DNA of 64,000 nucleotides from Caballeronia concitans. Lineage in GTDB: Bacteria; Pseudomonadota; Gammaproteobacteria; Burkholderiales; Burkholderiaceae. Position numbers and translations under genes: made by a program. The notes beneath the pieces are model-generated. The model worked only from the letters and a program-made list of their open reading frames with translations. It did no database searches and had not been told where the DNA came from. The stretch is from NCBI RefSeq assembly GCF_001544615.1, contig NZ_FCNV02000001.1, forward strand, positions 496,001 to 560,000. Reading direction: 5' to 3'. Positions 1 to 64,000 of this stretch are shown here, in pieces. The number at the start of each line of letters is the position of its first letter. Position 1 is the first letter of the stretch.

Positions 1-730
<730 letters not shown>

Positions 731-789
731 AAGCTCCTTATCAACGATTTGTCCGCAGCCACGACGGCGGCGGCAAGTCAGACACGATA

Positions 790-816
790 TTAGCACTCCG
801 CTTCAATGAGTGCTAA
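790..816 (-). promoter_or_regulatory. CIRCE operator (HrcA binding site) upstream of rpoH
   Basis: A perfect inverted repeat, TTAGCACTC, nine-base spacer, GAGTGCTAA, matches the textbook CIRCE consensus in both arms and spacer length. It lies 60-86 bases upstream of the rpoH start and, read toward rpoH, runs directly into TGCTAATAT, a plausible -10 region. Bound HrcA would then block RNA polymerase. CIRCE is normally found at groE and dnaK. Here it suggests that rpoH itself is in the HrcA regulon, linking the repressor and sigma-32 arms of the heat-shock response. Confidence 0.93.
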
Positions 817-940
817 GTGTTAGAGGGCGGACAAGTGTGAGAGTTCCCACGAAACTATCGAGTTCGTGAGGTCAATAGGCGGGCAGCGCCGGAGGAGAGC
901 GTCAATGTTACCGATGTCAGCGTTGATATCTAACTAATTA

Positions 941-964
941 CCGCATTTATGCGGCTCAGCTGAG
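941..964. repeat. Two adjacent short palindromes upstream of pagL-like gene
   Basis: CCGCAT-TT-ATGCGG (941-954) is directly followed by CTCAGCTGAG (955-964). Both are perfect dyads. They lie about 120 bases before the PagL-like start in the AT-richer spacer between rpoH and that gene, and could be an operator or a small hairpin pair. Nothing else in the 731-1079 spacer except the CIRCE element stands out. Confidence 0.35.
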
Positions 965-1079
965 AATTGTTCAAATAAATGGGCCTGCAATCAGGGATTG
1001 TGCAAATATGTGGCAATCCACATACAATCTGCCGATCCCGCTTCGCGGCTGTGGAACTCAACCCTCATATGGGGCGCTC

Positions 1080-1646
1080 ATGCAGAAAAGCAAAGGTGGC
1101 TGGCGCAGTTTGTTGTCCAACGGCGCGCTCGCGCTTTCGCTCGGTGTTGTTTCGGCGGCCGCGCACGCTGACCGCTTCGGCTTGCAGATCGCGGGCGGCG
1201 TGGCGGACCGCGATATCAAGAAGGCGGATCTCGGCGTCGTCTGGGATCCGAACCTGACCTGGTGGGAAATCGGCGGGTTCCACTTCACGCTGCTCGGCGA
1301 AGGCCACGTCTCTTACTGGCACTCGACGGAAGACCACGCCGTGAATCCGAACATCTGGGAATTCGGCTTGACGCCGGTCGTGCGCTTCGTCAAAAGTTCG
1401 GGCTACATCCGGCCGTTCATCGAAGCGGGCGTCGGCGTGCGGCTGCTTTCGCATACGCGCATCACGGAAAACTTCACGGTGTCGACGGCGTTCCAGTTTG
1501 CCGACATGGTCGGCGTCGGCGCGATCTTCGGCGCGAAACAGAACTATCAGGCGGGCTTTCGCTTTCAGCATCTGTCGAACGCCGGTATCAAAGAGCCGAA
1601 TCCTGGTATAAATTTCAGCCAGCTATATCTGCAATACAACTTCTGA
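1080..1646 (+). CDS. pagL: PagL-like outer-membrane lipid A 3-O-deacylase
   Basis: Predicted outer-membrane beta-barrel of 188 residues that removes the 3-O-linked acyl chain from lipid A. I start at the ATG at 1080 (MQKSKGGW), which has GGGG just upstream and gives a signal peptide ending at AAAHA; an in-frame ATG at 1008 would add 24 non-signal-like residues. The C-terminal signature FRFQHLSNAGIKEPNPGINF contains the His-x-Ser-Asn motif of the PagL active site, and the protein ends in the aromatic YLQYNF typical of barrel proteins. The Glu described in the Pseudomonas enzyme is not obvious; an Asn stands 14 residues after the His. Divergent from rpoH. Family assignment is strong, activity is inferred. 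Confidence 0.85.
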   Translation: MQKSKGGWRSLLSNGALALSLGVVSAAAHADRFGLQIAGGVADRDIKKADLGVVWDPNLTWWEIGGFHFTLLGEGHVSYWHSTEDHAVNPNIWEFGLTPVVRFVKSSGYIRPFIEAGVGVRLLSHTRITENFTVSTAFQFADMVGVGAIFGAKQNYQAGFRFQHLSNAGIKEPNPGINFSQLYLQYNF

Positions 1647-1691
1647 CGAGGCGCCGGCGCATCGGTTCCTTGGCACAAGGGGATTCGACAG

Positions 1692-2075
1692 ATGCCCGCA
1701 AAAACCATTGAGGTCATCCGCGGCCTCGAGCGCGATCGCTTTCGAGCCATGGTCGAAGGCGATGGCGCGGCGCTCGAAGCGTTGCTGGCCGAGAACGCCA
1801 GCTACGTGCACACCAACGGCAAGCGCGAGACGAAACGTCAGTTCATCGACGCGATCACCGCCGGCCGCCGCCGTTATCGCCAGATCGAGATTCAGTCGCA
1901 GGATGTCGTCGCCGCCGGCCGCGACAGTTGCCTCGTGTCGGGGCGCGCGCTGATCGAAATGGAGTCCAAGAACGGCGCGCTGCTGTTTCCGGTGGCTTAC
2001 ACCGCCATTCACGTCCAGACGGACGGCCAATGGCTGATGCTCGCGCTCCAGGCGACGCGCGTGGCGCTCGAATAG
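1692..2075 (+). CDS. NTF2/SnoaL-like small protein (DUF4440 type)
   Basis: 127 residues with the pattern of the SnoaL-like/NTF2 fold: an N-terminal helix with RDRFRAMVEGDGAALEALLAENASYVHTNGKRETKRQFIDAI, followed by strands around YRQIEIQSQDVVAAGRDSCLVSGRALIEME and a C-terminal WLMLALQATR. This fold gives small ligand-binding or isomerase-like proteins; no substrate can be read from the sequence. It follows the PagL-like gene by 45 bases on the same strand and may be cotranscribed, and it ends 21 bases from the convergent leuA. Function unknown. Confidence 0.75.
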   Translation: MPAKTIEVIRGLERDRFRAMVEGDGAALEALLAENASYVHTNGKRETKRQFIDAITAGRRRYRQIEIQSQDVVAAGRDSCLVSGRALIEMESKNGALLFPVAYTAIHVQTDGQWLMLALQATRVALE

Positions 2076-2096
2076 CCGCCACGCACGCCGCGCCGG

Positions 2097-4070
<1,974 letters not shown>

Positions 4071-4074
4071 ATAG

Positions 4075-4093
4075 GGGCCGCGCTAGGCGGCCC
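4075..4093 (-). promoter_or_regulatory. 7-bp GC stem-loop, promoter-proximal in leuA leader
   Basis: GGGCCGC, five-base loop, GCGGCCC. It lies between the ybiB stop and leuA, so it could be a ybiB terminator, but no T-run follows on the minus strand. It sits right after the predicted leuA transcription start and next to the larger 4038-4070 hairpin, so a leader-RNA element is the other reading. Confidence 0.4.
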
Positions 4094-4137
4094 GAAATAA
4101 TTCGGAGGGAGGAGAGCTGGGTGAAGCGCATTGGGCC

Positions 4138-4167
4138 ACTTTAAACCAGCGCAGAAGAACGTGTCAA
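4138..4167 (-). promoter_or_regulatory. Candidate sigma-70 promoter for leuA
   Basis: On the minus strand TTGACA (4162-4167) is followed after 18 bases by TAAAGT (4138-4143, four of six matches to TATAAT). It would start transcription near 4131, giving a leader of about 380 bases before leuA that contains both hairpins and the short upstream frame. Confidence 0.45.
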
Positions 4168-4192
4168 ACGGGTGCTTCGTTTTTTCGGAGTT

Positions 4193-5164
4193 TCAGACCG
4201 GCCTGCGCACGACATCCGCGATCACTTCCACCTGACGCCCGACCGCCGGCGGCACCGGAACGTCGCCGCGCATCACGTCTTCGATCCAGCGCGCGGTCGT
4301 CGCGGCATCGAGCGATTCGGGCAGCTCGATAGCGGGCGCATCCGCCTGCGAACGCTCGGGCGCGACGAGCGTCTCGACGTGGCCGTCGTGGAACCAGTCG
4401 ACCTGAACCTGACGGCGCGTGTCGGCCACCGCTTCGCCTTCCGTGCCGCGGGCAAGCAGCGCGCCGCCTTGCGCGGCATCGGGATGATCGGTGAAGAGGT
4501 CGGTCAGGCTGTCGCGATATTCCGGATGCGTGTAGTTCACGAGCCGCAAGCCCGGCTCCGCGAACGGCTGCAGGATCTTGACGAGCGTATGCGTCGAATT
4601 GCGCACGCCCATGATCCGGCGAAGCGCGAGCAGGCGCGCGAGCTTCGGCGCAAGCGATGTGATCGGCGCAAAAGCGAGCCGGCGCGATGCGAGGCTGTCC
4701 TCGATTTCATCCGGCGATGCCGCGTGCGGAATGCCCAGCTCGGCGAAGATCGCGGCGCTCGTCACGCGGCCCGGATCGTCGACGACGCCGTGCACCAGCA
4801 CCGGCACGCCTTCGCGCGCGAGCAGGAGCGCGAGCAGCGGCGTCAGGTTCGGCTGCTTGCGCGCGCCGTTGTAGCTCGGAATCGATACGGGGCGCGCGTG
4901 ATCGCGGCCTTCCTGCACGTGCAGTGGCTCGAACGATCGATGCGCGGCCGAGAGCATCGCGGCAAGCTCGGCGGCGGTCTCGCCCTTCACGCGATACGCG
5001 AGCAGCACCGCGCCGAGTTCGAGATCGGAGACGCGGCCATCGAGCATGGCTTCGTACAGCGCGTAGGTATCGTCGCGGGACAGCGCGCGGGCGCCGTTCG
5101 GCCCGCGACCGATTTCCTTGATGTAGCGCGCGCAGGCGAAGGGAGGGGCTGGGGTATCGTTCAT
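4193..5164 (-). CDS. ybiB: YbiB/TrpD2 family DNA-binding protein (anthranilate phosphoribosyltransferase-like)
   Basis: 323 residues from ATG 5164 (MNDTPAPPF); an in-frame GTG at 5242 gives a 26-residue extension that I judge less likely. The fold is that of glycosyltransferase family 3 (TrpD). A helical N-terminal domain contains YIKEIGRGPNGARALSRDD and ELGAVLLAYRVKGET, followed by an alpha/beta domain with VPVLVHGVVDDPGRVTSA and a GVRNSTHTLVKIL segment. Enterobacterial YbiB lacks TrpD catalysis and binds nucleic acid, and its gene is LexA-regulated in E. coli; no LexA box is evident here. It is not next to trp genes, supporting YbiB over TrpD. Confidence 0.85.
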   Translation of the reverse strand: MNDTPAPPFACARYIKEIGRGPNGARALSRDDTYALYEAMLDGRVSDLELGAVLLAYRVKGETAAELAAMLSAAHRSFEPLHVQEGRDHARPVSIPSYNGARKQPNLTPLLALLLAREGVPVLVHGVVDDPGRVTSAAIFAELGIPHAASPDEIEDSLASRRLAFAPITSLAPKLARLLALRRIMGVRNSTHTLVKILQPFAEPGLRLVNYTHPEYRDSLTDLFTDHPDAAQGGALLARGTEGEAVADTRRQVQVDWFHDGHVETLVAPERSQADAPAIELPESLDAATTARWIEDVMRGDVPVPPAVGRQVEVIADVVRRPV

Positions 5165-5540
5165 CGGAAGCATGCGCAAACGGGCGTTCAGTTCCGAGGT
5201 CGTGAGCGTCGCGTCGCTAGGTTGAGAGTCCGGAAAGGACACTCAGTATCGCATCTAAATGCCGCTTGCAAGACTCGGCGGCCGTTTCGACGGCGCGCAA
5301 TTCGTGTGGCGAATCGTGTGGCGAGCTGTGGCGCGCGCCGTCCCGAAGGATCGCCGTAAGCCGCGCGGAAGCTCGCGAAGTCCCGCCGCGCAAGGCCCGC
5401 CACGAAACGCCCGCGCGCGTTACACTCGCTCTTCGCGCCGGCTGCTTTTATCGCGAGCCGGCAATCGAATAACAGCAACTTCGTTGCGTGACGGAAGGCG
5501 GCGCAGGGCATCGCGCGCGCTTTCCCGACAGGAGATCAGG
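5165..5540. other. Spacer between ybiB and the fumarylpyruvate hydrolase gene
   Basis: About 375 bases between divergent genes. All open frames through it are extensions or shadows with Arg-rich composition. GACAGGAGATCAGG at 5527-5540 is the ribosome binding site of the downstream gene. I recognise no promoter, repeat or RNA gene. Confidence 0.5.
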
Positions 5541-6239
5541 ATGAGCTACGTGTTTCCCCCGGCGCCCGCTGCGGCGGTGCCGGTTGCCGGTTCGGACCAG
5601 CAGTTTGCCGTGCGCCGAATCTACTGCGTCGGACGCAACTACGAAGCGCACGCGCGCGAAATGGGCCACGATCCGGATCGCGAGCCGCCGTTCTTCTTCA
5701 GCAAGCCCGCCGATGCCGTTCTCTACGTCGCACCGGGTGCCACCGGCGAAATGCCGTATCCGTCGCAGACGAAGAACCTGCACTTCGAGATGGAGCTTGT
5801 CGCGGCCATCGGCAAGCAAGGCAAGGACATTCCCGCCGACAAGGCGCTCGACTACGTGTACGGCTACGCGCTCGGCCTCGACATGACGCGCCGCGATCTA
5901 CAAGCCGAAGCGAAGAAGCTCGGCCGCCCGTGGGATACCGCGAAGGGCTTCGATCACTCCGCGCCGATCGGGCCGATTCATCCGGTATCGAAGGTCGGGC
6001 ATCTGGAAAAGAGCGCGATCTGGCTGACGGTCAACGGTGAAGAGAAGCAGCGCTCCGATATCTCGCAACTGATCTGGTCCGTGGGCGAGACGGTAGCGTA
6101 TCTGTCGACGCTCTTCGAACTCTTCCCCGGCGACCTCATCTTCACCGGCACGCCCGAAGGCGTCGGCGCGGTCGTGAAGGGCGATCTCATGAAGGGCGGC
6201 GTGGACGGCATCGGCGAATTCTCCGTGCGCCTGGTGTGA
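5541..6239 (+). CDS. nagK: Fumarylacetoacetate hydrolase family protein, probable fumarylpyruvate hydrolase
   Basis: 232 residues starting at ATG 5541 behind AGGAGATCAGG. The FAH fold metal-binding segments are visible: the entry IYCVGRNYEAHAREMG, then FFFSKPADAV, HFEMELVAAIGK (metal-binding Glu residues) and the C-terminal FPGDLIFTGTPEGVGAV. The length and HAREMG entry fit the small fumarylpyruvate/acylpyruvate hydrolases rather than the 420-residue tyrosine-pathway FAH. It is 13 bases from a maleylacetoacetate/maleylpyruvate isomerase gene, so the two probably perform the last steps of gentisate breakdown (maleylpyruvate to fumarylpyruvate to fumarate and pyruvate). No ring-cleaving dioxygenase is present in the window. 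The symbol follows the Ralstonia naming and is tentative. Confidence 0.85.
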   Translation: MSYVFPPAPAAAVPVAGSDQQFAVRRIYCVGRNYEAHAREMGHDPDREPPFFFSKPADAVLYVAPGATGEMPYPSQTKNLHFEMELVAAIGKQGKDIPADKALDYVYGYALGLDMTRRDLQAEAKKLGRPWDTAKGFDHSAPIGPIHPVSKVGHLEKSAIWLTVNGEEKQRSDISQLIWSVGETVAYLSTLFELFPGDLIFTGTPEGVGAVVKGDLMKGGVDGIGEFSVRLV

Positions 6240-6252
6240 GGCCGGATCGACG

Positions 6253-6897
6253 ATGAAGCTCTACAGCTACTTTCGCAGTTCGGCGGCGTATCGCGTGCGT
6301 ATCGCGTTGAATCTAAAGGGACTCGGCTACGAATACGCCGGCGTGCATCTGCTGCGCGACGGCGGCCAGCAACTCAAGCCGGAATATCGGACGCTGAATC
6401 CAGATGGCATCGTGCCAACGCTCGTCGACGGCGACGACGTGCTGACGCAATCGCTCGCGATCATCGAGTATCTCGAGGAGACGCATCCGGAGCCGCCGCT
6501 GCTGCCACGCAATCCGTCGGATCGCGCGTTCGTGCGCTCGGTCGCGTTGGCAGTCGCGTGCGAAATCCATCCCGTCGACAATCTGCGCGTGCTCAAGTAC
6601 CTGAAGCATCAGTTGAAAGTGCCCGATGAAGCGAAGGACGCGTGGTATCGGCACTGGATCGAGACGGGCTTCGCATCGCTCGAAAAGCGGCTTGCGGGCG
6701 ATCGTCGCGTCGGCGCGCTGACTTTCGGCGATACGCCGACCATCGCCGATCTGTGCATCGTGCCGCAGGTGTTCAACGCGCGGCGGTTCGACATCGACCT
6801 GTCGCCGTATCCGACGATCGAGCGCATTGCCGACAACGCGAATCAGATCGACGCCTTCCAGCGTGCTGCCCCGGCGCAGCAGCCCGACGCCGAATGA
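6253..6897 (+). CDS. maiA: Maleylacetoacetate/maleylpyruvate isomerase (zeta-class GST)
   Basis: 214 residues. The zeta-class glutathione transferase active-site motif SSAAYRVRIALNLKG is at residues 9-23, followed by the glutathione-binding NPDGIVPTLVDGD and LTQSLAIIEYLEE. The C-terminal helical domain contains GDTPTIADLCIVPQVFNARRF. It performs glutathione-dependent cis-trans isomerisation of maleylacetoacetate or maleylpyruvate in the cytoplasm. Pairing with the small FAH-family gene upstream favours the maleylpyruvate (gentisate) role. Its stop overlaps the ATG of the LysE-type exporter gene (ATGA at 6894-6897), so the three genes form one operon. Confidence 0.9.
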   Translation: MKLYSYFRSSAAYRVRIALNLKGLGYEYAGVHLLRDGGQQLKPEYRTLNPDGIVPTLVDGDDVLTQSLAIIEYLEETHPEPPLLPRNPSDRAFVRSVALAVACEIHPVDNLRVLKYLKHQLKVPDEAKDAWYRHWIETGFASLEKRLAGDRRVGALTFGDTPTIADLCIVPQVFNARRFDIDLSPYPTIERIADNANQIDAFQRAAPAQQPDAE

Positions 6898-7526
6898 CGG
6901 CGGCAGTGGCGGCTGGAGCGCTCCCGAGTTACCTGTCGGGCGCGGGGCTCGGGGCGAGCCTCATCATGGCGATCGGCGCGCAGAACGCGTTCGTGTTGCG
7001 GCAAGGGTTGAAGCGGCGGCACGTGGGCATCGTCGTGACGATCTGCGCGTTCATCGACGTCATGCTGATCGCGTTCGGCGTCGGCGGCATGGGCGCGCTG
7101 ATCGCGCGTGCGCCGTTTCTGCTCGAAGTGATCCGCTGGGCCGGCGCGGCGTTCGTGTTCCTCTACGGCTTGCGCGCGTTTCTCGCGGCATGGCGCGGTC
7201 CGGGCCACCTCGATGCGTCCAACGGCGATTCGCAAACGGCGCTCAGCGCGGCGTCGACGGTGCTGGCGCTGTCGCTGCTGAATCCGCACGTTTATCTCGA
7301 TACGGTGGTGCTGCTCGGCGGTATCGGCGCGCAACGCGGCTGGCCGGGCAACGCGTGGTTCGCGGCGGGCGCGATGTGTTCGTCGATCGTCTGGTTCACC
7401 GCGCTCGGCTTCGGCGCGCGCTTTCTGGAACCGTGGTTCCGGAAGGACGTGTCGTGGCGGGTGCTGGATGTGATCGTGGGCTGCGTGATGTGGTGGATCG
7501 CGGCGGCGCTGGTGTTCTCGCGATAA
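6894..7526 (+). CDS. LysE/ArgO family amino-acid exporter
   Basis: 210 residues, about six membrane segments. The LysE family N-terminal motif is clear in GLGASLIMAIGAQNAFVLRQGLKRRH, and LALSLLNPHVYLDTVVLLGGIG is the conserved central segment of the LysE/ArgO branch that exports basic amino acids. The start at ATG 6894 overlaps the isomerase stop. The coupling to an aromatic-catabolism pair is odd, since a LysE-type exporter has no evident role there. A strong bidirectional terminator follows at once. Confidence 0.88.
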   Translation: MTAAVAAGALPSYLSGAGLGASLIMAIGAQNAFVLRQGLKRRHVGIVVTICAFIDVMLIAFGVGGMGALIARAPFLLEVIRWAGAAFVFLYGLRAFLAAWRGPGHLDASNGDSQTALSAASTVLALSLLNPHVYLDTVVLLGGIGAQRGWPGNAWFAAGAMCSSIVWFTALGFGARFLEPWFRKDVSWRVLDVIVGCVMWWIAAALVFSR

Positions 7527-7553
7527 AAAAGGGCGTCTGCACGACGCCCTTTT
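7527..7553. terminator. Bidirectional rho-independent terminator between lysE-type gene and ftsY
   Basis: An 11-bp stem AAAAGGGCGTC/GACGCCCTTTT with a five-base loop. A-runs and T-runs flank both sides, so it can stop the plus-strand exporter transcript and the minus-strand ftsY transcript. Confidence 0.9.
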
Positions 7554-7563
7554 AGTTTGCTTG

Positions 7564-8790
7564 CTAGCCGAGCAGCGCGTCGGCGAATTCCTCGGCGCTG
7601 AACGGTTGCAGGTCCTCGACTTTCTCACCCACGCCGATGAAGTACACCGGAATCGGCCGCTGCCTCGCGATGGCCGCGAGAATGCCGCCCTTCGCCGTGC
7701 CGTCGAGCTTGGTCACGATGAGACCCGTGAGGCCGAGCGCGTCGTCGAACGCCTTCACTTGCGCGAGCGCGTTTTGCCCCGTGTTCGCGTCGATGACGAG
7801 CAGCACTTCGTGCGGCGCATCCGGCATCGCCTTCGCGATCACGCGGCGCACCTTGCGCAGCTCTTCCATCAGATGCAGTTGCGTCGGCAGGCGCCCGGCG
7901 GTGTCGGCCATCATCACGTCGATCTTGCGTGCGCGCGCCGCGCCGACGGCATCGAAAATGACCGCGGCTGCATCGCCGCTTTCCTGCGCGATGACCGTCA
8001 CGTTGTTGCGCTCGCCCCAGACCGTCAGCTGTTCGCGCGCGGCGGCGCGGAACGTGTCGCCGGCGGCGAGCAGCACCGACTGATTGAAGCTCTGCAGATG
8101 CTTCGCCAGCTTGCCGATGCTCGTCGTCTTGCCGACGCCGTTCACGCCCGCGATCATCATCACGAGCGGTTGCGCGCGGCCGAGCATCAGCGACTTCTCG
8201 AGCGGACGCAACAGGTCGACGAGCAGCGCGCGCAACGCCGCCTTCACCTGCGACGCGTCTGTCAGGCGCTCCGCGCGCACCTTTTCGCGCAGCGATTCGA
8301 GCAGGAATTCGGTGGCATCGACGCCGGCATCGGACATCAAGAGCGCGGTTTCCAGCTCTTCGTACAGGTCTTCGTCGATCTTCGCGCCGACGAAAATGCC
8401 CGTCAGGCTCGAACTCGTCTTCGACAAACCGTGCCGGAGCCGCGACATCCACGATTTCTTCGCGGCGGCGTCCGGCAGCGGCGGCGGCACGATCTCTTCG
8501 CTCGCCTCATCCGTTTCGGGACCGCGCACCCATTGCGACTGCGTGCGGCCTTGCCAGTAAGGCTTCGGCGCATCGTCCGCTGCGGGCGCAGGGATGGCTT
8601 CGGCTTCAGGTTCGGCGGGCGGTGGCGTTTCCGCTGGAATCGCGGCATCGACGGCCGGCTCGCGGTCCAGCTCCGCCTCGATGACGGGCGGGGACGCTTC
8701 TTCGTCCTCGGCGGCTTCCGGCGTTTCTTCGGCAGACGTGTCGAGCGGCTCGTCTGCCGGCTTTTTGAATCGTTTGAAGAAGCTGAACAT
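7564..8790 (-). CDS. ftsY: Signal recognition particle receptor FtsY
   Basis: 408 residues. GTPase that docks the SRP-ribosome complex at the inner membrane. It has an N-terminal basic MFSFFKRFKK followed by an acidic Glu/Ala/Pro-rich A domain (to about residue 110), then the helical N domain (about 115-200) and the G domain with P-loop GVNGVGKTT (215-223), DTAGR in the G3 region, TKLDGTAKGG (G4) and a C-terminal GVGEKVEDLQPF. It is divergent from rsmD, a neighbour conserved in many proteobacteria. The start MFSFFKRF is the usual one. Confidence 0.97.
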   Translation of the reverse strand: MFSFFKRFKKPADEPLDTSAEETPEAAEDEEASPPVIEAELDREPAVDAAIPAETPPPAEPEAEAIPAPAADDAPKPYWQGRTQSQWVRGPETDEASEEIVPPPLPDAAAKKSWMSRLRHGLSKTSSSLTGIFVGAKIDEDLYEELETALLMSDAGVDATEFLLESLREKVRAERLTDASQVKAALRALLVDLLRPLEKSLMLGRAQPLVMMIAGVNGVGKTTSIGKLAKHLQSFNQSVLLAAGDTFRAAAREQLTVWGERNNVTVIAQESGDAAAVIFDAVGAARARKIDVMMADTAGRLPTQLHLMEELRKVRRVIAKAMPDAPHEVLLVIDANTGQNALAQVKAFDDALGLTGLIVTKLDGTAKGGILAAIARQRPIPVYFIGVGEKVEDLQPFSAEEFADALLG

Positions 8791-9015
8791 GGATGTGTGG
8801 CGATGGAGCGCGCGTCATTCGATGGCCCCGCGTGCGCCCGGACGAGCGCCGCGCGCGATGCCCGCGCAGGAAGATGGAAGCCGGCTATTTTATCAGGCGT
8901 GGCCTGATGCGCTTGTGCGCTATCCGCCTGTGGTAACGTTGGCTTCCATGCTGGCTCTCATTCACGCGCTGCCGGCTTGTTCCTGGCGGCGCGCGCCGAA
9001 TTCATCATTCTTCTC

Positions 9016-9651
9016 ATGTCCCGTTCTTCCGCACCACGCCCGCCCGCATCCGCCGCTTCGAACCGCGCACCGTCGCGGGGCGGCAAGCCGCATACGATCC
9101 GCATCATCGGCGGAAACTGGAAACGCACGCCGCTGCCCGTGCTCGATCTCGATGGCCTGCGCCCCACGCCCGATCGCGTGCGCGAGACGCTGTTCAACTG
9201 GCTCGGCCAGGATTTGAACGGACAACGCTGTCTCGATCTCTTCGCCGGAAGCGGCGCGCTCGGGTTCGAAGCGGCGTCGCGCGGAGCGTCGCGTGTGCTG
9301 ATGGTCGAGCGCAGCGGACGCGCCGCCGCGCAACTGAAGGCGAATCAGGCGCGGCTCGATGCGCGCAATATCGAGATAGCCGAGGCCGATGCGCTGCGGC
9401 TCGCGGCCGGTCTCGCGCCGGGATCGTTCGATGTCATCTTCCTCGATCCGCCCTTCGGCGACGAAGCGCTGCTCGCGCGTGCGCTGGAACTCGCCGCGCC
9501 GCTCGCCGCATCCGATGGCGCGATCTACGTGGAATGCGGCAATCCGCTCGACCCGGACGCCATCGATGCGCTGGCAGGCTGGACGCTCGCACGCGAAGGC
9601 AAGGCGGGCGCGGTTCACTATCATTTGCTGCGTCGGCAAAATGAGGAATAA
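9016..9651 (+). CDS. rsmD: 16S rRNA (guanine(966)-N2)-methyltransferase RsmD
   Basis: 211 residues from ATG 9016 (MSRSSAPRPP); an upstream in-frame TTG at 8977 has no better support. It methylates G966 of 16S rRNA using S-adenosylmethionine. IIGGNWKRTPLPV and RPTPDRVRETLFNWL are RsmD signatures, CLDLFAGSGALGFEAASRG is the SAM-binding motif I, and FLDPPFGD is the catalytic DPPF motif. It is followed by coaD, the usual rsmD-coaD pair. Confidence 0.95.
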   Translation: MSRSSAPRPPASAASNRAPSRGGKPHTIRIIGGNWKRTPLPVLDLDGLRPTPDRVRETLFNWLGQDLNGQRCLDLFAGSGALGFEAASRGASRVLMVERSGRAAAQLKANQARLDARNIEIAEADALRLAAGLAPGSFDVIFLDPPFGDEALLARALELAAPLAASDGAIYVECGNPLDPDAIDALAGWTLAREGKAGAVHYHLLRRQNEE

Positions 9652-9774
9652 TGCGCCTTCCCAATCTGGCGCGCCGCGGGGTAGGTTGCGTCAGCGGTTG
9701 CCTGCTTCGGACGGGCAAACGAGGGAATGACGGCCGCAGCCAGCGGCCCAAGGTAAATAGAAGAGGAGAAGCTC

Positions 9775-10281
9775 ATGGTTGTCGCCGTGTACCCGGGAAC
9801 GTTCGACCCGCTGACGCGCGGGCATGAAGACATCGTGCGGCGCGCATCGAGCATTTTCGATACGCTGGTCGTCGGCGTGGCCGACAGCCGTGCGAAGAAG
9901 CCGTTTTTCTCGCTGCAGGAGCGTCTGGATATCGCGCATGACGTGCTCGGGCATTATCCGAACGTGCAGGTGAGCAGCTTCACCGGGCTTCTGAAGGACT
10001 TCGTGCGCAAGAACAATGCGCGCGTGATCGTGCGCGGCCTGCGCGCCGTCTCCGATTTCGAGTACGAGTTCCAGATGGCTGGGATGAACCGCTATCTGCT
10101 GCCCGACGTCGAGACGATGTTCATGACGCCGTCCGATCAGTATCAGTTCATTTCCGGCACCATCGTGCGCGAGATTGCGCAGCTCGGCGGCGACGTCAGC
10201 AAGTTCGTGTTTCCGTCGGTGGAAAAGCGGCTGATGGACAAAGTCGCCGGTGCCATGCAGAAGGATCCAGCGGCGCCCTGA
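9775..10281 (+). CDS. coaD: Phosphopantetheine adenylyltransferase
   Basis: 168 residues. Fourth step of CoA synthesis, transferring AMP from ATP to 4'-phosphopantetheine. [16 protein letters not shown] at the N-terminus contains the TxGH nucleotidyltransferase motif, and [16 protein letters not shown] is the C-terminal ISSTxxR-type motif. [23 protein letters not shown] is the substrate-site segment. The start ATG 9775 has AGAGGAG seven bases upstream. Confidence 0.97.
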
Positions 10282-10385
10282 CCCGGCGCGGCATGGGATC
10301 GGCGGCGGATGGTTCGCCAGCCGCCGATTGCCAGCCGGGGCCGTGACGCAATCCGGCGAACAACGCGTGGCCGACGTTTTCACTC

Positions 10386-10949
10386 ATGTCTAATCTGCGC
10401 TCGCATGTCCTCCTGGTGCTCGGCACCGCGCTCGTGTTCGTGTTGTCCCTCTGGATCAATGAGGAGGTCTTCACGCATACGGAGTTCGTGCGAGGCGTCA
10501 ACTGGATCTATCTGCCGTCGGGGGTCAGGCTTCTCAGCACGCTCCTGTTAGGCGGCGACGGCGCCCTCGGACTGCTCCTGGCAAGCTGGCTCGTCAACTT
10601 CTTCTACTTTTTTCCTCACGATCCGATTCGCGCATTCGCTGGCGGAATAATCGCGACGATCGCGCCGTATGCCGTTTATCGGCTCGCGCGAGAGTGGTTC
10701 GGCCTGAAGGCGTCGCTCGCGAATCTCACGCCGCGACGCTTGCTTCTGCTCGCGGTGGCGTATTCCGTCGCGAACCCGCTGCTGCATCACATCTGGTTCG
10801 CGTTGCGCGGAGATTCGCAGAATCTCGTCGAAGGATTCTTCCTCATGTTCATCGGCGATCTGCTCGGCGCGCTCATCGTTCTTTATGCGTCGAAACTGGT
10901 GCTGACGCTGGTGTCGCGACGAATCGGAACGGACGCGTCCGAACGCTGA
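10386..10949 (+). CDS. MASE1-like integral membrane protein without signalling domain
   Basis: 187 residues with about five hydrophobic segments (roughly 7-24, 44-70, 77-92, 112-128, 150-172). NWIYLPSGVRLLSTLLLGG resembles the W-x-P-S-G signature at the start of MASE1 sensory membrane domains, and the DPIRAFAGGIIATIAPYAVYRL stretch fits the same fold. MASE1 is normally the N-terminal input module of kinases or GGDEF proteins; here the protein stops after it. It lies between coaD and the ferredoxin gene. The fold is tentative and the function unknown. Confidence 0.6.
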   Translation: MSNLRSHVLLVLGTALVFVLSLWINEEVFTHTEFVRGVNWIYLPSGVRLLSTLLLGGDGALGLLLASWLVNFFYFFPHDPIRAFAGGIIATIAPYAVYRLAREWFGLKASLANLTPRRLLLLAVAYSVANPLLHHIWFALRGDSQNLVEGFFLMFIGDLLGALIVLYASKLVLTLVSRRIGTDASER

Positions 10950-10994
10950 CATTCCAGGCGCACGGCCACCGCGAAAATGCTGCCGGCGTTATAA

Positions 10995-11285
<291 letters not shown>

Positions 11286-11298
11286 GCGCTTCGCGGCA

Positions 11299-12366
11299 CT
11301 ATCCGATAAGCGCCGTCAAAGCCGCGACGAGCGCATCGCATTCGGCGTCCGTGCCGATGGAAATGCGCAAATGCTGACCGACGCGCGGCAGTGCGAAGTG
11401 ACGCACGAAAATCTCCTGCTTCTTGAGCGCGGCAGCGAGCGCGGCGGCATCGTGGGCCGGATGCTTCGCGAACACGAAGTTGGCTGCCGACGGCACCACA
11501 TCGAATCCCAAACCCTGCAACTGCGCGGCGAGCCTTTCGCGGCTTGCCACCACCTTCGCGCAGCTTGCCTCGAACCACGCCCGATCTTCGTATGACGCGA
11601 GCGCCGCCGCCTGTGCGAGGCGATCGAGCGGATACGAATTGAAGCTGTCCTTCACGCGCGTGAGGGCGTCGATCAAGGCGGCATCGCCGAACGCGAAGCC
11701 CACGCGCATGCCCGCGAGCGAGCGCGCTTTCGATGTCGTCTGCACGACCAGCAGATTCGGATACGCGTTCACAAGCGTCACCGCCGATTCCGCGCCGAAA
11801 TCGACATACGCCTCGTCGATGATCACGGGCGCATCGGGATTCGCCTTCAGCAGCGCTTCGATATCGGCGAGCGGCAATGCGCGGCCGGTCGGCGCGTTCG
11901 GATTCGGCAGCAGCACGCCACCGTTCGGCGCGCGATAGCCGTCGATGCGAACGGCGAAATCGTCATCGAGCGGAATCGTCTCGTACTCGATGCCATACAG
12001 CTTCGCGTACACCGGATAAAAGCTGTACGTGATATCCGGAAAGCGAATGGGCGCGTCGTGCTTCAGCAGCGCCTGGAACGCGTGCGCGAGCACTTCGTCG
12101 GAGCCGTTGCCGGCAAAGACCTGTTCGACGCGCAAACCGTGATGCGCCGCCACCGCCTCGCGCAGCGCGCGCGCCGTCGGGTCCGGATACTTCCGCAGCG
12201 ACGCGCCGTCGTCCCCGAGTTCGCGGCGGATCGCATCGACCACGCGCGGCGACGGCGGATACGGGTTCTCGTTCGTGTTCAGCTTGATCGGATGCGCCAG
12301 CGCGGGCTGCTCGCCCGGCACGTAAGGCGTCAGGCGGTGAACGATATCGCTCCAGAAACGGCTCAC
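11299..12366 (-). CDS. hisC: Histidinol-phosphate aminotransferase
   Basis: 355 residues, GTG start at 12366 with GGAGCC upstream. PLP-dependent transamination of imidazole acetol phosphate in histidine synthesis. Fold type I motifs: [15 protein letters not shown] at the N-terminus, [33 protein letters not shown], and the PLP Lys in [15 protein letters not shown]. It is next to pth and not in a his operon, so it may be a second HisC copy or also serve phenylalanine/tyrosine transamination; the sequence alone does not decide. pth stops 21 bases upstream on the same strand. Confidence 0.93.
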
Positions 12367-12387
12367 GGTCGGCTCCAGGTTCGGTGA

Positions 12388-12990
12388 TCAGGAATTGCGA
12401 TGCAGGTTCATCATCGCGCGTTCGGTCTCGCCCGCGACGACGAAAGGCATGACGGCCAGCGCGCGCTCGATCGACTGATCGATGACATCCTGCTCCTCGC
12501 GTCGCGGCGGCTTCAGCACGAAATTCGCGACATCGGGCTTCGCGCCCGCGCGCGCACCTTCGGGAATCAAATCGCGCGGATGCCCGATGCCGATCCGCAA
12601 GCGCCAATATTGCTGCGACGACAGATGCGCGGAAATGTCCTTCAGCCCGTTATGTCCGCCGCTGCCGCCGCCGAGCTTCATCTTGACGGTGCCGGGCGGA
12701 AGATCGAGTTCGTCATGCGCGACGAGAATCTCGTCCGGCAGAATCTTGAAGAACTGCGCCACCGCGACGACCGATTGCCCCGAGCGGTTCATGAACGTCT
12801 GCGGCTCCAGCAGATGAATTTCGTGGCCGTGCAGACGGCCACGGCCGTAGTGGCCGTGAAAGCGCCGCTCGTCGCGCAGCGTGGCGCCGGCGTCGCGCGC
12901 CAGTTGGTCGATGAACCAGAAGCCCGCGTTGTGACGCGTCGCGGTGTATTCGGCGCCCGGATTGCCGAGGCCGACGATCAGCTTGATCAT
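12388..12990 (-). CDS. pth: Peptidyl-tRNA hydrolase
   Basis: 200 residues. Releases tRNA from prematurely dropped peptidyl-tRNA. [27 protein letters not shown] contains the catalytic His and conserved Asn; [15 protein letters not shown] and [30 protein letters not shown] are the other family signatures. It follows rplY after a terminator, the common rplY-pth order. Confidence 0.97.
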
Positions 12991-13031
12991 GTCGAATCAT
13001 CGCGAGCCGCGAGCCCGCTTCGTTTAGTGCG

Positions 13032-13065
13032 AAAAAAACCCGCCGGGGCTTGCACACCGGCGGGT
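13032..13065 (-). terminator. Rho-independent terminator of rplY
   Basis: Read on the minus strand, a 9-bp stem ACCCGCCGG/CCGGCGGGT with a 10-base loop is followed by a run of seven T. It lies between the rplY stop and the pth start. Confidence 0.88.
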
Positions 13066-13135
13066 CGCTTCGACCGTTCGAGGAACGGATCGAGAGGATA
13101 CTACAGCGTGCTTACAAAGCCGCTCGTGCAGGCAC

Positions 13136-13750
13136 TCAGGCAGCCGGCGTTTCGCCAGTCGCGTCAGCAGCCGCGTCGGACTGCTTCGCAGCCGGAACGG
13201 TCGCCGATGCCACCACCGGGTTTTCCGCCTCGACGTGCGCGGTCAGCGCGACGCCCTTCGGCAGCACGATGTCCTTCGCGTGCATCGTCTGGCCCGCTTC
13301 GATCTTGGCCAGATCGATTTCGAGGAACTCAGGCAGATCGCCCGGCAGGCATTCCACTTCCAGTTCCGTCGCGACGTGCGAGATGACCGCGCCCGCGAGC
13401 TTCACGGCCGGATTCGTCTCTTGATTCATGAAGTGCAGCGGCACCTTGGTGTGCAGCTTCTTCGTCGCGTCGACGCGCTGGAAGTCCACGTGCAGCACGA
13501 GCTGCTTGAACGGGTGATATTGCACATCGCGCAGCAGAACTTGTTGCGAGCTGCCGGCGACTTCCAGGTCGAGAATCGACGAATGAAAAACTTCCTTCTT
13601 CAGGGCATGCCACAGGGCGTTGTGGTCCAGTTCGACCAGTTGAACGTCCGAAGCACCACCGTACACGATACCCGGGGTCTTGCCCGAGTTACGCAGGCGG
13701 CGGCTCGCACCCGTACCTTGCTTGCTACGCTCGAAAGCGACGACTTTCAT
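13136..13750 (-). CDS. rplY: 50S ribosomal protein L25/general stress protein Ctc
   Basis: 204 residues from ATG 13750 ([14 protein letters not shown]), preceded on the minus strand by GAGGAGT. Long two-domain L25/Ctc form: the N-terminal domain (about 1-90) binds 5S rRNA and contains [17 protein letters not shown]; the C-terminal TL5-type domain contains [18 protein letters not shown] and [29 protein letters not shown]. The Ala/Glu-rich tail is typical of betaproteobacterial L25. It lies downstream of prs. Confidence 0.96.
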
Positions 13751-13824
13751 ATTCGACTCCTCTATCTGCCCGCGACCAGGCAGGGAAACCGGGATCATTG
13801 AAATGTCTGATCCCCATAACAAAC

Positions 13825-13850
13825 GGCGCGAACCTTCGTCCGTTCGCGCC
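13825..13850 (-). terminator. Probable terminator downstream of prs
   Basis: A 9-bp stem GGCGCGAAC/GTTCGCGCC with an eight-base loop. On the minus strand it is followed by GTTTGTTATG, only a weak T-run, so partial readthrough into rplY is plausible. Confidence 0.6.
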
Positions 13851-13899
13851 GATCAAGCAAAAACGCGAAGCTCGAGCCTCGCGTTCCTTGCCAATTCTT

Positions 13900-14853
13900 T
13901 TAGCCTTCGGCGAAGAGCGACATGACCGAGTCGCCGCGCCGGATGCGGGAAAACGTCTCCGCGAGCAGGCCCGCGCTCGACAGCGGCCGAATCTTCGGGC
14001 ACGCGAGCGATTCCGCAGACAGCGGGATGGTGTCGGTCACGACGAGCTCATCGAGCTGCGAAGCCGTGATGCGCTCCGCCGCGCCGCCCGAGAGAACCGG
14101 GTGCGTTGCGTACGCGAAAACCTGCTTCGCACCGCGATCCTTCAGCACTTGCGCTGCCTTGCAGAGCGTGCCGGCGGTATCGACCATGTCGTCCATGATG
14201 ACGCAGGTGCGGCCTTCGACTTCACCGATGACGTTCATCACCTCAGCGACATTCGCCTTGGGACGGCGCTTGTCGATGATCGCGAGATCCGTGTTCATCT
14301 GCTTGGCGAGCGCACGCGCGCGCACCACACCGCCGACGTCCGGCGACACGACCAGCAGGTGATCGTGGTTCTGCTTGCGCAGGTCGCCGAGAAGAACCGG
14401 AGTAGCGTAGATGTTGTCGACGGGGATGTCGAAGAAGCCTTGAATCTGGTCGGCGTGAAGGTCCATCGTGATGACACGATCGACGCCGGCGATTTCCAGC
14501 ATGTTCGCCACGACCTTCGCCGAGATGGCCACTCGCGCGGAACGCGGACGGCGATCCTGACGCGCATAACCGAAGTAGGGGATAGCTGCGGTGATCCGGC
14601 CTGCGGATGCGCGCTTGAGCGCATCGACCATGATCATCAGTTCCATCAGGTTATCGTTCGTCGGTGCGCAGGTGGACTGCAGAACGAATACGTCCTTGCC
14701 TCGAACGTTTTCCTGAATCTCGACCATGATCTCGCCGTCGGAGAAACGGCTGACCATCGCTTTGCCGAGAGGAATTCCAAGGATTTTGACGACTTCCTGT
14801 GCAAGCGCGGGATTTGCGTTGCCAGTAAAAACCATCAGGCCGTCACTGCTCAT
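13900..14853 (-). CDS. prs: Ribose-phosphate pyrophosphokinase
   Basis: 317 residues. Makes PRPP from ribose 5-phosphate and ATP for nucleotide, histidine and tryptophan synthesis. [18 protein letters not shown] near the start, [22 protein letters not shown], the metal-binding [12 protein letters not shown], the flexible loop and the PRPP motif [18 protein letters not shown] are all present. The tRNA-Gln gene lies 48 bases upstream on the same strand, followed upstream by ispE, lolB and the TPR gene; this is a conserved order. Confidence 0.97.
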
Positions 14854-14901
14854 CGTGCACCTGTCTGCGGCTGGAGGCGAGAGGAAATGCTAGAGAAAGA
14901 A

Positions 14902-14978
14902 TGGCAGGGGAGGAAGGACTCGAACCCTCGCATGCCGGAATCAAAATCCGGTGCCTTGACCAACTTGGCGACTCCCCT
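14902..14978 (-). tRNA. tRNA-Gln (anticodon UUG)
   Basis: A 77-base cloverleaf on the minus strand. The acceptor AGGGGAG pairs with CTCCCCT, the discriminator base is G, and CCA is encoded. The anticodon stem CCGGA/TCCGG holds a loop with TTG, and the T arm has GGTTCGAGTCC. It lies between ispE and prs. Confidence 0.95.
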
Positions 14979-15033
14979 ACACTTAACTTTGAATCTTGCC
15001 GGGAAGTGTAGGACATACCCGACAAAACAAAAC

Positions 15034-15912
15034 CTATGACGCGAAAGCGAAGAGAGGATGAGAATCCAGACTGCCTGTTACCACGCTTTTCCAGCTTGCC
15101 GGCAGCTTGGCTTGCGCCATCTCTGCTTCGGCTCGGCTGGGGAAAGCAGCAAACACGCTTGCTCCGGACCCTGTCATTCGCGCTGGTGCGAGATTGGAAA
15201 ACCACTCGAGCACCTTAGCAACTTCCGCATACTTTCCTGCAACTACAGCCTGCATGTCGTTTCGACCGAAGCTGTCTGGCCAGTTTGTGTCTGACCTTTG
15301 CTGTGCAAGAAAGTCCGTTATTTTGACGACTTCGGTGTCCCTTGTCAAGGCCTTTTCCGAAAAAATCGCTGCGGTCGGAACGTGAACGTTGGGAGTGACT
15401 ACCAGGAAGAAACGTTTCGGCAATTCCACCGCCTGAAGCGCTTCACCTACTCCTTCCGCAAATGCATTTTGCCCGAAGACAAAAAACGGCACGTCCGCGC
15501 CGAGTTGCAGGGCGAGATTCTGCAGAGTTTCACGCGAAAGGTCAACTCCCCATAGACGATTCAACGCCAAAAGAGTGGTCGCAGCGTCGGAACTGCCTCC
15601 GCCAAGCCCTGCGCCCATCGGCAAACGCTTGTCGATCTCGATCTGCACACCGTAGCGGCTGCCCGTGTGCTGCTGAAGCAATCGCGCGGCCCGCACGACG
15701 AGATCGTCGTCCTGCGCCACGCCGGGGACGTCCGTAACGCGCGTGACGATGCCATCGTCGCGGCGCGTGAAATGCAGCACGTCGCCCCAATCGAGCAACT
15801 GGAACACGGTCTGCAGCGCGTGATAGCCATCCGGACGGCGGCCCGTGATGTGGAGGAACAGGTTCAGCTTCGCGGGCGCGAGGCAGTCGCGGATCGAATC
15901 GGTGGAGGACAT
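15034..15912 (-). CDS. ispE: 4-diphosphocytidyl-2-C-methyl-D-erythritol kinase
   Basis: 292 residues. GHMP kinase of the MEP isoprenoid pathway. [33 protein letters not shown] is the N-terminal signature, [19 protein letters not shown] the ATP-binding GHMP motif, and [18 protein letters not shown] the C-terminal motif 3. Standard length. It follows lolB by 21 bases on the same strand, the usual lolB-ispE pair. Confidence 0.97.
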
Positions 15913-15933
15913 GCAGAAAGCGGCAATAAGGCG

Positions 15934-16569
15934 TTATTGGTCGAGCACGAGCTTGATGTCGAGCGGCGGTTCGTTGCGCGTCAGGTTCAGGCGCTTGACG
16001 CCCACGGCAGGCGCATCGGCATAGGCCAGATAGTCGATTGTCCAGCCGTCCTGTCTGATTTCCTTAGGACGACCATTATTCGATTCCGGGTCCAGCGTCG
16101 TCTCTGCGCGCGAACTCGGCGCGGCCGAAGGTTGCAGCCAGTACCGCAAGCCTTCGACCGGCAACGCGAAGCCGAGCGTGTTCTGCATCAGATCCGACAC
16201 GTTCTCCGCATTGACCGGCTGACGATTCGGCAGCTCGAGCGTGGCAAGCGACGGCGACGATGTCACGATCGCCATTGTCTGCCCGAGCGGATTGCGCAAC
16301 TGGAGCGTGACGGTGTCGCCCGTTTCCTGCCAGTCGAAGTTGCCGTAGGCGTTGCGCTGCACGCCGTTCTGATCGTTGTACTGAACCGCGAAGCGGCCGT
16401 GATAAGCACGGCTCGTTTGCGTCGACAGTGAAGTCGATGCAGCCGACGTATTCGGAACGCGCGGCTGCACCGCGCAGCCGGACAACACAAACGCGGCAGC
16501 CGCCGCGAAGCCGAGCGCGCTGCGGCGAACGAGGCGGCCGCGCGCGCCGGCGATGAAATCGAATGCCAT
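15934..16569 (-). CDS. lolB: Outer-membrane lipoprotein receptor LolB
   Basis: 211 residues from ATG 16569, which shares one base with the stop of the upstream TPR gene (TGATG). It receives lipoproteins from LolA and inserts them in the outer membrane. The signal peptide has a basic start (ARGRLVRRS), a hydrophobic Ala/Phe stretch and the lipobox LSGC. After cleavage the mature protein has the beta-sheet pattern of LolB, including HGRFAVQYNDQNGVQRNAYGNFDW and the late GLRYWLQPSA segment. Context with ispE and prs confirms it. Confidence 0.9.
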   Translation of the reverse strand: MAFDFIAGARGRLVRRSALGFAAAAAFVLSGCAVQPRVPNTSAASTSLSTQTSRAYHGRFAVQYNDQNGVQRNAYGNFDWQETGDTVTLQLRNPLGQTMAIVTSSPSLATLELPNRQPVNAENVSDLMQNTLGFALPVEGLRYWLQPSAAPSSRAETTLDPESNNGRPKEIRQDGWTIDYLAYADAPAVGVKRLNLTRNEPPLDIKLVLDQ

Positions 16570-18425
16570 CAAAGATCGTTTACCTGAAGTCGTTTGAGCG
16601 TTTTGACGAGCGTATCGTTATCGGGTTCGAGCTTCTGCGCCTGACGCCACGTCGCGCGCGCCTGATCCTGCTGCCCGGACTTCCACTGCACTTCGCCGAG
16701 GTGCGCGCCGATTTCCGCGTTCGGCTGAAGGTTATAAGCATTCTTGAGAATCTTCTCGGCCTCGGCCGAATTGCCCTGACGGAAGCGTGCCCAGCCGAGA
16801 CTGTCCATGATGAACGCGTCGTTCGGCGCGAGCGCCACGGCCTTCTCGATCAATTGCACGGCTTCGTCGAGGCGCTGATTGCGATCGACCAGCGAATAGC
16901 CGAGCGCGTTGAACGCCTGCGGATTGGTCGGCTGCGTGCGCATCAGCGTGCGCAACTGCGTTTCCATCACGTCGAAGTGGCCGTTCTTTTCGGCGGCCAT
17001 CGCGTAGTCGTAGACGAGGTCGGGATCATCGGGGAATGCGGCGACCGCCTTCGCGAGATTCTCCTCGGCTTCCTTGTAGCGGTGCGCCTCGAAAAGAATC
17101 GCCGAATCGGTGCGGGCGAGCAGCGCCAGATCGCGCGGATCCGAGCTTTGCAGGCTGCCGATCAGCACGCGCGCTTCATCCACCTTGCCTTGCTTCGCGA
17201 GCAATTGCGCGCGCGTGACCTGCGCGGGCAAATACTGCTGGCTCGTGCGCGGAATCTTGTCGAGCCACTGGCTCGCGGTCGCTTCGTCCTTCTGTTCCAG
17301 CGACAGTTGCGCGAGATAGATGTACGCCTGGCCCGGATCGCCGTTCGGCGAGTTTTCCGCCGCCTTCGCGTACTGGTTCAGATAGTCCTTCGCCTTGTCG
17401 AACTGCTTCTTCTGTATGTTGATGAGCGCGAGCGCCATCAACGGCGTCAGGTCTTTCGAATCGTTCTTGCGCATGATCTCGAACTGCTTCTGCGCGTCGT
17501 CGAGCCTGTCGGACGACAGATACAACTGGGCCAGCGCGAGCCGCGCGTCATGCGATTTCGGATTCTTGTCGAGATACTTTTCGAACGAAGCGATGCCCTC
17601 GGCGCGTTCCTGCGGCCCCATGCGGGCAAGCGTCAGCGCAGCGGGCAGATAGTCCGGACGAAGCTGAAGCGCCTTTTCGAGCGATGCCTTCGCGCCCGGC
17701 TGATCGTCCGCGAGCAATTGCTGACGCGCGAGCGCGAGCTGCGCTTCCGGGCGATCCTGATCGTTCGCGGTGAGGTCCTTCAGCACGTTCAGCCCGCCGA
17801 CGCGGTTCGGCCCGCGCGCGAGCAAGCTCTGCAGCGAGAGAATCGCTTCGCCGCGCTGTTCCGGCGCAACCTTGGCGAGTTCGCGTTCGAGCGTCGGCTT
17901 CGCGTCGTCGGGCTTGCCTGACACGATCAAAAGCGAAGCGCTTAGCTGCGCCGCGCGTTCCGAATGCGGCGCGAACTGCTGCCAGAGTTGCGCGGACGTG
18001 AGCGCATCGTTCGGGCTTTGCGCGGCGATGGCGATTTCCGTCGCACGCTGGGCGAAGCGCGGATCGTGCGTGTCGCGGGCGAGCGAGAGATACGTCTGAT
18101 AAGCGGGCGCGGGCTGGCCGCGCTGCAGCGCGACTTCCGCCGCCAGGACCTGGAACACGATCTGGCTGGACATCGCGACATTCGGCAGGTCTTGCTGCTC
18201 GGCGCCGCTCACCGGCGCGGTGATGGCGTCGGCGGCGGATGCGGCGGCGGAATCGTCGTCGGTCGGAACAGGCGTGGCGGCCGGCGCCTGCGCGTAGGCG
18301 GGCGCAAACGCGAGTGCGGCCATGGCAAGCGCCACGGCACCGGCAACGCGCGACATTGGCATGGCGAACGATTGCGTCAAGCCGGTCTGACGCTTCGTAA
18401 ACAGCTTCATGACGAACGAGTTCAT
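16569..18425 (-). CDS. Large secreted tetratricopeptide repeat protein
   Basis: 618 residues from ATG 18425 (MNSFVMKLF); ATG 18410 (MKLFTKRQ) is the close alternative. A signal peptide ends near APAYAQA, followed by a Pro/Thr/Asp-rich linker. The rest is helical repeats: units such as LQLRPDYLPAALTLARMG, YLDKNPKSHDARLALAQLY, AVAAFPDDPDLVYDYAMA, PTNPQAFNALGYSLVDRN and NDAFIMDSLGWARFRQGN are TPR consensus. It probably works in the periplasm as a protein-interaction scaffold. One-base coupling with lolB suggests an envelope role. Commonly annotated only as a TPR protein; the precise function is not known to me. Confidence 0.85.
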   Translation of the reverse strand: MNSFVMKLFTKRQTGLTQSFAMPMSRVAGAVALAMAALAFAPAYAQAPAATPVPTDDDSAAASAADAITAPVSGAEQQDLPNVAMSSQIVFQVLAAEVALQRGQPAPAYQTYLSLARDTHDPRFAQRATEIAIAAQSPNDALTSAQLWQQFAPHSERAAQLSASLLIVSGKPDDAKPTLERELAKVAPEQRGEAILSLQSLLARGPNRVGGLNVLKDLTANDQDRPEAQLALARQQLLADDQPGAKASLEKALQLRPDYLPAALTLARMGPQERAEGIASFEKYLDKNPKSHDARLALAQLYLSSDRLDDAQKQFEIMRKNDSKDLTPLMALALINIQKKQFDKAKDYLNQYAKAAENSPNGDPGQAYIYLAQLSLEQKDEATASQWLDKIPRTSQQYLPAQVTRAQLLAKQGKVDEARVLIGSLQSSDPRDLALLARTDSAILFEAHRYKEAEENLAKAVAAFPDDPDLVYDYAMAAEKNGHFDVMETQLRTLMRTQPTNPQAFNALGYSLVDRNQRLDEAVQLIEKAVALAPNDAFIMDSLGWARFRQGNSAEAEKILKNAYNLQPNAEIGAHLGEVQWKSGQQDQARATWRQAQKLEPDNDTLVKTLKRLQVNDL

Positions 18426-18511
18426 GGAAATCCAGACGATGTTTCGGTCGATTGTAACGCGGTGGCTAAAATACCGGCACACTCGCCCCAGCAAGTCTCT
18501 CTCCAGGAAAA

Positions 18512-19342
18512 ATGCCAGAACTGCCGGAAGTGGAAGTCACCCGCAGGGGAATCGAACCCTACGTGGCGGGAAGGCGCGTCGAACATGTCGACGTGCGCAC
18601 GCCGGCGCTGCGCTGGCCTATTCCGGCGCATCTCGCGAAGACGCTCGGGCATCTGAAAATCGACAGGGTCGAGCGGCGCGGCAAGTATTTGCTGTTCGAA
18701 ACGGCGGAAGGGTGGCTTATCGTCCATCTCGGCATGACCGGCACGCTGCGCGTGTTGCGCAACGTGCCGCGCCCGCCGGATGCCGCGAAGCATGATCACG
18801 TCGATCTGATTTTCGACGACTTTATTCTTCGCTTTCGCGATCCGCGCCGCTTCGGGGCGATTCTCTGGCACCCGCGCGGCGACGGCGACGTGCTGAATCA
18901 TCCGCTGCTCGCGAGTCTCGGCGTCGAGCCGTTCTCGCCGGAATTCTCGGGCGCGCTGCTGTTTCGTGCGACGCGCGGGCGCAAGGTGTCGGTGAAACAG
19001 GCGCTGCTCGCGGGCGATATCGTCGTGGGCGTCGGGAACATTTATGCGTCCGAGAGCCTCTTTCGCGCGGGCATCCGGCCGACGACCGCCGCCGGGCGCA
19101 TCTCGCTCGTGCGTTATGACCTGCTCGCGGACGCGGTGCGCGCGACGCTCGCCGCGGCCATCGAAAAGGGCGGCAGCACGCTGCGCGATTTCGTCGGCAG
19201 CAACGGCGAGTCGGGTTACTTCCAGCTCGACTATTTCGTCTATGATCGCGCGGGTCTGCCGTGCCACGTCTGCGGGACGGCGATCAGGCAAATCGTTCAA
19301 GGACAGCGGTCGACGTACTTCTGTCCGCGCTGTCAACGCTAA
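18512..19342 (+). CDS. mutM: Formamidopyrimidine-DNA glycosylase (Fpg/MutM)
   Basis: 276 residues. Removes 8-oxoguanine and formamidopyrimidines, with lyase activity. The mature N-terminus [13 protein letters not shown] provides the catalytic Pro and Glu. KRGKYLLFE-like [13 protein letters not shown] contains the conserved Lys, [18 protein letters not shown] is the helix-two-turn-helix, and [20 protein letters not shown] plus CPRC is the C-terminal zinc finger. mutY starts four bases after its stop, so two enzymes of the 8-oxoG repair system are cotranscribed. Divergent from the TPR gene. Confidence 0.97.
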
Positions 19343-19346
19343 TCCC

Positions 19347-20408
19347 ATGCTCGCACTCAAAGATTTCTCCAGCCGCCTGATCGCGTGGCAACGCATTCAC
19401 GGCCGTCACGACCTGCCGTGGCAAAACACGCGCGACGCGTATCGCATCTGGCTTTCGGAAATCATGCTGCAGCAGACGCAGGTCTCGACGGTCATTCCGT
19501 ACTACGCGCGCTTTCTGGAACGCTTTCCGACCGTGACGATGCTCGCCGACGCGCCCATCGACGATGTCATGGCGCTATGGGCCGGCCTCGGCTATTACTC
19601 GCGCGCGCGCAATCTGCATCGCTGCGCGCAGGCCGTCGCGTACGAGCATGGCGGCGCGTTTCCGCAGACCGTCGACGAACTCGCGGAACTGCCGGGCATC
19701 GGCCGGTCGACGGCGGCGGCGATCGCGTCGTTCGCATTCGGCGCGCGCGCCACGATTCTCGACGGCAACGTGAAGCGCGTGCTCGCGCGCGTGTTCGGCG
19801 TCGAGGGTTTTCCGGGCGAGAAGCGCGTGGAGAACGCGATGTGGACGCTGGCGGAATCGCTGTTGCCCGACGCCGCCGACAAGGCCGACGTCACCGCCTA
19901 CACGCAAGGCCTGATGGACCTCGGCGCGACGCTCTGCGTGCGCGGCAAGCCGGATTGCGCGCGTTGTCCGTTCGCACCGGATTGCGTCGCGAATGTCGAA
20001 GGTCGGCAGCGCGAATTGCCGGCGGCGCGTCCGAAGAAAGCCGTGCCGACGCGCAAGACGTGGATGCTCGTGCTGAAGGACGGCGACTCGATCCTGCTCG
20101 AAAAACGGCCGCCGACGGGCATCTGGGGCGGCTTGTGGAGTCTGCCCGAAGCGCCCGACGAAGCGGCGCTGGCGGCGGTTGCGCACAACCTTGGCGGCGA
20201 AGCGCATCTGGAACGCCTCGCCCCTTTGTCGCACACGTTCACGCACTTCAAGCTGGAGATCGAACCTCGCCTGGGGCAGGCGCGCGGCGCGCCGCAGGAG
20301 GCGATGGATGCCGGCACCGTGTGGGCGCCGCTGTCGCGCATCGATTCGTTCGGCGTGCCCGCGCCCGTGCGCAAGCTGCTGGACGCGCTGACCGGCTCGC
20401 TGATTTGA
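19347..20408 (+). CDS. mutY: A/G-specific adenine glycosylase
   Basis: 353 residues from ATG 19347. Excises A opposite 8-oxoG. LPWQNTRDAYRIWLSEIMLQQTQVSTVIPYY carries the catalytic Glu, the HhH-GPD motif ELPGIGRSTAAAIASFAFG the second acidic region, and the iron-sulfur ligands are C-x6-C-x2-C-x5-C in CVRGKPDCARCPFAPDC. The C-terminal Nudix-like domain (from about 235) recognises 8-oxoG, with LEKRPPTGIWGGLWSLPE and LSHTFTHFKLEI. Operon with mutM. Confidence 0.97.
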   Translation: MLALKDFSSRLIAWQRIHGRHDLPWQNTRDAYRIWLSEIMLQQTQVSTVIPYYARFLERFPTVTMLADAPIDDVMALWAGLGYYSRARNLHRCAQAVAYEHGGAFPQTVDELAELPGIGRSTAAAIASFAFGARATILDGNVKRVLARVFGVEGFPGEKRVENAMWTLAESLLPDAADKADVTAYTQGLMDLGATLCVRGKPDCARCPFAPDCVANVEGRQRELPAARPKKAVPTRKTWMLVLKDGDSILLEKRPPTGIWGGLWSLPEAPDEAALAAVAHNLGGEAHLERLAPLSHTFTHFKLEIEPRLGQARGAPQEAMDAGTVWAPLSRIDSFGVPAPVRKLLDALTGSLI

Positions 20409-20411
20409 GCG

Positions 20412-21044
20412 CTACAACAGCTGATGATGCTGCATGTAGTGATGCACCACGTCGATGCGCGCGCCGGCATCGAGCAGTTCCATCAGCTTCTGACGGGCGC
20501 GCATGGGAATCGGCAGGATTTCAGCGAGACGGTTGGAGACCCACGTCGGATCGTCGAACAGGAACGGCTCGACGAACGGAAGGTTCTGCGGCTCGCGCGC
20601 CTTGATCGTCTCGATGATGCGCTCCAGCACTTCCGCGCACGCGCCGAACTTCGCGAGCACTTCGGCGCCTTGCAGCGGCCGGTCTTCCCCGTATAACTCC
20701 GCCGTGCCGACCAGCAGATTGCTCGGCTCCACGCGATGCGAAAGCAGCCGGAAGCGCTCCGTGCCGCGCGCCTGCACGAGCAAGAGGCCGAAGGTATCGA
20801 CATCGCATTCGGTGATTTCCGCGAGACAGCCGACGCTTTCGGGCACCGAAGGATCGCCCGGAGACGCGACTTCATGTCCGCTCTTCAGCAGGCACACGCC
20901 GAACGGCGTGCCTTCGCGCAGGCACGCTCGCGCCATGTCGAGATAGCGCGCCTCGAAAATCTTGAGCGGCAGCATGCCGCCGGGAAACAGCACGGTGTGA
21001 AGCGGGAACAGCGGCAGATCGGCTAGAACGGGATTCGAAGACAT
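20412..21044 (-). CDS. Lon-protease N-terminal (LAN) domain protein
   Basis: 210 residues consisting only of the Lon substrate-binding domain. LPLFPLHTVLFPGGMLPLKIFEARYLDM is the domain's start, followed by GTPFGVCLL, VGCLAEITECDVDTFGLLLVQARGTERFRLL, and a helical C-terminus with RLAEILPIPMRARQKLMEL. No ATPase or protease domain follows. Stand-alone LON_substr_bdg proteins are widespread; they may act in substrate recognition but the role is unknown. It lies 35 bases downstream of rapZ on the same strand. Confidence 0.88.
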   Translation of the reverse strand: MSSNPVLADLPLFPLHTVLFPGGMLPLKIFEARYLDMARACLREGTPFGVCLLKSGHEVASPGDPSVPESVGCLAEITECDVDTFGLLLVQARGTERFRLLSHRVEPSNLLVGTAELYGEDRPLQGAEVLAKFGACAEVLERIIETIKAREPQNLPFVEPFLFDDPTWVSNRLAEILPIPMRARQKLMELLDAGARIDVVHHYMQHHQLL

Positions 21045-21079
21045 CGCGCCCCTCCAGGGGTGGATCGCCGGCGCGGCGA

Positions 21080-21976
21080 TCAGGTTCGCGTGTGGGTCGC
21101 GCTGTCATCCACGGGGATGGGCGCATCACGATGCCGCACGATCACGTTTGCCTCTTCGCGAAAGCGCGCGGCGAGCGCCTCTGCGATGTACACCGAACGA
21201 TGCTGCCCGCCCGTGCAGCCGATCGCGACCGTCAGATAGCTGCGGTTGTCGTCGCGAAAACGCGGCAACCATTTGCCGACGAACCCGCCGATATCGTCGA
21301 TCATCTCGCCGACCAAGGGCTGCGCCGACAAATAATCGATGATCGGCTGATCGAGTCCGGTGAACGGGCGCAACTCGCGGTCGTAGTACGGATTCGGCAG
21401 CGTGCGCACGTCGAAGACGAGATCGGCGTCGAGCGGCACGCCGCGCTTGAATCCGAACGATTCGAACATCAGCGTGAGATCGGCGGCGTCCGTTTCGACG
21501 AAGCGCTTCACCCACGCGCGCAGCACGTTCGCGCGCAGGTTGCTGGTGTCGATCTGATGGCCGTATTCGGCGAGCCCCGCGACGAGTTCGCGTTCGCGCT
21601 CGATGGCTTCGCCCAGCGAATTCAGCACGCCGACGCTCGCGTCATGCACCGGCGGGCCGGACAGCGGATGGCGGCGGCGCGTTTCCGAAAAGCGTTGAAT
21701 GAGGGACTGCGTGCTGGCGTTGAGGAACAGCACGCGCAGGTCGTAGGCGCGCGCGAGGCTGCCGATGATCGCGGGCACTTCGTCGAGCGAAAGGCTCGAA
21801 CGGGCGTCGATCGCGACGGCGAGCCGTTGCTGTCCTTCGCTCGCGAGATAGGCGGCGAGTTCGGGCAAAAAGCGCGGAGGCAGGTTGTCGACGCAGTAGT
21901 AGCCGCCGTCTTCCAGCGCGTTGAGCGCCACGGACTTGCCGGAGCCGGAAATGCCGGTGATCAGGATGATACGCAT
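21080..21976 (-). CDS. rapZ: RNase adapter protein RapZ
   Basis: 298 residues. P-loop protein that in Escherichia guides RNase E to the sRNA GlmZ to control glucosamine-6-phosphate synthesis. Walker [27 protein letters not shown] lies at the N-terminus, [22 protein letters not shown] follows, and the C-terminal RNA-binding domain holds [19 protein letters not shown] and [17 protein letters not shown]. Last gene of the rpoN-hpf-ptsN-hprK-rapZ group. hprK ends 61 bases upstream. Confidence 0.96.
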
Positions 21977-22036
21977 GGGAATGTGCTCGTTCGCTTTATC
22001 TTAGCACCGGCATATGATCCGAATCGGGCGCGGGCC

Positions 22037-23005
22037 TCAGATCAATTTGCCGGGAAACTGGCTATCCGGGTCCTGCATCGCGAGCCGCTGGCGATCCATG
22101 AAATCCCGCAAGGTATCGATGCCGCGCAGCTGCAGGATCGTATTGCGCACGGCCGCTTCGACCAGCACCGCGAGGTTGCGGCCCGCCGCCACTTGAATGG
22201 TCACTTTGCTGATCGGCAGGCCGAGCACATCGACCGTCTGGCTTTCCAGCGGAAGCCGCTGGAATTCGCCGTCGGGGCGGCGCACGAGCTGCACGATCAG
22301 CTTGAGCTTCATCTTCCGGCGCACGGCGGTTTCGCCGAAGATCGTCTTGATGTCGAGCAGGCCGAGGCCGCGCACTTCCAGCAGATTCTGCAACAGCGGC
22401 GGACAGCGTCCTTCGACGAAGTCCGGGCCGAGGCGCACGAAATCCACGGCGTCGTCCGCAACGAGACCGTGGCCGCGGCTGATGAGTTCCAGGCCGAGTT
22501 CGCTCTTGCCGAGACCGGAATCGCCGGTGAGCAGCACACCCATGCCGAGAATGTCGATGAACACGCCGTGCAGCGTCGCGCGCGGCGCGAGAATGCGCGA
22601 CATGTACGCGCGCAGGCTGTCGATGACCGCCGCCGCCGACATGCGCGTGGTGAAGAGCGGCGTCGACGATCGCGTGCAGCGAAGCACGAGCTCGGGCGGC
22701 GCGCCCACTTCGCCCGCGACGACGAGAAACGGCGGCTCGAGCGCGATCAGCTCGGCCATGTGACGCGAGCGGTCTTCGTCGGACTGGCGCTGGTAGTAGT
22801 TGATCTCGGCGTCGCCGAGCACCTGAATGCGGTTCGGGTGAATCAGGTTCAAATGGCCGACGAGATCGGCGCTGGATGTCGCGTTCGCGACCGTCTCGCT
22901 CGAAAAGCCCCGTTCCCAGCCTTCATGCCCCGTGAGCCAGCTGAGCTTCAGAGCGGCGGCGTTGTCGTCGAAAATGCTTTGGGCGTTGATGCTGGACGTA
23001 TCCAT
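22037..23005 (-). CDS. hprK: HPr kinase/phosphorylase
   Basis: 322 residues from ATG 23005 (MDTSSINAQ). Phosphorylates or dephosphorylates HPr at the regulatory Ser. The C-terminal catalytic domain has the P-loop [20 protein letters not shown], with the adjacent His/Asp pair in [10 protein letters not shown], and the HprK signature [20 protein letters not shown]. The N-terminal domain has [16 protein letters not shown]. In proteobacteria lacking sugar PTS this protein belongs to the PTS-Ntr branch with ptsN, which lies directly upstream. Confidence 0.96.
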
Positions 23006-23189
23006 GAGGCCGGAACTCCGTTGGAAGCCGGGAGCAGCCTTCGCGTGTCGGAGCGGTTTGCTTCGATTCGCCGCATGGCGCTGCTTTTGACCGATTGTGC
23101 CGCAGAAGCACCGCCTGCGCGAGACGACCGTTACGCCTCGAGCGGCGCGCGACGCGCCGGAAGGCGGTTTGCCGGGATCGATGCGGCGA

Positions 23190-23645
23190 TTACGGTTGCC
23201 ACTGCGTGAGGACTTGATAAAGCGCCTCACGGTTTTCTTCTTTGTTCAGACGCTCGCGCGCCTCGCTGTCGGAGAGCAGTTGCGCGATCTCCGAGAGAAT
23301 TTCGAGATGCTGCTGCGTGGCCTGTTCGGGCACGAGCAGGAAGATCAGCAACGAGACGGGCTGACCGTCCGGCGATTCGAACGCGACCGGTTCGGCCAGG
23401 CGCACGAAGGCGGCGAGCGGCTGCTTCAGCCCCTTGATCCGGCCGTGCGGAATGGCGACGCCTTCGCCGAGGCCGGTCGAGCCGAGGCGTTCGCGAGCGA
23501 AGAGGTTGTCGGTAACGGTGCTGCGGGCGATGCCGTTCTGGTTCTCGAAAATCAGGCCCGCTTGCTCGAATACACGTTTCTTGCTGGTAACGGACAGTCC
23601 GAGAACGACGTTCTCGATGGGAAGAAATTTGGCTAAACGATTCAT
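23190..23645 (-). CDS. ptsN: PTS IIA-like nitrogen regulatory protein
   Basis: 151 residues from ATG 23645 (MNRLAKFLP). Phosphorylatable regulator of the PTS-Ntr chain. The active His is H67 in [32 protein letters not shown] and [27 protein letters not shown] are family signatures. It sits between hpf and hprK, separated from hpf by a terminator and a spacer with its own candidate promoter. Confidence 0.95.
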
Positions 23646-23784
23646 GTTGGCAGGCTGATGCGTGGCCTGATAGCTCCTCATCGTGGCTGCTGTCTGAAAG
23701 CGCTCACGGCGATGGTGAAACGGAAGATGCGCTTGCGGCGTTCCCTGCAGCGTTGCTGTTCGGCGACCCCATAATAACCGGGCC

Positions 23785-23790
23785 ATTATA
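23785..23790 (-). promoter_or_regulatory. Candidate -10 box for ptsN-hprK-rapZ
   Basis: A perfect TATAAT on the minus strand, about 140 bases before the ptsN ATG. No good -35 stands at 16-18 bases. Because hpf is closed by a terminator, an independent promoter for ptsN is expected in this spacer. Confidence 0.4.
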
Positions 23791-23858
23791 GAACAGGCCA
23801 AAGCGCGATGGTGCGGCGCGCCATGAGCGTGTCACTGCAATGAAATGTGCAGCACAAA

Positions 23859-23882
23859 GCACAAAGAATCAAGGCTTTGTGC
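23859..23882. repeat. 8-bp inverted repeat in hpf-ptsN spacer
   Basis: GCACAAAG, eight-base loop, CTTTGTGC. The left arm is tandemly duplicated (23852-23859 and 23859-23866 share one base), so either copy can pair. It lies between the hpf terminator and the candidate ptsN promoter and may be an operator or a hairpin; no T-run follows. The rest of the 408-base spacer (23646-24053) shows only the terminator and the -10 box listed separately. Confidence 0.4.
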
Positions 23883-23904
23883 CACGCCACCGTGAAAAGT
23901 GCAA

Positions 23905-23929
23905 CAAAAAAGCCGCCGATTGGCGGCTT
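23905..23929 (-). terminator. Rho-independent terminator downstream of hpf
   Basis: On the minus strand an 8-bp stem AAGCCGCC/GGCGGCTT with a four-base loop runs straight into a T-run. It ends the rpoN-hpf transcript. Confidence 0.88.
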
Positions 23930-24053
23930 CCTTCGGGTGCCTGTCTGAGGCGGCATCGCCGGATTCGAGGAACTCTTCGAATCGAGCCGCCATTCAAGGC
24001 GCGCTCGCCGGTTTTGCGCTAGTCAGATTCGCACGGGTTTGTCTTCGTCAGCC

Positions 24054-24416
24054 TCAGGGCGACGGCGCTTCGGTCTGGTGAACCTCTTCGCGATACTTCA
24101 CGGATTCGTGGGCGTGGCCCTGAATTTTGTCCTTGTGCCGGATGACCTGCCGATCCAGCTTGTCGACCATCAGGTCGATCGCCGCGTACATATCAGCGTC
24201 ACAACTCTCGATGAAGATGTCCTTACCCTTCAGGTGAAGATTGATTTCCGCCTTGTTGCGCTTTTCCTTTTCCCTACTATGAGTGTCGACCGAGAGGACA
24301 ACGTTGCCATCCATCACTTGATCGAAATGACGGAGGACCCTGTCCAGCTTCGTGATCACAAACTCGCGCAACGCAGGCGTCAATTCGAGGTGGTGTCCAC
24401 TGATCTTCAGATTCAT
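24054..24416 (-). CDS. hpf: Ribosome hibernation promoting factor, short form
   Basis: 120 residues from ATG 24416 ([20 protein letters not shown]). Short HPF/YhbH protein that binds the 30S A/P sites and drives ribosome dimerisation in stationary phase. [25 protein letters not shown] and [31 protein letters not shown] are the family signatures. No C-terminal dimerisation domain, so it is the short type. It lies directly downstream of rpoN, the usual place. Confidence 0.95.
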
Positions 24417-24600
24417 AGTTGCTCTCCAAGCTAATGGCCGTTGAACCACGGCGGCTTGCCCGATACCGGTCGGCGGGCGCCCGTTCCGTGTGCTTGTCTG
24501 AAGAAGCGCAAGGAGCGGGCCGCGCGGCCGGCTCGTACTCGCTCGCGCGATACGGCCGGTAAAAATCCGCCACGACATGCGGCGGATCACAGAGACGGGA

Positions 24601-26118
24601 TCAAAGAGACTTGCGCAGATTCACTGCGGGGATTCGCAGCGCTTCGCGGTATTTGGCAACGGTGCGCCGCGCAACCACGAAACCCTGTTCCGCCAGCAGT
24701 TCGGCGATGCGGCTGTCTGAAAGAGGAGTTTTGGGATCTTCCGCTCCTATCAGTTGCTTGATGAGGGCACGGATCGCCGTGGACGACGCCGCGCCTCCTG
24801 TGTCGGTTGAAACGTGCGATCCAAAGAAGTACTTAAATTCAAGCGTCCCGAAGGGAGTGAGCATGTACTTCCCGGTCGTCACACGCGAAACCGTCGATTC
24901 GTGCAAGCCCAGCGTATCAGCAATCTCCCTCAAAACCAAGGGGCGCATGGCGATTTCGCCATGTGCGAAAAAGTTCTTCTGACGCTCCACGATTGCTTGC
25001 GCCACGCGAAGAATCGTCTCGAAACGTTGCTGAATATTCTTGATCAGCCAGCGCGCTTCCTGGAGCTGTTGACGCAGCGAACCGCTGCCCGGATCGCCGC
25101 GATTGTTGCGCAAGATGTTCGCGTACAAATGGTTGATCCGAAGCTTCGGCACGATTTCCGGATTCAACTCCGCCGTCCATCCGCCCGTGGTCTTGCGCAC
25201 GAGGATATCCGGCACCACGTAATCCGCTTCGCTCTTGCCGTACGCGGCGCCCGGAAACGGCTCCAGCGACTTGATCAGCGAATGCGCGTCCCGCAGCGCG
25301 TCGTCGCTGGCCTTCAACTGCTTGCGCAGACGCGTGAAGTCGCGCGCGGCGAGCAGTTCCAGATGATTCGTGACGATTTCCAGCGCCAGCGTGCGCGTGG
25401 GTGAGGCATCGAGCCGCAGCAACTGCAGCTTCAGGCATTCCGACGCCGATCGCCCGCCCACGCCCGGCGGGTCGAAGCTCTGCAGCAAGGCGAGTGCCGC
25501 GCTGAGTTCGTCGACATCGACTTCGAGCTCGTCCGGCAAATCCGCCTGGATTTCATCGAGCGACGCGGTCAGATACCCATCTTCGTCGAGCGATTCGATC
25601 AGAAACGTGATGAGCGCGCGATCACGCTGATTCGCCTGCGTCATGCGAAGTTGCGCGGTCAGGTGATCGCGCAGCGTGGTCGTGGATTCGTGGATTTGCA
25701 GCGGCGGGAGATCGTCGTCGTCGGAGGCGTTGTTCGAGCGGCCGTAGTCTTCGAGATTCCACGAGCTGGAATCCGCGCCGCCGTCCGAACTCATGCCGTT
25801 GTATTCGTCGACGCCCTGCGGCTCGCTGTTCTCCGAACGCTCGGAGCTCGACGAACTCGAACTGGAGCCGTTGCTCATCATCGGCTCGGGCGCGGCGTTG
25901 CCCGAAGCGGGGGAAGTGATGAGCGAACCGTCCGCGGCGACGCGCAGCGGACTCGCGATCCAGTCGTCTTCGTTCTCGAGCAGCGGATTTTGCGCGACGG
26001 CCATTGCCACTTCCTGCTGCAATTCGAGCGTCGACAACTGCAGCAGCCGGATGGACTGTTGCAGTTGCGGGGTCAGCGCAAGATGCTGCGATAGGCGGAG
26101 TTGGAGGCTGGCTTTCAT
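24601..26118 (-). CDS. rpoN: RNA polymerase sigma-54 factor
   Basis: 505 residues. Alternative sigma factor needing enhancer-binding AAA+ activators. The N-terminal region I is Gln/Leu-rich ([22 protein letters not shown]) and interacts with activators. An acidic Ser/Asp-rich region II spans about 60-140. The core-binding domain follows, then the HTH ([19 protein letters not shown]) and the C-terminal RpoN box [12 protein letters not shown] that reads the -24 element. It is downstream of lptB, separated by a terminator. Confidence 0.97.
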
Positions 26119-26179
26119 GGCAAAGTTTTATTCATTGTAGAGAGTTTGCCACGCGCGCGAAACCTCGCAGCGAATCCAA

Positions 26180-26210
26180 AAAAGCGCGTGCCGCCTCGAA
26201 GGGCGGCACG
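26180..26210 (-). terminator. Rho-independent terminator between lptB and rpoN
   Basis: A 9-bp stem CGTGCCGCC/GGCGGCACG with a six-base loop. On the minus strand it is followed after three bases by a T-run of six. It separates the lpt transcript from rpoN. Confidence 0.8.
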
Positions 26211-26278
26211 TAAGTTTTGCTGTTTTCCTTCGATGCGACGCGGTAATCGGTCGCTAGTTCGCATCGTTCAGGCGGGTG

Positions 26279-27061
26279 TCACATGCGGAAGTGTTCGCCG
26301 AGATAGACGCGCCGGACGCTTTCGTTCTCGATGATTTCGTTGGGCGCGCCGGCCGCGAGCACGCTGCCGTCGCTGATGATGTAAGCGTGGTCGCAGATGC
26401 CGAGCGTCTCGCGCACGTTGTGATCCGTGATCAGCACGCCGATGTTGCGCTGCTTCAGAAACTTCACGATCTTCTGAATTTCCAGCACGGCGATCGGATC
26501 GACGCCCGCGAACGGCTCGTCGAGCAGAATGAAGCTCGGATTCGTCGCGAGCGCGCGCGCGATTTCCACGCGCCGCCGCTCGCCGCCCGACAGCGAAAGC
26601 GCCGGATTTTCACGCAGATGCGCAATCTGGAGTTCGTCGAGCAATGCTTCCGCACGCTCGGCGATGACGTCCTTCGACAGCCGCTTGCCCGCCGCGTCCG
26701 TCTGCAATTCGAGCACCGCGCGGATGTTCTGCTCGACGGTCAGCTTCCTGAACACGGACGCTTCCTGCGGCAGATACGACAAACCGAGGTGCGCGCGTTG
26801 ATGGATAGGCAGCAGGCTGATGGACTTGCCGTCGAGATCGATTTCGCCGGCATCGAGCGGCACGAGGCCGACGATCATATAGAACGATGTCGTCTTGCCC
26901 GCGCCGTTCGGGCCGAGCAGACCGACGACTTCGCCGCTTTTCACGTCGAGCGACACGTCCTTGACCACCGTGCGCGAGCCGTAACGCTTCTTCAGATTGC
27001 GGACGACGAGCGAGCTCGACTTGCCGTCCGGCTTGGCTTGAGGCGTGGCGGAGGCGTTCAC
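26279..27061 (-). CDS. lptB: LPS export ABC transporter ATP-binding protein LptB
   Basis: 260 residues with a GTG start whose codon overlaps the lptA stop (GTGA). ATPase of the LptBFG complex that extracts LPS from the inner membrane. Walker [18 protein letters not shown], signature [15 protein letters not shown], Walker [15 protein letters not shown], and the switch His in [11 protein letters not shown] short Ala/Lys-rich N-terminal extension precedes the domain. Last gene of kdsD-kdsC-lptC-lptA-lptB. Confidence 0.97.
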
Positions 27062-27765
27062 TGCTGCGGCGTTCCTTGAATGGTGTTCGACGGTGCGAGG
27101 GTGGCGGGCGACCCGTTCAGCGGCGCGGCGCCGCCCGAGCGCGGCGCGAGCATCGCGCGCACGCGGCCGGACGGATTGCCGGGGCTCGCGACGTCCTTGC
27201 CCGCCGATGCGGTGTAGAAGTCCTTCTGGCCGTCATACGTGATGACGCTGCCGCGCACTTCGTCCTGAACCGTGGTCAGCCCCTGCAGGCGGCGCACGAC
27301 CGCGCGCGTCGTGAGCTTCGTGAAATCGTTCTTGCCGTCGTAGTCGATACGCACGGCGTTGCCTTCGATGTACTCGTTGACGTTGTCGCGCTTCTGGCGG
27401 AAATACGAAAGCGTGTTGCCGGTCGACGTGCCCGTCGCGTACTGATAGCCCTGCGGATCTTGCGTCACTTCGACGCGATCGGCCTTGATGATGATCGTGC
27501 CTTTCGTCGCGACGACGTGGCCGGTGAAGACGTTCTTCTGGTTGAGATCGTCGTAGGACATGTTGTCCGCTTCGATGTTGAGCGGCTTGTCGCGGTCGGC
27601 CTTTTCGGCGTGGGCGGCGGGCGCGAAGCCCGCGAGGGGCAGCGCGACGAACGCGGCGACGGCGGCGGACAGCGCGGCTCGCATCACCCGCTTGGCGCGG
27701 TCAGCGCGATGCGCGAGCGTTGCGCGCACGGGGCCGCCATCGGGACGAGGGAAGCTTTGATTCAT
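27058..27765 (-). CDS. lptA: Periplasmic LPS bridge protein LptA
   Basis: 235 residues. The N-terminus is long before the hydrophobic signal core ([21 protein letters not shown], cut near AHAEK). OstA/LptA domain: [30 protein letters not shown] and [20 protein letters not shown] form the jellyroll start that oligomerises into the LPS bridge. A Pro/Ser-rich tail of about 45 residues with no known role follows. It overlaps lptB by four bases; lptC ends 35 bases upstream. Confidence 0.94.
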
Positions 27766-27800
27766 GCAGTCACAGTTCGGATGGATTGCCCGGGATCGCG

Positions 27801-28403
27801 TTACTTAGAAGCGCCGCCGTTGATATCCGAGGCGGCGATGGCGCCGCGCACGTTACCGAAGAGCTTCATTTCCCGGGTGACGTTGTTGTAGTTCATGCCG
27901 TTGGCGGTGATCACCGACGGACCGCGCTGAAGTTTAACCGGCTTTTCCGTTTCGATGACATCGTCGTTCACCAGCACGCGAAAATGCTGCGAATCCGCCT
28001 GCATCTGCGGATCGCCGAAACCGGCGGCGCGGAGAATGCGCGCATTGTCATACAGATCGACGATGGATACGTCGCCGTTCACCGTGCCGCGCTCGGCGGT
28101 GGCCGTCACGGTCGGCTTCTGCGGCTGGAACATGCGCATGGCCGGCAGCGTCAGGTCGCTGTTTTCGTCGTCCTCGTAATGGAGCATCGATTTCGCCGTC
28201 AGGCGATATTGCGTGGTGCCGGTCGTATCGAGTTCGGAGACGGAAAAGTTGTCCGCGAAATAGTCGGGCGTATGGCGCTTCGGCTGCTCCGGCGCCTCGG
28301 GCGCGGAAGGCAGCGTTGCCTGCAGCAGCCAGTAGGTGATGCCCGCGAGCGCCGCCATCGCGAGAAGCGGCACGAGCGAGGTCAGGCGTCGGGTCTGCGG
28401 CAT
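27801..28403 (-). CDS. lptC: LPS export protein LptC
   Basis: 200 residues from ATG 28403 (MPQTRRLTSLVPLL). One N-terminal membrane anchor (about 7-27), then a periplasmic OstA-like fold with TPDYFADNFSVSELDTTGTTQYRLTAKSMLHYEDDE. It hands LPS from LptBFG to LptA. Four bases separate it from the kdsC stop, so it is tightly coupled. Confidence 0.93.
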   Translation of the reverse strand: MPQTRRLTSLVPLLAMAALAGITYWLLQATLPSAPEAPEQPKRHTPDYFADNFSVSELDTTGTTQYRLTAKSMLHYEDDENSDLTLPAMRMFQPQKPTVTATAERGTVNGDVSIVDLYDNARILRAAGFGDPQMQADSQHFRVLVNDDVIETEKPVKLQRGPSVITANGMNYNNVTREMKLFGNVRGAIAASDINGGASK

Positions 28404-28407
28404 CGCG

Positions 28408-28947
28408 TCAGGCTCCGAGCGCGGCGGCGAGCGCCGCGTCGTAGCGGCCTTGCGCGCGCAGGATGGCGTCGCAGACTTCGCGCACCGCGCCGTGTCCGCC
28501 GCGCGCCGCCGCGACGAAATGCACGCGCTGGATGACTTCGCCATGCGCGTTCGCTGGCGCCGCCGCGAAGCCGCAGCGGCTCATCACGGCGAGGTCGGGC
28601 CAGTCGTCGCCCATGTAGCCGGCTTCGGCTGCCGAAATGCCGGTCTTCGCGAGCAGTTCCTCCAGCGCGACCGTCTTGTCTTCGACGCCCTGATACAGAT
28701 GCGTGATGCCCAGTTCCTTCGCGCGCGCCGCGACGATGCCCGACTGCCGCCCGGTGATGATCGCCGTCTGCACGCCGATGCGCTCCAGTTGCTTGAGGCC
28801 GTAGCCGTCGAGCGAATTGAACGACTTCATCGTGTCGCCGTCGGCGGTGAAATACAGGCTGCCGTCGGTGAAGACGCCGTCGATATCGAACGCCATGAGC
28901 CTGATGCGGCTCGCGCGCTCGGTGCCGGGGGAAGGCTTCTGCGTCAT
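28408..28947 (-). CDS. kdsC: 3-deoxy-D-manno-octulosonate 8-phosphate phosphatase
   Basis: 179 residues from ATG 28947. HAD phosphatase producing free Kdo for lipid A core. The catalytic motif I is MAFDIDGVFTDGSLYF (nucleophile Asp in DxD), motif II the Thr in AIITGRQSG, and motif III GYMGDDWPDLAVM. The ATG overlaps the kdsD stop (ATGA). Confidence 0.96.
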   Translation of the reverse strand: MTQKPSPGTERASRIRLMAFDIDGVFTDGSLYFTADGDTMKSFNSLDGYGLKQLERIGVQTAIITGRQSGIVAARAKELGITHLYQGVEDKTVALEELLAKTGISAAEAGYMGDDWPDLAVMSRCGFAAAPANAHGEVIQRVHFVAAARGGHGAVREVCDAILRAQGRYDAALAAALGA

Positions 28948-29930
28948 CAAATTACCTTCTTGGAGAAGAGGTCGTGCATGTTCAGTGCGCCGATCAGCGT
29001 CGCGTTCGCGTCGACGACCAGCATCTGATTGATGCGATAACGCTCCATCAGTTCCACGGCCTCGACGGCGAGATGATCGGGGCCGATCGTGCGCGGATTG
29101 CGCGTCATCACGTCGGCGAGCTTGAGCGAACGGAAGTCGCCGTCGCGTTGCAGGATGCGGCGCAGGTCGCCATCGGTGAAAATGCCTTCGACATGACGAT
29201 TCTCGTTGACCACGGCCGTCATGCCCATGCGCTTGTCGGTGATCTGGAAGAGCGCATCCGATACGGTTGCTTCCAGCGGCACGACGGGCACTTCGTCGCC
29301 GACGCGCATCACGTCGCGCACGTAGGTCAGAAGCCGCCGGCCGAGCGCGCCGCCCGGATGCGAGCGCGCGAAGTCGTCGGGGCCGAAGCCGCGTGCGTCG
29401 AGCACGGCGACCGCGAGCGCGTCGCCGAGCGCCATCGCGGCGGTCGTGCTGGCCGTGGGCGCGAGATTCAGCGGGCACGCTTCCTTTTCGACGCGCGCGT
29501 TGAGATGCATGTCCGCCAGTTGCGCGAGGCTCGATTCCGGCCGTCCCGTAATGGCGATGAGTTTCGCGCCGAGGCGCTTGATGAGCGGCAAAATGGCGAC
29601 GAGCTCTTCGGTTTCGCCCGAATTGGAGAGCGCGATGAAGATGTCGTCGGCGGTGACCATGCCGAGGTCGCCGTGGCTCGCTTCGGCCGGATGCACGAAG
29701 AACGCGGGCGTGCCCGTGCTGGCGAGCGTCGCGGCGAACTTGCGCGCGACGTGCCCCGACTTGCCGATGCCGGACACGACCACGCGTCCGCGGCAGCCGA
29801 GCAGCACTTCGACTGCGTTCGTGAAATGGTGGTCGAGAAGGTCTGAAAGCCCGCGAACAGCGTCGGCTTCGATCTGGATTACGTTGCGAGCCAGCGCCAG
29901 TGCCCGGTCGCCATTGATTTTCGCTATCAT
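28947..29930 (-). CDS. kdsD: D-arabinose 5-phosphate isomerase
   Basis: 327 residues from ATG 29930 (MIAKINGDRAL). First step of Kdo synthesis, ribulose 5-phosphate to arabinose 5-phosphate. An SIS domain with RVVVSGIGKSGHVARKFAATLASTGTPAFFVHPAEASHGDLG and ALSNSGETEELV, then two CBS domains, with VMRVGDEVPVV and DVMTRNPRTIGPDH. The frame stays open far upstream on the minus strand opposite the antiporter gene, but that extension has shadow composition. First gene of the Kdo-Lpt operon, divergent from the antiporter. Confidence 0.96.
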   Translation of the reverse strand: MIAKINGDRALALARNVIQIEADAVRGLSDLLDHHFTNAVEVLLGCRGRVVVSGIGKSGHVARKFAATLASTGTPAFFVHPAEASHGDLGMVTADDIFIALSNSGETEELVAILPLIKRLGAKLIAITGRPESSLAQLADMHLNARVEKEACPLNLAPTASTTAAMALGDALAVAVLDARGFGPDDFARSHPGGALGRRLLTYVRDVMRVGDEVPVVPLEATVSDALFQITDKRMGMTAVVNENRHVEGIFTDGDLRRILQRDGDFRSLKLADVMTRNPRTIGPDHLAVEAVELMERYRINQMLVVDANATLIGALNMHDLFSKKVI

Positions 29931-30089
29931 TCGCGGAGTATACCAAAGGCGTTTCTTCGCCGCGCCGCACGGAGCGTGGCGCGCGGCCTTCTCTCCGCCC
30001 CCCGCAACCCCTGGCGACAGGGGCTTTTCAAGACGCCGATCGCGCGACGAGCGCGTTTCGGAAAACTGACGAACGAGGACGCTGGACGG

Positions 30090-32084
30090 ATGACCTCTCC
30101 GCTGGAATTGACGCTGCTGTTGCTGCTGTGTTCGGTGGCAGGCGTCGTGATATTTCGCTTCTTCAACCTGCCGCCCATGCTCGGCTATCTGGCGGTTGGC
30201 ATCATCGTAGGTCCGCACGCCGCCGGTATCGCGCCCGATGCCGAGCAGGCCCAGCATCTCGCCGAATTCGGCGTGGTGTTCCTGATGTTCTCCATCGGTC
30301 TCGAATTCTCGCTCGCCAAGTTGCGGTCGATGCGGCGCATCGTCTTCGGCCTCGGCGCGAGCCAGGTCGGCGCGACCATCGTGCTCGCGCTGCTGTTCGG
30401 CTGGATCGCGCATTTCTGGATGCCGATGTCCTGGCAGGCGAGCTTCGCGCTCGGCGGCGCGCTGTCCATGTCGTCGACGGCGATCGTCAGCAAGCTGCTC
30501 GCCGAGCGGCTGGAACTGGAATCGGAGCACGGCCGAAACATCTTCGGCGTGCTGCTGTTCCAGGATCTCGCGGTGGTGCCGCTGCTCATCATCATCGCGG
30601 CGTTCGCCAACGGCAATTCGTCGCAGCTCGCGATGTGGCTCGGCATCGCGGCGGTGAAGATCGTCGTCGCGTTGACGGTGCTGCTCTTCATCGGCCAGAA
30701 GTTCATGACGCGCTGGTTCGATCTCGTTGCGCGCCGCCGCTCGCAAGAGCTTTTCATGCTCAACCTGCTGCTGGTCACGCTCGGCGCGGCGTACATCACC
30801 GACAAGTTCGGGCTGTCGCTCGCACTCGGCGCGTTCATCGCCGGGATGCTGATCGCGGAAACGCCGTATCGGCATCAGGTGGAAGAGGACATCAAGCCGT
30901 TCCGCGACGTGCTGCTCGGCCTCTTTTTCGTGACGACCGGCATGCTGCTGAATCCGCGCGTGATCTGGGAGCATCCGTTCCTCGTACTCGCGTTCTTCGT
31001 CGTGCCGATTCTGCTGAAAGCGGTCATCGTGACCGGACTCGCGCGCGCGTTCGGCTCGCCGCCGGGCGTCGCAATGCGCACGGGCTTGGGCCTCGCGCAG
31101 GCGGGCGAGTTCGGCTTCGTGCTCTTGAACCTGATTCTGGACTCGCATCTCGTCGATCCGACCATTCTCCAGGCGCTGCTTTCCGCGATGCTGCTTTCGA
31201 TGCTCGCCGCGCCGTTCATCATTCAGAACGCGGATCGGATCGTGCTGCGGTTGTCGTCGACGGAATGGATGCTGCAATCGCTGCAAATGACGAAGATCGC
31301 GACGCAAAGCCTGAAGCAAAGCGGCCACGTGATTATCTGCGGTTACGGGCGCGCCGGGCAGAACCTCGCGCGGATGCTTGAGCAGGAAGGCATTTCGTAC
31401 GTGGCGCTCGACCTGGACCCGGATCGCGTCGCGGCGGCGGCGGCGGCGGGCGAATCGGTCGTATTCGGCGATGCCGGGCGGCGCGAGTCGCTGCTCGCGG
31501 CGGGCCTGAATCGCGCGGCGACGGTCGCGATCACGTACGCGAACACGCCGTCCGCGATGCGCGTGCTGCACAACATCCACGAACTGGCGCCGACGCTGCC
31601 CGTGATCGTGCGCACCGTCGACGACGCCGATCTCGAAAAGCTGACGGCGGCGGGCGCGACGGAAGTGATTCCGGAGATCGTCGAAGGCAGCCTGATGCTC
31701 GCGTCTCACACGCTCGTGCTGATGGGCGTGCCGATGCGCCGCGTGGTGCGCCGTGTCGAGGAAATGCGCGACGCGCGTTACAGCCTGCTGCGCGGCTACT
31801 TCCACGGCGCCGACGACGTCGACGACGACGATGGCCACGAGCAGGTGCGGCTACAATCCGTACCCATCGACGAAAAATCGGACGCCGTCGGCCACTCGCT
31901 CGACGATCTCGGGCTCGTCGGCAATGGTGTCGAGGTGACCGCGATCCGGCGTCACGGCATCCGGGGCGTCGAACCCGACCCCGAAACGAAGTTGCGCGCA
32001 CACGATATCGTCGTGCTGCGCGGGCTGCCCGAAGTGCTGGCGCTTGCCGAGGAACGGCTCTCGCGCAACCGGCGGGCGGCGTAA
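30090..32084 (+). CDS. KefB/YbaL-type CPA2 monovalent cation:proton antiporter with RCK domain
   Basis: 664 residues from ATG 30090 behind GGACGG. The N-terminal 385 residues form a CPA2 antiporter with about 12 membrane segments, with PPMLGYLAVGIIVGPH and GLALGAFIAGMLIAETPYRHQVEEDIKPFRDVLLGLFFVTTGM. A TrkA_N/RCK domain follows with the Rossmann motif HVIICGYGRAGQNLARML (about residue 413) and YVALDLDPDRV, then a TrkA_C domain (about 600-655). It could exchange K+ or Na+ for H+ under nucleotide control. Commonly seen beside kdsD in Burkholderiaceae; the substrate is not known. Confidence 0.9.
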   Translation: MTSPLELTLLLLLCSVAGVVIFRFFNLPPMLGYLAVGIIVGPHAAGIAPDAEQAQHLAEFGVVFLMFSIGLEFSLAKLRSMRRIVFGLGASQVGATIVLALLFGWIAHFWMPMSWQASFALGGALSMSSTAIVSKLLAERLELESEHGRNIFGVLLFQDLAVVPLLIIIAAFANGNSSQLAMWLGIAAVKIVVALTVLLFIGQKFMTRWFDLVARRRSQELFMLNLLLVTLGAAYITDKFGLSLALGAFIAGMLIAETPYRHQVEEDIKPFRDVLLGLFFVTTGMLLNPRVIWEHPFLVLAFFVVPILLKAVIVTGLARAFGSPPGVAMRTGLGLAQAGEFGFVLLNLILDSHLVDPTILQALLSAMLLSMLAAPFIIQNADRIVLRLSSTEWMLQSLQMTKIATQSLKQSGHVIICGYGRAGQNLARMLEQEGISYVALDLDPDRVAAAAAAGESVVFGDAGRRESLLAAGLNRAATVAITYANTPSAMRVLHNIHELAPTLPVIVRTVDDADLEKLTAAGATEVIPEIVEGSLMLASHTLVLMGVPMRRVVRRVEEMRDARYSLLRGYFHGADDVDDDDGHEQVRLQSVPIDEKSDAVGHSLDDLGLVGNGVEVTAIRRHGIRGVEPDPETKLRAHDIVVLRGLPEVLALAEERLSRNRRAA

Positions 32085-32140
32085 TCACCACTTGATCCAG
32101 GCGGCGCGCGGCCTCACAGCGCGGGTTTCACGGAGAAGTC

Positions 32141-32707
32141 ATGTCCCATATCTCTTCGAGCGCCTCGTCCGATGCCGCTCGCTTCATCAAGGAACGCGTG
32201 CGCACGGTCGAGGACTGGCCGCAGCCCGGCGTGCAGTTTCGCGATATCACGCCCGTGCTGCAGGACCGCCGCGCGTTGCGTACGCTGATCGATCTTTTCG
32301 TGCAGCGTTACATCGACGCGAACGTGAATGTGATCGCCGGCATGGATGCGCGCGGTTTCATCATCGGGCCGATTCTCGCGTACGAACTGAGCCTGGGCTT
32401 CGTGCCGATCCGCAAGAAGGGCAAGCTGCCGTATAAAACTTTGTCGCAGTCGTATGAACTGGAGTACGGCAGCGCGACCGTCGAAATTCACGAGGATGCG
32501 TGCAAGCCCGGCGATCGCGTCGTGATCGTCGATGATCTCGTCGCCACCGGCGGCACGATGATGGCCGGCAAGATACTGCTGGAGCGGCTCGGCGCGGAAG
32601 TCGTCGAGGCGGCGGCGATCATCGATCTTCCCGATCTCGGCGGTTCGAAACTGCTGCGCGACGGCGGCCTGCCGCTCTTTACCGTGTGTGAATTCGCTGG
32701 ACACTGA
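32141..32707 (+). CDS. apt: Adenine phosphoribosyltransferase
   Basis: 188 residues behind GGAGAAGTC. Salvages adenine to AMP with PRPP. The N-terminal [56 protein letters not shown] and the PRPP motif [19 protein letters not shown] are all diagnostic. Standard length; likely first of an operon with the LysE-family gene that begins two bases after its stop. Confidence 0.97.
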
Positions 32708-32708
32708 C

Positions 32709-33323
32709 ATGCCGAACTTCCTGCTTTTCCTCGCGACATCGATCGCGATCACCATCGCGCCCGGCCCCGACAATCTGCAAGTGCTCGCGCGCGGCATCTC
32801 GCAAGGACGCCTCGCGGGCGTGGTCGCCGCACTCGGCTTCGCGTGTGGCGTGATTTTCCATACGACGCTCGCCGCGCTCGGCGTCGCCGCGTTGCTGCGC
32901 TCGTCGCCGCTCGCGTTTCAGGCGGTGAAACTTGCGGGCGCGGCGTATCTCGTGTGGATCGGCATAAAGGCGCTCCGCAGTCACGGACTCGCGACCGCGC
33001 ACGAACGTCCGCGCCAGCCGCTTTCCACGGTGTTTCGCCAGAGCGTGATCGGCAATCTGCTGAATCCGAAAGTCACGCTGTTCTTCATCGTGTTCCTGCC
33101 GCAGTTCGTCGATCCGCACGGCTCGCAAAGCGTCATGCTGCAAATGTTCGAACTCGGCGCCTTGTTCATGTTGCAGACCGTCGTCGTGTTTTCGATGTTC
33201 GGCTTCGGCGCGGGCATGATCGGCGCGTGGCTGAAGCGCCGTCCGCGCGTCGGCGTGTGGCTCGATCGGCTCGCGGGCGTGACGTTCATCGCGCTCGGGC
33301 TTCGCGTCGCGTTGAAGGATTGA
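32709..33323 (+). CDS. LysE/RhtB family amino-acid exporter
   Basis: 204 residues from ATG 32709. About six membrane segments. FLLFLATSIAITIAPGPDNLQVLARGISQGR is the RhtB/LysE N-terminal signature with the PGPD motif, and GNLLNPKVTLFFIVFLPQFVDP is the second conserved loop. It belongs to the homoserine/threonine-type branch, unlike the ArgO-like protein at 6894-7526. Closely packed after apt and three bases before the Nudix gene. Substrate unknown. Confidence 0.9.
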   Translation: MPNFLLFLATSIAITIAPGPDNLQVLARGISQGRLAGVVAALGFACGVIFHTTLAALGVAALLRSSPLAFQAVKLAGAAYLVWIGIKALRSHGLATAHERPRQPLSTVFRQSVIGNLLNPKVTLFFIVFLPQFVDPHGSQSVMLQMFELGALFMLQTVVVFSMFGFGAGMIGAWLKRRPRVGVWLDRLAGVTFIALGLRVALKD

Positions 33324-33326
33324 TCC

Positions 33327-34172
33327 ATGACGTTGCCCGCGATCATCGCCGCCCGCCGCTTCGACGCTTCCGCGCACGCGCCGTTCTTTATCGGCGATGA
33401 ACGCGTCGGCTGGATCCGCAAGACGGACGTCGCGTTGCTCGCGCGCTGGCCGGACGTCTTCGATATCGGCGCGGATGCCGTGCAGCTAAGCCGCTCGCTC
33501 GACGCAGTCGATGCGCGCACGGCCGCGCTCGCGGCGGTCATCGGCTCGCTTCATGCCGACGGCAAGATCCCCGGCTGGCGCGACGAGATCTACGCGATCC
33601 GCAATCACTTCGACGCCGCGCCGCTCGCGTTCATCGAGCGCGCGGCTTCGCGCTTCTTCGGCACGATGACGTACGCGGTGCATCTGAACGGCATCGTAAA
33701 ATATCGAGATAGCGCGCCGCAGTTGTGGATCGCGCGCCGCAGCGAAACGAAGGCAACCGATCCCGGCATGCTCGACAACGTCGTGGCGGGCGGCATCGGC
33801 TGGGGAATGGGTATCGAGCCGACGCTCGTGAAGGAATGCTGGGAAGAGGCCGGCATGAGCGCGGAACTGGCATCGACGGCCAGGCCGGGCGGCATCTTCC
33901 ATGTGCTGCAATCCGTGCCCGAAGGCACGCAGGCCGAGCAGCTCTTCGTCTATGACGTGCTATTGCCCGAAGACTTCGTGCCGCGCAATCAGGACGGCGA
34001 AGTCGGCGAGCACCGCCTCGCGCGCATCGACGAGGTCGCGCGCTGGATAGAAGAAGGCGAGCTGACCGTCGACGCGAGCCTCGCCACGCTCGATTCCCTG
34101 CTGCGCCATCGATGGATCGACGAGGACGCGTGCGAAGGAATCGCCGCGCTCCGTGAGCCGCCGCAGCACTGA
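33327..34172 (+). CDS. DUF4743/Nudix hydrolase, Tnr3-like
   Basis: 281 residues. The N-terminal ~110 residues are a DUF4743-type domain (IGDERVGWIRKTDVALLARWPDVF), followed by a Nudix fold with FGTMTYAVHLNGIVKY and the Nudix box GGIGWGMGIEP with KECWEEAGM. The architecture is that of the Nudix half of yeast Tnr3, whose relatives hydrolyse oxidised thiamine diphosphates. That substrate is known for the eukaryotic and some bacterial relatives and is only inferred here. Confidence 0.82.
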   Translation: MTLPAIIAARRFDASAHAPFFIGDERVGWIRKTDVALLARWPDVFDIGADAVQLSRSLDAVDARTAALAAVIGSLHADGKIPGWRDEIYAIRNHFDAAPLAFIERAASRFFGTMTYAVHLNGIVKYRDSAPQLWIARRSETKATDPGMLDNVVAGGIGWGMGIEPTLVKECWEEAGMSAELASTARPGGIFHVLQSVPEGTQAEQLFVYDVLLPEDFVPRNQDGEVGEHRLARIDEVARWIEEGELTVDASLATLDSLLRHRWIDEDACEGIAALREPPQH

Positions 34173-34202
34173 ACAAATGAATAAGCAAGGAGTGACCGGT
34201 TC

Positions 34203-35072
34203 ATGTCGACCGAACATAGTTTCATCCTGAAGTTGTCGTGCCCGGACCGTCCGGGAATCGTGCATGCCGTGTCCGGTTTCCTGTTCGATCTCGGCGCGAA
34301 CATTCTCGATTCCGCGCAGTTCGGCGACAGCCGCACCGGCGAGTTCTTCATGCGGGTTCATTTTCAGGAGGTGGGCGGCGATCCGGGCCTCGACGCGCTG
34401 CGCCGCTCGTTCGCCGCGCTCGCCGATGAATTCGGCATGCAATGGGAATTGCACGACGCATCGGTGAAGCCGCGCGTGGTCATCATGGTGTCGAAGATCG
34501 GCCATTGCCTGAACGATCTGCTGTTCCGCTATCGCACCGGCCAGTTGCCGATCGAGATTCCGGCGATCGTGTCGAATCACAAGGATTTTTATCAGCTCGC
34601 CGCGAGTTACGACATTCCGTTCCATCATCTGCCGCTCATGAACGCGACGCCGGGAGGCAAGGCCGCACAGGAAGCGCGCGTGATGGAGATCATCGACCAG
34701 CACGAGACGGATCTCGTCGTGCTCGCGCGCTACATGCAGATTCTGTCGCCCGAGATGTGCGACAAGCTCGCCGGCCGCGCGATCAACATCCATCATTCGT
34801 TCCTGCCGAGCTTCAAGGGCGCGAAGCCGTACTACCAGGCGTTCGATCGCGGCGTGAAGCTGATCGGCGCGACCGCGCATTACGTGACGACGGATCTCGA
34901 CGAAGGTCCGATCATCGAGCAGGAAGTGGAGCGCGTGGACCACAGCATGACGCCGGATCAACTGACGGCCATCGGCCGCGATGTGGAATGCGTGACGCTC
35001 GCGCGCGCGGTGAAGTGGCACGTGGAGCATCGCATCGTGCTGAACGGAAGCAAGACGGTCGTGTTTCGCTAA
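34203..35072 (+). CDS. purU: Formyltetrahydrofolate deformylase
   Basis: 289 residues behind AAGGAGTGACCGG. Hydrolyses 10-formyl-THF to formate and THF, balancing one-carbon pools. An N-terminal ACT domain (SFILKLSCPDRPGIVHAVSGFLF) is followed by a formyltransferase-like catalytic domain with LPIEIPAIVSNHKDF, NIHHSFLPSFKGAKPYYQAF and ATAHYVTTDLDEGPIIEQEV. Ends the plus-strand run; a strong terminator follows. Confidence 0.97.
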   Translation: MSTEHSFILKLSCPDRPGIVHAVSGFLFDLGANILDSAQFGDSRTGEFFMRVHFQEVGGDPGLDALRRSFAALADEFGMQWELHDASVKPRVVIMVSKIGHCLNDLLFRYRTGQLPIEIPAIVSNHKDFYQLAASYDIPFHHLPLMNATPGGKAAQEARVMEIIDQHETDLVVLARYMQILSPEMCDKLAGRAINIHHSFLPSFKGAKPYYQAFDRGVKLIGATAHYVTTDLDEGPIIEQEVERVDHSMTPDQLTAIGRDVECVTLARAVKWHVEHRIVLNGSKTVVFR

Positions 35073-35100
35073 AGCGCCCGTCGCCGGATCGGTTCAAAAG

Positions 35101-35133
35101 AAAACCCGCTGGTTTCGCAAGCCAGCGGGTTTT
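35101..35133. terminator. Bidirectional rho-independent terminator between purU and the PerM-like gene
   Basis: A 12-bp stem AAAACCCGCTGG/CCAGCGGGTTTT with a nine-base loop, followed by GTTTTTG on the plus strand and preceded by an A-rich stretch that serves the minus strand. Confidence 0.92.
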
Positions 35134-35154
35134 GTTTTTGGCGCGGGTCAACGC

Positions 35155-36243
35155 TCACACGAGCCGCAAGTAGATCAGCTCGCGCTTGATGTAGGCATAG
35201 AAAATGGGCGCGGCGATCACGCCCGGCAGGCCGAATGCGGCTTCCATCGCGAGCATCGCGAGGAGCAGTTCCCACGCGCGCGCCTCGATTTGTCCGCCGA
35301 TGATCCGCGCGTTCAGGAAGTATTCGAGCTTGTGGATGACGATGAGAAACCCGAGCGACGCGACCGCCGTGCCGAACGACACCGAAAGCGAGATGCCGAC
35401 GATGATCGTGTTCGAAATGAGATTGCCGATCACCGGCAGCAGCCCGACGATGAACGTGATCAGCACGAGCGTCTTCGAGAGCGGCAGGCGTTCGTGGAAA
35501 ATCGGCAGCGCGACCAGCAGATAGAGCGCGGTGAACATTGCGTTGATCGCGGAAATCTTGATCTGCGCGAACACGATGCGCCGGAACGCGTCCGAGAAGC
35601 GCGAGACGCGCGTGACGAGCGCCGTCGAAAGCGGCAGACGATGCGTGTGCTTCGGCACGCCCACCGCGATGATCGCGCCGATGATCATGCCAATCAGAAT
35701 ATGCCCGAAGCCGCGCGCCATCTCGCGTCCGCCTTGCTGAAGCTGCTCGGCGTGCCTGTGCATGAGGTCGGCGGCGCGTTCCTTCATCTGGCCGGCATCG
35801 ACAGGAAGGTAACTCGCGATCCAGTCCGGCACGCGCAGCCGCGCATGCGAGGTGATCGTCATCAGCTGATCCAGCAGCTTCTGCATGCTGGGGACGTCGC
35901 GTTCGAAATGCTCGATGGTCGCGACGGTCGCGCCCGTCAGCCCGCCGATGATGATCGCCGATATCAGAACGACCGAAATCAGCCGCGCGCCCTTGCTCAT
36001 CACGTGACGCTCGATGACCGGCGCGATCATGTGCACGAGCTGGAACACCAGCATGCCCGCGAGCAGCGCGCCGAGCAGCTTCAGGTGCAGCACGAGGAAC
36101 ATCGCGAGGAACGCCACGATATAGCTGCCGATCTCCACCGCCGGGAGCTTGGGCATGCTCATGTCGCTCGTCAGCCTGACGGGGCGCGCGGGCAAATCCC
36201 GTACGCGTCGCTCCTCGTTGGCCGCTTCGTTGCGCTTCGCCAT
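35155..36243 (-). CDS. AI-2E/PerM family membrane transporter
   Basis: 362 residues. It has a cytoplasmic basic N-terminus, then two membrane segments (about 35-75), a third near 90-110, a long soluble loop with VPSMQKLLDQLMTITSHARLRVPDWIASYL, and a C-terminal membrane half with ALYLLVALPIFHERLPLSKTLVLITFIVGLLPVIGNLISN, the family signature. Members include E. coli TqsA (AI-2 export) and sodium/proton antiporters, so the substrate is open. Situated between purU and uvrA, transcribed with uvrA. Confidence 0.85.
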   Translation of the reverse strand: MAKRNEAANEERRVRDLPARPVRLTSDMSMPKLPAVEIGSYIVAFLAMFLVLHLKLLGALLAGMLVFQLVHMIAPVIERHVMSKGARLISVVLISAIIIGGLTGATVATIEHFERDVPSMQKLLDQLMTITSHARLRVPDWIASYLPVDAGQMKERAADLMHRHAEQLQQGGREMARGFGHILIGMIIGAIIAVGVPKHTHRLPLSTALVTRVSRFSDAFRRIVFAQIKISAINAMFTALYLLVALPIFHERLPLSKTLVLITFIVGLLPVIGNLISNTIIVGISLSVSFGTAVASLGFLIVIHKLEYFLNARIIGGQIEARAWELLLAMLAMEAAFGLPGVIAAPIFYAYIKRELIYLRLV

Positions 36244-36329
36244 GACTGCGTTCCCTTATCGCTGCTGGATGCTACGGTTGTACGTGCCGCGGCGCGCGGC
36301 TTTCTATATGGTGCCGCACGCCGCCGGCG

Positions 36330-39203
36330 TCACGCCGCCGATTTCGGACGCTGCAGCAAGGGCGCCAGATACCTGCCGGTAAAGCTCGCCTTCGACTTCG
36401 CGACCTGCTCCGGCGTCCCCTGCGCGATGATCTGCCCGCCGCCCGCGCCGCCTTCCGGACCGAGATCGATGACCCAGTCGGCGGTTTTGATCACGTCGAG
36501 ATTATGCTCGATGATGACCACCGTGTTGCCCTGATCGCGCAGCCGGTGAATCACTTCGAGCAAGAGCGCGATGTCGTGGAAGTGCAGGCCGGTCGTCGGT
36601 TCGTCGAGGATATAGAGCGTCCGACCGGTATCGCGCTTGCTCAGTTCCAGCGAGAGCTTGACGCGCTGCGCCTCGCCGCCCGAAAGCGTCGTCGCCGACT
36701 GGCCGAGCCGGATATAGCCGAGACCGACATCGAGCAGCGTCTTCAGCTTGCGCGCGACCACTGGCACCGGCTTGAAGAACTCGTGCGCGGCTTCGACCGT
36801 CAAGTCGAGCACCTCGCTGATGTTCTTGCCCTTGTACTGGATGTCGAGCGTCTCGCGGTTGTAGCGCTTCCCGTGGCACACGTCGCAAGGAACGTACACG
36901 TCCGGCAGGAAGTGCATCTCGACCTTCAGCACGCCGTCGCCCTGACAGGCTTCGCAGCGTCCGCCCTTCACGTTGAACGAGAAGCGGCCCGCCTCGTAAC
37001 CGCGTTCCTTCGCGGCCGGCACGCCGGCGAACAGCTCGCGGATGGGCGTGAACAGGCCCGTGTACGTGGCCGGATTCGAGCGCGGCGTGCGGCCGATCGG
37101 CGATTGATCGACGGCGATCACCTTGTCGAAGTGCTCGAGGCCTTCGATCGATTCATACGGCGCCGGCTCCGTCGACGAGCCATACAAATGCTGCGCGACC
37201 GCGTGCTGGAGCGTGTCGTTGATGAGCGTCGACTTGCCCGATCCGGAAACGCCGGTCACGCACGTCAACAGTCCGACGGGCAGATCGAGCGTCACGCGCT
37301 TCAGATTGTTGCCGTGCGCCTCGACGATGCGCAGCCGCCGATCGTCCGGCGTGTTGCGCTTTTCCGGATAACTGATCGTGCGCTTGCCCGACAAATATTG
37401 CCCGGTGATCGAGTTCGGGTCTTTCTGCACCTGAGTGGGCGTGCCCTGAGCGACGATCACGCCGCCGTGCTCGCCCGCGCCCGGCCCCATATCGACCACA
37501 TAATCCGCCATGCGAATCATGTCCTCGTCGTGCTCGACGACGATCACCGAATTGCCGATATCGCGCAGATGCTTGAGCGTATCGATCAGGCGGTCGTTGT
37601 CGCGCTGATGCAGGCCGATCGATGGTTCGTCGAGCACGTACATCACGCCGGTCAGCCCCGAGCCGATCTGCGACGCGAGCCGGATGCGCTGCGCCTCGCC
37701 GCCCGAAAGCGTCTCGGCGCTGCGTTCCAGCGACAGGTAATCCAGCCCGACGTTATTCAGGAACGACAGCCGCGCGACGATTTCCTTCACGACCTTGTCG
37801 GCGATTTCGGCCTTCGCGCCTTCGAGCCGCAGCGTCTGGAAGTAGCCGAGCGTGTCTCGCAGCGGCCAGCCGCTGATCTCATATATGCCGCGCGCGTGAT
37901 CGCCCGCGCCGACTTTGACGAAGCGCGCTTCACGTCGCAAGCGCGTGCCGTCGCAGGTCGGGCACGGCTGATTGTTCTGATATTTCGCGAGTTCTTCGCG
38001 CACGGCGGCGGAATCCGTCTCGCGATAACGCCGCTCCAGATTCGGGATGATGCCTTCGAACGCATGCTCGCGGACCGACGCGCGCCCGCGCTCGTTGATG
38101 TACGAGAACGGAATCGACTGCTTGCCCGAGCCGTACAGCAGTGTCTTGCGCACTTTTTCCGGCAAGTCCTCGAACGGCGCTTCGATGTCGAAGTCGTAGA
38201 ACGCCGCGAGGCTTTGCAGCATCTGGAAGTAAAACTGGTTGCGCCGGTCCCAGCCCTTGACCGCGCCCGCCGCCAGCGAAAGCGACGGATGCGCGACCAC
38301 GCGCTTCGGATCGAAGAACGTGATCTGGCCGAGGCCGTCGCATTCGGGGCACGCGCCCATCGGATTGTTGAACGAGAACAGGCGCGGCTCGAGTTCGGGC
38401 AGCGAATACGAGCAGATCGGGCACGCGAACTTCGAGCTGAAGAGCTTCTCGTGGTCCGTGTCCATTTCGAGCGCGATCGCGCGGCCATCGGCCAGGCGCA
38501 GCGCCGTTTCGAACGATTCCGCGAGTCGCTGCTTCATGTCCGGCCGCACTTTCAGGCGGTCGATCACGACGTCGATCGTGTGCTTGTCGTTCTTCTTGAG
38601 CTTCGGCAGCGTATCGACTTCATAGATTTTCGCGACGCCTTCGTTCGCCGTGCCGCCGCCCGAGCGGATGCGAAAGCGGATGAAACCCTGCGCCTGCATT
38701 TCCTCGAAGAGCTCCGCGTGCTCGCCCTTGCGGTCGGCGACCACGGGCGCGAGGATCATCAGCTTCGTTTCTTCGGGCCGCGCGAGCGCGGCGTCGACCA
38801 TTTGCGAGACGCTTTGCGCTTCGAGCGGAATCAGATGGTCGGGACAATACGGCGTGCCGACGCGCGCGTACAGGAGACGCAGATAATCGTGAATCTCGGT
38901 GACGGTGCCGACCGTCGAACGCGGATTGTGCGACGTCGCCTTCTGCTCGATCGAAATGGCCGGCGACAGCCCTTCGATCAGATCGACATCCGGCTTTTCC
39001 ATCAATTGCAGGAATTGCCGGGCATAAGCCGAGAGACTTTCGACGTAGCGGCGCTGGCCTTCGGCGTACAGCGTATCGAACGCGAGCGACGACTTGCCCG
39101 ACCCGGACAACCCCGTAATCACGATCAGCTTGTGACGCGGCAAGTCGAGACTGACGTTCTTCAAATTGTGGGTGCGAGCCCCACGAATGCGAATTTCTTC
39201 CAC
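36330..39203 (-). CDS. uvrA: Excinuclease ABC subunit A
   Basis: 957 residues. Damage recognition ATPase of nucleotide excision repair. Two ABC modules: the first P-loop GLSGSGKSS at residues 31-39, the second in [19 protein letters not shown]; both signature motifs ([18 protein letters not shown] and [18 protein letters not shown]) and both Walker B ([24 protein letters not shown]) are intact. Zinc modules lie in [20 protein letters not shown] and [20 protein letters not shown]. No obvious LexA box in the divergent spacer. Confidence 0.98.
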
Positions 39204-39431
39204 GAGTTTGTTCCGGCGGGGAGCGGGAAAGGAGTAGGGCCAAACCTGCTACTATAACGACTTTTGCAGGGTGCGGCGCCCGCGCGCCGGGTACCGCGGA
39301 CGGGCGCCTGAGAGCAGGCGCGCCTCGAGCCGTCCGTCTCATATAGTGCCGTTTCGAGCAAGAACAAGCCGGCCGCGCCTGGCGTCCAACAGGCCGGGCG
39401 AGACGCGACCCTCATCCATATCCCGTTTCTG

Positions 39432-40634
39432 ATGTCCAATCCGTCTGCCACGTCCACACGTCTCTCCGCGCCGGAGTTGCGCGCGACCGTGTCGCTCGCT
39501 GCCATCTTCGCGCTGCGCATGCTCGGTCTGTTCATGATCATGCCGGTGTTTTCCATCTACGCGAAAACGATTCCCGGCGGCGACAACGTGCTGCTCGTCG
39601 GCATCGCGCTAGGCGCGTACGGCGTCACGCAGTCGATGCTCTATATTTTTTACGGCTGGATCTCCGACAAACTCGGGCGCAAGCCGGTAATCGCGTTCGG
39701 GCTGCTGGTCTTCGCGCTCGGCAGCTTCGTCGCGGCGATCGGGCACTCGATGGCGTGGATCATCGCCGGACGCGTGATTCAAGGGATGGGCGCGGTGTCG
39801 TCGGCGGTGATCGCGTTCATCGCGGACCTGACGCAAGAGGAAAATCGCACGAAAGCCATGGCGATGGTCGGCGGCAGTATCGGCGTATCGTTCGCGGTGG
39901 CGATCGTCGGCGCGCCGATCGTGTTCCACTGGGTCGGCATGAGCGGACTTTTCACGGTGATCGGCGTGCTGTCGATCGTCGCGGTCGGCGTGGTGCTGTG
40001 GATCGTCCCCGATCCGCCGATGCATCCGGTCCACGTCAAGGCGCCATTCGCCGAAGTGCTTCACAACGTCGAATTGCTGCGTCTGAACTTCGGCGTGCTC
40101 GTGCTGCACGCGACGCAGACCGCGCTCTTTCTTGTCGTGCCGCGCATTCTGGAGGCGGGCGGGCTGCCGGTCGCGTCGCACTGGAAAATCTACCTGCCGG
40201 TCATGGCGCTCGCTTTCGTCATGATGGTCCCGGCCATCATCGCCGCCGAGAAGCGCGGGAAGATGAAAGCGGTCATGCTGGGTGCAATCGGGCTTATCCT
40301 GATCGGACAGTTGTTATTGGGCGCCGCTCCCCATACGCTATGGTCCGTGGCCGCGATTCTTTTCGTGTACTTCCTGGGCTTCAACGTGCTCGAGGCGTCG
40401 CAGCCGTCGCTGGTGTCGAAACTCGCGCCGGGCACGCGCAAGGGCGCGGCGGCGGGCGTGTACAACACGACTCAGTCCATCGGGCTCGCGCTCGGCGGGG
40501 TCATCGGCGGCTGGCTTCTGAAGGCGGACGGGCCGAGCGCGGTGTTTTTCTCGTGTTCGGCGCTGGTGCTGGCGTGGCTCATCGTGGCGGCGTGGATGAA
40601 ACCGCCGCCGCGCAAAGCCGGACGTGCGGCTTGA
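39432..40634 (+). CDS. MFS permease, YajR/drug-efflux type
   Basis: 400 residues, 12 membrane segments. Motif A is [24 protein letters not shown] between TM2 and TM3, and [20 protein letters not shown] is motif B. The C-terminal half carries [21 protein letters not shown]. It lies between uvrA (divergent) and ssb, a conserved burkholderial arrangement. A proton-driven efflux pump is inferred; no substrate is known. Confidence 0.88.
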
Positions 40635-40672
40635 AAAAACTTTCAATCATTCGAATTTGAGTCAGCGCGGTA

Positions 40673-40712
40673 CTTTTCGAGCTTTCCTCGGCGGAAAGCC
40701 CAGTTCGAAAAG
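40673..40712 (+). promoter_or_regulatory. Long imperfect stem-loop in the ssb leader
   Basis: CTTTTCGA (40673-40680) pairs with TCGAAAAG (40705-40712), and inside it GCTTTCC (40681-40687) pairs with GGAAAGC (40693-40699), with a five-base loop and a five-base bulge on the 3' side. It begins 38 bases after the MFS stop and ends 43 bases before the ssb ATG. No T-run follows, so it is not a typical terminator. A role in ssb mRNA control is possible. Confidence 0.5.
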
Positions 40713-40755
40713 CGCCGTACGGCTGACAGTAGGCAAGGATCAAACCGGAGAAATC

Positions 40756-41277
40756 ATGGCATCTGTCAACAAGGTCATTCTCGTAGGCAATCTGGGCGCG
40801 GACCCGGAAACGCGCTACCTCCCGAGCGGCGACGCCGTGGCAAACATTCGCCTGGCAACGACCGACCGCTACAAGGACAAAGCGTCCGGGGAAATGAAGG
40901 AACTCACGGAGTGGCATCGTGTTTCCTTCTTCGGGCGGCTCGCGGAGATCGTCAACGAATACCTGAAGAAGGGTTCGTCCGTTTATATCGAGGGACGCAT
41001 TCGCACGCGCAAATGGACCGATCAGTCGGGGCAAGAGCGCTATTCGACTGAAATCGTCGCGGATCAAATGCAGATGCTGGGCGGGCGCGGCGGCGCGAGT
41101 TCCGGCGACGACGGTGGCTACAGCCGCAGCGCACCGATGGATCGCTCGGGCGGCGGCGGACGCGCGCCTGCGGGCGGCGGCCGTGCGAGCGGCGGTGGCG
41201 CGGGCGGCGGTTCGAGCCGTCCGAGCGCGCCTGCGGGCGGCGGTTTCGACGACATGGACGACGATATCCCGTTCTGA
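40756..41277 (+). CDS. ssb: Single-stranded DNA-binding protein
   Basis: 173 residues from ATG 40756 behind CCGGAGAAATC. The OB fold covers residues 1-110 ([50 protein letters not shown]), then a Gly/Arg/Ser-rich flexible linker and the acidic C-terminal tip DDDIPF that recruits repair and replication proteins. Adjacent to uvrA, as in many proteobacteria. Confidence 0.97.
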
Positions 41278-41300
41278 AGCAGACATTTGCTTGGACTTAC

Positions 41301-41340
41301 AAATGGGTCTCCGGTCATTGGCTGGAGACCCATTTTTTAT
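41301..41340 (+). terminator. Rho-independent terminator of ssb
   Basis: A 12-bp stem AAATGGGTCTCC/GGAGACCCATTT with an 11-base loop, followed by a T-rich TTTAT. It closes the MFS-ssb transcript and isolates the regulator cluster that follows. Confidence 0.9.
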
Positions 41341-41673
41341 GTCTCGTGTAATCGTCGTTGAGAATTGTCTGTTGTGCCGAATTATGCTGCTATTTAGCAA
41401 TTAATCAATTTAGTTCTAATCGGACTTGTCCTATGGGCGCGGCTTTTTTCGTGCCATACGTTTCATGAGTTAAACCGGGTCAAGCGGAAGCGAATTATTT
41501 GCCTAGAGTCATCTGAAATTGATTGAGGCAAATATTCCTTGCGATGTTATTGCAGCAAATCGGTGTGTCTCGCCGCCGGTAAATGACAATGCGAACCGTC
41601 TGAGTTAATTAGGCTTTCGCTGCCGGGCTTGCCGCGAGATAATCGCCCAATATCACATATAGCCGGGGGTCAT
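41341..41673. other. AT-richer spacer before the response-regulator cluster
   Basis: About 330 bases, markedly richer in A/T than the rest of the window, with no credible coding frame. It contains the inverted repeat listed at 41496-41534 and several TTAATTA-like stretches. I expect the promoter of the first response regulator here, but I cannot place -10 and -35 boxes with confidence. Confidence 0.5.
41496..41534. repeat. 9-bp inverted repeat with 21-base spacer upstream of response regulator 1
   Basis: TATTTGCCT (41496-41504) and AGGCAAATA (41526-41534) are perfect inverted arms. Their centres are 30 bases apart, about three helical turns, which fits two dimers or a looped operator. It lies 140 bases before the first regulator's start, so it is a candidate control site. 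A simple hairpin is also possible. Confidence 0.45.
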
Positions 41674-42321
41674 TTGAAGCTTCGCGTAGTATTGGCTGAC
41701 GACCATCCCTTCGTACTGCTTGGGATGAAGGCGCTGTTTGACGCCGATGATGGACTGGACGTGGTCGGCGAAGCGACGAACGCAAGCACCTTGCTCGTTC
41801 AGCTCGCGAAGACTCCTTGTGACGTATTGGTCACCGATTTCGCCATGCCCGAACCCGGGCTGAGCGCCAACGACGGCTTGCGGCTCATTCGCAAGGTCAG
41901 GCAGGACTGGCCGGACGTCGGCATCGTGGTTCTGACGAGCGTGAGCAATGTCGCGATTCTGCGCTCCATCTTGAACGCGGGCGCGATGAGTCTCGTCAAC
42001 AAGGCCGAACCCATCGAACTCGTTCCCGGCGCTGTGCGCCATACGAGCGTCGGGCGCCGGTATGTCAGCGCGTCTTTCGTCGCCGCCCTCGCCGAGGCAG
42101 GCACCGAGGCGGACTTTTCACCCGAGCCGCCGCGCCTTTCGCCAAGGGAACTCGAAGTGGTGACGCTGTTCGCAAAGGGCCGATCGATTACCGAGATCGC
42201 CAAGGAACTCGAGCGCGACGTGCGCACCATCAGTCGTCAGAAGCGCGACGCGATGAATAAGCTCGGTGTACGAAACGATCCTGGTTTGTTTGCGTTTGTA
42301 AGGGCTCAGGGACTCGGCTGA
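41674..42321 (+). CDS. NarL/RcsB-type response regulator 1 of three
   Basis: 215 residues with a TTG start at 41674, chosen because GGGGGT lies five bases upstream and it gives the typical LKLRVVLADDHPFVLLGMKAL start; another in-frame TTG at 41629 lacks this. The receiver has acidic pair DD (9-10), phospho-acceptor D55 in VTDFAMP, and the Lys in LVNKAEP. The LuxR-type HTH is LSPRELEVVTLFAKGRSITEIAKELERDVRTISRQKRDAM, in the RcsB/EvgA style. First of a cluster of three paralogous regulators and one hybrid kinase. Codon use is less GC-biased than that of the neighbours. Target genes unknown. Confidence 0.88.
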   Translation: MKLRVVLADDHPFVLLGMKALFDADDGLDVVGEATNASTLLVQLAKTPCDVLVTDFAMPEPGLSANDGLRLIRKVRQDWPDVGIVVLTSVSNVAILRSILNAGAMSLVNKAEPIELVPGAVRHTSVGRRYVSASFVAALAEAGTEADFSPEPPRLSPRELEVVTLFAKGRSITEIAKELERDVRTISRQKRDAMNKLGVRNDPGLFAFVRAQGLG

Positions 42322-42487
42322 ATCTCCGGGTGCGTCATTTTGATTTAGGATGCATCTTATGTCTTTTGAGGTTTCAATATCCGATGCTTGTGACTCGGGA
42401 TCTAGGTCAGATTTGAGTTTGCACAACGCGTCGGGGTATGAATCGATGGTATCGGGGAACGGAAGCCAAGTCTTCTCGCACAGAAAC

Positions 42488-43126
42488 ATGACGAGATTGG
42501 CCATAGCGGACGACCATCCGCTCGTTATTCTTGCAATCGAACGGCTCGCCGCTAATTTTCCGAACGCGGAAGTGGTCAGTCGAAGCGCGGATTCGACGCA
42601 ACTGGAAGAGTCGCTTGCCCGGAACGAATGCGACGTCGCCATCATCGATTTTTACATGCCGGGCGGCCGCTACGGCGACGGCGTCGAACTGATCCAGCAT
42701 ATCGCGGCCTGCTATCCGGGGGTCCGCATCGTGGTGCTGTCGCGCGCCGATAACGCCGCGCTCGTCAAACAGGCGCTCGAAGCCGGCGCGCATGCTTTCC
42801 TCAGCAAGGAAGACCGGCTCGACCTGTTGTACGTGGCCATCGTCTCGGCCATCGCGAACGAAACCTATCTCGGGCCCGCCATTCGCCGCACGCTCGCCGA
42901 GGCCAACGTCGAAAGCCGCGCGCGCTTCATTCGGCAACGCCTTACGGGGCGCGAGCTGGAAGTCATCGAGCGCTATGCGCGCGGCGCGAACGTCACGGAA
43001 ATCGCGAAGGAATTGAACCGCAGCGTAAAGACAATCAGCGCGCAAAAATGCGCCGCGATGAGAAAGCTCGAACTTTCCACGGACGCGGATCTATATCGCT
43101 TTATCGCAGACAGCGATTTGAGTTGA
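42488..43126 (+). CDS. NarL/RcsB-type response regulator 2 of three
   Basis: 212 residues from ATG 42488 (MTRLAIADDHPLVILAI), chosen to match the size of its two paralogues; in-frame ATGs at 42350-42446 would add up to 46 residues without domain character, and no start has a good ribosome binding site. The receiver is complete: acidic DD near 8-9, D54 in IIDFYMPGGRYGDG, Ser in VVLSRAD and Lys in FLSKED. The HTH LTGRELEVIERYARGANVTEIAKELNRSVKTISAQKCAAM is RcsB-like. It lies 166 bases after regulator 1. Confidence 0.85.
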   Translation: MTRLAIADDHPLVILAIERLAANFPNAEVVSRSADSTQLEESLARNECDVAIIDFYMPGGRYGDGVELIQHIAACYPGVRIVVLSRADNAALVKQALEAGAHAFLSKEDRLDLLYVAIVSAIANETYLGPAIRRTLAEANVESRARFIRQRLTGRELEVIERYARGANVTEIAKELNRSVKTISAQKCAAMRKLELSTDADLYRFIADSDLS

Positions 43127-43225
43127 AGGAGGAAATTGTAATCAGGCAGGGATACCGGCCTTCGGGAGGCGGCAGGTAAAACGAGGTTCAGACTTCCTCG
43201 GTAATAAAGATAAATCAATAAGAAT

Positions 43226-43876
43226 ATGCAAATAAAAGCAGCGCTTAGGGCCATCGTTGCGGACGACCATTCCGCAGTAGTAAAAGGAATCAAAACGTTT
43301 TTGGAAAGAGACGGCACAATCGAAGTCGTCGCTACCGCCGAAAATACACTTCAATTGGCCGAAGCGCTTCACTCGTCGCCATGCGATTATATTTTCACGG
43401 ACATCGGAATGTGCGGCATGGACGGCGAGAGCAATTCCATCGCCTTTCTCAGACGTTTGTCTCGGCAGGAAAAACGCCCCAAGGTGATCGTCGTGACGAT
43501 GATTTCCCACAGCCGCATGCTCGCGGGGCTGCTCCAATTAGGAATCGATGCGATCATCGACAAGCGCGATTCCCTCGAATCCCTCTTCGAAGCGGTTTCC
43601 GTCACTCGAAACGGCGGCCGCTTCCTGTCGCCATCGGCTGCGCAAGCCGTGAGCTGTCTGCCGGATAACGCTCCCGCGCGCGCCGGCGTGCTAAGCAGGC
43701 GGGAATGGGAGGTGTTCCGGCTCTACGCGAGCGGCCTTCTGATTCGAGATATCGCCAAACGCTTCGGCCGAAGCAGCAAAACCATCGCCACTCAGAAACG
43801 CAGCGGCATGCGCAAGCTAGGCCTCGAAACGGAGGCCGAACTCGTCGAATATCTGCGGCAAATCGGCCTTGTCTGA
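43226..43876 (+). CDS. NarL/RcsB-type response regulator 3 of three
   Basis: 216 residues from ATG 43226 in an AT-rich leader. The receiver has DD at 13-14, phospho-acceptor D59 in FTDIGMCGMDGES (Cys in place of the usual Pro after the Met), Thr in VVTMIS and Lys in IIDKRDS. The HTH is LSRREWEVFRLYASGLLIRDIAKRFGRSSKTIATQKRSGM. Same architecture as the two upstream genes but clearly diverged from them, so the cluster arose by old duplication or stepwise gain. The kinase gene follows after 140 bases. Confidence 0.88.
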   Translation: MQIKAALRAIVADDHSAVVKGIKTFLERDGTIEVVATAENTLQLAEALHSSPCDYIFTDIGMCGMDGESNSIAFLRRLSRQEKRPKVIVVTMISHSRMLAGLLQLGIDAIIDKRDSLESLFEAVSVTRNGGRFLSPSAAQAVSCLPDNAPARAGVLSRREWEVFRLYASGLLIRDIAKRFGRSSKTIATQKRSGMRKLGLETEAELVEYLRQIGLV

Positions 43877-43906
43877 ACGCGTTGAATGCCTACTTTTCAG
43901 CATAAC

Positions 43907-43925
43907 TTAAGACGCATTTAAGACG
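43907..43925. repeat. TTAAGACG direct repeat, 11-base period, before hybrid kinase gene
   Basis: TTAAGACG at 43907-43914 and again at 43918-43925, one helical turn apart, about 95 bases before the kinase start. A TTAAGG follows at 43963. Direct half-sites on one face of the helix are the usual binding pattern of NarL/RcsB-type regulators, so this is a candidate site for one of the cluster's regulators. Confidence 0.4.
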
Positions 43926-44016
43926 TCTCCGATTTTCCTCGCCTACACCGAAGGTCAGACTCTTAAGGTTACCGTCGAGACGATTTTCGACGGTCCGCCG
44001 TGATGAGAGAGTCGAA

Positions 44017-46953
44017 TTGAAATCGTTGCTGACGCGCTGCTGGTTCCTGCTTTGTGTTCTCCTGCCTCCGGTGTGCTTTGCAGTGACGGCCCATGCCGAG
44101 ACGCCGGATAGCCATTGGACCATCGGCGCGCTTCGCTTGCTGCCCGTGCTCATCGGCGTGGCCGCGATTCTCGGCGTGACGCTGCGCGCCTACGTTCTTC
44201 TGCAGCGCGAAGTGAAGCGTCGCATCGTGATCGAACAGCGCCTCGCGACCCAGCTCAGCTTTCAGCAAACGATGATGGAAGTGGTGCCGTATCCGCTCGT
44301 CGCGAAAGATATGAACAATCGCTACATCGCCGTGAATCGCGCATTCGAGGAGGTGCTCGGCGTGCGGCGCGAGCAGATCATCGGCCGGACTAGCCTGGAA
44401 GCCGCCCCGTGGGGCGAGGCGAATAGCCGACGCTTGAACGATATCGCCGCGGCCACGCTCGAAACGGGCAGGCGGCACGAGGTCGAAGCGGAGTTCGTGG
44501 ACAATCACGGCCGTTCCCGCTGTGGCCTCTTCTGGACCGGTGCATTCGCCGCGTCCAATGGCGAGCGCGCGGGCGTCGTGGGAACGATGATCGACATCAC
44601 CGATATCCGCGACGCCGAATTGCGCGCGCGCCGCACCGAACAGCGGCTTCACGACGTCACGCGTTCCTTGCCTGCGGTCGTGTTCCAGTTGCGTCGCGCA
44701 GGCAACGGGCGATACAGCCTTCCCTACCTCAATGGCGATACCCGGCAGTTGCTCGGCCTCGATCTCGCCGCGTTCGCCGACGAACCGATCAATGTCCTGA
44801 GTCACGTCGATGCCGACGACAGCATGCGCCTGCTCGCGGAAATCGAAGCATCGTCGCGCACGCTCGAGCCGGTGCATACCGAATTCCGCGCGACCGTAAA
44901 AGGCGTGACGCGCTGGATTCGCGCCGATCTGGTCGCGCATCGGGAGGATGCGGGCGCGGTCGTCTGGAGCGGCTATTGGGCCGACGCGACCGTCGACCAT
45001 GCGCGGGCCGAAGAACTGGCGCGCGCGCGGGACGCGGCAGAAGCGGCGTCGCGCGCAAAGGACGACTTCCTCGCCATGATGAGCCACGAAATTCGCACGC
45101 CGATGAATGGCGTGCTCGGGCTCGTCGAAGTGTTCGAGAATACGCCGCTGAATCCCGATCAGTCGCAGATGCTCGGCATGATTCAGGACTCGGCGAGCGC
45201 GCTGCTGCAGATTCTCGACGACCTGTTGGACTACACCAAGATCGAGGCGGGCCGCTTGACCATCGAATCGACACCGATAGACCTGCGCGAACTGGTCGAC
45301 AACTCGGTCGGCCTGCTCGCCGGGCGCGCGCACGAGAAAGGCTTGCGCGTGCGCGTGGATGTGGCGCCCGAAGTCGCAGCCAGCCTTCGCGGCGACAGCG
45401 TGCGTCTGCGTCAGATTCTCTTCAATCTGATGAGCAACGCGATCAAGTTCACCATCAAGGGCGAAGTCTCGCTGCACGTGCGCGCGGTCGAAGAGACGGC
45501 TTCCGGGCAAGTGATCGAAATGCGCGTGACGGATACGGGAATCGGCATCGATCCGGAAGTGCAGGACAAGCTGTTCGAGCCGTTCGTGCAGGCGGAGACG
45601 TCGATCACGCGGCGCTTCGGCGGAACCGGCCTCGGGCTCACCATCTGCAACCGGCTCGTCGCGTTGATGGGCGGCACGCTCACGCTTCGAAGCGAAGTGG
45701 GCGTCGGCACGTCGATGACGCTGCGGCTCACGATGTCCGTCGAAACGCAGCAGTACCACATGGAGGGCTTGCGCGGCAGGCGAGGCATCGTGGCGGTCGA
45801 CGACGACGCCGTCGCGAAGGCGCTGACCAACTACGGCAAGGCGCTCGGCGTGGATCTTGAGCGCATCGCGCCGAACGATCCGCGCCTGCGTCTGCTCGAT
45901 ACATTCGACGGCGTCGATCTCGTCTTCTTCAGCGACACGCGCAACGATGGCCTGCCGCTCGGCTCGCGGGTGATCCACGTGACGGAGAAGCCGAAGCCGA
46001 CGGGCTATCGCATTCTCGACGACGACATCCGCGTGAGCGTGAACCCGCTGTCGTGGCGCGGCCTCGGCGCGGCGTGCGTGGCTGCGCTGACCGGCATGCC
46101 GCAGGTCGCGGTGAATGCGACGCTCGGCCGGGAAGCGAAACTGGAGGCGCCCAATCGCGATGACGCGCTACGCAGCGGACGGCTCGTGCTGGTCGCGGAA
46201 GATCATCCGGTGAATCAGGAACTGATCCGGCATCAGCTTTCGCTGCTCGGCTTTGCGTGCGATGTCGTGCATGACGGCGTCGAGGCGCTCGCGGCCCTGG
46301 AGACTACGCGCTACGGTTTCCTGATCACCGACTGCCACATGCCGAACATGACCGGCTATGAACTCGCGCGGCGCGTGCGGGCGAAAGAGAAGGGCACGTC
46401 GCGTCGCTTGCCGATTCTCGCCATCACCGCGAGCACCTATTCGAGCGAGCTGGCGAAGTGCCGCGAAGCCGGCATGGACGATTGCCTGATCAAACCGACG
46501 CGTCTCGCCACGCTGCGCGAGCATTTGAACCGCTGGAAAGCGCCGCAACGTCCCGAACACAGATGCGAAGCGCAACGCCACAATCCGCTCGCGCTCACGA
46601 ATGCCGATGCCGACGACGCGCTCGACATCAGCGGCATGGCGCAGCTATGGGGAAGCGAAAAGACCGTCAAGGCGTTGCTCGATGCATTCGTTGTGTCTTT
46701 CAGCGACGACCTCAAGACGCTCGAGCAACTCCTGGAGCGCGGCACCACGGATCATTTGCGCGACTGGCATCATCGCGTGATGGGAGCGGTGAGCGTGCTG
46801 CAGTACCGGCCTTTGATCGAAGCGCTCGAAGCGTTCCGTCGCGATCTGCCGCAAAAGTGCCTGGAAACCCGGCGGCGCGAAGGCCGCGCATTGATCGCGC
46901 GATGCACGCAACTGCTGGAGCGCATCGAGGCGCAAGGCGCGTCGATTACGTGA
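44017..46953 (+). CDS. Hybrid histidine kinase: TM-PAS-PAS-HisKA-HATPase-receivers-HPt
   Basis: 978 residues with a TTG start at 44017 behind GAGAGAG; the next Met is at residue 87, past the signal and membrane segments, so the TTG is needed. Layout: signal/TM 1-27, second TM about 36-62, PAS 83-195, a second PAS-like domain 205-330, HisKA 345-410 with H357 in MMSHEIRTPMNG, HATPase 455-575 (NAIKF, DTGIGI, GGTGLGL), a degenerate receiver-like segment 588-695, a full receiver 722-842 with D772 in LITDCHMP and Lys in LIKPT, and an HPt domain 868-975 with H919 in DWHHRVMG. It contains every step of a His-Asp-His relay, so output should go to the response regulators directly upstream. EvgS/RcsC-like, but without a large periplasmic sensor. 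Signal unknown. The 3' end overlaps the convergent LysR gene by eight bases. Confidence 0.92.
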   Translation: MKSLLTRCWFLLCVLLPPVCFAVTAHAETPDSHWTIGALRLLPVLIGVAAILGVTLRAYVLLQREVKRRIVIEQRLATQLSFQQTMMEVVPYPLVAKDMNNRYIAVNRAFEEVLGVRREQIIGRTSLEAAPWGEANSRRLNDIAAATLETGRRHEVEAEFVDNHGRSRCGLFWTGAFAASNGERAGVVGTMIDITDIRDAELRARRTEQRLHDVTRSLPAVVFQLRRAGNGRYSLPYLNGDTRQLLGLDLAAFADEPINVLSHVDADDSMRLLAEIEASSRTLEPVHTEFRATVKGVTRWIRADLVAHREDAGAVVWSGYWADATVDHARAEELARARDAAEAASRAKDDFLAMMSHEIRTPMNGVLGLVEVFENTPLNPDQSQMLGMIQDSASALLQILDDLLDYTKIEAGRLTIESTPIDLRELVDNSVGLLAGRAHEKGLRVRVDVAPEVAASLRGDSVRLRQILFNLMSNAIKFTIKGEVSLHVRAVEETASGQVIEMRVTDTGIGIDPEVQDKLFEPFVQAETSITRRFGGTGLGLTICNRLVALMGGTLTLRSEVGVGTSMTLRLTMSVETQQYHMEGLRGRRGIVAVDDDAVAKALTNYGKALGVDLERIAPNDPRLRLLDTFDGVDLVFFSDTRNDGLPLGSRVIHVTEKPKPTGYRILDDDIRVSVNPLSWRGLGAACVAALTGMPQVAVNATLGREAKLEAPNRDDALRSGRLVLVAEDHPVNQELIRHQLSLLGFACDVVHDGVEALAALETTRYGFLITDCHMPNMTGYELARRVRAKEKGTSRRLPILAITASTYSSELAKCREAGMDDCLIKPTRLATLREHLNRWKAPQRPEHRCEAQRHNPLALTNADADDALDISGMAQLWGSEKTVKALLDAFVVSFSDDLKTLEQLLERGTTDHLRDWHHRVMGAVSVLQYRPLIEALEAFRRDLPQKCLETRRREGRALIARCTQLLERIEAQGASIT

Positions 46954-47911
46954 CGTTGGCGGGCGTGATCCCGCTTGAGTCGGATATCGCGACGAGGCCC
47001 GCTTCGGCGGGCGCGCGATCGCGGAAATACGCGAGCGCGAAATCCACGAACGAGCGCGTCTTCGCGGATACATGCCGGCGGCCCGGATAGACGATGGACA
47101 CCTGTTTGTCGGCATCCTTGATCGTATAAGCCGGCAACAGGCGCACGAGCGCGCCGGCTTCGATGTCTTGCGCCACATAGCTTTCCGGCAGCACGGCGAT
47201 GCCCATGCCCGATATCGCCGCCTGACGCAGCATCGGCGAACTGTTCACCGTATAGGCCGGATCGAGCGATACCTCCTCTTGCATTCCCGATGGCCCGATG
47301 AACGTCCATGTCGAACTGTGAATATCCGTCGATGGCGCGAGGAAGTCGTGCTTTGCAAGCAAAGCGGGACGCGCAGGCGCGCCGCGCCGCTTCAGATATT
47401 CCGGCGATGCGACGAGCGCCGCCGCGACTTTGAACAACGGGCGATTGATGAGCGTGCCGCTGCTGACGAGATGCGGCACGACGATGCCAGCATCGAAGCC
47501 TTCGTCGACGAGATCGACCGGACGATGCAGCAACGTGAGCTTCAGTTTCACGTTCGGATAGCGCTCGCGGAACGCGCGCAGCATGGGCGTCAGCTCCAGC
47601 AATGAAAAGGACGCCGATGCAACGAGCTTGAGTGTTCCGGACGGATCGACGGAACTGTTCGCTACTGTCGCTTCGATTGTCTCGACCTGTTCGATCACCG
47701 CGCGACAGCCATCGGCGTAGGCCTTCCCCGCTTCGGTCAACGACACGCTGCGTGTCGTGCGATTGAGCAGGCGAGTGTTCAGATGCGTCTCGAGCAGCGA
47801 GACATAGCGGGTGACGACTGCGTTGGAAAGATCGAGCGCCGCGGCCGCGCGACCAAAAGATTCGGTTTCAGCGACTTTGAGGAAGACGCGCATCGCTTGG
47901 AGTTGATTCAT
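46946..47911 (-). CDS. LysR-family transcriptional regulator
   Basis: 321 residues from ATG 47911 (MNQLQAMRVFLKVAETESFGRAAAAL). The N-terminal winged HTH (SNAVVTRYVSLLETHLNTRLLNRTTRSVSLTEAG) is of the AaeR/DsdC-style LysR branch. The C-terminal co-inducer domain begins GTLKLVASASFSLLELTPML. It is divergent from the porin gene, with a 435-base spacer, and tail-to-tail with the hybrid kinase. It might control the porin or something distant; the sequence does not show which. Confidence 0.9.
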   Translation of the reverse strand: MNQLQAMRVFLKVAETESFGRAAAALDLSNAVVTRYVSLLETHLNTRLLNRTTRSVSLTEAGKAYADGCRAVIEQVETIEATVANSSVDPSGTLKLVASASFSLLELTPMLRAFRERYPNVKLKLTLLHRPVDLVDEGFDAGIVVPHLVSSGTLINRPLFKVAAALVASPEYLKRRGAPARPALLAKHDFLAPSTDIHSSTWTFIGPSGMQEEVSLDPAYTVNSSPMLRQAAISGMGIAVLPESYVAQDIEAGALVRLLPAYTIKDADKQVSIVYPGRRHVSAKTRSFVDFALAYFRDRAPAEAGLVAISDSSGITPANVT

Positions 47912-48346
47912 GGACAGACAACTTTGAGCGATGGACAGGCGCTCGTTTCCTTGAGTTGAACGAGCGGAAGAACGCCGCTCTCGCGTGCGCGATGGTAGAC
48001 AGCTTTCGGGTGCAAGGTAATCGGAGAACTCTGACTCTTGCAGCGTGTGGTTATCAGGCCACTGTCGCATGTCCGCAACTAAGGGCGGAAAAAGCAGGCT
48101 TGGGCAACTTTCTAGTGCTGCGGTAAGTGCAAGACGCCTAAGCGTTTACTCATATTGAAATTCGATTTTTTGAATTGTTCGAGAAGGCTTTTGTGGGTTC
48201 CTGGGGTGGTGGCTGCAAAAAGGCCGGTCATACACTTTGGGCTGCCGAATATCGGTGAAAGGCATACGGCGGGGCTTCGATCCCGGACGTGTCGAGACGC
48301 CGCGAGCAACCCTATCGAGTCATATGACTCTTTCAAAGGAACACAC
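47912..48346. other. Divergent spacer between LysR gene and porin gene
   Basis: 435 bases. The porin ribosome binding site AAAGGA lies at 48335-48340. An imperfect dyad GTAAGTGC...GCGTTTAC (two mismatches) lies near 48125-48150, next to an AT-rich stretch. LysR proteins often bind such dyads in divergent spacers, but I see no clean T-N11-A box. No gene is supported. Confidence 0.4.
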
Positions 48347-49522
48347 ATGAAAAAGACTCTGATTGTAGCGGCCATCGCCGCATCGTTCGCCACTGCCGCG
48401 AGCGCGCAGAGCAGCGTTACGCTGTATGGCTTGGTCGATGCCGGCTTCACGTTTGTGAACAATGTGCAGGCTCCGGAAAGCGCGGATCACTACAAGAACA
48501 GCTCGTGGAGCATGAGCGGCGGCAACGTCAACATGAGCCGCTGGGGCCTGCGTGGCGTGGAAGATCTGGGCGGCGGCCTGAAGACCGTCTTCACGTTGGA
48601 AAGCGGCTTCGACGTTGCTAACGGCGGTAGCCTGGGCGGTACCGGCTTCGGTCGCCAGGCTTACGTTGGTCTCTCGACGAACGCAGGCACGGTCACCCTC
48701 GGCCATCAGACCGACTCCGTGACTGACTACCTCGGCCCGTTGAGCGCAAGCGGTTCGTGGGGCGGCACGTACTTCGCACACCCGGGCAACCTGGACAACC
48801 TGAACGGCGACCTGTTCCGCGAAAACAACTCGGTCAAGTTCCAAAGCGCTAACTACGCTGGCCTGACGTTCAGCGGCCTGTATGCATTTTCGAATGCTGC
48901 CGGCGGCTTTGCCGCAAACCGTGCTTACAGCCTGGGCGCGGGCTATGCCAACGGCGGTCTGAAGCTCGGCGCTGCATACATGCAAGCGAACCTCCAGAAC
49001 TACGCTGCGACCTACGGTAGCGCGATCACGGGCGTCACGGTCGATGTGCCGAACCTGGGCACCAGCCAGATTGCCGAATTTGGTATCGATCGTCATCGCA
49101 CGTTCGGTGCAGGCGGCAGCTACTCGATCGGCGCGCTGACGTTCGGCGCGCTGTGGACGCAGACGCGTGAGGACAACTTCGCGTCCAACGTTGGTTCGAA
49201 CATCATCAACAACTATGAAGTGAACGGCCGTTACGCACTGACGCCGGCGCTCTCGCTCGGTGCGGCTTACACGTTCACGAACGCGAAGTTCACCGAGTCC
49301 GGCTCGAGCGATTCGACCCGCGTCCGCTTCCACCAGTTCGGCGTGCAGACGGACTACGCTCTGTCGAAGCGCACCGACATTTATGCTGAAGGCGTGGTTC
49401 AGATCGCTAGCGGTTTGCCGGAAGGTGTGATGCCGAATGCAGGTATCAGCGGCGCGCCGGGCGGCGCATCGTCGAGCAGCCGTCAGGTTCTCCTGACGAC
49501 GGGTATCCGTCACCGCTTCTAA
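48347..49522 (+). CDS. Outer-membrane porin, burkholderial OmpC/Gram-negative porin family
   Basis: 391 residues from ATG 48347. A signal peptide ends at AASAQ, and the mature protein starts SSVTLYGLVDAGF, the hallmark of this family. RWGLRGVEDLGGGLKTVFTLESGF, the GRQAYVGLS strand and the C-terminal Phe (TGIRHRF) are also typical. It forms a 16-stranded trimeric general-diffusion channel. A terminator follows. Codon choice is less GC-biased than in neighbours, as often seen in highly expressed porins. Confidence 0.95.
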   Translation: MKKTLIVAAIAASFATAASAQSSVTLYGLVDAGFTFVNNVQAPESADHYKNSSWSMSGGNVNMSRWGLRGVEDLGGGLKTVFTLESGFDVANGGSLGGTGFGRQAYVGLSTNAGTVTLGHQTDSVTDYLGPLSASGSWGGTYFAHPGNLDNLNGDLFRENNSVKFQSANYAGLTFSGLYAFSNAAGGFAANRAYSLGAGYANGGLKLGAAYMQANLQNYAATYGSAITGVTVDVPNLGTSQIAEFGIDRHRTFGAGGSYSIGALTFGALWTQTREDNFASNVGSNIINNYEVNGRYALTPALSLGAAYTFTNAKFTESGSSDSTRVRFHQFGVQTDYALSKRTDIYAEGVVQIASGLPEGVMPNAGISGAPGGASSSSRQVLLTTGIRHRF

Positions 49523-49562
49523 AGCGGGCTGAGCAGTACGCAGTTGTAGTGAGCTAGCAAGG

Positions 49563-49586
49563 AAAGGGCGCCGCGAGGCGCCCTTT
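49563..49586 (+). terminator. Rho-independent terminator of the porin gene
   Basis: A 10-bp stem AAAGGGCGCC/GGCGCCCTTT with a GCGA tetraloop, followed by CTGCTTGG. The T-run is mostly within the stem. Confidence 0.8.
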
Positions 49587-49720
49587 CTGCTTGGTGGCCA
49601 GCGCCCGGAGCAAAAAGCGCGTCGTCTACGAATGCACTACCATGACCATGCAGCCGGCTCCCGCCCCGCAGCCCGACGCGCGTCCCGGTTCGCAAGAAAC
49701 GGAAAAACGGAGAATCGGAA

Positions 49721-50173
49721 ATGATCTCGACATGCAGACCACATGTCCGCTGGACCGCGATCTTGATCTTCGCGCTCTTCGCTTCGGCATCGGCTTCGGC
49801 TCATGCCGATGTCGTCGCGCTCAAAGCGAACCTTCAGCCATCCAGCGAAGTGCCGCCGAGAGTGAGCAAAGGCCACGGCACGCTCGACGCCACTTTCAAC
49901 ACCAATTCCAGACAACTGACGTGGACCGCGACCTACGCCGATTTGTCCGGCCCGGTCACGATGGCGCATTTTCACGGCCCCGCGCCGGTCGGCCAGAACG
50001 CGAAAGTGCAAGTGCCCGTCGACAAGCAATCGCTCGCCAGCCCGATGAAAGGCCAGGCGACGCTCACCGAGCAGCAGGTGACCGACCTCATGGCCGGCCA
50101 GTGGTACTTCAATATTCATACGCAAGAAAATCCGACTGGCGAGCTACGCGGCCAGGTGATGCCGTCGAATTGA
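49721..50173 (+). CDS. Secreted CHRD-domain protein
   Basis: 150 residues with a signal peptide ending near SASAHA. The CHRD domain spans the rest: LKANLQPSSEVPPRVSKGHGTLDATFNTNSRQLTWTATYADLSG, MAHFHGPA, and the closing WYFNIHTQENPTGELRGQVMP. The domain is named from animal chordin; bacterial copies are periplasmic or secreted and of unknown function. The hydrolase gene begins two bases after its stop, so the two are probably cotranscribed. Confidence 0.85.
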   Translation: MISTCRPHVRWTAILIFALFASASASAHADVVALKANLQPSSEVPPRVSKGHGTLDATFNTNSRQLTWTATYADLSGPVTMAHFHGPAPVGQNAKVQVPVDKQSLASPMKGQATLTEQQVTDLMAGQWYFNIHTQENPTGELRGQVMPSN

Positions 50174-50174
50174 G

Positions 50175-51098
50175 ATGAGCTGGCAAAGCGCGCTCGCGTG
50201 CTGGGCGGTTCGGCGTCGCATGCGGCCGGAAACGGCGAAGCCCGTCATCGATGTGGATCGCGCCCGCGCATACACCGCACGCCGCATCTGGTCGCCGGGC
50301 GTGCCGAAAGGCTGGCGCCTCGAGATTCGCGACGACGGCGAAAGGCTGCGCACCGCCGCGCCGCGCTGCACGATCCTCTACCTGCACGGCGGCGGCTACT
50401 ACTTTTGCTCGCCGCGCAGCCATCGTGCGATCAGCTTCGGTCTCGCCGAACGCGCGCACGCCGATGTCTTCTCGCTCGATTACCGGCTCGCGCCCGAACA
50501 TCGATTCCCGGCTGCGGTCGACGATGCCGTCGCCGCCTATCGCGCGTTGCTCGCAGATGGCGTCGCGCCCCGATCGATCGTCATAGCGGGCGATTCCGCG
50601 GGCGGCGGTCTCGCGCTCGCGACGCTCCTTGCGCTTCGCGATGCCGCCGACGCGCTGCCCGCCGGCGCCGTGCTCTTTTCGCCGTGGACGGACCTGACGT
50701 GCAGCGGCGCATCGATGCAAGTGAACGAAGGCCGCGATCCCATGTTCCACGCGGCCGTTTTCCCGAAAGTCGCGTCGCAATATCTCGGCGATGCCGACGC
50801 CACGCATCCTTACGCGTCTCCGCTTTTCGGCCGCTTCGAAGACTTGCCGCCGCTCCTGATCCAGGTCGCCGACACCGAACTCCTGCTCGACGACTCCACG
50901 CGCGTCGCTGATGAAGCGCGGGCAGCGGGCGTCCGCGTCGATCTGCAAATCTGGCGCGGCGTGCCGCACATCTTTCAGATCTGGTCGCCGTTCATGCCCG
51001 AAGCGCGGCACGCGCTGACACGCGCCGCGCAATTCATCGGCGACATCACGTCGAAGCCGGCGGAGACTCAACGTCCGCCCATCACCTCGATCGTCTGA
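50175..51098 (+). CDS. Alpha/beta hydrolase of the hormone-sensitive-lipase family
   Basis: 307 residues. ILYLHGGGYYFCSPRSH supplies the oxyanion-hole HGGG, VIAGDSAGGGLALA the nucleophile Ser (GDSAGG), a DTELLLDDS region the Asp, and RGVPHIFQIW the catalytic His. This makes it an HSL-type carboxylesterase, cytoplasmic as no signal peptide is seen. Substrate unknown. The last 31 bases overlap the end of the convergent EcsC gene. Confidence 0.88.
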   Translation: MSWQSALACWAVRRRMRPETAKPVIDVDRARAYTARRIWSPGVPKGWRLEIRDDGERLRTAAPRCTILYLHGGGYYFCSPRSHRAISFGLAERAHADVFSLDYRLAPEHRFPAAVDDAVAAYRALLADGVAPRSIVIAGDSAGGGLALATLLALRDAADALPAGAVLFSPWTDLTCSGASMQVNEGRDPMFHAAVFPKVASQYLGDADATHPYASPLFGRFEDLPPLLIQVADTELLLDDSTRVADEARAAGVRVDLQIWRGVPHIFQIWSPFMPEARHALTRAAQFIGDITSKPAETQRPPITSIV

Positions 51099-51916
51099 TA
51101 CGCGCGCTCGACCGCCGCCGTTCCGTACTGCCGCTCCAGCCGACGCACGGTGAAGTGCCCGTGCGCCATCTGCTGGAAGTGGTCGATGAACACCGTGTTC
51201 ACCATCGCGCCGAGCACCGCGCCGATCGCCGGGACCGATTTCGCGGCGACCTGCTCGCTGACCTGCACCGAGAACCGCGATGCGATCGTCTGCAGGAACT
51301 TGAGCAGCGCCGTCGATCCGTGGCCGGCGAGCCCTTTCGTCGTGATCTCGCTCGTCGCGCGCGATACCGACTGCGCGAGCGCCCCGCGCACGATGAAATA
51401 ACCGAGATCGGCGTTGTCGTCGTCACGGCGCGTGCCGCCCATGCCGAGCACCATCAAGCATTGGAGTTGCGTATCCACGCGATGCACATCCTCGCCCTCG
51501 CTGCGCGCGATATCGCAGATCGAGCGAAACATCAGCGTGGTCGTCACCGGAAGCTCGACCGGCAGCGCGAACAGTCCGAACGCGCCGCCCGCCGCGCCGG
51601 TGGTCGCGACGGCGAGTTTGTGCAGCAGATTGCTCGGCTTGTCGGGCGGCGGCGCGAGGAGCGATCCGGCGGACGCGCCCTTGCCGAGTGTCCGCAGCGC
51701 GATCTGCAGACATTTCTTGAGCGCGAGTTGCGTCGCTTCGTCGATTTTTTCCTGAGCCGCGCCGGGCAGACGGCCCATGAGCTTCTCGATCGGCGCGCCG
51801 ATGACGCTCGCGAGCTTCATCGTCAGCGTCGGACTTTCGAGCGCTTCCTTGGCGCGGGAGAGGGCGGCGAAGTCCTCGGGCGTGAGCGGTGAAGTGATGA
51901 TCGGCGTCGGTTCCAT
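51068..51916 (-). CDS. EcsC family protein
   Basis: 282 residues from ATG 51916 (MEPTPIITSPL). The EcsC core has IEKLMGRLPGAAQEKIDEATQLALKKCLQIALRTL and a Gly/Ala-rich hydrophobic AVATTGAAGGAFGLFALPVELPVTTTLMFRSICDIA, ending with GAVLGAMVNTVFIDHFQQMAHGHFTVRRLERQYG. In Bacillus EcsC sits with the EcsAB transporter, but its action is unknown. Divergent from the EmrB-type exporter. Confidence 0.85.
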   Translation of the reverse strand: MEPTPIITSPLTPEDFAALSRAKEALESPTLTMKLASVIGAPIEKLMGRLPGAAQEKIDEATQLALKKCLQIALRTLGKGASAGSLLAPPPDKPSNLLHKLAVATTGAAGGAFGLFALPVELPVTTTLMFRSICDIARSEGEDVHRVDTQLQCLMVLGMGGTRRDDDNADLGYFIVRGALAQSVSRATSEITTKGLAGHGSTALLKFLQTIASRFSVQVSEQVAAKSVPAIGAVLGAMVNTVFIDHFQQMAHGHFTVRRLERQYGTAAVERAYQTIEVMGGR

Positions 51917-51973
51917 GCGATGTTTCTTGTATCGAAATGAGAAGTTGACCACGCAGCTTAGAGCGCAACCCCG

Positions 51974-51982
51974 TGCTATGAT
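51974..51982 (+). promoter_or_regulatory. Extended -10 promoter for the emrB-marR operon
   Basis: TGCTATGAT: an upstream TG dinucleotide, one base, then TATGAT (five of six matches to TATAAT). It would start transcription near 51989, right against the palindromic operator. Confidence 0.55.
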
Positions 51983-51991
51983 TCCCTTTCC

Positions 51992-52005
51992 GTTGACTAG
52001 TCAAC
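51992..52005. promoter_or_regulatory. Perfect 14-bp palindrome, likely MarR operator
   Basis: GTTGACTAGTCAAC is a perfect dyad of the TTGACTAGTCAA type bound by many MarR-family repressors. It lies just downstream of the predicted transcription start and 18 bases before the exporter ATG, where bound protein would block transcription. The MarR gene is second in this operon, so autoregulation is expected. Confidence 0.7.
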
Positions 52006-52022
52006 AATTGTGCGTACAAAAG

Positions 52023-53618
52023 ATGGCCGTTCATACAGCCGCGCATCATTCCAGCGGACAGGTTCTGCCGTTCCGCGAATCGCTCATGGCGATGCTGGGC
52101 ATTTCCTTCGTCACGATGCTCGTCGCGCTTGATCAGACGGTTGTCGGCACCGCGTTGCCCACCATCGTCGCCGAACTCAAGGGCTTCGATCTGTATGCGT
52201 GGGTCGCGACTTCCTATCTTCTGACATCCGTCATCACCGTGCCGATCTTCGGGCGGCTCGGCGATTACTACGGCCGCAAGCCGTTCGTGATCGCGTCGAT
52301 CGTGGTGTTCACGGTCGCGTCCGTGCTGTGCGGACTCGCCAACAGCATGATGTTCCTCGTGCTCGCGCGCGGCTTGCAGGGCATCGGCGGGGGGATGCTG
52401 GTGGGCACTGCGTTCGCGTGCATCGCCGATCTCTTTCCCGACAACGTCGTGCGTCTGCGCTGGCAAGTGCTGATGAGTTCGGCGTTCGGCATTGCGAACG
52501 CGGTCGGGCCGTCGCTCGGCGGTTTTCTCACGCAATACACCGGCTGGCGCTCGGTGTTCTACGTCAACCTGCCGGTGGGCGTGTTGTCGCTGTTTTTCGT
52601 GTGGCGCTTTCTTCCGCATCTGCGGCATGTCGCGCATGAAGGAAAAATGCGGCTCGACTGGCCCGGCGCGGCGCTGATCGCGGTGGCGCTCGGCGCGCTG
52701 CAATTGTTCGTCGAATTGCTGCCGAAGCATGGGATCAGCGTCGAAACGCTCGCGTTGCTGGCGGCGAGCGTCGTGGCGGCGTATGCACTGTGGAAGTGGG
52801 AAATGCGTTGCAGCTACGCAATCCTGCCGATCGACATGTTCCGCAACCGGAGTCTCGCCGCGCTCTTCACGCTCGCGATCATGGGCGGCTTCACGATGTT
52901 CTCGCTGCTCTTCTACGCGCCGCTGCTGTTCCAGGGCGGATTCGGCATGTCGCCGAAAGACGCGGGCATGATGATCACGCCGCTCGTCGTGTTCATCACC
53001 ATCGGCAGCATTCTGAACGGGCGTATCGTGACGCGGCTCGCGAACGCGAACCTGATGCTCTATATCGGCTTCAGCCTGCTCGCCGTGTCGTGCCTCGGCG
53101 TGGTCGTCGCGAGTCACACGATGCCGCGCGCGCTGCTGCTCGTCTTCATGCTGCTCGGCGGCCTGGGCCTCGGCTTCGTGATGCCGAACCTCACCGTGTT
53201 CGCGCAGCAGACAGCGGGCCGTCAGCATCTCGGCATCGCGACCGCGCTATTGCAGTCGCTGCGCATGATCGGCGGGATGATCGGCACGGCGCTGACCGGC
53301 ACGCTCGTGAGCCATCTGTATGCGAGCGGCGTCGGCCTCGCGCTGGAGAAGGACGGCGCGACGCGCTGGCTCGGCGATATGGCCGATCCGCAAATTCTCA
53401 TCAACCATGAAGGCCAGCGGAGCGTGCTCGCGCAGTTGGCCGCCGCCGGCCACGACGGCGCGATGCTGCTCGAGGCCGCGCGCGAGTCGCTCGTCGCGGC
53501 GATCCACATTGGTCTCGCGGTCGCGGCGGTGGTCGCGGTGCTGTCCGTGTGGCAATCGCGCCGCGTGCCGCCCGTGCGCTTGAAAGGCCCGCAGGAACCG
53601 GTCATTCTCGCCGAATGA
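52023..53618 (+). CDS. DHA2-family (EmrB/QacA) multidrug MFS exporter
   Basis: 531 residues from ATG 52023, with a weak ribosome binding site. 14 membrane segments are expected. FVTMLVALDQTVVGTALPTIVAEL is motif D1 of the 14-TM group, GRLGDYYGRKPFVIASIVVF motif A, and ARGLQGIGGGMLVGTAFACIADL motif B. GPSLGGFLTQYTGWRSVFYVNLP is motif C. No EmrA-like adaptor gene is next to it. Its stop overlaps a possible upstream start of the MarR gene, so the two form an operon with the operator upstream. Drug substrates unknown. Confidence 0.92.
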   Translation: MAVHTAAHHSSGQVLPFRESLMAMLGISFVTMLVALDQTVVGTALPTIVAELKGFDLYAWVATSYLLTSVITVPIFGRLGDYYGRKPFVIASIVVFTVASVLCGLANSMMFLVLARGLQGIGGGMLVGTAFACIADLFPDNVVRLRWQVLMSSAFGIANAVGPSLGGFLTQYTGWRSVFYVNLPVGVLSLFFVWRFLPHLRHVAHEGKMRLDWPGAALIAVALGALQLFVELLPKHGISVETLALLAASVVAAYALWKWEMRCSYAILPIDMFRNRSLAALFTLAIMGGFTMFSLLFYAPLLFQGGFGMSPKDAGMMITPLVVFITIGSILNGRIVTRLANANLMLYIGFSLLAVSCLGVVVASHTMPRALLLVFMLLGGLGLGFVMPNLTVFAQQTAGRQHLGIATALLQSLRMIGGMIGTALTGTLVSHLYASGVGLALEKDGATRWLGDMADPQILINHEGQRSVLAQLAAAGHDGAMLLEAARESLVAAIHIGLAVAAVVAVLSVWQSRRVPPVRLKGPQEPVILAE

Positions 53619-53638
53619 CGATTGAAGGAAGCACAAGC

Positions 53639-54118
53639 ATGAACGAACAGGATCGCATCGCCGTGGTGCAACAGTTTGGACGGACGTATCGCGCGTTCAT
53701 GTCGGCGTTCGAGTCGGCGGTCGGCCAGCCGATGCCGCGCTGGCGCATCCTGCTCGCGCTGCACGAGCACGGGGGCGCGGCGTCGCAGAAGATGCTGGTG
53801 GAGCGGCTGCGTGTCGATCCGGGCGCGCTGACGCGTCAACTGAAAACGCTGGAAGCGCTCGGCTGGGTCGTGCGCAGTGTCGATGCGCGGGACAATCGCG
53901 TTTCGAATGTCGCGCTCACGGCGCAGGGCCGCGCGGCGACGGAAGAAAGCCTGCCGCGCCGCAGCGCGTTCCTGCACGACACGATGGCCGCGATGCCCGA
54001 CGACGCCATCGAAGCGCTATCCGGCGCGCTCCACATGCTGGAAGCGCGCATTCAGGAAGTGGCCGCGAACACCGCGAACAATGCAATCAACGCGGCCACC
54101 GTCGACGACAAGGCTTAG
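53639..54118 (+). CDS. MarR-family transcriptional repressor
   Basis: 159 residues from ATG 53639 (MNEQDRIAVVQQFGRTYRAF), chosen because AAGGAAG lies seven bases upstream; an in-frame ATG at 53615 overlaps the exporter stop. Winged HTH: WRILLALHEHGGAASQKMLVERLRVDPGALTRQLKTLEALGWVVRSVDARDNRVSNVALTAQG. It most likely represses its own operon through the palindrome at 51992-52005 and releases on ligand binding. The stop overlaps the convergent deaminase stop by four bases. Confidence 0.92.
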   Translation: MNEQDRIAVVQQFGRTYRAFMSAFESAVGQPMPRWRILLALHEHGGAASQKMLVERLRVDPGALTRQLKTLEALGWVVRSVDARDNRVSNVALTAQGRAATEESLPRRSAFLHDTMAAMPDDAIEALSGALHMLEARIQEVAANTANNAINAATVDDKA

Positions 54119-55389
54119 AAGAACGTCTCGATCACTTCCGTCACGCGATATTTCGGATCGACGACGAGCACCTGACGCCACTTGTCGAACGTGAGACACG
54201 GGTGCGAAATGTCGAAGGCGATCATGTCGCCGACCTTCACGTCGTCGCCCGGCTTGATGCGCAGATATGCGTGCTGATCCATCAGGCCGAACACTTCCCA
54301 GCCTTCGTCCGCCGACACGTCGCGCGGCGCATCCGTGCCCGGCCGATAATGCTTCGCCGGCTCTGGCATGCCCGCATCGAACGCGGAGTCCCGCTTGCCG
54401 AGGCCGATGATCGCGCGATCCGGCTCCGGGATCGACTGCACATACGCCCACAATTGCAGCGCGGGCTTCAGCCCCTGGCCCATCTTCTTCGCGATCGGGT
54501 TGCGCGCGAAAATCTCGTTCTGCGCTTTCTTGTAGATGCCGACGTCGTGCGTCAGATAGCAGCCGGGGCGCAGCACGACTTCGATGGCATCGCTGTTCGC
54601 CTTCGCGAATTCGTCGGCAACGACGTCGTACCACGCCGATCCCGCGCCTGACAGAATCGCCGGCTTGCGCGCGATCTTGCCTTCGTCGCTCAGCTTCCGC
54701 GTGATGTCGACCGCGCTTTTCAAGAACTCGCGCACCTTCGATTCGTCCTGCAGCACGCCTTCGTACAGTTCGACGCCCGCGAGTTCGATCGTGCCCGGCC
54801 AGCGCGCGATGGCGGCGAGCACGGCTTCGCGCTGCGCATCGTCGCGCACGCCGGTGCGTCCGCCCGGCACGCCGAGTTCGATCAGCACGTTCAGCTTCTT
54901 GCGCACATCGGTGAAGAACGCGCCGAGCTGATCGACGCCATCGGCTGAATCCACTAAACAGAAAAACTCAAAGTCGGGATCGGTGAGCAACTCGGCGATC
55001 ATGCCCATGTTGCGCTTGCCGACGAGCTGATTCGCCATCAGCACGCGATGCACGCCGCCCCGATATGCCGCGCGCACCTGATGCGCCGTCGCGAGCGTGA
55101 TGCCCCACGCGCCGGTATCGAGCTGGCGGCGAAAGAGCTGCGGCGCCATCGTGGTCTTGCCGTGCGGCGCGAGCTTCACGCCGTACTCGCCGACGAAATC
55201 CTGCATCCACCTCAGGTTGTGTTCGATGCGGTCCGCATACAGCACGGCGGCGGGCAGACTCACGTCCTCTTCGAGCAGATTCCATTGAAGACGCGCCGCG
55301 TCCTTCAACTGGATGCTCGTGCCCGGCACCATGCCGAGACCCTTGCCGAAGGGGTCGATCGTCGCGTTCTGATAGTTTGTAACTTTCAT
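54115..55389 (-). CDS. D-amino-acid deaminase/D-threonine-aldolase-like PLP enzyme
   Basis: 424 residues. An alanine-racemase-type N-terminal barrel holds the PLP Lys in VKLAPHGKTTMAPQLF, and a C-terminal DSD1/D-serine-dehydratase-like domain has His and Cys in FDISHPCLTF for a metal ion. This architecture covers D-threonine aldolase, D-serine deaminase and 3-hydroxy-D-aspartate enzymes; the exact substrate cannot be told. It is divergent from the RpiR regulator, the D-acylase and RidA, which supports a role in D-amino-acid breakdown. Confidence 0.85.
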   Translation of the reverse strand: MKVTNYQNATIDPFGKGLGMVPGTSIQLKDAARLQWNLLEEDVSLPAAVLYADRIEHNLRWMQDFVGEYGVKLAPHGKTTMAPQLFRRQLDTGAWGITLATAHQVRAAYRGGVHRVLMANQLVGKRNMGMIAELLTDPDFEFFCLVDSADGVDQLGAFFTDVRKKLNVLIELGVPGGRTGVRDDAQREAVLAAIARWPGTIELAGVELYEGVLQDESKVREFLKSAVDITRKLSDEGKIARKPAILSGAGSAWYDVVADEFAKANSDAIEVVLRPGCYLTHDVGIYKKAQNEIFARNPIAKKMGQGLKPALQLWAYVQSIPEPDRAIIGLGKRDSAFDAGMPEPAKHYRPGTDAPRDVSADEGWEVFGLMDQHAYLRIKPGDDVKVGDMIAFDISHPCLTFDKWRQVLVVDPKYRVTEVIETFF

Positions 55390-55448
55390 GTGCTGCTACT
55401 CCATCGTCCGTTTAGATGCACTTCTGCCGATGCTTAATGACGTCCTGG

Positions 55449-55505
55449 TTGACGGCACTATGGTACCCAAAGTAGCATCGTCGATGGAAATGTTATTTAG
55501 TAACA
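55449..55505 (+). promoter_or_regulatory. Candidate promoter and operator of the rpiR-deacylase-ridA operon
   Basis: TTGACG (55449-55454), 18 bases, TAGCAT (55473-55478) is a plausible sigma-70 promoter. Just after the expected start lies TGTTA-TTTAG-TAACA (55491-55505), an inverted repeat fitting a repressor site. Autoregulation by the RpiR protein encoded next is inferred. Confidence 0.4.
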
Positions 55506-55532
55506 CGCGTACAGCGTAAACCCGACTACACG

Positions 55533-56429
55533 ATGAACGGCCCCGCCGATCCGCTCACTTTCGATATCGTCGCCCGCATTGCCGAGCGCGCGCCCGAGTT
55601 GCGCAGCGCCGAGCGCAAGGTCGCCGCGCTGATCCTCGACGATCTCACGGGCGCGTCGCGGGCGAGCATCGGCGCGCTCGCGGACAAGGCCGAAGTCAGC
55701 ATCGCGACGGTCACGCGTTTCGCGAAGGCGGTCGGCTGCGCGGACGTGCGCGAGTTGAAGCTGCGGCTCGCGCAGGCGGCGGCGGTCGGTCAGCGCTTCC
55801 TGAAACGTGAGCCGGACAACGGCGACGCCGCACCCGATTCGCTCGCCGCGCGCATCTTCGACGAAGTGCAGGCGACGCTCGCGCAGAACCAGGGCGCGCT
55901 GCGCGCAGCGCCGATCGCGGAAGCCGCCGACGCGCTCGCGGCCGCGTCGATGATCTACGTGTTCGGCATGGGCGGCGGCTCGACCGCGCTCGCCGACGAA
56001 ATGCGCTTTCGGCTCGTGCGGCTCGGCCGCCCGGTGGCGTCGTATCAGGACGGGCTGCTGCAGCGCATGGTGGCGGCCACGCTCTCGAAGGAACAGGTCG
56101 TCGTCGCGCTTTCCGTGACCGGGCAGACGCCGGAAATGGTCGAAAGCTGCCGGCTCGCGCGCGAGTACGGCGCGCGCGTCATCGCGCTGACCGCGCCGGC
56201 ATCGCCGCTCGGCGCGCTGGCGGACTGGCTGATTCCGGTCATCGCCATCGAAACGGACTTCATCTACAAGCCGTCGTCGTCGCGCTACGCGATGATGATG
56301 GCGCTCGATCTGCTCGTCACCGAACTGGCCGTCAAACAGGCCGACCGCAGCCGCGAACTGCTGCGCCGCATGAAGCACGCGCTGGACGCGCATCGCGGCG
56401 GCGGCGAGCGTCAACCATTGGGAGATTGA
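55533..56429 (+). CDS. MurR/RpiR-family transcriptional regulator with SIS domain
   Basis: 298 residues. N-terminal HTH_6 (about 1-80) with SIGALADKAEVSIATVTRFAKAVGCADVRELKLRLAQ; C-terminal SIS domain (about 130-270) with MIYVFGMGGGSTALADEMRFRLVRLG and ALSVTGQTPEMVESCRLAREYGARVIALT. SIS domains normally sense phosphosugars, yet the neighbours act on D-amino acids, a pairing also known from other D-aminoacylase loci. The deacylase ATG is two bases after its stop. Confidence 0.92.
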   Translation: MNGPADPLTFDIVARIAERAPELRSAERKVAALILDDLTGASRASIGALADKAEVSIATVTRFAKAVGCADVRELKLRLAQAAAVGQRFLKREPDNGDAAPDSLAARIFDEVQATLAQNQGALRAAPIAEAADALAAASMIYVFGMGGGSTALADEMRFRLVRLGRPVASYQDGLLQRMVAATLSKEQVVVALSVTGQTPEMVESCRLAREYGARVIALTAPASPLGALADWLIPVIAIETDFIYKPSSSRYAMMMALDLLVTELAVKQADRSRELLRRMKHALDAHRGGGERQPLGD

Positions 56430-56431
56430 TC

Positions 56432-57910
56432 ATGGAGAGAGCCGATACGCTGATCGTCGGCGCGCGGGTGATCGACGGCACGGGCGCGCCCGCCGTCGAA
56501 CGCGATGTCGCGGTGCGCGACGGACGCATCGTCGCGATCGCGGAGCCGGGCGGCTTGTCGCACTGGACCGCCGACCATACCTTCGACGCGCGCGGCAAGG
56601 TGCTCGCGCCCGGTTTCATCGACGTTCACACGCACGACGACACGCACGTCATCCGCTCGCCGCAGATGATGCCGAAGATCACGCAGGGCGTGACGACGGT
56701 GATCGTCGGCAATTGCGGGATCAGCGCGTCGCCGGTGACGCTCAGAAGCGATCCGCCCGATCCGATGAACCTGCTCGGCGATGCATCCGCGTTCAGGTAC
56801 CCGACGTTCGCCGCGTATGTCGATGCCGTCAACGACGCGCGTCCGACCGTGAACGTCGGCGCGCTGATCGGCCATACGGCGCTGCGCAACAACCACATGG
56901 ACCGGCTCGACCGCGCCGCGACCGCCGATGAAATCGCCGGCATGCGCGCGCAGCTCGAAGAGGCGCTCGATCACGGCGCGCTCGGGTTGTCGAGCGGGCT
57001 TGCGTACGGATCGGCGTTCAACGCGCCGCCCGAGGAAGTCGAGGCGCTGGCCGAGCCGCTCGGCAAAGCGGGCGCGCTCTACACGACGCACATGCGCACC
57101 GAGTTCGACGCGATCCTCGACGCGATGAACGAAGCGTACGGCGTCGGCCGCCATGCGCGCGTGCCGGTGGTCATTTCGCATTTGAAGTGCGCGGGGCCGT
57201 CGAACTGGGGGCGCAGCGTGGAAGTACTGAAGTCGCTGGAGACGGTGCGCGACGGACAGCCCGTCGGCTGCGATTGTTATCCGTACAACCGCAGTTCATC
57301 GACGCTCGATCTCAAGCAGGTGACCGGCGATATCGACATCACGATCACGTGGTCGGAGCCGCATCCGGAGATGGCGGGCAAGCTGATTCGCGAAGTGGCC
57401 GATGAATGGAAGGTGAGCCAGCAGGACGCCGCGAAGCGCTTGCAGCCGGCGGGCGCGGTGTATCACAACATGTCGGAGGACGACGTGCGGCGCATTCTCT
57501 CGCATCCCGCGACGATGGTCGGCTCCGATGGCTTGCCGAACGATCCGCTGCCGCATCCGCGTTTGTGGGGCGCGTTTCCGCGCGTGCTTGGCCACTATGC
57601 GCGCGATACGGCGCTCATCACGCTGGAAGAGGCGGTGCGCAAGATGACGAGCCTGTCGGCGCGGCGCTTCGGATTGAGCGAGCGGGGCGAGGTGAGGGAG
57701 GGATTCCACGCGGATCTCGTCGTGTTCGATCCCGAGCGTGTGCGCGATGCCGCGACGTTCGCGAAGCCGCAACAGGCGGCGGAGGGCATCGACGCGGTGT
57801 GGGTGAATGGCGTGTTGACGTATCGCGAGCAGGCCGTGACGGGTGCGCGCGCGGGACGTTTCGTGGCGCGGGGCGCGGCATCGAAGGTGGATGCGGCGGG
57901 CGCGTTTTGA
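56432..57910 (+). CDS. N-acyl-D-amino-acid deacylase (D-aminoacylase)
   Basis: 492 residues from ATG 56432 behind GGGAG. Amidohydrolase fold that splits N-acyl-D-amino acids to the D-amino acid and carboxylate. LAPGFIDVHTHDDTHVIRSP supplies the metal His pair and GVTTVIVGNCGISASP the metal-binding Cys of D-aminoacylase. THMRTEFD and VVISHLKCAGPSNWG carry further His residues, and MVGSDGLPND the catalytic Asp. Placed between rpiR and ridA, and facing a D-amino-acid deaminase. Confidence 0.93.
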   Translation: MERADTLIVGARVIDGTGAPAVERDVAVRDGRIVAIAEPGGLSHWTADHTFDARGKVLAPGFIDVHTHDDTHVIRSPQMMPKITQGVTTVIVGNCGISASPVTLRSDPPDPMNLLGDASAFRYPTFAAYVDAVNDARPTVNVGALIGHTALRNNHMDRLDRAATADEIAGMRAQLEEALDHGALGLSSGLAYGSAFNAPPEEVEALAEPLGKAGALYTTHMRTEFDAILDAMNEAYGVGRHARVPVVISHLKCAGPSNWGRSVEVLKSLETVRDGQPVGCDCYPYNRSSSTLDLKQVTGDIDITITWSEPHPEMAGKLIREVADEWKVSQQDAAKRLQPAGAVYHNMSEDDVRRILSHPATMVGSDGLPNDPLPHPRLWGAFPRVLGHYARDTALITLEEAVRKMTSLSARRFGLSERGEVREGFHADLVVFDPERVRDAATFAKPQQAAEGIDAVWVNGVLTYREQAVTGARAGRFVARGAASKVDAAGAF

Positions 57911-57941
57911 TGACTTATTGCGTTTGAAGAGGAGTGGAAAG

Positions 57942-58319
57942 ATGAAGCGTTATGGCGTGGAAGGCGGCAAGGGACAAGGCGGCGCGCATATGCCGTTCGC
58001 ACGCGCGGTCGAAGCCGATGGCTGGCTGTTCGTGTCGGGCCAGACGCCGATGCAGGACGGCGAGGTGATCAACGGCGGCATCGTCGAGCAATCGCACAAG
58101 GCGATTCAGAACGTGATCGCGATTCTGGAAGAAGCGGGGTACGGCACGGAACACGTCGTGCGCTGCGGCGTGTGGCTGGACGATCCGCGCGATTTCGCGT
58201 CGTTCAACAAGGTGTTCAAGGAGTACTTCGGCGCGAATCCGCCGGCGCGGGCTTGTGTCGTGTCGTCGATGGTGATCGATTGCAAGGTCGAGGTGGATTG
58301 CGTGGCTTATAAGAAGTAG
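57942..58319 (+). CDS. RidA/YjgF family reactive-imine deaminase
   Basis: 125 residues from ATG 57942 behind AGAGGAG. GWLFVSGQTPMQDGEVINGGIVEQSHKAIQNVIAILEEAG, and the substrate-binding Arg in PPARACVVSSMVIDCKVEVDC. RidA hydrolyses the 2-aminoacrylate-type enamines/imines released by PLP dehydratases, which suits the D-amino-acid deaminase in the cluster. 31 bases after the deacylase stop. Confidence 0.93.
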   Translation: MKRYGVEGGKGQGGAHMPFARAVEADGWLFVSGQTPMQDGEVINGGIVEQSHKAIQNVIAILEEAGYGTEHVVRCGVWLDDPRDFASFNKVFKEYFGANPPARACVVSSMVIDCKVEVDCVAYKK

Positions 58320-58336
58320 GGGTGTAATGTCGTTGG

Positions 58337-58363
58337 GGCTCTGCTTCAAAAGCAAGCAGAGCC
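58337..58363. terminator. 10-bp hairpin between convergent ridA and queF
   Basis: GGCTCTGCTT, seven-base loop, AAGCAGAGCC, perfectly paired, 17 bases after the ridA stop and 11 before the queF stop. Position fits a shared terminator, but neither side has a T-run, so it is either a weak terminator or an mRNA 3'-end stabiliser. Confidence 0.5.
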
Positions 58364-58374
58364 GCATCGTTCAT

Positions 58375-59199
58375 TCACTGCCGCGCCAACCGCGCATTAT
58401 CCGGCATCGGCAAATTGAAGTTCGTCCGAAACGGATTGATATCCAGCCCGCCGCGTCGCGTATAACGTGCATAAACCGCGAGCCTTTCCGGTTTGCACTC
58501 GCGCATGATGTCCATGAAAATGCGCTCGACGCATTGCTCATGGAAGCCGGTATGTTCGCGATAAGAAACGATATACCGCAGCAATCCCGCGTGATCGATC
58601 TGTCCGCCGTAATAGCGAATCTGCACGCTGCCCCAATCCGGCTGTCCCGTCACCGGGCAATTCGATTTCAACAGATTCGAAAACAGCGTCTCGTCGACAG
58701 GCGCTTCATCATGCGACGCCTTCAGCAACGACGGATCCGGCGCATAAACATCGCAGTCGAGATCGAGCCGGTCGAGCGACAAACCATCGAATTCTTCCAT
58801 CGCCAGCTTGCCGAAATCCGCCGGCGCGGTGAGCTGCACCGAAACCGTCGCGCCGCAAATCGCGGAGACATCGCGCTTGATGGCGGCGCGCACGTCGTCG
58901 ATGGAATCGAACGCTGTCTGCGCGAACGATCCAAGATACAGCTTGAACGACTTCGATTCCACGATATTCGGCGAATCCGCCGGCACGAAGAACGTCGCGA
59001 CCGCGAGCTGCGGCTTGCCGCGCCGGTTCAGCCACGACAGTTCGTAAGCGTTCCAGATGTCCGTGCCGAAGAACGGCAGCCGGTCCGCGACGCCGATCGC
59101 ATCGCGCGCGCGCTTGCGGTCGATGGGGAAGAGCAGCGCGGGATCGTACTGTTCGGTGTAGTTGACGGCCTTGCCGAGCGGAGATTGTTCGGGTGTCAT
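58375..59199 (-). CDS. queF: NADPH-dependent 7-cyano-7-deazaguanine reductase
   Basis: 274 residues from ATG 59199 ([20 protein letters not shown]). Last soluble step to preQ1 in queuosine synthesis. Long two-half (type II) QueF: the NADPH motif [12 protein letters not shown] is in the N-terminal half and the catalytic Cys in [19 protein letters not shown] in the C-terminal half; [23 protein letters not shown] follows. The start overlaps the 5'-nucleotidase stop by four bases. Confidence 0.96.
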
Positions 59200-60107
59200 G
59201 ATGCGTTCGCTATGCCGCTGGGAACGTGGCCGGTCGCAGTCACGACACGAGCCGATTCGCAGTGGCGAATTTGATCGTCGAAGAAAAAGTCGGGTTCGAA
59301 TTCCCGCAGGAATTCGCCCTTGTCGAGACCGCCCAGGAACATCGCTTCGTCGATTTCGATGTCCCACGCCATCAGCGTCCGGATCGCGCGTTCGTGCGCG
59401 GGAGCGGAGCGCGCCGTGACGAGCGCGGTGCGAATGTGCATCGACGACGCCTTCTCGTTGTCGTCGGCAATGCGTTGCAGCTTGTTCAGCGCAGCGAGCA
59501 GCGGCTTCAGCGGCCCGCCCGGCAGCGGCAAATCCTTCTTGTCGATTTCATGGCCGACGAACGCCGACAAACCATCGGCCTGAAACACGCGCTCGGCTTC
59601 GTCGGAGAAGAGCACGGCGTCGCCGTCGAACGCAATGCGGATTTCATCAGCATAACGGCTCGCGGCGCGCGGCGTTTCCGGCAGCACGCGCGCGGAGGGA
59701 AAGCCGGCGGCGAGCGCGTCGCGGACATCGTCAGGATTCGCCGACAAAAATAGCGACGCGCGCAGCGGTTTCAAGTACGCAAACGGCGATCGGCCGCGCG
59801 TGAACACGCCGCGCTCGATCGCAAGTCCATGCTCGCGGCACGAATGGAACGCGCGCAGGCCGCTGATCGGATCGCTGCGCGACAGAATCACCACTTCGAC
59901 GCGCTGTTCATGCGCGTTCAGCGCAAGCAGCTTGCGAATGAGCCCGAACGCGACGCCCGGTTTCGCGGGCGTTTCGAGCCGCGTGCGCTGCAGCGCTTCG
60001 TAGCGCGCGAGATCGCCCATTTCGTAGACGCGGTTCTCCTCTTCGAAGTCGAAGAGCGCGCGCGACGAAATCGCGACGACGAGCTTGTCTTCGAGCGTGA
60101 AGGCCAT
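59196..60107 (-). CDS. Cytosolic 5'-nucleotidase (NT5C1-like family)
   Basis: 303 residues. Family of 5'-nucleotidases related to eukaryotic c[37 protein letters not shown] at the start, [60 protein letters not shown] (HAD-like acidic motif) and [23 protein letters not shown]. It dephosphorylates nucleoside monophosphates. Set between ilvA and queF on the same strand; the coupling with queF is probably only transcriptional. Confidence 0.88.
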
Positions 60108-60120
60108 CGGCGCGCGCCCT

Positions 60121-61644
60121 TTAAGCGAGGAACAGCTTGTAGACCGGATTCGAGCCTTCGTCCCACCACGGATAGCCGAGCGTCGCGAGGAAGCGCTCGA
60201 ACTCGGCGTTGTCCGACTGCGGCACCTGAATGCCGACGAGAATCGAGCTGTAATCCGCGCCCTGATTGCGATAGTGGAAGAGGCTGATGTTCCAGTCCGG
60301 CGCCATCGACGAGAGGAATTTCATCAGCGCGCCCGGCCGCTCGGGGAATTCGAAGCGCAACAGGCGCTCGTCCTGCGCGAGGGGCGAATGGCCGCCCACC
60401 ATGTAGCGGATGTGCTGCTTCGAGAGTTCGTCGTGGGACAGATCGACGGTTGCAAAGCCATGCTCGATGAACGACGACATCATCTGCGCCGTCTCGCCGC
60501 GCGACTTGATCTGCACGCCGACGAAGATGTGCGCGGCGCGCGCATCCGCGATGCGGTAATTGAACTCGGTCACGCTGCGATCGCCGACGAGTTCGCAGAA
60601 GCGCTTGAAGCTGCCGCGCTCTTCGGGAATCGTCACGGCGAACACGGCTTCGCGCGCCTCGCCGACTTCCGCGCGCTCCGCGACGAAGCGCATGCGGTCG
60701 AAATTCATGTTCGCGCCGGACGTGACGGCCACGAGCGTCTTGCCCTCGATGCCTTCGCGCTCCGCATACAGCTTCGCACCCGCCACCGCCAGCGATCCGG
60801 CCGGCTCGAGCACGCTGCGCGTGTCCTGGAAGACGTCCTTGATCGCGGCGCAGAGCGCGTCGGTATCGACGGTCAGCACTTCGTCGAGCAGTTCGCGGCA
60901 CAGGCGGAACGTCTCTTCGCCGACGAGCTTCACCGCCGTGCCGTCCGAAAACAGGCCGACTTCCGTGAGCGTGATGCGTTCGCCCGCCTTGATCGAGCGG
61001 CCCATCGCGCAGGAGTCCTCGGTCTGCACGCCGATTACCTTGATCTCCGGACGCACGGCCTTGACGTACGCGGCGACGCCCGCCGCCAGTCCGCCGCCGC
61101 CGATCGGCACAAAGATCGCGTGAATGGGGCCCTGATGCTGACGCAGAATTTCCATCGCGACGGTGCCTTGCCCGGCGATGACATCGGGATCGTCGAACGG
61201 ATGCACGAAGGTCAGGCCGCGCTCTTGCTGTAGCTCGACGGCGCGCGCGTAGGCGTCGCTGTACGATTCGCCCGCCAGCACCACTTCGACCGTCGGGCCG
61301 CCGTGCGTGCGGATCGCATCGATCTTGACTTGCGGCGTGGTCGTCGGCACCGCGATGACCGCGCGGCAGCCGAGGCGCGCCGCCGAGAGCGCCACGCCCT
61401 GCGCGTGATTGCCCGCCGACGCCGTGATCACGCCGCGCGCGAGCACGTCGGCGGGAAGATTCGCCATCTTGTTATAGGCGCCGCGAATCTTGAACGAGAA
61501 CACCGGCTGGTTGTCCTCGCGCTTCAGATAGACGGAGTTGCGCAGGCGCGCCGACAGGTTGCGGGCGGGCTCCAGCTCGCTTTCACGCGCGACATCGTAG
61601 ACGCGCGCGGTGAGCACTTTCTTCAGGTAGTCGGGATGGTTCAT
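60121..61644 (-). CDS. ilvA: Threonine ammonia-lyase, biosynthetic
   Basis: 507 residues from ATG 61644 (MNHPDYLKKVLTARVYDVA). PLP enzyme making 2-oxobutanoate for isoleucine. The PLP Lys is in QPVFSFKIRGAYNKM, the Gly-rich phosphate loop in PIGGGGLAAG, and SAGNHAQGVAL the substrate loop. The C-terminal ~180 residues hold two ACT-like domains (ERGSFKRFCELVGDRSVTEFNYR, ERPGALMKFLSSMAPDWNISLFHYRNQGAD) for Ile/Val control, so it is the biosynthetic, not the catabolic, type. Confidence 0.97.
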   Translation of the reverse strand: MNHPDYLKKVLTARVYDVARESELEPARNLSARLRNSVYLKREDNQPVFSFKIRGAYNKMANLPADVLARGVITASAGNHAQGVALSAARLGCRAVIAVPTTTPQVKIDAIRTHGGPTVEVVLAGESYSDAYARAVELQQERGLTFVHPFDDPDVIAGQGTVAMEILRQHQGPIHAIFVPIGGGGLAAGVAAYVKAVRPEIKVIGVQTEDSCAMGRSIKAGERITLTEVGLFSDGTAVKLVGEETFRLCRELLDEVLTVDTDALCAAIKDVFQDTRSVLEPAGSLAVAGAKLYAEREGIEGKTLVAVTSGANMNFDRMRFVAERAEVGEAREAVFAVTIPEERGSFKRFCELVGDRSVTEFNYRIADARAAHIFVGVQIKSRGETAQMMSSFIEHGFATVDLSHDELSKQHIRYMVGGHSPLAQDERLLRFEFPERPGALMKFLSSMAPDWNISLFHYRNQGADYSSILVGIQVPQSDNAEFERFLATLGYPWWDEGSNPVYKLFLA

Positions 61645-62170
61645 GCGGAAAATCGTGAGGCGAGCCGAAACGGCGCGAATTCGGGGCGAAAACATCAATG
61701 ATAGCCGCAAAGGGACGCATTTCCGGCTTTGCGGATTTCCGACCGTCCGCCCGGTCGATGAAAAGCACGTAAATGCGCGGATCGGCGTCCAAAAAAGGCG
61801 CGCAAATGCCCCTTCTGACTGATAGCGCCCGCGAACGGCGTTTTTCGCGATGGGTTAGAATTTCCTTTTACAAATCAGCAATCAGGATCGGCAGATGCAC
61901 TGGCAGCTTCGGATCGATACTCTGGCGCACGTTCCCCGCGAGCATCACGCCGCGGCCGAGCGGCACGCGCGCCATACGCGATCGTGGCGTTGATCTTGGG
62001 CACATCGAAGGCGTCGTCGTGAGCCTCGCCGTGTCGCCGTTACCCCGGCACATTCAGGCGATTCACCCGCTTTCGCAAGAAAAGTCTTATTCGAAAATCT
62101 GCGCCCCCACGCGCATCGTCGGCGTTTCCGTTTCCCGAAGCGCACACGCCGAACCACCGAACCGTCGAAC
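61645..62170. other. 526-base spacer between ilvA and the FAD dehydrogenase gene
   Basis: No convincing gene. Short frames exist on both strands: a 32-codon plus-strand frame beginning ATGCACTGG near 61895, and a minus-strand frame 61868-62053 ending in LPVHLPILIADL. None has a recognisable domain or good start signal. An AT-richer stretch at 61851-61890 could hold a promoter for the downstream gene. The spacer must contain the promoters of both divergent genes, and could hold a degraded gene or an unannotated RNA. Confidence 0.4.
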
Positions 62171-64000
62171 ATGAACGCACCTCAAGCCTTCGATCCGAAT
62201 GGCGCCCATGCCGCCTTGGCGCTCGATATCGAACCCCGTCTGCGCGAAATTCCGTATAACTACACGTCGTTTTCCGATCGCGAGATCGTCATGCGCCTGC
62301 TCGGCGACGAAGCCTGGGCCGCGCTCGACGAACTGCGCGCGGAACGCCGCACGGGCCGCTCGGCGCGCATGCTGTATGAAGTGCTCGGCGATATCTGGGC
62401 CGTGCGCCGCAATCCGTATCTGCAGGACGACCTGCTCGACAACCCGAAACGCCGCGCGCTGCTCGTCGAAGCGCTGAATCACCGGCTCGCGGAAATCGAG
62501 AAGCGCCGTCGCGCGGACCTGTCCGAGCACAGCGACGAAGCCGGCAGCCGCGAGCGCGCCGAGCGCGTGCAACTGCTGGTCGCCGCTGCGCGGCGCGCCG
62601 TCGATGACTTCGCCGCCGAGTTCGACCGCATGGCCGATCTGCGCCGCCGCGCATCGCGCGCGCTGGGCAGAGAGACGCAAAAGGACAACATTCGCTTCGA
62701 CGGCCTGTCGCGCGTATCGCATGTGACGGACGCGACCGACTGGCGCGTCGAGTATCCGTTCGTCGTGCTGACGCCGGACACCGAAAGCGAAATCGCCGGG
62801 CTCATCAAGGCGTGCTTCGAACTCGGCCTCACCGTGATTCCGCGCGGCGGCGGCACCGGCTACACGGGCGGCGCGATTCCGCTCACGCCGTTTTCCGCCG
62901 TCATCAACACGGAAAAGCTGGAGCAGCTCGGGCCGGTCGAGATGACGGATTTGCCGGGCGTCGATCACAAGGTCGCGACGATTTTCTCCGGCGCGGGCGT
63001 CGTCACGCGGCGCGTCACCGAAGCGGCCGAGCAGGCGGGCTTCGTGTTCGCCGTCGATCCGACTTCGCTCGATGCATCGTGCGTCGGCGGCAATGTCGCG
63101 ATGAACGCGGGCGGCAAGAAGGCGGTGTTGTGGGGCACGGCGCTCGACAACCTCGCGTGGTGGCGCATGGTCGATCCGGAAGGCAACTGGCTCGAAGTCA
63201 CGCGCCTGGATCACAACTGCGGCAAGATTCACGATGTCGAAGTGGCGCGCTTCCGGCTCGACTGGTTCGACGGCAATCGCGCGCCGGGCGAAAAGCTGAT
63301 CCGCACGGAAAGCCTCGATATCGCCGGCCGCACGTTCCGCAAGGAAGGGCTCGGCAAGGACGTGACCGACAAGTTCCTGTCCGGCCTGCCGGGCGTGCAG
63401 AAGGAAGGCTGCGACGGGCTCATCACGTCCGCGCGCTGGATTCTGCACAAGATGCCCGCGCATACGCGCACCGTCTGCCTCGAATTCTTCGGCCAGGCGC
63501 GCGACGCGATTCCGAGCATCGTCGAAATCAAGGACTATCTGTTCGAAACGTCGAAGCAGGGCGGCGCGATTCTCGCGGGCCTCGAGCATCTCGACGAGCG
63601 CTATCTGCGCGCGGTCGGTTACGCGACGAAGAGCAAGCGCAACGCGTTCCCGAAGATGGTGTTGATCGGCGATATCGTCGGCGACAACGCCGATGCCGTC
63701 GCGCACGCCACGTCCGAAGTCGTGCGCATGGCGAACGGCAAGAGCGGCGAAGGCTTCGTCGCGGTGAGCGCGGAGGCGCGCAAGCGCTTTTGGCTCGACC
63801 GCTCGCGCACGGCCGCCATCGCCAAGCACACGAACGCGTTCAAGATCAACGAAGACGTCGTGATCCCGCTCAATCGCATGGGCGAGTACACGGACGGGAT
63901 CGAGCGCATCAACATCGAACTGTCGATCAAGAACAAGCTGCAACTGCTCGACGCGCTCGAAACGTTCTTCCGCAACGGCAAGCTGCCGCTCGGCAAGAGC
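62171..64000 (+). CDS. Large FAD/FMN-linked dehydrogenase (GlcD/Dld-like, DUF3683 N-terminus), 3' end outside window
   Basis: 610 residues are visible from ATG 62171 with no stop before the window end. The N-terminal ~160 residues form a DUF3683-type region ([43 protein letters not shown]). Then comes a PCMH/VAO FAD-binding domain: [94 protein letters not shown]. The GlcD-type C-terminal domain begins about residue 430. Full proteins of this type run past 1,200 residues and end in iron-sulfur and CCG domains like GlcF. Probably a membrane-linked D-2-hydroxyacid (lactate/glycolate) dehydrogenase; the substrate is inferred. Confidence 0.88.

Follow-up and report, generated by a model that had tools for sequence, protein, structure and literature searches.

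A four-gene cassette of Caballeronia concitans predicted to route one sensor-less hybrid kinase to three RcsB-like regulators with a putative shared operator type

How might a single histidine kinase serve three response regulators, given that two-component systems are usually insulated pairs? This question is raised by a window of 64,000 nucleotides from Caballeronia concitans (the whole stretch of DNA that was analyzed), in which one kinase and three conserved DNA-binding outputs share a single locus, a departure from that arrangement. The cassette makes two questions accessible to experiment: by what means a single HPt domain supplies more than one regulator, and what role is left to a sensor kinase whose sensor has been lost. 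In Caballeronia, the locus has the order RR1-RR2-RR3-HK and is flanked by ssb and a lysR/porin pair:

41301..41335, + strand: intrinsic terminator of ssb, a 16-bp stem followed by a T tail; upstream border
41674..42321, + strand: RR1, RcsB-like response regulator (TTG start, 215 aa; Pfam Response_reg and GerE)
42488..43126, + strand: RR2, RcsB-like response regulator (212 aa; Pfam Response_reg and GerE)
43226..43876, + strand: RR3, RcsB-like response regulator (216 aa; Pfam Response_reg and GerE)
44017..46953, + strand: HK, hybrid kinase (TTG start, 978 aa)
46675..46932, + strand: HPt domain of HK, residues 887-972 (Pfam Hpt on the C-terminal piece; AlphaFold2)
46946..47911, - strand: lysR-family regulator, convergent with HK, syntenic (Pfam HTH_1 and LysR_substrate); candidate target
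48347..49522, + strand: porin (Pfam Porin_4); candidate target

These open reading frames bear out the preliminary description of three tandem regulators followed by one hybrid kinase, and the hairpin with its T tail bears out the ssb terminator as the upstream boundary. The same description called the cluster AT-richer than its surroundings, which is true of the regulator part (1-kb GC of 0.573, 0.601, and 0.538 across 41-44 kb) but not of the kinase (0.639-0.646). Scans for sigma-70 promoters (2 sites versus a shuffled mean of 2.0) and for terminators (8 versus 7.8 in the shuffled control) showed no excess.

The kinase displays N-terminal hydrophobic segments and, by Pfam, two PAS domains, HisKA, HATPase_c, and a receiver. 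No Pfam match to HPt was obtained with the whole protein at an E-value of 1e-3; its last 128 residues alone scored 23.9 bits against Pfam Hpt, 0.7 below the cut-off of 24.6. Among the equivalent pieces of five orthologs, two lie above this cut-off (26.9 and 26.4) and three below it (22.7, 22.3, and 16.9), while AlphaFold2 models the region as a confident all-helical domain (pLDDT 87.9). The predicted relay residues H357 (HisKA), D772 (receiver), and H919 (HPt) are invariant in the kinases of all three groups of loci that we compared (28/28 in group A, 14/14 in group B, and 32/32 in group C, the last from two related genera). Thus, the kinase was rightly described as a complete phosphorelay protein, its Hpt match falling just short of the cut-off, and it has the HisKA-HATPase-receiver-HPt relay with the His/Asp/His residues that characterizes the EvgS/BvgS type.

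For each of the three regulators the top NCBIfam model is RcsB (142, 129, and 120 bits), with the EvgA model scoring lower (49-75 bits); as these values lie below the 235-bit equivalog cut-off, the regulators are best classed as RcsB-like rather than as RcsB. RR1 also matches RcsB structures with an E-value of 2.6e-36. The receiver Asp, Thr/Ser, and Lys are intact in 42/42 Caballeronia rows for each regulator, and in group C (25 rows per regulator) the sole exception is one RR2 in which E replaces the Lys; hence the phospho-acceptor Asp and Lys noted earlier in each regulator are a conserved feature. The base-contact positions 180 and 184 (K180 and S184 in RcsB) are R/R in RR1, K/A in RR2, and K/T in RR3, such that K180 is retained in RR2 and RR3 and S184 in none, and each regulator has its own residues, fixed within its set. 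Across 12 pairs, dN/dS (Nei-Gojobori, using a script written for this analysis) was 0.01-0.25 for the regulators and 0.08-0.20 for HK, indicating purifying selection. The regulators share little pairwise identity (RR1-RR2 37%, RR1-RR3 33%, RR2-RR3 29%); these values and the existence of three old clades give no support to a recent tandem triplication. An AU test did not reject one old common origin of the three (p-AU 0.30).

The preliminary description proposed checking the co-occurrence and order of the four genes. Of the 46 Caballeronia genomes with the kinase, 44 show the complete ordered set, more than chance would give (43/46 with three full-length regulators), as do 24 of 32 group C loci, with the proviso that most loci were fetched via the kinase, which biases toward finding it; all eight loci fetched via RR3 alone also match RR1, RR2, and HK, with L097 and L101 in pieces. 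The remaining eight group C loci each lack exactly one regulator, RR1 in four, RR3 in three, and RR2 in one, so that all 32 loci keep at least two regulators and every possible pair occurs. The missing gene was not found elsewhere in the genome in any of the four genomes without RR1 at the locus or the three without RR3. Since the losses strike RR1, RR2, or RR3 singly, each regulator appears separately dispensable.

In the regulator tree, RR1, RR2, and RR3 each form one clade (support 98, 95, and 100), and in the kinase tree the kinases likewise form one (support 100). The four-gene unit is therefore old and inherited together, and synteny and the matching clades uphold the earlier view that the one kinase belongs with the three regulators. 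On whether the nearest relatives of each regulator are instead paired with different kinases elsewhere, the pattern that had been named as counting against such a unit, the trees are divided: the regulator and kinase clades are single, but support is low at the deep nodes of the regulator tree, and two regulator trees place the nearest outside relatives differently. Some of these relatives are single regulators adjoining flytrap-type kinases (g24, L137), and another (C18:26647, 43% identical to RR1) has no HK match within its 18-kb stretch.

Alignment of the upstream regions yielded a box element. As a first position weight matrix gave too much weight to the spacer, we adopted an arms-only pattern, TMRGA-N4-TCYKAT, searched as TMRGANNNNTCYKAT. 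It occurs at four places in the 64-kb window, all at the cassette or the lysR-porin gap, against 0.24 matches expected:

41419..41434, both strands: putative RcsB-type operator 1, 254 bp before RR1, matching TMRGANNNNTCYKAT on both strands
42346..42360, + strand: putative RcsB-type operator 2, 142 bp before RR2 (pattern match)
43919..43933, + strand: putative RcsB-type operator 3, before HK (pattern match)
48020..48034, - strand: putative RcsB-type operator 4, lysR-porin intergenic region (pattern match)

Operator 1 is kept in 26/27 group A and 28/28 group C loci and in 0/15 of group B, which have only related-looking variants of the box before RR1. Operator 2 is kept in 27/28 group A, 12/15 group B, and 21/31 group C loci, the other ten of group C having no pattern match before RR2. 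The pattern was found before RR3 in 0/72 loci (0/29 in group C). The site before HK is seen in 9/28 group A, 0/15 group B, and 0/32 group C loci, and that in the lysR-porin gap in 23/28, 1/14, and 0/12, respectively. The sites before RR1 and RR2 supplied the pattern, and a match there is to some extent built in; no such circularity affects the sites at HK and in the lysR-porin gap, the counts across the genome, or the flhDC comparison. Genome-wide, there are 24 matches versus 4 for the reversed pattern, and in the genomes of six relatives 144 versus 14, with 20-27 matches in a single genome against 0-4 for the control. The RcsB site of E. coli flhDC fits a 14-base form of the pattern without the last T, and the putative operator 2 has the arms of that site (RcsB form TAGGA-N4-TCTTA). 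A direct scan with an RcsAB 14-base consensus gave a weak result.

The pattern offers a computable candidate regulon as a starting point. Some of the boxes may belong to other RcsB-like regulators of the genome, although every one of the 21 box places is farther than 10 kb from the genes encoding these. Some box-bearing sites recur across relatives. We discarded exopolysaccharide synthesis as a conserved target: a box precedes an operon of sugar-transferase/Wza/phosphatase/Wzc-like genes here, but only 2 of the 30 loci tested have one, this one included, and 14 of the 30 are just 49-52% identical and perhaps paralogs. The earlier suggestion of different DNA targets holds in part: a single operator type recurs before RR1, RR2, and HK and between lysR and the porin gene, although the base-contact residues of the regulators do differ.

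Taken together, these features make it probable, in our judgment, that the cassette encodes an autoregulated, branched His-Asp-His-Asp phosphorelay whose regulators act on one operator type with different, fixed contacts. HK would autophosphorylate at H357 and pass the phosphate through D772 to H919 of the HPt, which would in turn donate it to the receiver Asp in each of the three regulators. Once phosphorylated, these would bind dimeric TMRGA-N4-TCYKAT boxes before RR1 and before RR2/RR3 and, in the Caballeronia concitans lineage, also the box preceding HK and the one between lysR and the porin gene. As the three would see one type of box with different base-contact residues, they would be expected to compete for it, or to form heterodimers, with preferences that differ by degree.

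Alternatively, HK might have a single cognate output, most probably RR2 or else RR1, with the other two being linked neighbors served by another kinase or acting as phosphate sinks or decoys. The g24 kinases, each adjoining a single RcsB-like regulator, the weak deep branches of the regulator tree, and the behavior of RR3, whose dN/dS tops that of RR1 and RR2 in 10 of 12 pairs and which has no operator of its own, would be in line with this. We nevertheless regard it as unlikely, as all three regulators stand in order in 44/46 loci of the genus with intact phospho-sites under purifying selection, and losses strike any of them, leaving each possible pair. A second alternative, that RR1-RR3 chiefly form mixed dimers on one box set and hence give one combinatorial output, appears rather improbable: loci that keep just two of the regulators, in any combination, persist, and all three receivers look phosphorylatable, unlike those of typical RcsB partners. 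It draws on the single operator type before RR1 and RR2 and on the unequal arms of most boxes. RcsB itself is described as forming both homo- and heterodimers (PMC5829831).

Periplasmic SBP_bac_3 (flytrap) domains are present in all four full-length relatives tested (L099, L102, L123, and L136), and Pfam found none in the HK of the window; none was found in the stub kinase L065 either. This loss, which the preliminary description had not mentioned, proceeds stepwise among related kinases. Thus, the outer flytrap sensor has been lost from the kinase in the Caballeronia concitans lineage and kept by these four relatives, and HK belongs by descent to the EvgS/BvgS/RocS1 layout, without being a full member as the flytraps are missing. 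That the sensor loss marks a decaying cassette is highly improbable, for although erosion is stepwise, the kinase is split or broken in L086, L087, and L088 and has an in-frame stop in G053, RR3 is broken in L084, and the kinase is missing from 12/58 Caballeronia genomes (nine of which are small, at 2.4-4.2 Mb, and three large, namely G001, G020, and G046), sensor-less kinases compared pairwise show a dN/dS of 0.09-0.20, their catalytic residues are invariant, and operators before RR1 and RR2 are retained in the sensor-less lineage.

With its ancestral sensor gone, the proposed relay probably takes its input from the cytoplasm (through the two PAS domains) or from the membrane, or else it runs constitutively under the control of a phosphatase. 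We tentatively entertain the further possibility of a sensor-less hub, in which an ancestral ligand-sensing branched relay lost its outer sensor in one lineage and kept three regulators differently tuned to one operator, with the lysR-porin pair and sometimes the kinase gene carrying this box as well. In that case, control would rest on competition and feedback among the three regulators and on cytoplasmic input rather than on an external ligand. Genomes lacking any one regulator, together with sensor-bearing (C. telluris type) and sensor-less orthologs, form a ready-made comparative system.

Among known systems, Rcs of E. coli (RcsC-RcsD-RcsB) shares with the cassette the best-scoring regulator model and the operator arms of the flhDC site. 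It differs in that RcsB works with auxiliary partners in place of three such regulators, whereas the Caballeronia HPt lies inside the kinase. EvgAS (E. coli) and BvgAS (Bordetella) share the kinase layout from PAS to HPt, and the relatives of HK also bear flytraps; in contrast to HK, both keep their flytraps (as described for BvgS in PMC2737282), with one regulator each. MrgRS of Burkholderia pseudomallei, likened here by its published description, has a LuxR/FixJ-type regulator adjoining a BvgS-like hybrid kinase, with one regulator (PMC1557856). The BiofilmReg operon of B. contaminans was set aside as a counterpart because its regulator is assigned to the CreB family in the source (PMC5192318). 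Our literature search did not find a single-locus layout of one kinase and three regulators. The earlier statement that no such system had been described was too strong, as the Roc system of P. aeruginosa (RocS1/RocS2-RocA1/RocA2/RocA3/RocR), again likened by description, works in the way proposed for the cassette: several NarL-type regulators receive input from unorthodox kinases that combine HisKA, receiver, and Hpt domains, and the motifs of the three RocA proteins closely resemble one another (PMC12051241). What stands is the difference in layout, since in that account the Roc genes are spread over several separate loci and include two or more kinases as well as an EAL regulator (PMC12051241), whereas the Caballeronia cassette joins one kinase and three DNA-binding regulators in one conserved locus. 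Further, RocS1 is described with two SBP_bac_3 domains and its paralog RocS2 without them (PMC12051241); thus, the sensor difference that separates paralogs in Roc separates orthologs in the Caballeronia cassette.

The four genes occupy, all on the plus strand, the positions assigned to them in the preliminary description, and the ssb terminator that it placed upstream of the cluster is likewise present. On its 3' side HK meets lysR, convergent with it, and a porin gene. The features are as follows:

41301-41335, ssb terminator, 5' of the RR1-HK gene set
41674-42321, plus strand, RR1, response regulator (ORF; Pfam receiver and GerE)
42488-43126, plus strand, RR2, response regulator (ORF; Pfam receiver and GerE)
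43226-43876, plus strand, RR3, response regulator (ORF; Pfam receiver and GerE)
44017-46953, plus strand, HK, hybrid kinase (ORF; Pfam PAS, PAS, HisKA, HATPase_c and receiver)

The HPt domain of this HK is a weak Pfam match (23.9 bits against a cut-off of 24.6); of five orthologue pieces, two score above that threshold and three below it. The region is predicted as an all-helical domain in a confident AlphaFold2 model, and the expected HPt histidine is invariant across 74 aligned kinases from three groups of loci: group A (the window and L044-L070), group B (L071-L085) and group C (the 31 best-matching loci of genera g20 and g13 from the family search, plus Paraburkholderia humisilvae L100; n = 32).

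Within Caballeronia, the kinase was detected at E 1e-100 or better in 46 of 58 genomes; of the 12 genomes lacking it, nine are small (2.4-4.2 Mb) and the other three have 9.4 Mb. We compared the loci of all 45 kinase-bearing relatives with that of the window and found the order RR1-RR2-RR3-HK in 44 of the 46, with all three regulators full-length in 43 of these. The two loci without the complete order, L087 and L088, are both interrupted by contig ends, L088 being decayed besides. Individual lesions elsewhere comprise a split kinase (L086), a broken RR3 (L084) and an in-frame stop within HK (L073, genome G053).

Outside the genus, a search of 299 sampled family genomes at E 1e-120 matched the kinase in 87. 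Genus g20 is probably Paraburkholderia, since L100 falls among the g20 kinases in the tree. Three regulators are present in 24 of the 32 group C loci and two in the other eight, which lack RR1 (four loci), RR3 (three) or RR2 (one, L128). Genome searches found no RR1 elsewhere in the four genomes whose locus is without it, and no RR3 elsewhere in the three whose locus is without RR3: the best matches there reached 31-39% identity, compared with 64-100% in control genomes. Most loci were fetched via the kinase; all eight fetched via RR3 also match RR1, RR2 and HK, two of them in pieces. The more distant g24 kinases adjoin a single RcsB-like regulator, and at L137 (G203:C3) a unit of one such regulator and a related kinase occurs in two near-copies about 8.5 kb apart. 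Relatives also code for further hybrid kinases with 37-40% identity to HK (L089 at G024:C44, L141 and L142; frames of about 1470-1540 aa), and no full-length RcsB-like regulator was found in these fetched stretches.

RR1, RR2 and RR3 resolve as one clade each (SH-aLRT 98, 95 and 100, respectively) in an IQ-TREE analysis of 83 chosen regulators. The deep forks are weak, and the hypothesis that all three belong to a single clade is not rejected (p-AU 0.30). FastTree with 270 regulators gives the same groups, with support of 1.0 for RR2, 0.998 for RR3 and a printed value of only 0.45 for RR1; it places the g24 regulator beside RR2 (0.73), a placement absent from IQ-TREE. The sampled kinases of tandem-regulator loci also form one clade (support 100). 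One clade per regulator together with one kinase clade indicates that the set predates the divergence of these genera and has since been co-inherited, with in-situ duplication and recruitment both being possible origins.

RcsB contacts bases through K180 and S184, according to PMC5829831. In the alignment of 42 Caballeronia rows, the equivalent positions are R and R in every RR1, K and A in every RR2, and K (42) and T (41) in RR3. The 25 rows per regulator from group C agree for the most part: R 24 and R 21 in RR1, K 25 and A 25 in RR2, and K 25 and T 21 in RR3. Judged from these differing residues, the three regulators are expected to recognize one similar kind of box, each with a preference of its own.

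When upstream regions were aligned, one strongly conserved element stood out ahead of RR1 and a second ahead of RR2; each has the form TMRGA-N4-TCYKAT. In group A, the RR1 element has constant arms and a variable spacer. The pattern occurs at only four places in the window, all at this locus, with 0.24 matches expected:

41419-41434, box before RR1
42346-42360, box before RR2
43919-43933, box before HK
48020-48034, box in the lysR-porin gap

The box precedes RR1 in 26/27 group A loci (one locus being too short) and 28/28 of group C, and RR2 in 27/28, 12/15 and 21/31 loci of groups A, B and C. Its absence before RR1 in group B (0/15) under this pattern counts against the branched-relay reading. 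The box before HK (A 9/28, B 0/15, C 0/32) and that in the lysR-porin gap (A 23/28, B 1/14, C 0/12) are largely features of group A. None was found before RR3 (A 0/28, B 0/15, C 0/29), nor before ssb, the MFS gene or uvrA (A 0/27, 0/27, 0/25; B 0/12, 0/12, 0/11; C 0/3 each); shuffled controls for the neighboring gaps gave means of 0 to 0.12 per set. Genome-wide, the pattern has 24 matches at 21 places versus 4 for its reverse, and 144 versus 14 in the genomes of six relatives. By our own reading of mechanical gene calls, 17 of the 21 places fall outside predicted genes and the other four overlap an ORF; for two of these four, the RR2 and lysR boxes, the overlap arises only if the longest possible start is taken. 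A stricter pattern derived from the RR1 and RR2 boxes matches exactly only those two in the genome, which taken alone is circular; when one mismatch is allowed, the stricter pattern does not stand out from its control (20 versus 19). As an external check, the Escherichia coli flhDC RcsB site TAGGAAAAATCTTA, where binding is described in PMC5829831, fits the 14-base form (last T omitted) as the sole fit in that 3-kb stretch; this form is absent from two 10-kb E. coli stretches (rcs and evg).

A further point against that reading is that the box may be shared with other RcsB-like regulators of the same genome (G000). Such regulators lie at L043 (G000:C35:318018 and 323376) and L042 (G000:C18:26647), adjoining large proteins that by eye look secreted and, at L043, also a hybrid kinase; no box was found within 10 kb of them in the genome pattern scan. 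One box, TAGGAATACTCTTAT, recurs unchanged in five of seven scanned genomes (L226, G000:C11:63671-63685; G016, G039, G048, G049), in G000 preceding what by eye is a 128-aa membrane-like protein. About 10 kb away is a second box (C11:73737; also in G016, G048 and G049), about 400 bp upstream of a BamC-like-looking lipoprotein gene (by eye). Further boxes precede a 152-aa, probably secreted protein without a Pfam match (L241, G000:C18:947417-947432; similar boxes in G039, G048 and G049) and a DUF2827 gene followed by two similar-looking ORFs (L220, G000:C20:122762-122777). The only distant target that looked attractive is an operon for exopolysaccharide (sugar transferase, Poly_export, LMW phosphatase, Wzc-like) with a box 200 bp upstream (L221, G000:C18:73302). 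As a conserved target it was rejected: of 30 loci tested, its own included, just 2 have the box, which likewise counts against the branched-relay reading.

Pfam identified SBP_bac_3 flytraps, periplasmic domains, in all four full-length relatives tested (L099 of C. telluris, L102 and L123 of g20, and L136 of g24), and none in the L065 kinase or the window HK. Stop-to-stop kinase frames measure 980-1224 aa in group A (28 loci), 1209-1557 aa in 14 of 15 group B loci (L073 being broken) and 1274-1897 aa in group C. Leaving aside six group A loci without the helix-marking pattern, two main N-terminal states are seen in that group: within L052-L069, about 100 residues of the second flytrap survive as a stub (nine loci by pattern, further ones by eye), and in the window and L044-L049, no recognizable remnant, with a few dozen residues separating the first hydrophobic segment from the membrane helix. 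One initial flytrap loss fits the tree, in which the kinases sampled from group A fall into a single clade (support 100). Purifying selection acts on the sensor-less kinases: five pairs among the window and L044-L050 give dN/dS of 0.09-0.20, rough values because several dS are near or above 1. With the flytraps gone, the kinase is likely to receive its input through its PAS domains or at the membrane, or to be on by default.

The locus is real and conserved, and we propose it as a candidate single-locus branched phosphorelay, in which phosphate would pass within HK from H357 (HisKA) to D772 (receiver) and H919 (HPt), and from H919 to RR1, RR2 and RR3; the regulators are predicted to act on RR1 and RR2/RR3 and, in this lineage, also on HK and lysR/porin. 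The closest described network that we found is Roc of Pseudomonas aeruginosa, which, according to PMC12051241, has several regulators with highly similar motifs and different in vivo targets, and one kinase paralogue without flytraps. What the locus adds to this known type of system is a loss of the sensor that is itself informative, together with a putative operator.
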